A stretch of DNA of 35,868 bases from an uncultured Francisellaceae bacterium. GTDB taxonomy: Bacteria; Pseudomonadota; Gammaproteobacteria; UBA6186; Azoamicaceae. Position numbers and translations under genes: made by a program. Within the stretch, counting starts at the first letter, position 1. Every line of letters starts with the position of its first letter. The stretch is taken from assembly GCA_903827925.1 (NCBI GenBank), contig CAIKKE010000050.1, positions 1-35,868 of the forward strand, read 5' to 3'. The notes below the pieces were generated by a model. That model ran no database searches, had not been told where the DNA came from, and saw only the letters and a program-made list of their open reading frames with translations. Of the stretch, positions 1 through 35,868 are shown piece after piece.

Positions 1-114
1 TCTATTTGTTTTTTTTATTTTGTGGAAAACTAATTATTACAAATTTAGGGGTGAACTTACACTATTCGCTATAAGGTTATTTAAATAAATAGTGTGTGTT
101 ATTTATAGTTTTGA

Positions 115-243
115 AAACTTTTTTTCGTCGAACTGAGGTTAGAAAATTTAATTAATCAAACAAAAACTGAAAAACCAACTGGAAAAGATACCAACGATCA
201 TGACAATTCTGATAGTAGAAAACCACAAAGTCCTAGATCATAA
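115..243 (+). pseudogene. C-terminal remnant of an unidentified ORF
   Basis: An open frame runs from just after a TGA at 112 to a TAA at 241 and has no ATG or GTG start. The last ~30 residues are strongly hydrophilic (Lys, Asp, Asn, Ser and Pro rich) and look like a natural protein tail, ending KPQSPRS. It lies immediately next to the convergent Rpn gene. The simplest reading is the end of a gene whose front has been lost. It may equally be chance coding in AT-rich DNA. Confidence 0.25.
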
Positions 244-251
244 TAATAGCT

Positions 252-1214
252 CTATTTGTCAAGCTCTTCACTCTTAAGCTTATTAATTTCTTCTATTGTC
301 AGTTTTGTTACTTTTATGATAAAGTTAATATCAGAACCTTCTGCTAACATAATGCGAGCGGTTTCTTTTTTGTTCTCGACTCTACCTCTATCTATACCTT
401 GAGATATGCCTTGAGATATGCCTTCTTCTTGAAATTTACGCGCTAATGTACCCATAATTTTCTCCCTTACTACTGGAATAGTATTTAATTGTTTAACAAA
501 TTCTTCTTGATTACTAACATTGCCTACTAACATTATATAGTATAAACAATTTTCAATGTAAGTTAATAGTAGAATTTCATCGTTACCAATTTTTTCTAAA
601 GCATCAATAATGAATTGCTTTAAGTCATTTATTACTAATAATAAATCCCTATCTCTAGCATGTTTTTGCAGATATTCCATTAATGCAACTAAATTATGTT
701 TTTTTAATTCATCGTCTGAAAAAAGTGTAATATCAACTAAATGCGCAGGCTGAGCTAAGGTCTGTTTAGCTAATTCTTGATCATTGAATAGGTCGAAAAT
801 ATTTAAAGAATACGGATAAGGTTTTCGATTTGCTTGTTCTTGGTAAAATAATATTGGGAATACAATCGGTAAAGTAGTGGCTTTTGGATGTTCCTGCAAA
901 TGTTGCATAATAATAGCTAACTGATAGCGTAGAATTCTAAGTGGCATCATTTTTTTTGGTGAACTTTGATGTTCTGCCAATATATAAAGATAGTTGCCTG
1001 TATTGTTGTCTAATTTGCTGTAATACAATACATCTGAAAATTGCTCTTTTAATTCTTCATCAAGTAATGAGGTATTACAAAATTTTAGATCATCAAGGTT
1101 GATTTTATTTAACACAAATGCTGGTAAGTGAGCTCTAAAAAAATCTTTAGCAACATCAATATTTTTTAGCGTAGAACGAAATAATGCATCATGTGGATTA
1201 GGAATTTTACTCAT
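252..1214 (-). CDS. Rpn family recombination-promoting nuclease / PD-(D/E)XK putative transposase
   Basis: A 320-residue protein of the Rpn (RpnA/transposase_31-like) family, whose members have a PD-(D/E)XK nuclease fold and promote RecA-independent recombination. The N-terminus has the family opening PNPHDALFRSTL. Likely active-site residues are Asp61 in FSDVLYYSK and Glu81/Gln83 in LAEHQSS, followed by the conserved RILRYQ helix. The C-terminus carries the usual Gly-Gln repeats (GISQGISQG), encoded by a 12-bp tandem duplication near 395-425. The frame can be extended seven codons to a TTG at 1235, but the ATG at 1214 fits the family start better; neither has a strong ribosome site. It appears intact and transcribes towards the left end. 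The nuclease activity is a family property, not shown here. Confidence 0.9.
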   Translation of the reverse strand: MSKIPNPHDALFRSTLKNIDVAKDFFRAHLPAFVLNKINLDDLKFCNTSLLDEELKEQFSDVLYYSKLDNNTGNYLYILAEHQSSPKKMMPLRILRYQLAIIMQHLQEHPKATTLPIVFPILFYQEQANRKPYPYSLNIFDLFNDQELAKQTLAQPAHLVDITLFSDDELKKHNLVALMEYLQKHARDRDLLLVINDLKQFIIDALEKIGNDEILLLTYIENCLYYIMLVGNVSNQEEFVKQLNTIPVVREKIMGTLARKFQEEGISQGISQGIDRGRVENKKETARIMLAEGSDINFIIKVTKLTIEEINKLKSEELDK

Positions 1215-1236
1215 TATATCAGTTCGCCCATCCAAT

Positions 1237-1670
1237 CTTCTTGTTCTACCAACAACTTTAGTTAAAAAACTATAAAATACTTGTCATGTTACAGAGCATG
1301 TAATTTATAAATAATTGTTGTTAGATCTTTTATATTATTAAATAATTTTTTGATAACTACGTTGTTAAACAACCTAGCATATTCACTAACAAAACTCAAA
1401 TTTTGTTTTTAGTTTGTTAACGCAAAATAATATTAACATTTTTAACTATAAAAACAGGTCAGGCAACAAGAATAAATCTAGCTGCCTGGAGTACAATGAT
1501 ATCATAATATAATTTTAAGCAGAATATTTATTAAAAATATTCTAATCAAGCTCACATGGATAATCCCTTGGCGCTAGCCTGAGCATAAAATATTCTATAA
1601 ATTCTTGATTAACTTTAAAAATAGAGATAAAAAATACTAAGTAAAAAACTAGTTAAACCTAAATTCTTAA
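1237..1670. other. AT-rich non-coding stretch with short inverted repeats
   Basis: No gene could be supported here. It holds a 13-base palindrome (GTTGTT-A-AACAAC, 1361-1373), a 6-bp inverted repeat CAGGCA/TGCCTG with a 17-base loop (1460-1488), and a perfect 9-bp inverted repeat AGAATATTT/AAATATTCT with a 5-base loop (1521-1543). The right arm of the last recurs directly at 1587-1596. The first may be an operator for the Rpn gene. The others lie on the approach to the putative origin of transfer. Confidence 0.5.
1521..1543. repeat. Perfect 9-bp inverted repeat, 5-base loop
   Basis: AGAATATTT and AAATATTCT flank ATTAA. No T-run follows, so it is not a convincing terminator. It lies about 130 bases from the putative nic patch and may be part of the same cis-acting region. 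Confidence 0.5.
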
Positions 1671-1706
1671 CTCACCCACACCAGACGCACCAGAGCGTTT
1701 TCGCTT
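1671..1706 (-). other. oriT: Putative oriT nic region with hairpin
   Basis: This 36-base island has 21 G or C bases, in flanks that are almost all A/T. On the minus strand it reads a perfect hairpin AGCG-AAAA-CGCT (1694-1705), then CTGGTGC, then CTGGTGTGGGTGAG (1684 down to 1671). MobF relaxases such as F TraI and R388 TrwC bind a hairpin a few bases 5' of nic, and the F nic context contains a GGTGT/GG-type core as I recall it. The relaxase and an apparent RHH accessory gene end just to the right. The assignment is by architecture and resemblance; the exact nick site is not proven. Confidence 0.5.
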
Positions 1707-1779
1707 AAAACACTGATAAAATCAAAGAAAAACATTAATCAAATAAGGTTTAAGATATCCAAGATTTATAAAATAAAAT

Positions 1780-1973
1780 TTATGCAATTTTATGCAAATC
1801 TTATGCTGATTTTATGCAAAATAATAAAAATCTATAACTCATTGATTTATAAGACTTTTTTAAACATAACAATTTTGATCAATTTAAATTCAGCATAAAT
1901 CAACATAAATTTAGCATATGGCGACATAAGATTTGCATAAAACTGCATATAATTTAGCATAAATGAACATAAT
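1780..1973. repeat. Helically phased TTATGC / GCATAA hexamer array (putative accessory-protein sites of oriT)
   Basis: Four TTATGC motifs start at 1780, 1790, 1801 and 1812. Eight copies of the opposite orientation, (G/A)CATA(A/T), start at 1893, 1903, 1914, 1924, 1935, 1945, 1957 and 1968. Steps are 10, 11 and 11 in the first block and 10, 11, 10, 11, 10, 12 and 11 in the second, so every copy falls on about the same face of the helix. This is typical of cooperative binding by small ribbon-helix-helix proteins. The adjacent gene encodes a protein with two such segments, and the putative nic patch is 75 bases to the left. Confidence 0.75.
1835..1847 (-). promoter_or_regulatory. Putative IHF binding site
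   Basis: The plus strand TAACTCATTGATT is an exact match to the reverse complement of the IHF consensus WATCAANNNNTTR. It lies between the two opposed hexamer blocks, where a sharp bend would bring them together. IHF sites occur in the oriT of F and R388. A chance match in AT-rich DNA cannot be excluded. Confidence 0.4.
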
Positions 1974-2136
1974 CTAAAAATGGATTTTTATGATGTAAAT
2001 TTGATATTTATAATCTTCTTAGACAAGATATTTGTTGTAAAAAACTATCAAGATTCATTTAAAATCATCTTTAATTTTAGATTATAAAGTCTAACAAAAT
2101 TAACAATATTTTAAATCACTCAAATATTAATAACTA

Positions 2137-2790
2137 TCAAATCAAATAAGCTGCTTGTTCTTTGAATAATTTTAAAAGCATATTATCAGTTTTTAAATGT
2201 ACTTCATCAATAATTTTTTTAGGATCCTCAACTGTTTGATTAACTAATTTTTCTAATAATATACAAGCAGTAATTTGATGCTTGATCGCAATTTTATGTA
2301 GATCAGATAACTCTTGAACATCTGTCATTAAGTTATTCTGTATAAAAAAACTTTCAACCAATCTTCTAATTAATGGTATGACTTTTAATTGTAGTCTTGT
2401 AGATTCACTGCTTAACCATGTAAACAACATTGTTTCTATGCTAACACACAGTCGTTGTTTCTTAGTATTAAAATTCATTTGTTGTAATAAATTTTCGGTT
2501 TCTTCAAATGCTAAATTACGTAAAATTTCCCCTTTCTCTTCGGTAGCCAAAATCAATTGTTCTAATAATTTAGCTGTGAAAATAATATATCCCATTTCAT
2601 TACGATGAATTTGATTATATCCACTGCTTAGCTTAATTGTATAGTTATAGTTAAGCTCTACCGGACCTTGTTGCATTTTTTGATATAATAAATCTCTAAC
2701 AAATTTAGAAATAGTAATTTTATTTTTTTGGGCACTACCAATGATCCAATTGGCTAAATAATCATCAAATATAATACTAACAATTTTCAT
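2137..2790 (-). CDS. Putative relaxosome accessory protein with two ribbon-helix-helix segments (TraY/TrwA-like role)
   Basis: A 217-residue protein. Two segments each look like a ribbon-helix-helix DNA-binding unit, a short beta strand then two helices. One covers residues ~1-40 (KIVSIIFDD then an ITISKFVRDLL helix). The other covers ~110-150 (QRLCVSIET then VIPLIRRLVESFF). Linked RHH units in one chain are known from F TraY. Two helical stretches follow each unit and may mediate assembly. The ATG overlaps the traI stop as ATGA, with AAGGAG eight bases upstream, so it is the last gene of the transfer operon. The phased hexamer array begins about 165 bases downstream. I infer that it binds that array and recruits TraI. 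There is no close sequence match to a named family. Confidence 0.6.
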   Translation of the reverse strand: MKIVSIIFDDYLANWIIGSAQKNKITISKFVRDLLYQKMQQGPVELNYNYTIKLSSGYNQIHRNEMGYIIFTAKLLEQLILATEEKGEILRNLAFEETENLLQQMNFNTKKQRLCVSIETMLFTWLSSESTRLQLKVIPLIRRLVESFFIQNNLMTDVQELSDLHKIAIKHQITACILLEKLVNQTVEDPKKIIDEVHLKTDNMLLKLFKEQAAYLI

Positions 2791-5700
2791 AGACTTAACT
2801 CCTTATTTAACTGTAGGTTTTTAGTAACTGCTGGCGTATTAGTTGTCTCTATAGCTTTAACAACTTCTGGTGATTTTTGGAGTTCTGCAGATTGCAATGA
2901 TTTATTAATAGAATTAACTCCTAAATGTTTCAACACATCATTAAAATCCACTTTATTCATTCCTGGAATTTTTTCTGGATAAGCAATAGATACTTCTAAA
3001 CCACGTTCTTTATAAAAATTAGCTGCCGTTAACAATGTTTTATTAGAAATCGCATTAGCTCCATCATAATCAGCACATAAAACTACTTTTTGAACATCAT
3101 TTGGTAATGGTACATTTTTAAGATTAGATACTGATAATGCTGCAATTATAGTGTTGTTTGGTTTAGCTTGAGCAATACTTAAAGCAGTTTCTATTCCTTC
3201 AGCTATATAAACGGTATTTCTAACTTTACCTTGGTTAACAGTAACTGCTGCATTAATCATACTACCTAGGTTAGCTTTAACAGTCGCTTTTCTAGATTCC
3301 CCTTGATCATCAACATAATTAGAATTTAGTTTATTACCATCTTTGTTTAAAAAAATACGCACGATCCCTTGAATTTGATCTTGTTCATTTTTAATTGGAG
3401 CTAGTAGTGCTGGGATAAACCGATTTAAATCTGGATGCTTTAATTTAGCACAAAATCTAAAATCACTAGGGATGCATCCATTAATCCCTCTAAATTCTCG
3501 CAAATATTTTTCAGCTAAGGTGCCGAAAATAGAGGTGCCACTATTATAAATTTTATTAACATATGCAATTTTTTTGAGATCTAACGTAGTAATATTTTTT
3601 GATTTTTGGTTGGTATTGGCGTTAATTGGTTTAGTAAACAATTTATTTATAGATCCAAGATGCAACGAACTAGATAATTCATTGATAGCAGCCTTAAAAT
3701 CATGATTAAAATGTTCTGTATAAAGCGATAATAGATTTTTTCCACCCAAACCTTTTTCAAAATTATGCCAATATCCAGCTTTATCACCAGATAATTTAAC
3801 TACTAAAGAACCTTTTTTACCCCATCTAGCCTCTAGATTACTCGTTTTTTGTGGTTGCCCTAACCAATTGGTTGCATGTTGTAAAATATTGCTATGCAAC
3901 CTATTAATTACTTGCTCAATAGTGACTGTTTGAGATTTTTCGTATAAAGAATTTTTTACAGTAACAACTTTAGGAGGTGATGTAAAAGCAGGTTCTTTTT
4001 CGGCAATACCAGTAATATTGCTGGTCATCTGATCTACTTTGGCTCGAACTTTGTTTTTTTCAGGATCTAAAAATTCTAAAGAACTACGAACATCAAGTAC
4101 TCGTTGTTCCAATGCGTGTTGGTAGCTCTCAATATGATCTACTAATAAAGTAACTTGATCGCCTCTAGTTACACTTACTAAAAACTCATTAACTGATGTA
4201 AGTTTAGGAATGTTTGATGCCTTTCTGGTTGCAGGGTTCGGGTAACTGTGCCATATAGCTTGATCTTTACAATATGCATTGGTGGGTGATTTTTTTAAAT
4301 TAATTCTCAAATCATTCCCAATTCGATCTTGAACGACAGCAGTACTATCTTTATTGATTTCTGTTACTTTAACCAATTTGGAACTAGAAAGATTTTGGTT
4401 TAAATTAACTGCAGACTCTTTAGTTATAAGTACATCACCCACCTTGATTTCTTTGCTAAGAATTTCTCTACTATAACCTCCTTTTGCTAAAGCAATGGTC
4501 ATTTGCTTATCTGCTCCTTGTGCTATAAAAGTGGTGGTTGCATAAGCGTGATCCCAATGTTGATTAGTAAATTCTTTTAAATTTAAGAGAATTTCTTTAC
4601 CATTTTGCAATAAAATAGTTGCATCATGGTTTTGATCAATTGACTTGATAGTCGCGGTTTGACCATTACATATACCAACAACTTCATTATTTTTTAACCA
4701 TCTGATTTGATCGTTAGTCATTAACTTGCGCGCTTCTTGTCGATAAACATTAATATTACATGGGCTTTTTTCAGGTGACCAAACAATTTGTTCCTGGGTT
4801 ACAGGATGTTCTAAAGTTAAAGTTTGGTTGTCTAAATCTTTATGTTTGATTAGATAATATTCATGGTTTTTGACCTTTAACTCTATAGAGGGTTTAAAAA
4901 AAGTAATTAAATCTTGTTCTTTAAAGTAATAAATTTTTTGTTGTTCAGCTTTGGTTAATTTTACTTGAGTTAAATTATGGCAATTAACTTCCAGACCAAT
5001 TAATTGATTAGCTTGTTTTAATCCTTGCCGAATTTCATGATTTACTAATTTGCGATCAGCATGTTCTGGGGTAATTAATATAGTATTTAGCCTTTCTTCT
5101 GGAGTTTTTGCTAAATATAATTCTGCCATCTTCATTAATCGCTCTTGATGCTCTGGAATTTCCACCAAAGAATCACCTAATCTTTTTAAAGCCTCAGGAA
5201 TTTGATTTTTATAAATATGTTGCATCACATTTAAGGTTTTAGCTGATTTGAAGCGAACATTTTCAGTTATAAAAACGGATTGCATCTCGGAGCCCAACAT
5301 TAAATAAAAGATCATACCTGCTTCAATTGAGTATAATTGTCGATGATCACCCATTACAACTAACCGAGCATCTAATTGTTCGACTTTAGTAAGGATCGCA
5401 AACATTTCAGCAGTTGAAACAAATGATGCTTCATCTAATATTAATAGTTTATTAGTGCCATACTCTAACTTAGCGAGAGTTGGATCTAGATTTAATAATT
5501 TTTCACTTTCAATTAAAAATTTGCGTAAAGTCATAGGTTTAATGCCAGCTCGTAATAATAAATCTTGACTACTTAAGTTTTGACTACCCTCTTGCAGCCG
5601 TTCTTTAGCACCGGTTGTTGGGGTTAACCCTATAATTTCAAAACCAGAGTCTTTACATAATTTATTTAAACTGCGAATCATTGTGGTTTTTCCAGATCCA

Positions 5701-7877
5701 GCTATTCCTTGGATCCCAACTATTCGATCACCAGTAGTTAATGCTAATTTAATTGCATCTTGTTGTCCTTTAGTTAAATTATTAGGTAAATCTATTTGGG
5801 TACTAATTGGATCAATAGTTTTTTGGTTAGATGTTATTAATTTTAGACAAGACTGTTCTAATGAAAGATTAGCTTTGGTGGTAACCAATCCTTCTTTCAC
5901 CGTAATTAATGATTGTTGTAATGCTAGATCTAATTCAGTTTGCAAGACTTCTTTAGGAACGGTGATCCCTAAACTAAATAGTTCTAGTTGTAGTTTTTTT
6001 AACGAAAATACTGCATTATATTGTTGATGTTTACTAATAACCCAATGTACTAGAGAATTAGCAGTATTAGTTTGCCAATTAGTTTTATCGATATGATTAT
6101 TAATTAAATCTATTTGATTATTTAATTTTGGATGGCACATTAAAGCTGAAACATAATCAATAGATTTTTTATTGTCTAAATGACATTCTTTGATCCCATG
6201 TTTCAGTAATGCACTAATGGCAGCTTGAGGTTTATTAATTTTGTTAGACCAAAGGATCCTAGTGCCAAATTGTTTAGCATAAGATTGTAATCTATTAAGC
6301 TGATTGCTGGAAATACTACTATGCAGATCTAAGATCCAAATTTGTTTAGCTTGAAATAATCTATATGCTGGAATTGGTTGATTTTTGATTTTTTCTGCTC
6401 GATTTTCGCAACTTATTAAAAAACCTTCTATAGTCTGAACTCGTTGTAATCCTAACTCTTTGGAAAATTCTGCTTTTCTTTTCAATGTTTGAGTAATTCC
6501 TAGCGGATAAAATCCATATTTATAAGATAGATCTACGAATGTTTTCATGGTGAAGGTATAATTAGTTGGATTTTTAGCACTTACGACCAGTTGGCAGTCA
6601 GCATTAGTTAATAAAGTTTTTAAGACTGGTTGCATCTCTTTGAACTCAGTGGTTTTTTTAGTCAAATAATTAGCAGCCATTCCAGAAAACATTGGACATA
6701 GTTTATTTTTACCTTGACGCATATTAAGAATATTTAACATTTCTAAATCACGTGCAGTTTGAGTCGTACACAAATCATTAGTTAAATATAATAATTCACC
6801 AGATTTAAACTGCTCCGCTATTACTTTATTGATTAATTCTGGAGAATAATTGCGAATACTTAAGCCTCCTGCAGTTTTAATTAACTCCTTGGTAGTAAAC
6901 ACTCCTCGCCAATTACTTAATTCTTTACTAGCTTTAGTTACAGCTTGGTAAGCTAAGTGATATGGATTAGGTGGGGTTACTGCACCTCGTTCTAATGCTT
7001 GTTTACTATAGTTTTTAAGCCATTCTATACTTGAACCACAACGCATTAATTCCATTGTCCAAGCTAATTCTAAATGCTCTGGATCAACAGCTATTTTTCG
7101 TTCACGAGTATTAAAATTAGCAATTTGTGCAGCCTTGCTACCCTCTAGATTTTGTTTTTCTAATTCTTTAGTGATTTGCTCTCGACGTTTAGAAAATTGT
7201 TTAATTAACTTTTCTGAAAATCCTTTTAATTCAAATAACCCTTGTTCTGAGGTTTGGGTAATTTCAAACCCAGCTTTCATCAATTCTTGAGCTAATTTAC
7301 CACGATAAATTACCCCTAATAACATTTTATTATCATAAACTTCATCGAAATATAAAGTTCGCCATTTTTGATCAGATCTAAGAGTTGCATTCATAATAAT
7401 ACAGTGATCATGTAAATTAGGATCTAGTTCCCGAGAATCTGTATGCTCAAATTTAGCAATTAATAAGTTGTTGGTTTTTTCAATTGTGGTTTTACCATTG
7501 TTTTTAACTCTAGTTGCTGCAAAGTTCTCTTCTAAATATTTTAATGCTGCGTTTACGGCGATCTTATGTGCTTTCAATACTCGCTCATCTTTACCCACAA
7601 TTGCTAAAATTGACACTGATTTAGGGGCAGAAAATGTTAAGTCATACCCTGGTCGATGATTTTTAGTAGTTGCTTCCATGGTAACTGTTGGTGATAATTT
7701 GCCTTCTAGTTTAGCAATAAAATCTGGTAATGTAGCATTACCTTCTAAATCTAATAATTCTGCACCCTTACCGAACCATACTCCTAAAGCAGGTTCTCCT
7801 TCTTTAGCATAATAATTATCTTCTTGATAATAGCTGCCAGCTTTGGCGGCTGATTTTAAAGTGTAAATGCTTAACAT
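2787..7877 (-). CDS. traI: TraI-like conjugative relaxase/helicase with C-terminal primase-Toprim region
   Basis: A 1696-residue MobF relaxase, close in length to F TraI (about 1756). The N-terminus has two tyrosine pairs, Tyr16/17 and Tyr22/23, nearly as in F TraI, and a metal-binding His triad at His145, His156 and His158 (LHDHC). A RecD-like helicase follows, with Walker A GIAGSGKTT near residue 725 and DEXX-box LILDEAS near 812. The C-terminus (~1330-1650) is unlike F TraI. It has a WHNFEKGLGGKNLLSL segment typical of plasmid primase-like proteins, then a Toprim-type region with VYIAEGIETALS (~1555) and VVLCADYDGANA (~1600). It should nick oriT, unwind the strand and perhaps prime the complement in the recipient. 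It shares one base with the traD stop. Confidence 0.93.
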   Translation of the reverse strand: MLSIYTLKSAAKAGSYYQEDNYYAKEGEPALGVWFGKGAELLDLEGNATLPDFIAKLEGKLSPTVTMEATTKNHRPGYDLTFSAPKSVSILAIVGKDERVLKAHKIAVNAALKYLEENFAATRVKNNGKTTIEKTNNLLIAKFEHTDSRELDPNLHDHCIIMNATLRSDQKWRTLYFDEVYDNKMLLGVIYRGKLAQELMKAGFEITQTSEQGLFELKGFSEKLIKQFSKRREQITKELEKQNLEGSKAAQIANFNTRERKIAVDPEHLELAWTMELMRCGSSIEWLKNYSKQALERGAVTPPNPYHLAYQAVTKASKELSNWRGVFTTKELIKTAGGLSIRNYSPELINKVIAEQFKSGELLYLTNDLCTTQTARDLEMLNILNMRQGKNKLCPMFSGMAANYLTKKTTEFKEMQPVLKTLLTNADCQLVVSAKNPTNYTFTMKTFVDLSYKYGFYPLGITQTLKRKAEFSKELGLQRVQTIEGFLISCENRAEKIKNQPIPAYRLFQAKQIWILDLHSSISSNQLNRLQSYAKQFGTRILWSNKINKPQAAISALLKHGIKECHLDNKKSIDYVSALMCHPKLNNQIDLINNHIDKTNWQTNTANSLVHWVISKHQQYNAVFSLKKLQLELFSLGITVPKEVLQTELDLALQQSLITVKEGLVTTKANLSLEQSCLKLITSNQKTIDPISTQIDLPNNLTKGQQDAIKLALTTGDRIVGIQGIAGSGKTTMIRSLNKLCKDSGFEIIGLTPTTGAKERLQEGSQNLSSQDLLLRAGIKPMTLRKFLIESEKLLNLDPTLAKLEYGTNKLLILDEASFVSTAEMFAILTKVEQLDARLVVMGDHRQLYSIEAGMIFYLMLGSEMQSVFITENVRFKSAKTLNVMQHIYKNQIPEALKRLGDSLVEIPEHQERLMKMAELYLAKTPEERLNTILITPEHADRKLVNHEIRQGLKQANQLIGLEVNCHNLTQVKLTKAEQQKIYYFKEQDLITFFKPSIELKVKNHEYYLIKHKDLDNQTLTLEHPVTQEQIVWSPEKSPCNINVYRQEARKLMTNDQIRWLKNNEVVGICNGQTATIKSIDQNHDATILLQNGKEILLNLKEFTNQHWDHAYATTTFIAQGADKQMTIALAKGGYSREILSKEIKVGDVLITKESAVNLNQNLSSSKLVKVTEINKDSTAVVQDRIGNDLRINLKKSPTNAYCKDQAIWHSYPNPATRKASNIPKLTSVNEFLVSVTRGDQVTLLVDHIESYQHALEQRVLDVRSSLEFLDPEKNKVRAKVDQMTSNITGIAEKEPAFTSPPKVVTVKNSLYEKSQTVTIEQVINRLHSNILQHATNWLGQPQKTSNLEARWGKKGSLVVKLSGDKAGYWHNFEKGLGGKNLLSLYTEHFNHDFKAAINELSSSLHLGSINKLFTKPINANTNQKSKNITTLDLKKIAYVNKIYNSGTSIFGTLAEKYLREFRGINGCIPSDFRFCAKLKHPDLNRFIPALLAPIKNEQDQIQGIVRIFLNKDGNKLNSNYVDDQGESRKATVKANLGSMINAAVTVNQGKVRNTVYIAEGIETALSIAQAKPNNTIIAALSVSNLKNVPLPNDVQKVVLCADYDGANAISNKTLLTAANFYKERGLEVSIAYPEKIPGMNKVDFNDVLKHLGVNSINKSLQSAELQKSPEVVKAIETTNTPAVTKNLQLNKELSL

Positions 7878-9745
7878 TAGTTAAACTCCACTTCTTGTAC
7901 CGTTGGTTCTTTTTTGGTAATTGTTTTATTTTTTTTTACTTTTTTAATAGTTGGTTCTTTAATTTTTTCCCCTTCAGTTGTTTGGGTAACGACAGTGTTA
8001 GTTGTTATATTTGACTGATTGGCAGTTTCTGAAGATGGTTTTGGTTTGGAAGATATTAAGGCCAAGGACTTGATCGGTCTTTTTTTAGGTTTTAAAGTGA
8101 CTTTAGTAACTGGAGTATTTTCCGGCAATACTATATAAGCTTCACAATCATTTAATTTTAAAAACTCAGTATCTAAAATTAGTTGTTCTTTACGGCGTTC
8201 TTGATGTACTGATACTCCATCTCTAATATCATTTGCTCCATAAGAAAATCCTTCGCGTTGCTCAATAATTTCTCGTTGTCCAGTAAGCCTTGACATCCAT
8301 TGAGCAGTATCTGGACATTTGGTGCGATAGCAAAAATTAGTGTTATACATAGATAGCAATGCTTCTGATTCATCTCGACCATAAATGGCTCGCAATTGAT
8401 GAATGTCTTGAAAAGCCGTAACCGTACAAACTCCAAATTTACGACCTTGCGATAATAATAAATGAAGGCTACTTAATTTATTTAAACTAGCTAATTCATC
8501 AATTAAAAACCAAGTACGCCGTTCAAATGATGGCGGTAGTGATAACATGCTCCGAGCTGCAACATCTAACCATACTGAAATTAACGGTTTTAATGCTTCT
8601 AATTTTTCAGCACTAGCTGCAATAAAAATCCAGCCTTGGTTTTGTTCACTTTGTAGCCAGCGTTTAATTGAAAATAATGGATCAAGTCCTTCATCTTTTA
8701 AGTATAATAATGATTTACAATAAGTAGCCAAAGTTGATTTAATCGATAGTGCCATTTTTTCTAAAGATTCGGTAACTAATGATTCGGCCACAGTACCTTG
8801 TAATAATTCGTTAATTAATTTGAGATCACCGCTAAACATTGGTTTTAACAATGATTTAGTTTTAGTATCATTAATGCTTTTTAACTTTTCAGCAAGCGTT
8901 GCAAAAATAGTCCGTGCAGAATTGATCCAAAATGGATCGCTGCCAGTTAAATGTGCTGGCATTAAAGATGCAGCTATTGCTTCGAAATCTGCAAGATCTT
9001 GTGCTTCTTGCCAAATATTCCAAGCAGGACAACGCTCATCTAAAGGATTTAAAATAACATCTAGATCGGCGCGGTAATAATGTTGAATAAAAGTACCGGA
9101 ATCATCATAAACAATTGCTCGTTCCTGACGATTACGAACTTGATCCATCAATTCCATCATGCAAACGGATTTACCCGAACCAGTCGTGCCGCTAATTAAA
9201 ATATGTTTGGTTTCAGAATCTTTGATTAAAGGGACTCCAGCAATTTTTAGATCTGAACATTTATTATGTTTTTTAAGAAACTTCTTTAATTCTTTTGGCT
9301 TTAAAAATAATGCACCTCTAACTCCTTGGTCGATTTTTTGTAATCTTCCTCTTTGGCTTAATAAAATTATAATTATTAATAAAGATCCAGCTGTAATTTT
9401 TAAACTACTAAATAATGATCTATAAATAGTTTGATAAAAATTAGTTAACTGTTGATGCAAAAATGTATTATTAACAAATTGTTTTGTAGCAATTTTAACT
9501 GTTTTGCCATTTAATTCCTTAACAGTATGAGTAGATTGATTGCCTTGTAATCTCAATTTTACTTGAGCACAACTATAGCTGCCTAACAAATACCATTGAT
9601 AATTATTGGTATTTTTATAAAGATTATATCCAATAGTTACAAGGTAAATTAAAGCAGCTATTAGTAAAATTCTTTTTGACACTTGCCCAAACATTCGAAT
9701 AGAATGTATAGTAACTTGACCACCCCTAGTATAGTTTTTAAACAT
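7877..9745 (-). CDS. traD: Type IV coupling protein TraD
   Basis: A 622-residue inner-membrane ATPase that links the relaxosome to the secretion channel. The N-terminus MFKNYTRGGQVTIHSIRM is characteristic of TraD. Two membrane segments fall near residues 27-45 and 115-130. Walker A is ISGTTGSGKSVC near 185-193 and Walker B is TWFLIDELASL near 410. The tail (~550-622) is rich in Lys, Thr and Pro. AGGA lies nine bases before the ATG. It is shorter than F TraD (about 717) but all core motifs are present. It follows traG after a 418-base gap that holds a plus-strand gene, and it overlaps traI by one base. Confidence 0.95.
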   Translation of the reverse strand: MFKNYTRGGQVTIHSIRMFGQVSKRILLIAALIYLVTIGYNLYKNTNNYQWYLLGSYSCAQVKLRLQGNQSTHTVKELNGKTVKIATKQFVNNTFLHQQLTNFYQTIYRSLFSSLKITAGSLLIIIILLSQRGRLQKIDQGVRGALFLKPKELKKFLKKHNKCSDLKIAGVPLIKDSETKHILISGTTGSGKSVCMMELMDQVRNRQERAIVYDDSGTFIQHYYRADLDVILNPLDERCPAWNIWQEAQDLADFEAIAASLMPAHLTGSDPFWINSARTIFATLAEKLKSINDTKTKSLLKPMFSGDLKLINELLQGTVAESLVTESLEKMALSIKSTLATYCKSLLYLKDEGLDPLFSIKRWLQSEQNQGWIFIAASAEKLEALKPLISVWLDVAARSMLSLPPSFERRTWFLIDELASLNKLSSLHLLLSQGRKFGVCTVTAFQDIHQLRAIYGRDESEALLSMYNTNFCYRTKCPDTAQWMSRLTGQREIIEQREGFSYGANDIRDGVSVHQERRKEQLILDTEFLKLNDCEAYIVLPENTPVTKVTLKPKKRPIKSLALISSKPKPSSETANQSNITTNTVVTQTTEGEKIKEPTIKKVKKNKTITKKEPTVQEVEFN

Positions 9746-9800
9746 ATTGTTTTTTCCTAAAATCAGCTAAACTTAAATCAATAAACTTATAGGAATATAG

Positions 9801-10154
9801 TTGTATGGCACCTTAAATACGGAAAAAGAAATAGATCCTAAAATAATTAGATTATTTAAGAAAAAAGCTTTGCGTAAAACATTGCCAATGGTTGTTGTTT
9901 TTGCAGTAATTATGCTAATAATCCATGATTTGTATATTAATTTATTTTTTGGTTTTTTCTTTTGGTTATTTTGGTTTTTCGTATACCATACTTTGTCGTA
10001 CATTTTATTAAGCGAAAAATATCCAGATAAATTTCCTCCTTTTACGCCAAGGGAAAGTAATGGCTCGTCAAAATCATTTAACAATTGGAATTCAGACACC
10101 ATAAATAATCCTGCTTATCGAAGTCTTTCTTGCAATATTTATAATAGACATTAG
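9801..10154 (+). CDS. Small membrane protein in the traG-traD gap (possible entry-exclusion protein)
   Basis: A 117-residue ORF on the strand opposite to the transfer operon. It starts at a TTG with TAGGA six bases upstream. It has a basic N-terminus, two adjoining hydrophobic stretches around residues 30-66 (MVVVFAVIMLIIHDLY and LFFGFFFWLFWFFVY), then a polar tail ending NPAYRSLSCNIYNRH, which looks like a natural C-terminus. The operon is otherwise gap-free, so the 418-base space argues for a real gene. In F the entry-exclusion genes traS and traT sit between traG and traD, and TraS is a small hydrophobic inner-membrane protein. The role is inferred from position and topology only. A minus-strand ORF of 109 codons overlaps it and is less protein-like. 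Confidence 0.55.
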   Translation: MYGTLNTEKEIDPKIIRLFKKKALRKTLPMVVVFAVIMLIIHDLYINLFFGFFFWLFWFFVYHTLSYILLSEKYPDKFPPFTPRESNGSSKSFNNWNSDTINNPAYRSLSCNIYNRH

Positions 10155-10162
10155 TAATGTTT

Positions 10163-13078
10163 TCATTTTTTATCGTCCGCATTAACTAAACGTTTTCCTG
10201 AATTAAGGAAAGATCTTGTAAATAGCCCTTTATTATGCAAATTTAACTTTTGATCAATTCTATCTCTAAATTGGTTATTAGAATTTTCTGTTATGCTGCT
10301 TTGAGTATTGATATAATTTTGATTTTGTTTTAATAATTTAGTTGCTGATTCTTGAGTGGTATTAGCAACAACAGTATTGTTGTAAGTGTTAACACCAATA
10401 TTATTTGCATCTTCAATGATTTGAGCTTTATTGTTGTTGTAATTATCTTTTATTTGCGTTGTATCATAAGAATTATTAGTATGATAATTAGTATTAATTT
10501 GATCGCTAGATAATGCAGTATTTTTGTACTGATCTTCTAAAGTTTTTAGATCTGTTGCAACTATTTTGTCGATATAATTCTTAGCTAATAATGGATCTTT
10601 CAATATTCGATCTGCTTCTAATTCACCTAATCTATTACCTGTTTCATTTTCTAAGTTAGCAATTTTTTCGAAAGTATATTGTTGTAGATTTTGATCAATA
10701 TTAAGGTTAGATGATTGTAAGAAACTAGATATTTTTTGTAATCCTTCTAGTTTTTGCAAACTAGCGTTATAGTTGTTTTCTTGACGATGCATTTCATCTA
10801 AACTAGATCTAAAGTCTTCTGATAAACGTCCTTGTTTATCGCTACCGATATTAAAGTGTCCATCTTGAGCGGCTCTTACTATATCATCAATTGCATAAGT
10901 AGCATTTTCAGAAACCATTAAATCTTGAGCCCTTTTAACTGCTTCTTGTGCGGTAGCTATAGATAATGCTTTACCACTAAAATCTACTCCACCTTGTACA
11001 CTGGTATATATTGAAGATAACACTTTGCCAACTGTACCCATTTTAGATAATGCTATATTTAAAATATCAACTGGCATATTCTTTTCATTACCACCTACTT
11101 TTGCTTGTGATCCTAAATTGGCAGCAGCAATTAACTGCACAGATTGCTCCTCATTAATTCCATATTCTTCCATTAATTTCTTAGAAATTGCTTGTTGTTG
11201 ATTTAACGAATTAGCAATAGCAGCATTTTCTCCATATTGATAATGGGTGCCATTTGATAGAGTATTGCCGGCGGTTTTAGCTAAATTGATGGCTTTGGTA
11301 GTTGCATCCATAATACTAGAGCTATAAGAAATACTATCATTATAATTAGCCGTTTGGGCTTCTTGTGATTGCCTCTGGATACTTGCTGAGTATAAATCAT
11401 TTAATCTAACCGATGTCATTAATTGTGAACTGCCAGTCATTTGATTTAAGGCTAGGCTACCATCGCCCGTAGCTGTTAATGTAGATCCACTTGCTAATTC
11501 CCAATCAGAACGTCTAGCTGCAAATTGAGCTGCCGTATTATAGTGATTAGCATTAGTGTTATTTCCGCTATAATTATCGGCATTTACATTACCAAAACTA
11601 TAATTACCCGTAGTTGCTTCCTCAGCTGCATGGCTTGCACTACTTTGGGTTAAACCACCAATATGGGTAGCTAAAGTTAAAAAGGAAGAAACCCCTTGCA
11701 CTAAAGAAATCGCTATTACTGGCACTAGCATTGAATAAAATCCTGCATAACTCGCTACATCTAAATTAGCTTGTACAATCGCAGGTGATGTAAATAAATT
11801 CCACCCAGACGCTACATTTCCTGCTTGATCAACATATGAAGCGGCAGCTAATGTTGCTGAGCGTAATTTCTCAGTTTGAATATAATTTACTATCGCAAAG
11901 AGTGGTGGCCATGATTGGATCCAAACTACGATCCCCATAAAGCGTTTTAAAGTAGCAAAACCACCAGGTTGTACCGCCAATAAAAATATAAACATACTGG
12001 AGCCATACAAAATAGCTTGCATACAAATACTAAGCTCTGGTAAATTCTTTGCAGCAAAACTACCAATGATCTGAAAAGTATTGCGTTGATGCTCCTGTGC
12101 TCTGGCAATTGCAAAACCTTGAGCTGCAGCATTCGCTCCAACAATTTGAGCATTTTTAATCACAGAGTCTTTTATAGCATTCCTCACCATGTGTTGCTTT
12201 AAAATATCTGTGGCATTACCAGACATTTTAGTTAAAAACCCATGCGCGCCAGGAATTTGACTGGTTAAATAATTTTGTGCTAATTGTGATTTTTTAATTG
12301 AAAACTCATCATTACCTGTCGGTTGATCTGCTTTAGCAAAAAATCTCCAATTAAATACTTTAGTATGTCTTTCAGCCTCTTTAGTTAAATCTTGATCTAA
12401 TTTTTGTGCTCCATTTTTACAAGTAACCACTTGATTTGCTATACCATCATGGTAGTCAAACATCCGAAGAGATGAGGTTCTTTCTTTAATTAATTTCCAA
12501 CCATTGTTGGCATAAACTAAATCATCCAAAGTATAATGCGCACCAATTCTGACATCATAAAGCACACATTGCCGCGCAAAATTCCTGAAATTTCTTTCAA
12601 TCCTAGGACTTACTATTTCAAATTGACTAGCTGCATGAATCAATGATGATGAAAACAAGGTACCATATTTGGTGTAACGCCTATGGCTTTCTTTAGGAAT
12701 ATTGAATTGATCTTCAAATTCTTGGGCTAATAAATGCCCTACTTGACTGGTAACACTAGCTAATAATGCAATTCCTAATGGGATCTTAGCAATTGGCCGA
12801 CTTTGATTGATAGTTTTATCACAAATCACGACAGATACAGTTGGCACATACATAAAACTTAAAAAAATAATCACAGTAACTAACCATCTGATGGATGAAT
12901 TAATATTGCTATCCAGCGCATTAGTGAACATGGTTTTAATGTAGCCACATAATACTGCAATAATAATTAAACCACTAATTACGCTGCCTTGCCCAACATT
13001 TCGCATTCTAGCAATAGCTTCAAATACCCCATTTAGTACATCGCCTCCACCATAAGTGATAATTTCATAAGCTTGCAT
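10163..13078 (-). CDS. traG: TraG, mating-pair stabilisation and pilus assembly protein
   Basis: A 971-residue protein (F TraG about 938). Its N-terminal half is membrane embedded, with hydrophobic segments near residues 35-52, 66-85, 99-117, 355-380 and 445-470, and its C-terminal half (~500-971) is soluble, Gln/Asn rich and helical. In F the N-terminal part helps build pili, while the periplasmic C-terminal part stabilises mating pairs and recognises TraS in entry exclusion. The ATG follows the traH stop directly (TAAATG) with GGGAG upstream, so the two genes are coupled. Confidence 0.93.
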   Translation of the reverse strand: MQAYEIITYGGGDVLNGVFEAIARMRNVGQGSVISGLIIIAVLCGYIKTMFTNALDSNINSSIRWLVTVIIFLSFMYVPTVSVVICDKTINQSRPIAKIPLGIALLASVTSQVGHLLAQEFEDQFNIPKESHRRYTKYGTLFSSSLIHAASQFEIVSPRIERNFRNFARQCVLYDVRIGAHYTLDDLVYANNGWKLIKERTSSLRMFDYHDGIANQVVTCKNGAQKLDQDLTKEAERHTKVFNWRFFAKADQPTGNDEFSIKKSQLAQNYLTSQIPGAHGFLTKMSGNATDILKQHMVRNAIKDSVIKNAQIVGANAAAQGFAIARAQEHQRNTFQIIGSFAAKNLPELSICMQAILYGSSMFIFLLAVQPGGFATLKRFMGIVVWIQSWPPLFAIVNYIQTEKLRSATLAAASYVDQAGNVASGWNLFTSPAIVQANLDVASYAGFYSMLVPVIAISLVQGVSSFLTLATHIGGLTQSSASHAAEEATTGNYSFGNVNADNYSGNNTNANHYNTAAQFAARRSDWELASGSTLTATGDGSLALNQMTGSSQLMTSVRLNDLYSASIQRQSQEAQTANYNDSISYSSSIMDATTKAINLAKTAGNTLSNGTHYQYGENAAIANSLNQQQAISKKLMEEYGINEEQSVQLIAAANLGSQAKVGGNEKNMPVDILNIALSKMGTVGKVLSSIYTSVQGGVDFSGKALSIATAQEAVKRAQDLMVSENATYAIDDIVRAAQDGHFNIGSDKQGRLSEDFRSSLDEMHRQENNYNASLQKLEGLQKISSFLQSSNLNIDQNLQQYTFEKIANLENETGNRLGELEADRILKDPLLAKNYIDKIVATDLKTLEDQYKNTALSSDQINTNYHTNNSYDTTQIKDNYNNNKAQIIEDANNIGVNTYNNTVVANTTQESATKLLKQNQNYINTQSSITENSNNQFRDRIDQKLNLHNKGLFTRSFLNSGKRLVNADDKK

Positions 13079-14503
13079 TTATCGTCTCCCTACCGCCCAA
13101 TCAATAGAACGTGCTAAATCAGCAGAAAATTCTCCAGCTAACATTTTTTCCAAGAGTTGGACTTTTTGCACTAAATCTAATGCTTGGTTAATCCGCTTTA
13201 TATCACGATTTTTTAAATACATGATCCGTTGTCTAACATCTTGAATACTATTAATAAAATCACTAATTACTTGATCTGGAGCTGCTATAGTTCTAGCTCC
13301 TGCTTGAACAGTGTCTAACAGCTCTATTAAATAATCTTCCAGTAAATCTCTGGCAATTAACTCTGCATAATCTTCCAATTTAATAATTTCACCGGCAAAC
13401 GAGTAAGCAGTTTGCACATTAATAGCTTTTAATAATGGAATTTTGGCAGTATTGATTAACTCTATTTCTTCATTGGTTAAAGCGCCTTGATCTGATCGCA
13501 CTTTAGTTTGAATTGACGCTAAAATCTTTTTTACTTTACCCACAAAAGCTTGATTTTCTGGGATCGTTAAATCTTTGTTATAGCTAGGATTTAAACAACC
13601 ATAGCGATCATAAGTGTCGCATTTATAGATTTTAGATTTATGTACCCCGCCATACATTAGACTATTTAGCAAATTAGGTTCATGAGCTTTAGACGGAAGC
13701 CATTTATGGTGAGCCCCATCATTTTGATCATTTACAATAATACTACCAGATAAAGTCATCATTAACTCTTTAATTTCTGCTGAATTTTTTTCCAAAAATT
13801 TATTTTTAAACAAGATCATCCAAGCTAAATTACCTTTATTAGTTAAATAATCTCTAAATTTTTTAGAACGTTCATCATCTTTAGTCCTTGCTTCTTGTAA
13901 ATAGCGATCTGATGCACCTCCTACTCCACACATTTGTCGACTTCGAGCTCTATCATTTAAAGCACCTTTGTCATCACTTAAATTTTCACAAACTACTTTT
14001 TGAATAGCTTCGGTTTTTGGTAAAATCCCACCAATTAAAGCAGCACTTGTATTACAAGAATCAATATTCCATTGCGATAACTCTTGGGAAATTTTATTTA
14101 ATTGATCCATCGTTTTTTTACACATGGGACACAGGGTTTCAAATCCAATCATAAAAGCATAATTCATTCCACTAGTTGTAATACTTTGTAAGAGACGTTT
14201 AAATTCTGCAGCTTTGATCCAAGACATTGCCCCCATATGCAAATCAATCCCACCACAACCCATCCGAATACCAGGACCTGTCATACTAAACGGTTGAAAA
14301 CTTTCTGAATGACTACGAGTTGAAACTCCACCTAAAGTATAATGACCAGACATTTGTCCAGCATAACTACCAGCAGGAGTTACATTACTAGTTCCACCAA
14401 TTCGGTTATAAAAATCCTGCATACTATCTGCAACATTCTTATCCTTAGCGTTACTAATTGATAAACATAAAAACAAACTAATTAGCAAGATCAATTTGTG
14501 CAT
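13079..14503 (-). CDS. traH: TraH, F-type pilus assembly protein
   Basis: A 474-residue periplasmic protein (F TraH about 458) with a signal peptide at residues 1-19 (LILLISLFLCLSISNA). The conserved early region includes GPGIRMGCGGIDLHMGAMSWI, a TraH hallmark, and there is a CPMCK motif near residue 120. It acts with TraF, TraW, TraU and TrbC in the outer part of the F-type channel. The ATG lies inside the end of traF (26-base overlap) and has AGGAGA five bases upstream. Confidence 0.95.
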   Translation of the reverse strand: MHKLILLISLFLCLSISNAKDKNVADSMQDFYNRIGGTSNVTPAGSYAGQMSGHYTLGGVSTRSHSESFQPFSMTGPGIRMGCGGIDLHMGAMSWIKAAEFKRLLQSITTSGMNYAFMIGFETLCPMCKKTMDQLNKISQELSQWNIDSCNTSAALIGGILPKTEAIQKVVCENLSDDKGALNDRARSRQMCGVGGASDRYLQEARTKDDERSKKFRDYLTNKGNLAWMILFKNKFLEKNSAEIKELMMTLSGSIIVNDQNDGAHHKWLPSKAHEPNLLNSLMYGGVHKSKIYKCDTYDRYGCLNPSYNKDLTIPENQAFVGKVKKILASIQTKVRSDQGALTNEEIELINTAKIPLLKAINVQTAYSFAGEIIKLEDYAELIARDLLEDYLIELLDTVQAGARTIAAPDQVISDFINSIQDVRQRIMYLKNRDIKRINQALDLVQKVQLLEKMLAGEFSADLARSIDWAVGRR

Positions 14504-15320
14504 TTGGTTCTCCTGGATTTAATCTGGCTATGGTGGTTTTAACTTTTTGATCTTGAGCTACCAGATATTCAAGATGTGCTTGGATCTGTTCTTTTAACTC
14601 AATTTCACTGACTGCTCCAAATACAATTGGAAACCATTGATCTCGATTGGGATCGACTGCTACTAATGCTGGCACCTGAGTAATTTGCATCCTAGCTGCT
14701 ACCCCATTGTCTTTAACTTGATTTGGTAAATTAGCCATAAACCCACCATCTAAAGATCTATAGGTAACATAAATTCCATATTCTTTAGCAACTCGTTCAA
14801 CAATTGGCGCCATGGCATGACAAAACTTACAATTACCTTTAATAAACAATATAAATCCATACTGTTTACTAAATTGTTTCATTAATAGATCTAATTGCTC
14901 TTTTTCAGAATCTAAATAAATATTTCTAGCATATTGGGTTGCTGGAAATTGCACATTATAATCTAGTTCTGGATGACGACGTAATACTTCATTCCATACC
15001 ACACTGAAATAACTAGCTCGTTCGGTTGCCGCAACTTGTGCTTTAAGGTAGGCATGAACATTTTCTATAGTTGGGCGCATAATAGCTGCAGATTGTAATC
15101 TCTCTAATTTTTCTTTATATAATTTAACTTCTTCTAGTGGATCACTTGATTGGTTGACACTTGGCGGTGTTGGTGCTGGAGTTTTTTTATTAATGATTTT
15201 TGGATCATGATACCAATGCCAACCTTGCTCATGACTTTCTAACCAAGAATTAGTTTTAGCAAATCCACCATCAACCCACAAACTAAAGATTAACATGAAA
15301 ATAAATCTACTTTTTTTCAT
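14478..15320 (-). CDS. traF: TraF, thioredoxin-like F-type pilus assembly protein
   Basis: A 280-residue periplasmic protein (F TraF about 247) with a signal peptide at residues 1-21 and a C-terminal thioredoxin-like fold. Unlike F TraF it keeps a CxxC pair, Cys164 and Cys167 in GNCKFCHAM, so it may itself be an oxidoreductase or isomerase. That would fit the cysteine-rich partners TraN, TraH and TraU, and no separate trbB gene is present. The start overlaps traN by 14 bases, with GAGGTG four bases before the ATG. Confidence 0.94.
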   Translation of the reverse strand: MKKSRFIFMLIFSLWVDGGFAKTNSWLESHEQGWHWYHDPKIINKKTPAPTPPSVNQSSDPLEEVKLYKEKLERLQSAAIMRPTIENVHAYLKAQVAATERASYFSVVWNEVLRRHPELDYNVQFPATQYARNIYLDSEKEQLDLLMKQFSKQYGFILFIKGNCKFCHAMAPIVERVAKEYGIYVTYRSLDGGFMANLPNQVKDNGVAARMQITQVPALVAVDPNRDQWFPIVFGAVSEIELKEQIQAHLEYLVAQDQKVKTTIARLNPGEPNAQIDLAN

Positions 15321-17436
15321 TTACCACCTCTGCTTGCTTTTTCTTAGTCGCTTGATGTAATTTGCGCCTGGAAGTTTCATTAGCAATTTTTTGCGATAAT
15401 TGATCTAAATATTTAGTTTGTTCTTTCCTTAAAGGCGTTTCTGGTAATTGTTGTTGATGATCTTCTTGGATCTTATTAGTAATTTGAGTTAAATTATTGC
15501 TAACTGCATTTAGTAACGAATCACTTAGATTAGATTGCTGTGCCTTTTTAACAAAGTCCCCAGCAATTTCATTGAAATTAATTTTAGACCAATCAATGCG
15601 CTCTAAATCACTAACATTTAAAGGCTCACACTGTGGGATCTCCCCTGTTCCCCAATGACGATTTAATTGTGATTTAGCGCCTTCTTGGATCACTCTAGAA
15701 AGTTTTGATTGATAACAACAATATCCTTGCTTATAAACATGCCCAATTTTTTGGAGTAACGAATTTTTAACCCGATATTTTTCAACCAAATGGCAATTAC
15801 CATTTTTAAGCTGCTCTGCCAATTGAATTTCTTCATTTTTGCAGCCAGTCATTTTACGCCAAAAACCTTTTTCATCATTGCAACAATTTTTAGGTTTGCA
15901 AGTACAATGCATCGCTCGACCATTAAAAAAATTACCATGACTACCATAACCTTCTTGACGCACATCTTGGGATATTTCTTTAATTAAACTTAGTCCTGCA
16001 ACCGCATCTTTAAAATCAGTATTTTTTTCATATGAAATTGCATCAACCGCTTTAAAACCATTATTAGTTAGATTAGATTTGGTAAACTCATGATTTTTAA
16101 TACATTTAAAGTTGTGAATTTCAACCGCTTTTTGTCCAATAAATTCTTTAAATTCACTACCAGTTTTAATGCAATTACTCGGAATTCGATCACAATCATT
16201 ATCACCCTGTGGTATATTACAATGAAAAGTTAAACGTTTTTTCCAACAAGGACGTTTAACTTCTAAATATGGCGCTTGTTTGCCAAACTTTCGAGTGTCT
16301 TCACCTTCAATACAAACTTCATCAATTAATTTACATTCCTGTAATACAGTTAAATCTTCTAATTCACCACAAGTACCTTCCCAACCTTCATTAATAATTT
16401 TTGGCGGTTGCGCACTCACAAATTCATATTGCAAGGTAGCGCCACGATATAAATTACGTTTATTTTTAGCTCTTTTTTTCTTTTTAGAACTACTATACCA
16501 ATGATAATCATCAGTTCCTGGTTGATAATTACTATAAGTTGCAGTAAAGCCATTTTCAAAAGTTGGAGCCGCATTTAAATTATTATGGCAACCTTCTTCA
16601 GCTAATGGTTGATGAACTTTAAGTAAAACTATAGTATTTGCCCCAAATTCCGCACCCAAACTATCAGATATAGAAAAACTAACATTGCCACCACTAATTA
16701 ATCTATAATTTCCATGTTGGAAATTAACTGCTATTTGAGAACTGTTATAACTATGCACCCTAAAAGATGTAGTTATTAATTTTCTCAAAACAACTGGGTC
16801 TTTTTCCACATTAATTGCTAAAGATTTAGCACAAGTAAATTCTGGCGACAATAATGTAGTGCTACATCCCATATAATATTCTTCTTGATCAATTGCCGTT
16901 TGGAGATTTTCCACATATTGTGCTCGCAAAGCAGTTTGCTCATGTTCACCGATCCCAAGAGTTTGTTGTAACTTATCATCATCTTGATCTAATGCAACAA
17001 ATGCAGCATTTGTTGCAGGATTTATCGCATTTGGGATAGTTTCTAAATCTAATAAGTTTTTATTCACAATTTCAACTGGAGTTAAATCTTCATTAATACT
17101 TTTACTACTTGCTACAATTTGCTGTTCATTCAAACGACTTGATTGTTGCTCTAAATATTGAGCTTGTTTTTTTAAATCATTAGATAATTGCTTGCCGGTA
17201 TTTTTTTTAGATTTACTTTCTTTAATTAAAGATAAAGCATTGTGATTATCATTAAAATCATGGGTTAACATCTCTTTAAAATCCGGATGATTAGTTAGAT
17301 TTTCAGTGTTAATCTTTGGTAGATTATTTAGCGCATCAATTGCGATTTCTTGATCAGATAAAGCGATTGCTTGGTTAGCATATAAGATTGTAAAAAATAA
17401 AATATTTACCCAAGAGATCAATAAAAAAATCTTCAT
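15307..17436 (-). CDS. traN: TraN, outer-membrane mating-pair stabilisation adhesin
   Basis: A 709-residue, cysteine-rich secreted protein (F TraN about 602). It has a signal peptide ending near ANQAIA. Cysteines are dense from residue ~190 to ~630, including a CTCKPKNCCND cluster, which implies many disulfides. TraN is exposed on the donor surface and contacts a recipient outer-membrane protein. The frame could begin nine codons earlier at 17463, but the ATG at 17436 makes a classic ATGA overlap with the trbC stop and puts the signal peptide at the N-terminus, so I use it. Residues ~50-160 are charged and Gln rich. Confidence 0.92.
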   Translation of the reverse strand: MKIFLLISWVNILFFTILYANQAIALSDQEIAIDALNNLPKINTENLTNHPDFKEMLTHDFNDNHNALSLIKESKSKKNTGKQLSNDLKKQAQYLEQQSSRLNEQQIVASSKSINEDLTPVEIVNKNLLDLETIPNAINPATNAAFVALDQDDDKLQQTLGIGEHEQTALRAQYVENLQTAIDQEEYYMGCSTTLLSPEFTCAKSLAINVEKDPVVLRKLITTSFRVHSYNSSQIAVNFQHGNYRLISGGNVSFSISDSLGAEFGANTIVLLKVHQPLAEEGCHNNLNAAPTFENGFTATYSNYQPGTDDYHWYSSSKKKKRAKNKRNLYRGATLQYEFVSAQPPKIINEGWEGTCGELEDLTVLQECKLIDEVCIEGEDTRKFGKQAPYLEVKRPCWKKRLTFHCNIPQGDNDCDRIPSNCIKTGSEFKEFIGQKAVEIHNFKCIKNHEFTKSNLTNNGFKAVDAISYEKNTDFKDAVAGLSLIKEISQDVRQEGYGSHGNFFNGRAMHCTCKPKNCCNDEKGFWRKMTGCKNEEIQLAEQLKNGNCHLVEKYRVKNSLLQKIGHVYKQGYCCYQSKLSRVIQEGAKSQLNRHWGTGEIPQCEPLNVSDLERIDWSKINFNEIAGDFVKKAQQSNLSDSLLNAVSNNLTQITNKIQEDHQQQLPETPLRKEQTKYLDQLSQKIANETSRRKLHQATKKKQAEVVNEKK

Positions 17437-17915
17437 AGCAAACCTTGTAATTTTTTCAACCATACTTCAGCCACTTTTCCATGTTCACCATCAGCAACAA
17501 TTTTTTCTAAGGCATAAGTTAAACTAACATCTCCACTAACTTTATCAAAAGAATTATCGTTACTCGCAACTAAAACCGTTGGTACTACTTTAATATTAAA
17601 TTGTTTGAATTTTTCTGGATCGATTGAAAATCCACCTTGTGGTTCTTTACCTAAAACTTCAGTAATTTTCTTAACTGTTTGTTTCATTGAATTGTTGACA
17701 AATCCTCGCAATACCAATACCCCTCCAGCTTTAGTAACTTGCAGGTTCCATTGTTGCAAACTATGTTTTGGCATACCTAATGAGACAAAAACTATTAAAC
17801 TAGGATTGTTATTTGTTGGCGTTATATTTTCATTTACTTCTAAATCAATTGCGGGTTCACAAGCATTAGCTATTGATGCTAACAACATAATTACTAATAA
17901 TATTATTTTCTGCAT
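17433..17915 (-). CDS. trbC: TrbC, F-type periplasmic transfer protein
   Basis: A 160-residue periplasmic protein with a signal peptide (residues 1-18, ending SIANA). Its core has the F-type TrbC signature: IVFVSLGMPKHSLQQW, then GGVLVLRGFVNNS, then the thioredoxin-like VVPTVLV strand. F TrbC works with TraW and TraU, and in some plasmids the two are fused. It ends with a TGA that overlaps the ATG of traN. Confidence 0.93.
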   Translation of the reverse strand: MQKIILLVIMLLASIANACEPAIDLEVNENITPTNNNPSLIVFVSLGMPKHSLQQWNLQVTKAGGVLVLRGFVNNSMKQTVKKITEVLGKEPQGGFSIDPEKFKQFNIKVVPTVLVASNDNSFDKVSGDVSLTYALEKIVADGEHGKVAEVWLKKLQGLL

Positions 17916-17939
17916 AATTAATTGTTCTCTATAAATTTT

Positions 17940-18953
17940 TTAAAGTGCACAACAATCCCTCTTACGAAAAATCAGCCAAGCAAAATCTTCACCTTTAACC
18001 GGAAATTCCTTGCCAGATTCATATAAAATCGAACTTCTACCCATTGGGTTACATGGAAATGGATCCGATCCAACTCCTGGAATTGGGTACGTCATTTGAG
18101 TACGATACTGTGATTTACGCCAAATCGGCATTGGATAGCTGTTACATAATCCTTGATTACCAATAGTTCCCCATAATAAACCTTGACGATGCAATTTATA
18201 TGTCATTCTTTCAGTTAATAGTAAGCTTGCTTGTACTCCACTAACATGCGCTTGCACATGACCAGATAATGGATAAACTGAACCTTGACAACCTGCACAC
18301 CAAAATAACCAATCTAGTGGTAATCCAGCAGTTGCAGCAGCACAATCTCCCATACACGCCATTTGTGCGATAGGATTAGCAAATAATACTGTCTCCGGAG
18401 TTAAAATCGCAGCTAATATATCATTTTTCCATAATGGATCTAACTCGGTAATATACGCAATATCAAAACCTTGAGAATCTAAGCAAATTGCATCAATTAA
18501 TAAATTCAACCAAGCAATTAACGGATAAATATACCAATGCACATGATAAAAACTAACATTCTCCCCAGAAACTGCAGCATCACTGCCTCCGCCTAACACT
18601 TTAAGTCCTGGATCTAATGATATACCCAAACTAGTAAAACAAAATGGAATGCGAGTTACATCAACTAATCTAACTGGTTCCCAAAAAGATACTGTGATCC
18701 CAACTCTTGGAAATGGTGTCGAGCAATAACAAACTGGGGAAGATGGTCGATCACTTTTCAAGAGATCAGGAGCTTTTTTTAAATCAAAACCAGGTAATTT
18801 AATACTCCCAATCGTCAACGGAAACATACACCGCCAACAAACATCGGTTATGGGATTAACAAATCTACCCTGACATTTAGCAACAGCGGTACTTTGCAAC
18901 AAAATACTAATTATAATTATTTTTCCAAACCAACTATAAGGTTGCATTTTCAA
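17940..18953 (-). CDS. traU: TraU, F-type DNA transfer protein
   Basis: A 337-residue periplasmic protein (F TraU about 330) with a signal peptide at residues 1-25. The mature start CQGRFVNPITDVCWRCMFP is the conserved TraU opening. Many cysteines follow, including CAGCQGS and MGDCAAATAG motifs. TraU is needed more for DNA transfer than for pilus formation in F. Its ATG overlaps the TraW stop by four bases (ATGA). Confidence 0.96.
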   Translation of the reverse strand: MKMQPYSWFGKIIIISILLQSTAVAKCQGRFVNPITDVCWRCMFPLTIGSIKLPGFDLKKAPDLLKSDRPSSPVCYCSTPFPRVGITVSFWEPVRLVDVTRIPFCFTSLGISLDPGLKVLGGGSDAAVSGENVSFYHVHWYIYPLIAWLNLLIDAICLDSQGFDIAYITELDPLWKNDILAAILTPETVLFANPIAQMACMGDCAAATAGLPLDWLFWCAGCQGSVYPLSGHVQAHVSGVQASLLLTERMTYKLHRQGLLWGTIGNQGLCNSYPMPIWRKSQYRTQMTYPIPGVGSDPFPCNPMGRSSILYESGKEFPVKGEDFAWLIFRKRDCCAL

Positions 18954-19570
18954 TCCACTTTCAATTCTTCAATTAATAATTTATTGCTTTGTTGAGTTAC
19001 TCTTGCCGGCACTTGGGTAATACCTAATTTTTTAGTAATTTGTCCATACTGATCAAAATAAATTATTCGTTGTAATTTTTTCATTAATTCGATCGGTTTA
19101 CCTTTAACTAAAATAATCATTAACGGATTTTGATGAAGCGTCTCTTCATTCAGTGCCCATTTGATTTGTGCTTGATTATTACCATCAATAAAAACTAAAT
19201 CACTCATTAAATTAACGGTGTCTAATGGGTTTACCCGATCGCCTTGATGATGAAATATTCGACCAGAAAGATCTCTAAGGTCCATAGGGGATGTAACCGT
19301 TGGATCATAATAAAATTTTTTAGGAATAACTGTGTGTTTAATTCCAACTACCTCTTTGGGAGTTTCAATCGATCTTATTACATCTTGTTTGAATTTTTCG
19401 TTAATTTTGGTTAATTCACCATTTTTAGCTAGTTTTTGCAATTTATGCTCCATGAATTCTATGACATCTTCCTCGATAATTTCATAAACTTTACCAATAT
19501 TCGGCAATACTGCTGCAATTGCTTGATTACCAAAGAGGAAAAGCCCTAAATAAAATCCTACTCTCTGCAA
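18950..19570 (-). CDS. traW: TraW, F-type pilus assembly protein
   Basis: A periplasmic assembly protein, clear from IGKVYEIIEEDVIEFM near the mature N-terminus and the C-terminal HQNPLMIILVKGKPIEL and YFDQYGQITKKLGITQVPA motifs. The frame is open back to an ATG at 19711 (253 residues), but that would overlap the S26 peptidase by 185 bases and put about 50 basic residues before the signal peptide. A TTG at 19570 gives 206 residues, close to F TraW (about 210), with a normal signal peptide ending NQAIAA. I prefer TTG, though its ribosome site is weak. The ATG at 19711 has AGGGGA five bases upstream, so the start is unsettled. Confidence 0.88.
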   Translation of the reverse strand: MQRVGFYLGLFLFGNQAIAAVLPNIGKVYEIIEEDVIEFMEHKLQKLAKNGELTKINEKFKQDVIRSIETPKEVVGIKHTVIPKKFYYDPTVTSPMDLRDLSGRIFHHQGDRVNPLDTVNLMSDLVFIDGNNQAQIKWALNEETLHQNPLMIILVKGKPIELMKKLQRIIYFDQYGQITKKLGITQVPARVTQQSNKLLIEELKVD

Positions 19571-20039
19571 TAAGCCCAATTTCTTGATAACGCGAATCAA
19601 ATGAATCAGGGCTGGTGCCTGCCACAAAATATTGCTTTTGTGGAATAACCTTAATCTGCATAGGATATAGCTTGTTACCTTCTTTAGAAAACTTTTTAGC
19701 TTTGCCCACATATTTGTCCCCTACCCAACAATCATCCTGATCGATTGTAATTTGATCACCCGGCACTCCAATAATTTTCTTGACTAATAATCCTTGGGTA
19801 CCATTTACTGTTTGTTGAAAAATCACATATTGTCCATGCTTTAAATTACCGATCCGTTTAAGCGTAATAAACCATTTATAAGGCACACTACCGTAAACAT
19901 TAGATCCAATATTCAAGCCTAAGAATGTTCCAAGACTCCAGGTGCTAATAACTAAGATTGGCGCCACAATTAAATGCTTTACTAAATTAGGATGATTATA
20001 AATTATTAATAATCGCTTGCTCCACATACGGCGTAACAT
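19527..20039 (-). CDS. S26-type conjugative signal peptidase (RP4 TraF-like)
   Basis: A 170-residue membrane peptidase of family S26. A membrane segment at ~22-45 is followed by Ser51 in GSVP, the likely nucleophile, Lys87/Lys88 in LVKKIIGVPGD, the usual general base, and the late box SPDSFDSRYQEIG. In RP4 the TraF peptidase matures and cyclises pilin. Here it probably trims TraA or acts as a local leader peptidase. Its ATG has the near-perfect AGGAGGAG six bases upstream, inside the end of trbI. F itself lacks this gene. Confidence 0.9.
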   Translation of the reverse strand: MLRRMWSKRLLIIYNHPNLVKHLIVAPILVISTWSLGTFLGLNIGSNVYGSVPYKWFITLKRIGNLKHGQYVIFQQTVNGTQGLLVKKIIGVPGDQITIDQDDCWVGDKYVGKAKKFSKEGNKLYPMQIKVIPQKQYFVAGTSPDSFDSRYQEIGLIAESRILFRAFPLW

Positions 20040-20370
20040 CTATCACTCCTCCTAAAGTTGCTTCATGCAACAAAATGATCCAGCCTTTTTCTTTGGCAAG
20101 TTGTTCAATAGTACTCTTGGCAGATTTCATAAAACTTAAATATTCTGGTTTTAAATCTTCTTCCTTACCGTGGACTTTTAACAATTCTCGATTAATATAA
20201 TTTTTAGCAATTAAAGTTAAATCCGCTTTTACAATTTTTGCCTTTTGATGTTTATCATGATAAAGACTCAAGATCGCAATCCAAACAACTATATTCATGA
20301 TCCAAAATAAGCTAAACATAGTTAATCGCTCTAAAGTAAATTTTTTAATAATGGCACGCCAAATCATCAT
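19996..20370 (-). CDS. trbI: TrbI, F-type transfer protein
   Basis: A 124-residue single-pass inner-membrane protein (F TrbI about 128). It has one membrane segment at ~18-37 (MFSLFWIMNIVVWIAILSLY), then a charged periplasmic helix and the family-type C-terminus with GWIILLHEATLGGVIDVT. F TrbI influences pilus retraction. It sits directly after traC as in F and overlaps its stop as ATGA. Confidence 0.87.
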   Translation of the reverse strand: MMIWRAIIKKFTLERLTMFSLFWIMNIVVWIAILSLYHDKHQKAKIVKADLTLIAKNYINRELLKVHGKEEDLKPEYLSFMKSAKSTIEQLAKEKGWIILLHEATLGGVIDVTPYVEQAIINNL

Positions 20371-22847
20371 AATGAAACTCCCGCAACCATCCCAACTGCA
20401 TCTATTAAGGAATAACCTTTTTTACGCAACTGATCTACTGCTGTATATTCCTCAGGTTTAGATGAATATAAAATTCTAGTAAATGGATCAACAATAAATC
20501 TGCCAACTGTATAGCCAAACGATCCATGAATAAATACTTCTGAATATTCTCCATATGAAGTAGTTACGCTCTCTAACATTTGTTGTTTATGGCGATTCAT
20601 TGAAATCCTTTTTTCTAAAGCCTCTGCTGCTCCTGATTGGTTAAATACTAACAACCAATCAGAATTATTTAAGATCGCAACCCCGGTTGGATGAGTATAA
20701 TAATCTTTTAAACTTTGAGTACCAGTCATCACAGCTCCTCCATGTTTACGTACGGTACGCGATGCTTCATCTAAAAATTGGGCGGTATGTGGGGTAAATA
20801 AATGTCGCCAGCCTTCATCGATAGATAATAATTTAGGAATTGAACGATCACCATTTAATGCTAAAGTAACTTGATTAATAAACATTAGCATGACTACTGT
20901 TTGCAATGATGGGTGTTGCTTTAATTCACCGAGCTCTAACACTGTGTAAGGATTAGTAAAATCAATATTGGAGCGACCTTCAACATATTTGCCGAAGCGA
21001 CCATTTTTAGTATAAGGGAATAACATTTGCCCTAAATCACGAGCAATTTGTTCTTTATTAGCTAATAATATTTCTGCAATTCTAGTAATTGAATTATCAG
21101 CACCATATTTACCCCAAGAAATAGTTACGGCTTCTTCAATAAATGATTGTTCTAATTCAGTGGCTGCTCGTTGATGTAATGCCATATTGGTTATCATCGG
21201 TACTAATAATTGAGTATGACTATCAGTTAATACTTTAATATTAGTAAATGGATTAAAACATAGATCTCGTTGTTTAAAATCAATAATTTGTCCACCTAAT
21301 AATTCACAAGTTTTTTGATGGGAACAACCTTCATCAATTGCCCATACTTGCCCACCTAAAGAATGTACTGAATGTTCAATCATCTGCATTAAAAATGATT
21401 TACCACTTCCTGGTTTGCCCGTAACTGAAATATTGAAATTACCGCCATCACGTTCATTAGCAAACGGACTCCATGGCATCAATTGCCCATTTCTGCCAAC
21501 AAACAGTAAGATTGGAGTTTTAGGAGTGCCTTTCCATTCACCTTGCAGTGGAGCTATCGATGCCCCATTAGAACCTAACACCAATTTAGTTAAATTGAAC
21601 TTTTCGGCATCGAGCATCATTAATGGATGGTGGTTCATTGGTAAACAATTTAACCATAACGGAAAACTTAATGGATCGGCTAAACTTAATTTTTTCCAGC
21701 CTAAATTATTAAAATTATTTTGGACTTTTACTACTTCTTCTAATGCATGTTCTGGATCTGTATATAATGCTATTAAAAATTGACATTTAACCCATTTATC
21801 TCCATGTTGATCTACTCGGTTAATTGCATGTTGCCAATCAGCATGCGCATCTTTAGCAACCCCCACCCATTTTCCAAGAACACTGGTTGCTAATCTTTCC
21901 CAACGAAAAGCTTGCACTAATGCTTGGGTATGCTGTTTTACTTGATCAGGAAAATATAAATTACATGCAAATAAAAATGGACAACTAATTTGCCCACTGC
22001 GACCAAATACATTCCCAATCGTATTTACCATTTGTTCTTGAGTGGCTATTTTAGGAAAATTCTCAGCACTTAATACTTTAACTATAGTTTTTTGTCCTAG
22101 CTGAATACCGGTTGATTTTACTAATAAATGATTAAATGCTGATACCATTTGTTTAGCTAATGGTTGACTTGGATCATAGTCAACATCTTCAGGTAAAGTA
22201 CTTTGCTCAGAACTACTGGTTAATTCCCGCACTAACCGAATAAGCTCTACTGGTGGTACTTCTACACAACTAATATTGGCATTATTTAAAGAACTCAGCA
22301 TATACATTTTGGTTTGTTCTAATTTACTAGTTGCAGTTTTTAGACAATCGTTATCAACAATCACACTAATATATACTTTAAAATCTTTGATCAAAAAGCG
22401 TTTTCTAGGGAAAAGCACATTTAATGCCCCTTGGTTTAAATACAGAGCTAAATTTCTGGCAGTAATTTTGTGTAAATCGCTACTACCAGATCGCGCCACA
22501 CAATATTCTTCTAAAGTAGTGCCGATTTTAGGTGAACCATATAATAAGATCTGGACAATTGCGCCTTCTGGCATAGCATTAGTAAAAATTTCGACCAACG
22601 TTTGTTGAATTAACAAATCACATCCCACTAATGGCGCACATTCTAAGACAAACCCCATAGTGCCAGCATTATGGTACAAACCAGAGGTTTGATCGAATGA
22701 TACATAGGGCAATTTTGAGCTTAATGAATAATTATTTAAATTTTTAGTTAATTCATTAGCAGTTGGGCCATCGCTGATCCAACGATCAGGATCGTCACCA
22801 TCTAACCATTGTTGTAATTTACTGCTAATTTTATGTAAAACATTCAT
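20367..22847 (-). CDS. traC: TraC, type IV secretion ATPase (VirB4 family)
   Basis: An 826-residue cytoplasmic ATPase (F TraC about 875) that powers pilus assembly. It has an N-terminal TraC domain, Walker A GKPGSGKSFLM near residue 475, and Walker B IPKLLSIDEGW near 672, followed by a GTQSLKDYY region typical of VirB4/TraC. The start is supported by TAGGA six bases upstream. It lies 12 bases after traV and overlaps trbI by four bases. Confidence 0.97.
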   Translation of the reverse strand: MNVLHKISSKLQQWLDGDDPDRWISDGPTANELTKNLNNYSLSSKLPYVSFDQTSGLYHNAGTMGFVLECAPLVGCDLLIQQTLVEIFTNAMPEGAIVQILLYGSPKIGTTLEEYCVARSGSSDLHKITARNLALYLNQGALNVLFPRKRFLIKDFKVYISVIVDNDCLKTATSKLEQTKMYMLSSLNNANISCVEVPPVELIRLVRELTSSSEQSTLPEDVDYDPSQPLAKQMVSAFNHLLVKSTGIQLGQKTIVKVLSAENFPKIATQEQMVNTIGNVFGRSGQISCPFLFACNLYFPDQVKQHTQALVQAFRWERLATSVLGKWVGVAKDAHADWQHAINRVDQHGDKWVKCQFLIALYTDPEHALEEVVKVQNNFNNLGWKKLSLADPLSFPLWLNCLPMNHHPLMMLDAEKFNLTKLVLGSNGASIAPLQGEWKGTPKTPILLFVGRNGQLMPWSPFANERDGGNFNISVTGKPGSGKSFLMQMIEHSVHSLGGQVWAIDEGCSHQKTCELLGGQIIDFKQRDLCFNPFTNIKVLTDSHTQLLVPMITNMALHQRAATELEQSFIEEAVTISWGKYGADNSITRIAEILLANKEQIARDLGQMLFPYTKNGRFGKYVEGRSNIDFTNPYTVLELGELKQHPSLQTVVMLMFINQVTLALNGDRSIPKLLSIDEGWRHLFTPHTAQFLDEASRTVRKHGGAVMTGTQSLKDYYTHPTGVAILNNSDWLLVFNQSGAAEALEKRISMNRHKQQMLESVTTSYGEYSEVFIHGSFGYTVGRFIVDPFTRILYSSKPEEYTAVDQLRKKGYSLIDAVGMVAGVSL

Positions 22848-22859
22848 AAGAATTCCTAA

Positions 22860-23249
22860 TTAGATCCATCTAGCAGGTTTAATTACTGCGGTTAAATAAG
22901 AGCCTGCATGATAATGTCCAGCTTTATCAACAAACGGTGCTAACCACACAGTTAAAATTTTTTCGGGTATTCGCCTTACTCCTCTTGCTGAAGTTATAGC
23001 AACATCTTGGCCTGTAGTTAAAAATCTCGATCTATTAATTAAAGGCGCAATGGCGGTGGTTTTTTTAGATTTAGTTACTTTTTTAAATGGTAACTTACCG
23101 CGATCTACTAAATCATTAACTTCACTAACGCTATTACAATAAATACCTGCTTGAGATGGACAATCAAATTTACCATTAATTCCAGCACAACTGATTAAAA
23201 ACAATAAAGTACTACTTGAAATTAACCCTTTAATTAGTTTGATTAACAT
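22860..23249 (-). CDS. traV: TraV, outer-membrane lipoprotein of the F-type core complex
   Basis: A 129-residue lipoprotein (F TraV about 171). The lipobox LISC places the lipidated cysteine at residue ~21. It is followed by GINGKFDCPSQAGIYC with two further cysteines, the TraV signature. The C-terminus VWLAPFVDKAGHYH also matches the family. TraV anchors TraK and TraB at the outer membrane. The start lies 20 bases inside traB, with GGAG upstream. Confidence 0.92.
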   Translation of the reverse strand: MLIKLIKGLISSSTLLFLISCAGINGKFDCPSQAGIYCNSVSEVNDLVDRGKLPFKKVTKSKKTTAIAPLINRSRFLTTGQDVAITSARGVRRIPEKILTVWLAPFVDKAGHYHAGSYLTAVIKPARWI

Positions 23250-24399
23250 TTAGCTCTACTCCTTCTAAAAGAATAATGGTTGCCTCCCTGCCGGCTGAAA
23301 TTTGTACTACTGGCTGCATTTGTTCCGCACGTTGAATAAAATATTTTTCTAAACTATCCGCACTTTCACCCACTCCACCATATAATCCGCTTTTCATGAC
23401 ATCTTGGCCGGCCATAGTTTTAGTAGAACCTAATGGGGAAGTAGATGTGATCCCTAATGATTGTTTCATACTCTTGCCAAAACCAGAAATAGCACCAGAG
23501 ATAAAGGAGTTAAATAATAAATCTCCTTCTCTTCGCAACACCGCCCCACGCAATCCATCTTTACCATCTTCACCAGCAACATATGCTTTAAGCTTTTGTT
23601 CAAAAATTCTGCTATTTTTTAAAGTGCAACTTAATCTCTCAGTACGCAGATAAACTCGCTCACTAGATACATCCCCAAATCCAGCTACAATTACATGACA
23701 ATCTTTAATATTATGCCGAGCTTTATTCGGTAAAACACTTAAATCCACTAATCTAAGTAATGCAGGTCTAGGATCGGATTGTGCAGTTACCCCAGCTGGC
23801 GCATCTAAACCACCTAAAATAATTGCTTTAACAAAGGAACCTGCTGGTAAATACTCCCCTACCTTTGGTTGAGTTTTTGCCTCTCCTTGCAAAGTAAATT
23901 GATGCGAAACAATTCCAGCTATTGGCTTGGAATTTTCAGGTGTTACCGTAAAATTATTTTGCGCATAAGAATTGGATTGGTTGATCTTATTACTTGCGGG
24001 CCATGGATCCTTGGATAGACTTTCCTCAAAATTTTGCGGTTCAACATTGGAAACTTGTGATCCTTTTTCAGTTAATTGTTGTTTAAATTCATTTAACATA
24101 TTAGTAATTTCGGTTTTAAAATTAGCAAGTTCGGTAGTTTGTGCTAACACTTGTTGTCCAACTGCTTGGAGTTCTTCCTTTTGAGCTTTATGTTTAGATT
24201 CTAATTTTTGCACCCATAAACTTTGTAGATCGGAACTAGCAGCGCTTGGGAGGTTCATTTTAGTAGTATTGCCCATTGAATGTTCTATCTCACGACTCTT
24301 TAACCAACTAGAAAATAAGCATACAACTACAAAAGTTGTTATCATCACACTAACAATTACGACTAATTGTTTATAACGAGTAACTCGTGCTGCATCCAT
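23230..24399 (-). CDS. traB: TraB, VirB10-like core scaffold
   Basis: A 389-residue VirB10/TraB family protein (F TraB about 475). One N-terminal membrane segment at ~10-30 is followed by a coiled-coil at ~60-110 and a Pro/Asn-rich linker. The C-terminal TrbI/VirB10 beta-barrel domain includes YLPAGSFVKAIILGGLDAPAG and ends GREATIILLEGVELNV. It spans both membranes and bridges TraC/TraD to TraK/TraV. Its ATG overlaps the traK stop by one base, with AAGGA upstream. Confidence 0.96.
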   Translation of the reverse strand: MDAARVTRYKQLVVIVSVMITTFVVVCLFSSWLKSREIEHSMGNTTKMNLPSAASSDLQSLWVQKLESKHKAQKEELQAVGQQVLAQTTELANFKTEITNMLNEFKQQLTEKGSQVSNVEPQNFEESLSKDPWPASNKINQSNSYAQNNFTVTPENSKPIAGIVSHQFTLQGEAKTQPKVGEYLPAGSFVKAIILGGLDAPAGVTAQSDPRPALLRLVDLSVLPNKARHNIKDCHVIVAGFGDVSSERVYLRTERLSCTLKNSRIFEQKLKAYVAGEDGKDGLRGAVLRREGDLLFNSFISGAISGFGKSMKQSLGITSTSPLGSTKTMAGQDVMKSGLYGGVGESADSLEKYFIQRAEQMQPVVQISAGREATIILLEGVELNVNQTN

Positions 24400-25082
24400 T
24401 AATCTAATTCCTTAATTACATATAATTCAACATTGTCATTTGGAGATAGATTTACTTTACTTAAAGCAACGGCTAAAACTTTAGATCCATTAAATTGTGA
24501 CTCTTCCAATACCATTGGTTTGTTGCTGGTGTTTTTTAAAACAAACCACTGTCCTTTAAGTGGAGAATATTCATATTGAGTAGCTGATACTACTTTTAAA
24601 TTTTTAATTGATTTTGGTAGGCGAGCAACAACTTCTACATCTTGGGTATTTTGTTCCAACGATTTTAATACCTGAATTATTTGCTGTTCCCGAGTATTAC
24701 TATCTCCTTGAATTAATTCTTCATTCAGAGCTTCCTCTTTAAACTTAATCATAATGCTGTCAGCTGCAATATTTTTAGGAGTCAAGCGTAACCCAATAGT
24801 TCTACCTTGTTCAGTGGTTATAAATAAAGTAATAGGATCCTCTACTTCTGATTTAACCCTAACAAACAAATCACCAGATTTATCATTTTGCTCAACCTCC
24901 AAAAGATCGTTGCTCATTTTAAGCCCTATGATCCGATCATTATCTACTGCTATATGCGTAAGTTCTTGTTTAGCAATATTAAAGTTTAATAATTTTTGGG
25001 GATCATAATATTTGGTTTGTTTAGCAGAGACAGTTTGCCATAAACTTAATCCTATAATTAGGCTTATGATTATTTTATGCAT
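24399..25082 (-). CDS. traK: TraK, VirB9-like secretin of the F-type core
   Basis: A 227-residue periplasmic protein (F TraK about 242) with a signal peptide ending TVSA. It has beta-rich segments such as VEDPITLFITTEQGRTIGLRLTP, typical of the TraK N-terminal domain. The frame extends to a TTG at 25100, but the ATG at 25082 has AAGGAG seven bases upstream and puts the signal peptide at the terminus. It overlaps traE by eight bases. It forms the outer-membrane ring with TraV and TraB. Confidence 0.93.
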   Translation of the reverse strand: MHKIIISLIIGLSLWQTVSAKQTKYYDPQKLLNFNIAKQELTHIAVDNDRIIGLKMSNDLLEVEQNDKSGDLFVRVKSEVEDPITLFITTEQGRTIGLRLTPKNIAADSIMIKFKEEALNEELIQGDSNTREQQIIQVLKSLEQNTQDVEVVARLPKSIKNLKVVSATQYEYSPLKGQWFVLKNTSNKPMVLEESQFNGSKVLAVALSKVNLSPNDNVELYVIKELD

Positions 25083-25638
25083 CACTTGACTCCTTAACAA
25101 AATCTACAATCAATAATTTTCCTTGTTCTAAAGCGTATTTAAGCTTAAACACTGTGAGATCTTGATTGATTTTTTCCTGCCCAACTAAGGTGGTTAGATC
25201 CCCTGTCACTTTAGCGGTTAATTGCTTAGCATTAATTTCATAACTCATTGGCACAAAAAATTGAGTAATACTTTTGGTTCTGATAATTTCGGCGTCTTTT
25301 ATCAATTGCTCTTTGATATCCCCATATCCTTTAGGATGTACATGTTGTAAAATTAAATCGGTTTTACCTAATACCGAGCTTGGAGTTACATTAAGCACCA
25401 TATTTACAAAATAATCAGTCAAGTCACGCAAATATACTTCAGATACTTCTTTGGCTCTTACCCACATTTCTTCTTTAATTGTCGGCGGCACTAAAATTAC
25501 TTTACTATTTCTTACTAAATAAGTAACTGTTAAAGCTTGAATAATATTAATAAAAACTGCGCTTACTAAACCTAAGGTTAAAAGATTACGTTTTTTAATC
25601 AATTTAGCAATTTTATCTGCATAAATAGTTTGCAACAT
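25075..25638 (-). CDS. traE: TraE, VirB5/VirB8-position assembly protein
   Basis: A 187-residue inner-membrane protein (F TraE about 188). It has one membrane segment near residues 20-40 (LGLVSAVFINIIQALTVTYL) and a periplasmic VirB8-like domain. The motif VSEVYLRDLTDYFVNMVLNVTP is the recognised TraE signature. It shares one base with the traL stop (TAATG) and overlaps traK. Confidence 0.95.
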   Translation of the reverse strand: MLQTIYADKIAKLIKKRNLLTLGLVSAVFINIIQALTVTYLVRNSKVILVPPTIKEEMWVRAKEVSEVYLRDLTDYFVNMVLNVTPSSVLGKTDLILQHVHPKGYGDIKEQLIKDAEIIRTKSITQFFVPMSYEINAKQLTAKVTGDLTTLVGQEKINQDLTVFKLKYALEQGKLLIVDFVKESSDA

Positions 25639-25946
25639 TAACCAATAAACTCCCTTATATAACTTTCAGGTAAAGCCACATACATGTTATAAAATAAAAA
25701 ACGTTGCGGTAAATTCCAATAACACCATCTTAACAAAAAATTTTTGCCATGCCGCATTTTAAGTCCTGCTATTACTTTAATAACAGTTAACCCAAACCCT
25801 AATCCCATTAACAATCCCAAGCCTTGAAAGCTAAAATACCCACTAATGGTTGGAAAAATAATTAGCATTAATTGCCCCTTAGTGAAAATAAAATAGCGTT
25901 GCGGTTCATCTAAGTGCCCTGGGATCATTAATTCTTTAGTGTCCAT
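25638..25946 (-). CDS. traL: TraL, VirB3-like membrane protein
   Basis: A 102-residue inner-membrane protein (F TraL about 91). It opens with the family motif IPGHLDEPQRYFIFT, has a hydrophobic pair at ~27-60, and ends with WNLPQRFLFYNMYVALPESYIREFIG, which matches TraL closely. TraL is thought to work with the TraC ATPase during pilus assembly. It starts 29 bases after traA with only a weak ribosome site. Confidence 0.95.
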   Translation of the reverse strand: MDTKELMIPGHLDEPQRYFIFTKGQLMLIIFPTISGYFSFQGLGLLMGLGFGLTVIKVIAGLKMRHGKNFLLRWCYWNLPQRFLFYNMYVALPESYIREFIG

Positions 25947-25975
25947 ATTTTAATCCGTTAAAATTACCAAAGTTC

Positions 25976-26293
25976 TTAAATAGTCATACCTGCTAGCTTT
26001 AATGCACCAGTAGATAATGTGGCACCAAATGCTATATATGCGACATAACCTAAGTTGTTTAAAATAAATTGAGAGATCTTTTGTCCGAAAGCAGCAACTG
26101 CCCCTAAAATCGTAGCTGCTAACACTCCAACTGCACCAACATTTTTAATTACATTATCAGTTAAAAACGTAGTTACTGGTTCGGTTAATTTAGTTCCTTC
26201 CATAGCATTAGCATCAACAGCTACTGATAATAAAGCTAATAACGCTACGAATGATAAAACTTGATTAGTTTGAAATTTAAATTTACGGATCAT
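25976..26293 (-). CDS. traA: TraA, conjugative pilin precursor
   Basis: A 105-residue prepilin of the TraA/VirB2 type. The leader (residues ~1-30) ends VDANA, a plausible signal peptidase site, leaving a ~74-residue mature pilin. That pilin has two hydrophobic helices (NVGAVGVLAATILGAVAAF and LGYVAYIAFGATLSTGALKLAG), separated by a short polar turn, as expected for pilins that sit in the inner membrane before assembly. AAAGGAG lies seven bases before the ATG. It is the first recognised transfer gene and precedes traL as in F. Confidence 0.92.
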   Translation of the reverse strand: MIRKFKFQTNQVLSFVALLALLSVAVDANAMEGTKLTEPVTTFLTDNVIKNVGAVGVLAATILGAVAAFGQKISQFILNNLGYVAYIAFGATLSTGALKLAGMTI

Positions 26294-26375
26294 TTTTGCA
26301 CTCCTTTTTTTATTTAAACTTTACAACCAACTTCTTAAACGAATATATTGCAATCAAAATAATGTTTTCAGTGTG

Positions 26376-26504
26376 TTAACGGCACGGTATAAAACTTAAG
26401 ATTTTTGCAGAAAAAGTTGTCGTTGCGTCAGTATTTTCAATAATATGAAATTTTAAAAAATCTGTTGTAGGTGGCGTGGATAAAAATTTAGATTTATCTA
26501 TCAT
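26376..26504 (-). CDS. Small ORF upstream of traA (42 residues), unknown
   Basis: An ORF of 42 residues, MIDKSKFLSTPPTTDF to SFIPCR. Its ATG is preceded by a strong ribosome site AAAGGAG with a ten-base spacer, comparable to that of traA 82 bases downstream. It is polar with no membrane segment. It may be a small transfer-operon protein or a translated leader that affects expression of traA. I recognise no family. The ribosome site is the main support. Confidence 0.45.
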   Translation of the reverse strand: MIDKSKFLSTPPTTDFLKFHIIENTDATTTFSAKILSFIPCR

Positions 26505-26552
26505 GATACTTTTGCTCCTTTAAAAATAAAATTTTTGAAAATTTCTGCTGTT

Positions 26553-26744
26553 TTATAAACATAATGATATTTTTTTGTAAATTACTTTTATAATGTCTTT
26601 TAGTGAATGGATGATAATTTGCTCAAGATTAGTAATACTTTTGTACTTGGAATTTTGTGTTCCTCGTATAGTTTTTATAAAAAACCCTGCCCTACTCAAT
26701 TTAAGCTGGTTACTTAGATCTATTATATTTTTATTCTCTACCAT
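26553..26744 (-). CDS. Hypothetical 63-residue basic protein
   Basis: A short Lys/Ile-rich ORF starting at the ATG at 26744. The ribosome site is weak (GGA about 12 bases upstream). It has no signal peptide. Residues ~7-25 (DLSNQLKLSRAGFFIKTIR) could form a helix pair, but no domain is recognised. It may be the first gene of the minus-strand transfer operon, a decayed regulator, or chance coding in AT-rich DNA. Confidence 0.3.
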   Translation of the reverse strand: MVENKNIIDLSNQLKLSRAGFFIKTIRGTQNSKYKSITNLEQIIIHSLKDIIKVIYKKISLCL

Positions 26745-26838
26745 AAGAATGTTATTCCATTAACTGTTAATATTCAGATCTTTGTTATCAAAATAAAAAA
26801 CATAATAAAGTTATTCTGATCAAATTCTATATATATTT

Positions 26839-26865
26839 GTTAACTTAAGGTTAACAAAGGTTAAC
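26839..26865. promoter_or_regulatory. Three phased GTTAAC boxes, putative operator
   Basis: GTTAAC, itself a palindrome, occurs at 26839-26844, 26850-26855 and 26860-26865, steps of 11 and 10 bases, the last two preceded by G. The boxes lie between the divergent XRE gene and the minus-strand transfer region. This suits cooperative binding by the XRE repressor, with possible control in both directions. Confidence 0.5.
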
Positions 26866-26901
26866 CAAAAGATCAAGTATGTTTACAAAAAATATATCAG
26901 T

Positions 26902-26930
26902 TTGATCTATTAGTTTTTTTTGTTTACATT
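26902..26930 (+). promoter_or_regulatory. Putative promoter of the XRE operon
   Basis: TTGATC (26902-26907) and TACATT (26925-26930) are separated by 17 bases, 28 bases before the ATG at 26959. The -10 matches four of six consensus bases. It lies just right of the GTTAAC boxes. Confidence 0.35.
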
Positions 26931-26958
26931 TAAAGACAATAAAAATAAGGTGGGAGAA

Positions 26959-27468
26959 ATGGATAACATTAATTGCAATATTACAGAAAGATTGAAAGAA
27001 GCTTTAATGAAACGCGGATTAGGTTCTTCAGTATCTGCAATTGGTGTTCAAACTTCTCCTTTGGCTAAGCATTTAAAGGTATCTGTTCAAACTATAAGAA
27101 AATATTTAACTGGCAAAGCAACTCCAGATCTTAACAAAATTATTAAAATAGCTGAGTTTTTAAAAGTATCTCCTGGATGGCTAGCATTTGGTCTTAATGA
27201 TGTTTTTACCGATTCGTCACTAAAAATTTTTGAAATAAAAAAAATATTTATTAGAGAAATATTTCAAGGTATTTTTACAAATATTTTAGATATTAAATTA
27301 GATGATGACTTATTAGGATCAATTTATGATTTCTTATATGGTATCATAAATGATATTGCTCAACTTGAATCAAATGATGAGATGAAACTTCGCTTAATAA
27401 GAACTTCAATTGCCTCAGCATCAATAATGGAAAAAATAACATGGAAGAAAATCTCTACAACAAAATAG
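26959..27468 (+). CDS. XRE-family helix-turn-helix transcriptional regulator
   Basis: A 169-residue DNA-binding protein. Residues ~31-75 form a Cro/CI-type HTH: SPLAKHLKVSVQTIRKYL, then the recognition/turn GKATPDLNKIIKIAEFLKVSPGWLAFG. The rest is helical, probably for dimerisation. The frame extends 13 codons upstream, but the ATG at 26959 has GGTGGGAG four bases before it and starts the usual N-terminus. It overlaps the next gene by 28 bases. Targets are not known; its own promoter and the transfer operon are the natural candidates because of the GTTAAC boxes between them. Confidence 0.85.
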   Translation: MDNINCNITERLKEALMKRGLGSSVSAIGVQTSPLAKHLKVSVQTIRKYLTGKATPDLNKIIKIAEFLKVSPGWLAFGLNDVFTDSSLKIFEIKKIFIREIFQGIFTNILDIKLDDDLLGSIYDFLYGIINDIAQLESNDEMKLRLIRTSIASASIMEKITWKKISTTK

Positions 27469-28049
27469 ATTATCCTGAAACAATTCACAAAATAAACGAT
27501 TGGTCATTTAAATTTAGATATGAGTTTTATAAGAAATTAGAATGTTTTTTATCTTCTGGAATGATAATTGATTATATAAGTGCCAAGTTAATTAAATTTA
27601 ACAAATTAGCTTTGCTATCAACTAAGCCACCAGTGGAACTAAACATTATTAACAGTCCTTTATTTATGCATGACAAATCGTTTTCTTTTGCTGTTTTTTC
27701 ATCTAATAAACCATTTTTATGGATTGATACTTTTGATAACAATAAATTTTATGAACTAAAGTGTAAAAAAATGGATAATTTTGGTTTTACTTCTGCAATA
27801 TCGCTTTACGCTGGTGATAAAGATCAAACAATTTCTATTTCTTTTGCTACGAAAAGGACAAATAAAGATATTAATAATTATTACTTGGAAAACATTAAAT
27901 ATCTATATAAAATTGCCAGTTTTGTTGAAAAAGTAGCTTTACCAATGTTTTGTGAGATGTTTTCCCTAAAACTAAATGGTAGTTACTTTAGTACAATAAG
28001 CAATTTAAACCCTCATGCAAGAATTTTTCTTGCTGTAAACAATGTTTAG
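27441..28049 (+). CDS. Stand-alone autoinducer-binding-like protein (LuxR N-domain-like, no HTH)
   Basis: A 202-residue cytoplasmic protein. Its second half resembles the ligand-binding domain of LuxR-type receptors. MDNFGFTSAISLYAGDKDQ followed by ISISFATKR parallels the FGIRSGITIPI / MSMFTMAS pattern of TraR-like sensors, and a long helix with IKYLYKIASFVEKV follows. No DNA-binding domain is present, and I do not see the canonical lactone-contact Trp/Tyr pattern. Its reading frame starts within the end of the XRE gene (28-base overlap), so the two are probably coupled and may form a split sensor-regulator. The family assignment is by eye and uncertain. Confidence 0.55.
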   Translation: MEENLYNKIDYPETIHKINDWSFKFRYEFYKKLECFLSSGMIIDYISAKLIKFNKLALLSTKPPVELNIINSPLFMHDKSFSFAVFSSNKPFLWIDTFDNNKFYELKCKKMDNFGFTSAISLYAGDKDQTISISFATKRTNKDINNYYLENIKYLYKIASFVEKVALPMFCEMFSLKLNGSYFSTISNLNPHARIFLAVNNV

Positions 28050-28068
28050 GCAATCTAAGAGCAAAAAT

Positions 28069-29361
28069 ATGAATAAACTAAAATTGGTAATTTGTGCAAC
28101 TTTTGGTAATTGTTTTGAAGTGTATGACTTTATAATTTACCAATTACTAGCTAACCATATATCAAAGCATTTTTTTGATATACATTTTAAAAATGCTTTT
28201 CTTTGGACTCAATTAATTTTCATATTAACCACTATTTTGTCCAGACCGATAGGAGGATTAATTTTTGGGTATTTAGCAGATCTAAAAGGAAGAAAATTAA
28301 GTTTAGAGAGCTCTATTTTAATGTCTGGGGTATGCACAGGAATGATTGGTTTAATTCCTTCTTATGAAAAGTTAGGTTTTTTTTCTACATTGTTTTTGAT
28401 AATCTTAAGATTTCTTCAAGGGGTATCATTAGGCGGAGAACAAGGAACATCTATTTCATTTTTACTTGAACATTCTTCTCCTAAAGCAAAAGGATTTTTA
28501 TCTAGTTTTTGTTGTTTTGGTCAACACATAGGTATATTGCTTGCTATAACTGCTACCTCCATTTATAGCCTACATATTAGTAAAATAGATCTTTCTGAAC
28601 AGTTATGGAGAGTTTTATTTATACTTTCTTTCTGTTTCGGGTGGTTCGGATATTGGATCAGAAAAAAAACCAACGAAACTATAGACTTTTTACTTTGCAA
28701 CTATTGTAGTGAAGAAAAAACATCTCTGTTTAATGAATCAAAATCGTTTATATGTAATAATAAAGCTTTATTTGTATCTATATTTTTTATCGTGTCTTTT
28801 GGAAGTTTCATTTCCTATACTGTTTTTATTATTGGTAATGGTTATTTAAAACAACAAACAAATTCTTTAGCAATATTTAAACATATACAATATATTATGT
28901 CTTTTTTGGTTATACTATCTATACCGATCTTTGGATTTTTATCAGATAAAATAGGAAGGAAAACTATAATAAGCCATTCCATTTTAACTATTTCTGCGTT
29001 ATCTATCCCATTCTTTCAATCGCTTAAATCTATCCCCAATTATACTACTTTAATAGTTGCCATGTTATTAGCTATTTCTTGTGGTGCATATTTTTCTGTA
29101 ACTCCCACCATTATTGCAGAATCACTACCAACAAAATCACGCTGTATAACTTATGCTATTTTTTATACTATTCCAGCAGCTATTATCTCTAGCATTTCTC
29201 CGTTTTTATCTAATTGGTTTATAAAGCTAGATCCTATTTATATTTCTTACGTAACAATATGCTTAGCTATTTCTTCTATTATATCTCTTAAATCGTTGGA
29301 GGAACCACTATATATTTACGGTAAACTATCCAAATATTCTTATGAGTTCTTAAAACCTTAA
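28069..29361 (+). CDS. MFS transporter, metabolite:H+ symporter (ProP-like)
   Basis: A 430-residue, 12-helix MFS transporter of the metabolite:H+ symporter type that includes ProP, ShiA and KgtP. The opening FGNCFEVYDFIIYQLLA is typical. The MFS loop motif GYLADLKGRK falls near residues 67-76 and is echoed by GFLSDKIGRKT after helix 7. RFLQGVSLGGEQG (~114-126) is also characteristic. The frame extends nine codons upstream to 28042 and would then overlap the preceding gene. I use the ATG at 28069, which gives MNKLKLV. The substrate cannot be read from sequence; osmolytes, organic acids or a signal molecule are possible. Confidence 0.88.
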   Translation: MNKLKLVICATFGNCFEVYDFIIYQLLANHISKHFFDIHFKNAFLWTQLIFILTTILSRPIGGLIFGYLADLKGRKLSLESSILMSGVCTGMIGLIPSYEKLGFFSTLFLIILRFLQGVSLGGEQGTSISFLLEHSSPKAKGFLSSFCCFGQHIGILLAITATSIYSLHISKIDLSEQLWRVLFILSFCFGWFGYWIRKKTNETIDFLLCNYCSEEKTSLFNESKSFICNNKALFVSIFFIVSFGSFISYTVFIIGNGYLKQQTNSLAIFKHIQYIMSFLVILSIPIFGFLSDKIGRKTIISHSILTISALSIPFFQSLKSIPNYTTLIVAMLLAISCGAYFSVTPTIIAESLPTKSRCITYAIFYTIPAAIISSISPFLSNWFIKLDPIYISYVTICLAISSIISLKSLEEPLYIYGKLSKYSYEFLKP

Positions 29362-29474
29362 AAAATATTTATTAATTGCATTATTACTATATTTACAAGC
29401 CAAATAAAGATAGACAACCCTTAAAATCAAGGCTATTATTAATAGCAAATACTAAAGAAATTATGGAGATTTCA

Positions 29475-30071
29475 ATGCCATCAATCGTTAAAACAGCTAT
29501 ACAAATTTTTACCGTACAAAATCATATCCAGCTATTAACTTTAAAACAAAAATCATTATTAGTTTCTTTACCTTTACTTTCAACTTCTAAAGATACTATT
29601 GCAAGAATGATAGAAATCATAAAAACCAAAGGTAAAGCAGCAGGACTTGCAGCTCCACAAATAGGTGTTAACGAGCGTATTATTATTTGTAGCTTTACAT
29701 GTGATGTAAATGATTTAGAAATTATGATTAACCCAACTTATGTTAATAATGAAACCATAAAAGAAGAAGGTTGGGAAGGTTGTTTCTCTATACCGCTTAC
29801 TTTTGCTAAAGTTTCTCGCTGGAAAAATATAGACGTATCCTATTATACACTTGATGGCAATCTTATTAAGAAACAATTACATGGATTTTCAGCTAGAGTA
29901 TATCAGCACGAATGTGATCACCTGGAAGGGATCTTAATGACCGAACCAGCATCTGAGTTAAAAATTTTTACAGCAGAAGAAGAGTTTAATGCCTTTCTTC
30001 AAATTGTTCGCCAAGAAAGAGAATCTGTTATAAAACGAGGTATCCCAGCTGCAAAACTGTGCAACTCATAA
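29475..30071 (+). CDS. def: Peptide deformylase
   Basis: A 198-residue metal-dependent hydrolase that removes the N-formyl group from new proteins. All three family motifs are present: GLAAPQIG (57-64), EGCFS (101-105, Cys103 a metal ligand) and QHECDHLEG (144-152, His145, Glu146 and His149). In motif 1 the usual GVG before LAAPQ is AAG. The open frame reaches back to 29376, but the ATG at 29475 has GGAG six bases upstream and gives a family-like N-terminus. It is the last gene of the plus-strand set, 113 bases after the transporter. On a plasmid it is probably a second copy beside the chromosomal def. Confidence 0.93.
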   Translation: MPSIVKTAIQIFTVQNHIQLLTLKQKSLLVSLPLLSTSKDTIARMIEIIKTKGKAAGLAAPQIGVNERIIICSFTCDVNDLEIMINPTYVNNETIKEEGWEGCFSIPLTFAKVSRWKNIDVSYYTLDGNLIKKQLHGFSARVYQHECDHLEGILMTEPASELKIFTAEEEFNAFLQIVRQERESVIKRGIPAAKLCNS

Positions 30072-30116
30072 ACGTATTTCAACAATAACAACACTATTTA
30101 ATCTGAATAACTACCG

Positions 30117-30148
30117 TTAAATGCTTTCCTCTATAAATCAGCATTTAA
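30117..30148. terminator. Inverted repeat between convergent genes, possible bidirectional terminator
   Basis: TTAAATGCT and AGCATTTAA are perfect 9-bp arms around a 14-base loop, in the 117-base gap between the ends of def (plus) and rep (minus). No clean T-run follows, so activity is uncertain. Confidence 0.4.
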
Positions 30149-30188
30149 TGGATCAGTTTTAGTGATTTACGCTTTATATATTTATTAA

Positions 30189-31493
30189 TCAAACCAGACT
30201 TTGTTCAAACTTTTCAAATGTTAACAGATCTTTAAATGTTTCTGGTTCATAATTTCTTACAAAATTGTTAAACAAGGCTTTTATTGCAGGATGTTCTAGC
30301 CTCTTTTTTTGGAACCATGTATAAATTATTTTAGCACCACTTTTCAAGCTCACCTCAAATTGTTCAACAATCATTTGTTTTTTTTCCTCGGAAAACACCA
30401 ATAATCTTTCACTTATTGTAGAGCTTATATATTGGCTATATAGAAGTCGCATTTTTTCAGATTTTTTATTTTTTTCTATTTCTAGCTCTTCACATTTATA
30501 TTTTTCAGATGGTTTTGTTGGCTTTTGATATTTGTAGTCATTTTTTAAAGCTTCCACCAAGTAAGCTGATATTTGACGTATTTTACCACACTTAAAACTT
30601 TCAGAATTTAAAATAAGAATTACTTTTTCATTAATATAATTTAATTCATATTTAGATAATATATTTGCTATGCTTTTAGCAGACATACAAAAATTATTTT
30701 TCAAAGTATCTACTAAAATATTGTTTTTAAATTCATCATTAACATTAGAAGAATTATTATTGCTATATTCTGGTAAAATATTATTAATATTATTGTAAGT
30801 TTTAAATTTTAATAAAAAACGGATGTTTACTACTTTCTTTTTAAATCGCTTTAATTCTGGAATAACTATGATTGGAGAATGTTCATTCACTTCACCAACA
30901 GCCATATCTAATACCCTTCTTTTAAAGTCCCTAAATATTACATATTTATTGTTGTCAACCCCCATTAATTTTTTGAAAATTTCTAAAGAAAACCAAGGAG
31001 TCTGAGGAATCCCAGCATATCTAATACAATTTTCATATAACGCCAAACCATAAGAAGATTTAAATTTTGGCAATAAAGATATATTAATACGACCATAAAT
31101 TTCTGGCTGATAAAAAAGTTCCGTCATTACAGAACTATATTCATAGGTACATAAACCTCCTTCTATTTGAGCAGCAGCCAGAATTGAACTTGCTTTCCAC
31201 TTATCATCAGATTTGTTTGTTTCTCTACCAGCTACATTCCATTCTATATTTATAACCATTAGCTCTAACAAAGATTTTTTAATACCTTTATAATCATTGC
31301 TTTTATAGCCAATTATTTCACAAAGATTTTTAGTTTTTATGCAAAACTCTCGTTTTAAACCCAGATCTGGGTAAGCATTGAACAGCAAAGCATTAAATAA
31401 TTTTCTTTGTACCAATGTTAAGTTATTAGAACAATGTATTAAATTAATATGCTTCTTTAATTCCAAGTTACAATCCGTTTCCTTTAATATCAT
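30189..31493 (-). CDS. Plasmid replication initiator (Rep_3/RepB family)
   Basis: A 434-residue initiator with the tandem winged-helix layout of Rep_3 proteins. The first domain opens INLIHCSNNLTLVQRKLFNALL and includes LCEIIGYKSNDYKGIKKSL. The second (~150-240) includes SYGLALYENCIRY, then FKRRVLDMAVGEVNEHS. It should bind iterons to open the origin. The C-terminal ~190 residues are Asn/Lys rich and form a long tail. The ATG has GAGGT five bases upstream. The likely target iterons lie 2.5 kb away beyond parA. Confidence 0.88.
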   Translation of the reverse strand: MILKETDCNLELKKHINLIHCSNNLTLVQRKLFNALLFNAYPDLGLKREFCIKTKNLCEIIGYKSNDYKGIKKSLLELMVINIEWNVAGRETNKSDDKWKASSILAAAQIEGGLCTYEYSSVMTELFYQPEIYGRINISLLPKFKSSYGLALYENCIRYAGIPQTPWFSLEIFKKLMGVDNNKYVIFRDFKRRVLDMAVGEVNEHSPIIVIPELKRFKKKVVNIRFLLKFKTYNNINNILPEYSNNNSSNVNDEFKNNILVDTLKNNFCMSAKSIANILSKYELNYINEKVILILNSESFKCGKIRQISAYLVEALKNDYKYQKPTKPSEKYKCEELEIEKNKKSEKMRLLYSQYISSTISERLLVFSEEKKQMIVEQFEVSLKSGAKIIYTWFQKKRLEHPAIKALFNNFVRNYEPETFKDLLTFEKFEQSLV

Positions 31494-31562
31494 TATTAAC
31501 CTCTACTCAACATATCAAGACTTTAGTTAGTGCAAACCCAATGTAATTTAATCTTTATTTGT

Positions 31563-32555
31563 TTAAATAATCCTTTCTAAATATGTAACCAAATATTGAC
31601 ATAATTCTTCATAATTAACATGCCTAATGGTTTTATCAACAACTATACAAGGTAATCCTTTGTGGTTTATTTTAAAAGTAAATAATTTTTTCCCTAAAGA
31701 AGATTTATACTTTATTGCTTTAATGAGATAATTATCTTTGTTATTTTTTGTTGCATTGAGCAGATTTGCTTCTAATTTTGCTGGCGAAGTGATTGTAACA
31801 CCAATCTCTGGAGCGATTTTTAATAAATTTAAACGCATCTGTGGCGAATCTTTTAATATAGAAACTATTTTTAGCGCAAGATTATTTGACAATCCATGAA
31901 TATCTAAAATTAATTTAACAATTTCCGAGGGAATCTTTGCATAAGCCATTAAATCATATATCTTTGACAAAGAGATTTTCAATTTGTCAGACAGATCCTT
32001 TTCATTTTTAAATACTCCATTATCAAGAAGTTTTTTATAAAGCATTGCATTTGAATAATTACTTATATCTTTTCTTTCTCGATTTTCTACTTCTTGATAA
32101 AGCAACGCTTCTTCAATATTAATTATGTTTTTCTTAATCACCAAAAATGGAATATTTAATTGCAAACACGCTTCATATCTTCTACGACCAAAAATAACTT
32201 CATATTTAATATTATTATATGGCTTCGGGTGAGGACGAATTAATCCTGGTTGAAGTTGTCCATTATCTTTTATGGATCTTACAAGTTCTTGAATATTCCC
32301 CATATCACCATCTAAGCGGTTAGCATATTTCCATGGCTCACATTGTTTGGGATCAACGTTAAACAATTCATTCTCACTAAAAACAACTCCTGTTGCCGTT
32401 TTAAAATAAGGAGCCAAATCATTACGGTACTCATGACGAAGTCTTGTCTTTCCATACTGATCTTCATTATCAGCTTCTATTGGTTTAATTTGTCCACTCC
32501 TGACTAACATACCTAAAGGTCCCGAGGAATGAACAGTTTTTTTACTATTATCCAT
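31563..32555 (-). CDS. parB: ParB-family partition protein
   Basis: A 330-residue centromere-binding protein. The ParB N-terminal domain is visible at ~75-150, with VRSIKDNGQLQPGLIRPHP and the nucleotide-contact motif GRRRYEA. An HTH follows (~190-225, EKDLSDKLKISLSKIYDLM). The frame continues to 32639 inside parA, but the ATG at 32555 has AGGAGA six bases upstream and lies 16 bases after the parA stop, so the shorter form is preferred. No parS site could be identified by eye. Confidence 0.92.
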   Translation of the reverse strand: MDNSKKTVHSSGPLGMLVRSGQIKPIEADNEDQYGKTRLRHEYRNDLAPYFKTATGVVFSENELFNVDPKQCEPWKYANRLDGDMGNIQELVRSIKDNGQLQPGLIRPHPKPYNNIKYEVIFGRRRYEACLQLNIPFLVIKKNIINIEEALLYQEVENRERKDISNYSNAMLYKKLLDNGVFKNEKDLSDKLKISLSKIYDLMAYAKIPSEIVKLILDIHGLSNNLALKIVSILKDSPQMRLNLLKIAPEIGVTITSPAKLEANLLNATKNNKDNYLIKAIKYKSSLGKKLFTFKINHKGLPCIVVDKTIRHVNYEELCQYLVTYLERII

Positions 32556-32571
32556 TAATATTCTCCTACAA

Positions 32572-33777
32572 CTATTCTTGTTCTGATTGACGAAACCAAA
32601 TCTCTTTAAAATTTCCAATAATTTCCATGTTAACATCATTAAGGTGTTGCAAAGCTCTTCTGTGTGCTTCCCTACTACCTCTAGGTTTAGAAATATCGTA
32701 TATTGTTCCTAACTCATTGGAAGCTTTAGCAACCTCAATTGTTTCACACATATGGTTAGTAAGGATATAACGCCCAAACTGTTCTCTCATCATGTTTTCC
32801 ATTTGGAGCGCCTCATTGCTTCCCGTATGTTTGGCAAGCAATATTCTAAGATATTCTAACTTTTTTTCTGGTAACTCTTTAAATAAATTTCTTAAAGTTG
32901 CGGTATACATGATAAAGCTTGAATAATCATTCATACTAGGTGGAATAGGAATAATCATACCATCACAAGCGATAATAGAATTTAATGTTAAATAACCTAA
33001 ATTTGGCCCACAATCGATTAAAATAACATCATATTTATTTTTTATTAACTTAAGTGTGTTTTTTAATCTGAGAAAAGAAGAACCAAGTTGTTCATAATTA
33101 TTTTCTCTTTCATTTGGTAAAATAAGATCACAATCTTGTATAGCAAGATTAGCAGGTATAATATCAAAACCATTAAAGTGGGTTTTTAAAATAACTTGAG
33201 AAATGAGAGATGGATCGCGAATTAAAGCATTTGTTATCGTGTCTTCATACTTAAGTTCCAAGTCTGGTATCAAACCTGAACTAATTAAAGTAGCTGTTCC
33301 TTGTGCATCAAAATCTAGTAACAGCGCTTTCAATCCCTCCATGGCAATTTTTTTACCTAAATCTACAGCTGTTTCGGTCTTACCTACACCACCTTTTAAA
33401 TTTGAAATAGCTATAGTTAAAGGCTTTGATCCTTTTGGTCTTTCATACCTGGTATTAGCTTTATTTCTTAGAAAATTAATAGCCTCTAATGTAAATTTAT
33501 TTGTTGTTTTGCCATTTTCTTTTTTTTCTGATATAACCCCTGAAATATCTTTGTACTTTTCTAATAATTTTCTAAAAGTAGGATTGGAAATATTTACCAT
33601 TTTTGCTGCTTCAATGGCTCCCCAAGTTCTAGGCTTTTTCCTATTTTGTGGATTAGTTACTAAATTTCTAAGATTTAAAAGCATTTCATTTCCTGCTTGA
33701 TAAAACTTATCCATTAGTGCTTCTGGATTTTCTGTTCCATATGTTGCAAGATTTCTTTCTAAAATAGCTGTTTCCAC
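32572..33777 (-). CDS. parA: ParA-family partition ATPase (type Ia, N-terminal HTH)
   Basis: A 401-residue Walker-type partition ATPase. An N-terminal HTH (~52-75, WGAIEAAKMVNISNPTFRKL), as in P1/P7 ParA, suggests that it also represses its own promoter. The deviant Walker A is KGGVGKT at 128-134, followed by LLLDFDAQG (152-160), and the later ILIDCGPNLGYLT is Walker A' / B. GGAG lies four bases before the ATG. A promoter with an operator-like palindrome lies just upstream. Confidence 0.95.
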   Translation of the reverse strand: METAILERNLATYGTENPEALMDKFYQAGNEMLLNLRNLVTNPQNRKKPRTWGAIEAAKMVNISNPTFRKLLEKYKDISGVISEKKENGKTTNKFTLEAINFLRNKANTRYERPKGSKPLTIAISNLKGGVGKTETAVDLGKKIAMEGLKALLLDFDAQGTATLISSGLIPDLELKYEDTITNALIRDPSLISQVILKTHFNGFDIIPANLAIQDCDLILPNERENNYEQLGSSFLRLKNTLKLIKNKYDVILIDCGPNLGYLTLNSIIACDGMIIPIPPSMNDYSSFIMYTATLRNLFKELPEKKLEYLRILLAKHTGSNEALQMENMMREQFGRYILTNHMCETIEVAKASNELGTIYDISKPRGSREAHRRALQHLNDVNMEIIGNFKEIWFRQSEQE

Positions 33778-33812
33778 ATTTCACTCCATTTGTTTATTTT
33801 CATTGTTTTACA

Positions 33813-33841
33813 ATAATAGCAACACTTTAGTGAAACTGCAA
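33813..33841 (-). promoter_or_regulatory. parA promoter with palindrome in spacer
   Basis: On the minus strand TTGCAG (33841-33836) and TATTAT (33818-33813) are 17 bases apart, about 35 bases upstream of the parA ATG. The spacer contains CACT-AA-AGTG (33823-33832), a likely repressor site. GCAAC boxes recur at 33819, 33838 and 33851 (plus-strand reading). This matches an autoregulated type Ia par operon. Confidence 0.5.
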
Positions 33842-33908
33842 CTATTTATAGCAACTTTATTATAAATAAACACTCAACTTTTTTCTTTTCTATTGTGTGT
33901 TTATTTAT

Positions 33909-33937
33909 TGTTTAATCTTGTTTAATCTTGTTTAGCT
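33909..33937 (+). repeat. Tandem 10-bp repeat TTGTTTAATC
   Basis: Two exact copies (33909-33918 and 33919-33928) and a partial third (TTGTTTAGC, 33929-33937). The repeat unit of one helical turn next to the iterons suggests an origin-unwinding or protein-binding element. Confidence 0.6.
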
Positions 33938-33980
33938 GTTAAAAACATCATATAGATCAAATAGATATGCATTTAACTGG

Positions 33981-34077
33981 TGACGTTTACAGGGAAGTTT
34001 GTGACGTTTACAGGGAAGCTTGTGACGTTTACAGTACAACAAAAGCTGAATTTTTATAAAACTGTGACGTTTATAGG
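33981..34077 (+). repeat. oriV: Iteron cluster, putative oriV
   Basis: Four directly repeated copies of GTGACGTTTACAGG start at 33981, 34002, 34022 and 34064. The third ends in GT and the fourth has GTTTATAGG. Steps are 21, 20 and 42 bases, that is two and four helical turns. This is the usual form of a Rep_3 iteron origin. The rep gene is on the same window, so the cluster is the likely replication origin. Confidence 0.85.
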
Positions 34078-34249
34078 ATAATCAAATAAATTGTATTAAA
34101 TTAAAGTTTAGTTGTTATTTATTTTTAACCTCTCATTAAAAGCTCAGAATAATGTTTAGGAGTAAAATAAGGTATTTTAATTTTAAACAGGCAATGTGAC
34201 GTTTACAGGATATGGATATTTAGAATCTTTACCAGAGATGGTTTATTAA

Positions 34250-34265
34250 ATTCGGAGCTCCGAAT
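34250..34265. repeat. 16-bp perfect palindrome, copy 1
   Basis: ATTCGGAGCTCCGAAT reads the same on both strands and is markedly GC-rich for this region. It is followed by AATG and, 30 bases on, an iteron. It may be the site of a dimeric DNA-binding protein or a partition element. Confidence 0.7.
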
Positions 34266-34369
34266 AATGAGAAAGCAAACGCTTTTATAAATAATGTGAC
34301 GTTTACAGGACAATGTATGTTGTTAATTATCATTACACTTGCTCTACGTAAGCAATATTTTTTAATAAA

Positions 34370-34385
34370 TTCGGAGCTCCGAATA
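34370..34385. repeat. 16-bp perfect palindrome, copy 2
   Basis: Identical to the copy 120 bases to the left, with the same flanks (AATAA/TTAAA on the left, AATG on the right). A decayed relative, AGCTCAGAATAATG, lies at 34141-34154. Confidence 0.7.
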
Positions 34386-34571
34386 ATGTTTAGGAGTAAG
34401 AAAGAGTATTTTAATTTTAAATAAATAATGTGATGTTTACTACCTACTAATAAAATTAACACAATAATTTTTTTTAGTTCTACAAAATATACTCTATAGC
34501 CACTTTTAGATGGATCCTAAACCCACAAATTTAGTCATCAATATCTAGATGTTTCATAGTTGCCAGCAGAT

Positions 34572-34592
34572 AATCTTACCAGAAGTAAGATT
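34572..34592. repeat. 8-bp perfect inverted repeat, 5-base loop
   Basis: AATCTTAC and GTAAGATT flank CAGAA. It could be a weak terminator closing the origin region or an operator for the following gene. The rest of 34444-34754 shows no supported gene. Confidence 0.5.
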
Positions 34593-34617
34593 TACAGATT
34601 AACGTGTATATATATTC

Positions 34618-34647
34618 TTACAAAATTAATTGACCAAGGAATATAAT
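34618..34647 (+). promoter_or_regulatory. Possible promoter of the DUF3592-like gene
   Basis: A consensus TATAAT (34642-34647) follows a weak TTACAA (34618-34623) after 18 bases, about 107 bases before the ATG at 34755. The -35 matches poorly. Confidence 0.3.
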
Positions 34648-34754
34648 AGGTGTGTAATTTATAAAAGACAATTTTAAAAATAAGCATTCAGTTGTGAAAA
34701 ATTAGAAATAGTAGCAACTGCAATAAACAATGAAAGATATAGGGTTAATAAATA

Positions 34755-35324
34755 ATGTTATTTAATTTAACAATTGTTGCAATAGTGTTTTTATTATTTT
34801 TAATGTTATTTTATATTTTTGGTGCTTTTTTTAAAAATTTTATTAAAAACCATATGGCAGGGAAAAACAATTTTACATATAAAATATTTATTATAAGCGG
34901 CATAATAATGCTTGTACTATCGTTGTATTCATATATTACTACTTGGTTATTTGTTGCTAATTCTACAGTTGTTTATGGAAAAGTTGTCGAAATGATAGAA
35001 GAAGACATAAGAGATGGGAATGGAGAGTCGAAAAATTGTTTTAGACCTGTATGCCATTACATCGATCCATTAAGTAGACAAAAAAAGACTGCCGCCAGCA
35101 GTGTTTGTGCAAACCCTCCAAAGTTTAATGTAGGTGACAAAGTAGAATTGCTCATTGATTTAAATAAGATAAACAGTATTCCTATAGAAAATGAATGGGT
35201 TGCGCTCTGGGGAGTTAGCGCAATTTTTGGTGGTCTTGGTTTTTTGTTTAGCACATTTGGATTTCTAGGAATATTTTTGTATAAATATAAACTGAATACT
35301 TCAAAGTATAGTGTTAGGTCATAA
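34755..35324 (+). CDS. DUF3592-like membrane protein
   Basis: A 189-residue inner-membrane protein with hydrophobic segments near residues 4-25, 43-65 and 155-178. A ~85-residue extracytoplasmic domain lies between the last two. That domain matches the DUF3592 pattern: VYGKVVEMIEE, then CHYIDPLSRQKKTAASSVCANPP, then FNVGDKVELLIDLNKINS. Two cysteines (in NCFRPVC) are close together. Function of the family is unknown. AGGG lies about ten bases before the ATG. It stands alone. Confidence 0.7.
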   Translation: MLFNLTIVAIVFLLFLMLFYIFGAFFKNFIKNHMAGKNNFTYKIFIISGIIMLVLSLYSYITTWLFVANSTVVYGKVVEMIEEDIRDGNGESKNCFRPVCHYIDPLSRQKKTAASSVCANPPKFNVGDKVELLIDLNKINSIPIENEWVALWGVSAIFGGLGFLFSTFGFLGIFLYKYKLNTSKYSVRS

Positions 35325-35415
35325 TAGCGAGTTGTTAAGATATTAAAATGTTAACGTATCCTGTCAAAGGTTCTGTAGATAGTAGTATGAATTAATTGTT
35401 TTAGTGTTTTTTTAT

Positions 35416-35739
35416 ATGAAAAATATTGTATATATTAAAAAATTAAACGTTGAGTCTTTAGAATGTGAGTGCTGTTCTCTTAAAGATTTAATCACAGTTA
35501 ATGGTGTAGATCTTATGGTTAGGCGGCAGCATAGGCTTGCTCTTTTTGAGGATAAAGAATATGAGCTTTTTTTAGATATAACATGCGGCACACCAGATAG
35601 TGAGGGGTATGAACAATCTTTCCTAGAGCATGAACCTATACTAGATGAATTAAATGAATATTATGAATTTTTAACGAAGGGTATTATATCAAAACAAGAT
35701 TTTGATATCTTGCTTGATGATAAGGTGGGGTGCGACTAA
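35416..35739 (+). CDS. Hypothetical acidic protein, 107 residues
   Basis: A soluble, acidic protein that begins MKNIVYIKKLN at the ATG at 35416; a GTG four codons upstream is also possible. It has ECECCS near residue 18 and an Asp/Glu-rich second half (EYELFLDITCGTPDSEGYEQS). No signal peptide or membrane segment and no family I recognise. Size and charge would suit an immunity or antitoxin-like protein, but nothing shows this. There is no clear ribosome site. Confidence 0.55.
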   Translation: MKNIVYIKKLNVESLECECCSLKDLITVNGVDLMVRRQHRLALFEDKEYELFLDITCGTPDSEGYEQSFLEHEPILDELNEYYEFLTKGIISKQDFDILLDDKVGCD

Positions 35740-35742
35740 AAG

Positions 35743-35796
35743 TGTCACTTTTGTAAATTAGATCTAGTCAAAAATTATGGGAAATGTTACAAATAG
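35743..35796 (+). pseudogene. Possible remnant of a zinc-finger transposase N-terminus
   Basis: The frame reads CHFCKLDLVKNYGKCYK then stops. This resembles the CPxC...VVKNGK...YKC N-terminus of IS1-type InsA-like proteins, with spacing kept for the first CxxC. It lacks a start and the rest of the gene. It is only 17 codons, so chance is possible. Confidence 0.25.
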
Positions 35797-35839
35797 ATAT
35801 TAACTCAATTTTAGCAGCCATAATATGAGGAGATTTGAG

Positions 35840-35868
35840 ATGAATGAAGAATATATTTCTTTTGTAAA
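35840..35868 (+). CDS. Truncated ORF at the right end
   Basis: An ATG at 35840 has a strong ribosome site GAGGAG eight bases upstream and opens MNEEYISFV before the window ends. If the two window ends join, the frame continues into base 1 and stops at 86-88, giving a 38-residue peptide. Otherwise it is the start of a gene not included here. Confidence 0.4.

Follow-up and report, generated by a model that had tools for sequence, protein, structure and literature searches.

Ribbon-helix-helix (RHH) proteins that act on repeated sites within an origin of transfer (oriT) are known and include TraY, TraM, TrwA and SmpO. In parC of plasmid R1, the RHH protein ParR occupies 11-bp phased repeats arranged in two sets, as in the array described here, but these repeats flank the par promoter, the gene for the actin-like ParM is linked to them and there is no nic. 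At the F oriT, three TraY molecules (two direct and one inverted) lie within the arm from bp +43 to +94 and, together with IHF, fold the origin for the loading of TraI at nic (PMC12117103). For SmpO, an F7K substitution in the N-terminal strand region switched oriT specificity (PMC8136818).

The locus compared here with these systems lies on a 35.9-kb contig (G000:C50), referred to over its whole length as the window, from a 1.46-Mb genome in 147 contigs. The relevant features are the following:

252-1235, minus strand: Rpn-family (Transposase_31) nuclease gene, the first gene beyond nic
1691-1677, minus strand: nic motif GGTGCGTCTGGTGTG, 94 bp from the near block
1694-1705, minus strand: inverted repeat AGCG-AAAA-CGCT directly 5' of nic, from sequence and fold; weak, and different in sequence in relatives
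1780-1817, minus strand: near block of four TTATGC copies, which read GCATAA on the nic strand, at 94-126 bp on the 5' side of the nic motif
1835-1847, minus strand: IHF-consensus match AATCAATGAGTTA in the spacer, a perfect match roughly 156 bp away on the 5' side of the nic motif
1864-1869, no strand assigned: thirteenth site ACATAA, isolated in the spacer between the blocks
1893-1972, plus strand: far block of eight [GA]CATA[AT] copies, which read TATG[CT] on the nic strand, at 206-280 bp on the 5' side of the nic motif
2137-2790, minus strand: 217-aa probable tandem RHH protein, last gene of the tra operon and presumed array binder, from internal duplication and family matches
2787-7877, minus strand: MobF (F-type TraI) relaxase-helicase (MobF 273 bits, cut-off 100)
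7877-9745, minus strand: F-type TraD coupling protein (TraD_Ftype 586 bits, cut-off 521)
31563-32639: ParB, the window's own partition gene
32572-33777: ParA, the window's own partition gene

Further tra-like genes reach 26.3 kb, and a Rep_3 initiator is also encoded on the contig together with parAB. The C-terminus of TraI matched DUF7146 and Toprim_3 (E 1e-16) and is primase-like, which makes the protein a relaxase-helicase-primase fusion. Upstream of parA and near rep/par, positions 33980-34440 hold about six GTGACGTTTACAGG-type repeats, which are probable Rep_3 iterons, and the palindrome TTCGGAGCTCCGAA with flanking AATAATG occurs at 34252-34265 and 34370-34383 as a candidate parS near parAB. 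Genes resembling those for an MFS transporter and a peptide deformylase were read from the sequence alone at 28042-30071.

Like the F oriT with its TraY sites (sbyA/C) and IHFa, the window combines a MobF/F-type TraI and TraD with a matching nic motif and a probable tandem-RHH accessory protein, and its sites lie 5' of nic in direct plus inverted orientation with an IHF consensus (PMC12117103). However, the window has 12 sites against the three TraY of F, and they are split between two blocks at distances of 94-280 bp to the nic motif; the RHH gene follows traI instead of standing at the operon head; no TraM gene was recognised in the window; and the IHF match lies between the blocks, whereas that of F lies between nic and the sites. 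With the staphylococcal pWBG749 SmpO/oriT system the locus shares a conserved nic core with diverged accessory sites, and it would also share an RHH specificity factor, a relaxase supplied in trans to mobilisable elements and recombination at oriT (PMC4652767, PMC8136818). That system differs in having two sites per oriT (ossA and ossB) against 12 in the window, one RHH unit in SmpO, and another type of relaxase and T4SS. The third likeness is to StbA and the stbDRs of R388, a long two-set array with a period of about 11 bp beside a MobF oriT (PMC3098194), although the stbDRs are 5+5 direct repeats around the stbABC promoter, are located on the leading side of oriT and function partly in segregation.

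Our main reading, to which we give a probability of about 0.83, is that the array constitutes the accessory-protein half of an F-type (MobF) oriT to which the 217-aa protein would bind. An earlier, sequence-only reading had proposed a relaxosome-loading array, and this proposal gained support from the nic motif 94 bp away, from an 8+4 array with a different motif in a related genome (G010) and from the RHH genes beside other arrays. Its description of the array as a new type was too strong, because the known action of TraY, TraM, TrwA and SmpO on repeated oriT sites sets a precedent.

All 12 hexamers that had been reported in two opposed blocks were found as placed, plus the isolated one at 1864, which that reading had lacked. 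The TTATGC copies of the near block start at 1780, 1790, 1801 and 1812 (spacings of 10, 11 and 11), and the [GA]CATA[AT] copies of the far block, in the opposed orientation, start at 1893, 1903, 1914, 1924, 1935, 1945, 1957 and 1967 (spacings of 10, 11, 10, 11, 10, 12 and 10). Both density and spacing exceeded shuffled controls, confirming that the array is real: the intergenic region 1236-2136 contains 13 RCATA/TATGY pentamers within 193 bp, whereas 2000 dinucleotide shuffles averaged 3.3 and never exceeded 10, and no 200-bp stretch elsewhere in the window holds more than four such hexamers. When exact k-mers were chained at helical spacing, the CATA chain reached 8 against a shuffle maximum of 7 (n=1000). 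Phase coherence was 0.97 at 10.6 bp for the eight-site block, which 1 of 2000 null draws equalled, and 0.99 at 10.7 bp for the four-site block. The claim that all sites face one side of the helix therefore holds within each block but finds no clear support across both, since coherence of the pooled blocks was only 0.55 at 10.5 bp (best value, 0.87 at 10.27 bp).

The IHF-consensus match reported between the blocks was indeed present and perfect, though the pattern has 14 matches across the whole window. The G010 spacer has a comparable IHF-type match, AATCAATAATTTA, at about -155 relative to the nic motif. A search of the host genome did not confirm canonical IHF, the sole clear HU/IHF protein scoring 78 bits, below the IHF cut-offs (111); the role of IHF was downgraded after this search.

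The nic motif in the window is related to that of F and lies, on the nic strand, to the 3' side of the accessory sites. Its core, GCGTNNGGTGTG, is common to the F plasmid (NC_002483), the window, G010, contigs C138 and C129 of the window's own genome and loci of a sister genus. In F, the core is matched by GCGTGGGGTGTG beside traM, the F nic region; from alignment with F nic, cleavage in the window is predicted on the minus strand between 1678 (T) and 1677 (G). Four nic-motif sites occur in the window's own genome, on C50, C138, C129 and, with one mismatch, C89. A MobF relaxase was detected in 5 of the 11 genomes of the order (G000, G010, G002, G003 and G005), and all five have an intergenic nic motif adjoining repeats; in G001 (74% complete) a nic motif is present and no relaxase was detected. 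Many other one-mismatch matches, including those in G004, G006 and G009, fell in apparent coding sequence with no array nearby, and we regarded them as chance occurrences. As the first gene beyond nic, the Rpn-family gene would reach the recipient first and the tra genes last, if orientation follows F. By sequence resemblance, an Rpn-family gene is likewise first beyond nic in C138 and C129, and G005:C121 has one about 1.8 kb past its nic motif (other Rpn-family gene coordinates: L037 693-1706, L004 15218-15937 and L049 3789-4781).

That an RHH-type gene ends the transfer operon near the array was upheld: the gene ends 164 bp away, and its product has two probable RHH units. In the 217-aa protein a unit of about 105 aa has been duplicated in tandem, as evidenced by the homology of its halves (P 4e-6, hhalign of the N against the C half) and by the match of the N and C halves to a family of single-unit proteins of about 105 aa in G001, G002 and G005 (E 3e-7 and 9.5e-9, respectively). 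A search with the single-unit profile matched the G010 protein twice, once per half. The relation of the tandem protein to its single-unit relatives resembles that of F TraY to R1 TraY. Assignment to a known fold was less sharp, with weak matches to DUF6290/RHH_1 and to CopG/Arc-type RHH entries in PHROGs and Pfam. One single-unit member was modelled at pLDDT 83 and displayed an N-terminal extended stretch, two helices and then a long helical hairpin; its best fold match was the RHH domain of NikR (probability 0.99 but E 0.24), many other RHH proteins came next with weak significance, and NikR was also the top match in a PDB sequence search (E 0.017). Since NikR leads both searches, at weak significance, an RHH fold is likely but not proven for the family. 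The AlphaFold2 model of the full-length tandem protein, built from four sequences, reached a pLDDT of 41 and was left unused. Among named genomes, plasmids and viral contigs, and in a class-wide sample of 368 genomes, the 217-aa protein had no match beyond the same genus; profile libraries and PDB sequences yielded no TraY match, and Pfam/NCBIfam no match to a StbA model. The other long proteins (C138, C111 and G010) are 41-50% identical to that of the window, and at position 7 of the first beta strand the window protein has I where its three closest relatives have R; in SmpO, the specificity switch came from the single change F7K.

To compare the layout, we used MAG contigs of one family together with pLLO and F, and block offsets were counted from the first base of the nic motif. 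G010 is a same-genus MAG from a lake, labelled uncultured Francisellaceae, and G003 belongs to a sister genus. Near blocks made of different motifs occupied almost the same positions: -126/-115/-104/-94 in the window (GCATA), -127/-117/-106/-96 in G010 (GGGAT) and -128/-118/-107/-97 in G003:C36 (TGTC[AC]). The far block is of opposite orientation: the window has eight TATG[CT] from -280 to -206, G010 has ATCCC at eight positions from -266 to -193 (six exact, one with one mismatch and one unreadable), and G003:C36 has eight [GT]GACA sites, interrupted by a gap, from -292 to -199. Strong 8+4 arrays were thus found in two elements, the window and G010, and the G010 array adjoins the same tandem gene with a different motif; G003 fits in the near block and roughly in the far block. 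In C138 the far block (ATNYCAAA, -256 to -204) is good and the near block degenerate, while a lysine-rich 112-aa ORF that spans array and nic motif there (L004 14603-14941) is probably spurious. G005:C75 carries opposed CATAC and GTATG blocks of looser geometry. No RHH gene was found adjoining the G003, C129 or C89 arrays.

In G001:C6, G002:C53 and G005:C75, C49, C70 and C121, a single-unit RHH gene is separated from a nic motif by about 230-560 bp of DNA that contains repeats. The arrays of these single-unit relatives are looser than that of the window, and the sister-genome loci are merely consistent with the layout because several were no better than shuffles by exact k-mer chains, a crude measure for such arrays. 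On G001:C6, G002:C53 and G005:C75, the nic motif, repeats and RHH gene occur with no relaxase in the stretch read, an arrangement consistent with mobilisation in trans by analogy with the staphylococcal precedent. Sister-genus elements with a nic motif and array-like repeats and with no relaxase in the stretch read (L039, L041, L044, L045 and L046) are candidate mobilisable elements; the genes on some of them include an integrase, an AlpA-like gene or an AAA ATPase. In pLLO of Legionella longbeachae (L051 25868-27010), two small genes follow traI and are convergent with it, and beyond them GTATAC-type repeats and a nic-like TTGCGTGGTGTGTG were seen by eye only; these features suggest a wider distribution of the layout. 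Relatives that keep the gene without the array, which the sequence-only reading had held to count against it, were found in two cases. On C111, a 4.2-kb contig, the RHH gene adjoins a partial traI, and on G002:C57 the gene next to traI is a divergent single-unit one. Because the nic motif as well as the array is missing within the stretch read, both look like remnants, not counter-examples.

Homology between co-resident and related elements breaks at the nic motif. The window and C129 of its own genome share 89.6% identity over 731 bp, in a stretch that starts 30 bp ahead of the nic motif and leads off in the direction opposite to the array, and G010 and C89 share 86.1% over 711 bp, starting 9 bp before it. 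In neither pair did BLASTN return a match across the array, and the repeats on C129 and C89 spell different words (AGGACAA; TGTAAGACA). Since the pairs match from nic onward and are unalignable across the array, arrays appear to have been exchanged at nic, and the position of the junctions independently supports identification of the motif as nic.

The following mechanism would account for the arrangement. As a single chain with two different RHH units, the tandem protein would probably form a pseudo-dimer like F TraY, and a pseudo-dimer would read an asymmetric site of about 10 bp, head to tail, one per helical turn. The far block would hold eight copies of the protein and the near block four in reverse; a bend in the spacer, at the IHF-like consensus or by another HU-family protein, would bring the two rows side by side, and the folded origin would present nic to TraI for loading. 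The motif of the array would then serve as an identity code: since nic is shared, TraI could cut several related elements, and the pairing of RHH protein and array would decide which of them is processed. It is possible, at somewhat below even odds in our estimate, that the whole is an undescribed architecture: a two-arm RHH array of 12 sites with fixed geometry to nic, whose exchangeable code is swapped at nic among co-resident plasmids and relaxase-less elements while one TraI pool cuts them all.

A dual purpose, in which the complex of RHH protein and array licenses transfer and also regulates or stabilises the plasmid, is rather unlikely. It would follow StbA of R388 (PMC3098194) and ParR of NAH7, a KorA homologue that binds the oriT region and enhances transfer (PMC12421886), but there is no independent sign of a stability role, and the array stands beyond the last tra-operon gene, away from the operon promoter. 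The alternative that had been offered earlier, a ParR/parC-like centromere (a parC- or stbDR-like site at which a ParR- or StbA-like RHH protein segregates the plasmid), is very improbable. Phased repeats with RHH proteins are known at partition sites, and the R388 stbDRs, two sets of five 9-bp repeats 2 bp apart beside oriT, serve both stability and transfer (PMC3098194). The window, however, has its own ParA/ParB with TTCGGAGCTCCGAA palindromes near, no NTPase gene adjoins the array (its neighbours being traI/RHH gene and the Rpn-family nuclease gene), the distance from array to nic is fixed whichever motif is used, and arrays are found on integrase-bearing elements too. We consider it highly doubtful that the repeats are merely operators repressing a promoter such as that of the leading-region gene 252-1235: CopG/Arc-type RHH proteins, to which the weak PHROGs and Pfam matches point, are commonly repressors, yet the RHH gene comes last in a long operon that is read toward the array, some 545 bp and nic itself separate the array from the start of the leading-region gene, and neither the size of the array nor its locking to the nic motif would be explained. 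Replication iterons of the Rep_3 initiator, of which phased direct repeats are typical, can virtually be dismissed, as the plasmid's GTGACGTTTACAGG-type repeats at 33980-34440 near rep/par differ in sequence.

With the array read as the accessory-protein half of the oriT, a nic motif with a phased array at a fixed distance provides a computable rule for transfer origins, which are often absent from plasmid annotation, and this rule would help to predict which relaxase-less elements can be mobilised by a given conjugative plasmid. Natural arrays with different motifs beside related RHH proteins open the RHH-DNA recognition code and the specificity of the relaxosome to direct testing. If 12 proteins do load, the amount of accessory protein would be several times that in the solved F complex. 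Different array codes could also allow related plasmids and hitchhiker elements to distinguish one another.

Follow-up and report, generated by a model that had tools for sequence, protein, structure and literature searches.

Proteins of the LuxR type that lack the DNA-binding HTH can work through protein contact, as the examples of TrlR and CerN demonstrate. TrlR is encoded by the last gene of an opine-transporter operon on octopine Ti plasmids; it is a frameshifted copy of TraR that blocks TraR and inhibits Ti plasmid transfer by protein contact, and CerN is another HTH-less LuxR protein that acts by such contact. In LuxR solos of the plant-associated (PAB) group such as PipR and OryR, a LuxR-type sensor is encoded beside a transporter and a peptidase and senses exogenous compounds other than acyl-homoserine lactones (AHLs), which in the case of PipR are imported by a transporter. 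Repressors of the CI/RstR type combine an XRE HTH with a short C-terminal domain and are encoded divergently from mobility genes. For the LGI-1 conjugative island of Legionella, Wee et al. 2013 (PMC3864950) noted that a deformylase, a 'proline transport protein' and two regulators are conserved beside the integrase; the genes were listed in passing, no function was proposed and no regulator was recognised as a LuxR-type ligand domain. Little is known about how Legionella and its intracellular relatives control conjugation.

Here we describe a four-gene cassette on a 35,868-bp contig, analysed over its whole length and referred to as the window (G000:C50), from a 1.46-Mb draft genome. The cassette consists of plus-strand genes for an XRE-family regulator, a stand-alone sensor, an MFS transporter and a peptide deformylase (26959-30071), which are transcribed divergently from a tra operon. 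Like TrlR, its sensor is a predicted LuxR-type ligand domain without a DNA-binding domain, encoded in an apparent uptake-transporter operon of a putative conjugative plasmid, but it belongs to a separate, divergent family and is paired with an XRE protein, and no TraR-like gene was seen on the window plasmid. The PAB LuxR solos differ from it in being one-protein regulators, in having an ABC/peptide transporter and a proline iminopeptidase instead of an MHS-like symporter and a deformylase, and in having no link to transfer genes. In contrast to CI/RstR-type repressors, the window XRE is paired with a separate candidate small-molecule sensor, and it scored 36.4 against the RstR model, under the curated cut-off of 80. 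Cassettes in LGI-1-like islands fit the description of Wee et al. 2013, whereas the window set lies on an F-type plasmid in another gammaproteobacterial order, has the order MFS-deformylase and carries a deformylase of other origin. The claim of the original prediction that no system with this set had been described was thus nearly right: the Legionella gene group had been listed, without a function. We found no pairing of an XRE protein with a LuxR domain in the open-access journal literature searched, and the word XRE is absent from a 2026 review of LuxR protein-protein interactions. New with respect to that literature are the assignment of the sensor to the LuxR-type domains, the presence of the cassette on F-type plasmids, the XRE gene divergent from tra and the extension of the set outside Legionella.

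The cassette and its control region

The window carries Rep3, ParB and ParA genes for plasmid replication and partition outside the cassette (30189-33777, minus strand), which identifies the contig, by its gene content, as a plasmid or most of one; a terminal overlap of the 35,868-bp contig was looked for and none was found. The F-type transfer operon occupies positions 2787-26293 of the minus strand, as judged from its ORFs, the TraI-like match and the tra operons of relatives. It begins with the TraA pilin gene (25976-26293), ends with the gene of a TraI-like relaxase (2787-7877) and looks complete; among plasmid proteins, the relaxase is best matched by TraI of Legionella and Piscirickettsia. 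Gene calls agreed with the original prediction that four plus-strand genes face away from this operon across a common control region, which spans the 665 bp between traA and the XRE gene (26294-26958). The proposed identities were also borne out, by Pfam models for three of the proteins and by profile and predicted fold for the sensor.

The XRE gene (26959-27468) starts with ATG, is preceded by the Shine-Dalgarno sequence GGTGGGAGA and encodes a protein of 169 aa, the proposed repressor half of the system. With 40.4 bits against a cut-off of 23 (E 2.9e-10) it is an HTH_3 regulator; it also matches phage-repressor PHROGs, and its C-terminal region is kept in relatives. The gene of the 202-aa sensor (27441-28049), the proposed ligand half, overlaps the XRE gene by 28 nt and is in turn overlapped by 8 nt by the MFS gene (28042-29361). 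The transporter exceeds the cut-offs of both Pfam MFS_1 and Sugar_tr; TIGR00883, which represents the MHS (metabolite/H+ symporter) group, is by far its best NCBIfam model, yet the score of 238.8 bits is under the curated cut-off of 443.45, and we therefore regard the protein as MHS-related and outside the curated subfamily. The deformylase gene (29463-30071) begins about 100 bp downstream of the MFS stop; its ORF is readable from TTG 29376, while the start is probably ATG 29463 or 29475. Its product is a peptide deformylase by PF01327 (126.4 bits against a cut-off of 22.8, E 9.9e-37) with the catalytic motifs GLAAPQ, EGCFS and HECDH intact, and it scored 89.7 against TIGR00079, under the cut-off of 103.95. 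An Rfam scan of the cassette region found no RNA, a PADLOC scan gave matches limited to the generic HTH of the XRE protein, and no relatives were found among viral contigs and phages.

In the shared control region, a candidate operator lies about 100 bp before the XRE start (26836-26866). It contains the perfect 23-base dyad TTTGTTAAC-TTAAG-GTTAACAAA (26836-26858), which is overlapped by GGTTAAC-AAAG-GTTAACC (26849-26866), and three copies of GTTAAC at a spacing of 10-11 bp, a triple that is unique in the window and also occurs in 5% of intergenic shuffles. A weak second candidate site, AACTTAAGATT (26393-26403), lies about 100 bp before the traA start and is suggestive only; in the whole window no more than three sites, this one included, match AACTTAAGGTT at 10 or more of 11 positions. 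These patterns were found by inspection, the probabilities are guides only, and the evidence for an operator in the window is statistically weak, at about 0.05. Scans for sigma-70 promoters and terminators returned no more than in shuffles. In LGI-1 islands the dyad ATTAATACRATATTAAT is found 120-123 bp before most XRE genes, in the gap shared with the divergent AlpA operon, and in several chromosomal cassettes AACTTAAAGTT precedes XRE by 28-127 bases. A single operator common to all XRE genes was considered and rejected, as the motif is ATTAATACRATATTAAT in the LGI-1 clade and AACTTAAAGTT in others.

The sensor and its ligand

Searches of the sensor with Pfam, NCBIfam, PHROG and PADLOC models gave no match. 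Among 11 family members, the Pfam autoinducer-binding model did not match at E values up to 10, and no HTH model (GerE/LuxR) matched in the 11 members scanned; the window protein itself ends shortly past the sensor domain, without a DNA-binding domain. The sensor profile retrieved no match among the sequences of solved structures. The profile does align with the N-termini of LuxR regulators (hhalign probability 95%, E 3.8e-8), some of which are encoded next to related cassettes. An AlphaFold2 model calculated from 13 sequences reached a mean pLDDT of 61, with central blocks at about 68-93, and when it was compared with the PDB using Foldseek, the best 50 matches were all LuxR-type receptors (LasR, SdiA, TraR and kin); their E values ranged from about 1e-4 to 1e-3, and most TM-scores to the target were 0.35-0.65. 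Profile comparison and predicted fold thus back what had been guessed from the sequence as a 'LuxR-like sensor', and with the mean pLDDT at 61 they lend moderate support to the conclusion that the sensor carries a LuxR-type ligand-binding fold. The family, which is covered by no Pfam model, hereby gains a predicted fold and, if the cassette is the switch proposed below, a likely role. Most of its members share a conserved C-terminal LKLxINN motif.

The signature residues of AHL receptors are W57, Y61, D70, P71, W85 and G113 in TraR numbering. In two weak alignments of the sensor with E. coli SdiA (hhalign probability 0.3%), the signal-contacting D and the second W were matched (D78, W94), whereas the first W, the Y and the P were replaced. 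Because these three residues are unmatched, the ligand of the sensor is probably not an AHL. A search for the AHL synthase LuxI matched in none of 11 genomes, and control genomes likewise gave nothing.

Distribution and genomic neighbourhoods

A phylum-wide sample of 399 genomes gave no match to the sensor profile besides the window's own, and querying named genome contigs with only the window sensor gave no match. In the order of Legionella, by contrast with the phylum-wide sample, 96 of 143 genomes had sensor-profile matches, the weakest of which are LuxR-type relatives. When an alignment of Legionella sensors served as the query, 19 named loci were recovered, including those of L. fairfieldensis, jamestowniensis, santicrucis, rubrilucens, brunensis, anisa, tucsonensis, erythra, worsleiensis, moravica, massiliensis and maceachernii; the sensor proteins are identical in five of these 19 loci, a sign of recent transfer. 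L. adelaidensis has two copies of the four genes in the order XRE-sensor-deformylase-MFS; one lies inside an integrated conjugative element, with AlpA on one side and the csrA/GI-T4SS genes on the other. More generally, the Legionella cassettes reside mainly in LGI-1 conjugative islands, with integrase/AlpA on one side and lvrA/csrA/T4SS on the other, and in many species the cassette is kept between divergent AlpA and lvrA. In the window set and the LGI-1 cassette all four genes are adjacent and on the same strand, with the last two in reverse order. The set recurs in Legionella with deformylase and MFS reversed, at part of the loci beside transfer or mobility genes; the phylum-wide sample of 399 genomes gave no evidence of the cassette in Rickettsiales. 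The coupling of XRE and sensor extends beyond the 28-nt overlap in the window, since in 34 loci the two genes lie side by side on the same strand, either overlapping or separated by no more than 24 nt. The recurrence across Legionella indicates that the four-gene set is not a chance assembly.

We then considered 40 neighbourhoods, sampled from the best matches and not at random. Within about 10 kb, 19 of them contain at least one mobility marker and 21 contain none, so that the objection that the genes might occur with unrelated neighbours applies to part of the loci. Conjugation genes are present in 13 of the 40, in one of these (L101) by a weak lvrA match only, and a deformylase in 25. Partial cassettes also occur, with XRE-sensor pairs lacking the MFS gene at some loci and sensor-MFS pairs lacking XRE at two. 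The cassettes without mobility genes include those at a conserved chromosomal site beside thrS-infC-rplT-pheST; an Lvh-type T4SS beside deformylase-less cassettes was considered and rejected, as the neighbours were read as thrS, infC, rplT, pheS, pheT and ihfA. At L081 and L188, a single strand carries the cassette, lvrA and an F-type tra operon in direct succession. The cassette is thus tied to two unrelated transfer systems, GI-type and F-type, yet is also found without them.

In the window's own small order, for which 11 genomes were examined, we compared 11 tra operons, each with at least some sequence upstream of its start. All three sensor-linked operons (in the window, G010:C106 and G009:C72) have an XRE gene immediately divergent from the tra start. 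The other eight (three in G002, two in G005 and one each in G004, G007 and G010:C29) have neither XRE nor sensor, an absence that is less sure for G007 and G010:C29, where only a few hundred bases precede the contig end. In G010 and G009 XRE keeps its position, although the genes for sensor, MFS and enzyme have been inverted and converge on it; XRE is not co-transcribed with the sensor there. That XRE stays divergent from tra despite these rearranged neighbours is the strongest hint that it may serve tra.

Possible functions of the cassette

We consider it about an even chance (roughly 0.5) that the four genes form a portable, self-regulated signal-uptake cassette, in which a split repressor made of XRE and the LuxR-type domain controls its own operon and probably also divergent tra or mobility genes. 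XRE would bind the dyads in the shared control region and repress its own operon and, on the window plasmid, probably the divergent tra operon as well. The LuxR-type domain, translated from the overlapping gene, would bind a small molecule and modulate XRE, perhaps via the C-terminal domain of the latter, and the two proteins would represent the DNA-binding half and the ligand half of a LuxR regulator that elsewhere is one protein. Uptake of the ligand, or of some metabolite related to it, may be the task of the MHS-like transporter, while the deformylase, acting on the ligand itself or on a companion, may modify or clear an N-formylated compound and so close a feedback loop. We infer the XRE-sensor interaction, ligand import, tra repression and the deformylase role, and likewise the divergent F-type tra operon as the target of the switch, for which we see near even odds. 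In favour of this reading are the close pairing of XRE and sensor genes, the recurrence of the set and its mobility context, the LuxR-type fold, the dyads ahead of XRE genes and the precedent of TrlR and CerN. Against it count the 21 of 40 loci lacking a mobility marker, the statistically weak operator signal in the window, the separate transcription of XRE and sensor in G010 and G009, the partial cassettes, and a deformylase that many cassettes lack and that has a separate origin in the window. The original prediction of a split quorum or host-signal switch governing conjugation is supported in part, namely in the gene identities, the LuxR-type sensor, the coupling of XRE and sensor genes and the conservation of the set beside transfer or mobility genes in other elements. 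Held more tentatively is the wider proposal of a two-protein switch, with XRE borrowing a separate LuxR-type sensor, that has spread on GI-type islands and F-type plasmids and would make transfer or excision responsive to an imported, possibly N-formylated, compound.

With about half of the sampled cassettes lacking mobility genes, a metabolic cargo operon is a serious rival, in which XRE and the sensor would regulate only their own nutrient-uptake genes and the tra neighbourhood would be where mobile elements park cargo. The 21 of 40 loci without nearby mobility genes, among them the fixed thrS-pheST site, fit this explanation, as does the finding that the best dyads precede XRE itself, and transporters of the MHS group import organic acids or osmolytes. 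It accounts less readily for three diverged elements of the window's order that have retained XRE precisely divergent from tra while their other genes were rearranged, for the cassettes of L081 and L188, which immediately precede lvrA-tra in the same orientation, and for the retention of the LGI-1 cassette between AlpA and lvrA across many species; overall, we regard it as plausible at somewhat less than even odds. Alternatively, the sensor could be an antiactivator that forms mixed dimers with full-length LuxR proteins and blocks them, as TrlR does, with XRE as an independent autorepressor. Full-length LuxR genes are indeed found beside some cassettes (L022, L082, L090, L103), their products share homology with the sensor in their N-termini, and both TrlR and CerN act in this manner; most cassettes, including that of the window, however, have no LuxR gene nearby, and XRE is nearly always present and overlaps or abuts the sensor gene, which makes antiactivation unlikely. 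Less probable still is protection from stress or inhibitors, whereby a second deformylase and the MFS protein would guard the host from a deformylase inhibitor or a toxic formyl compound and XRE and the sensor would be the induction switch. The intact deformylase motifs and the position of the gene next to the transporter in several arrangements are consistent with such a role, but the transporter resembles importers and not drug exporters, and many cassettes have no deformylase.

If the cassette is a switch of the split-repressor kind, LGI-1 islands and F-type plasmids would have a concrete, testable candidate regulator, and LuxR-type sensors a new design, divided between two proteins of which one is an XRE partner; the cassette would also offer a way to find the chemical cue that mobile DNA may sense through it.

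The origins of the last two genes differ between elements. The window MFS protein groups with the transporters of Legionella cassettes (tree support 100/99), on a long branch, and those of G010 and G009 form a separate clade. In the deformylase tree, the window enzyme falls among those of its own bacterial family (100/98) and neither with those of Legionella cassettes nor with that of G010, which places it outside the LGI-1 lineage. That deformylases of differing origin came to lie beside such a sensor and transporter argues for a functional link, though many cassettes do without the enzyme. One further run of genes, MFS, sensor-like, XRE-like and deformylase in G002:C10, was considered as a fourth arrangement and not counted, the homology probabilities of its sensor and XRE being 1% and 12%; the deformylase encoded there is 47% identical to that of the window.

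Variant gene sets and the enzyme of the cassette

On contig C72 of G009, a genome of the window's own order, the sensor and MFS transporter genes are followed by two genes in place of the deformylase, one for a protein of 146 aa and one for a methyltransferase-like product (locus L102, 7441-10728). The cassette thus appears to tolerate exchange of its enzyme part. The same genome carries a second deformylase-MFS pair, without the sensor, on contig C94 (L158, 2689-4459), and an IS element lies immediately upstream of this pair. In genome G476 (L086), additional deformylase-like genes follow the cassette. Contig C10 of G002, also from this order, contains a cluster (L156, 3947-6998) in which genes for an MFS transporter resembling metabolite/H+ symporters (MHS) and for a deformylase sharing 47% identity with that of the window accompany two others, which encode a DYFSL-containing protein of 166 aa and an XRE-like protein and stand between them. 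These two middle proteins were considered as homologues of the cassette's sensor and XRE regulator, but the comparison did not support this.

Sensor family and Legionella copies

Most members of the sensor family retain a C-terminal LKLxINN motif (window 28017-28046), and the region preceding it is variable and poorly modelled. Five Legionella species share an identical sensor protein (L172-L176), a sign that the LGI-1-like island has spread very recently. At one conserved chromosomal site in several Legionella genomes (L093-L100, L104), an XRE-sensor(-MFS) set without deformylase adjoins thrS-infC-rplT-pheST-ihfA; some of these copies have lost the MFS gene.

Other genes of the window and its genome

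The minus strand of the window also carries a PF04754 (YhgA-like 'Transposase_31') gene (252-1235; 177 bits) and ParB and ParA ORFs (31563-33777), which as listed overlap by 68 bases. Elsewhere in the window's genome, G000, contig C31 (L135, 5,404 bases) holds an F-type tra fragment that differs from the window's tra genes and runs from traC to a traF-like gene, and given this second, distinct fragment, the genome may contain two or more conjugative elements.
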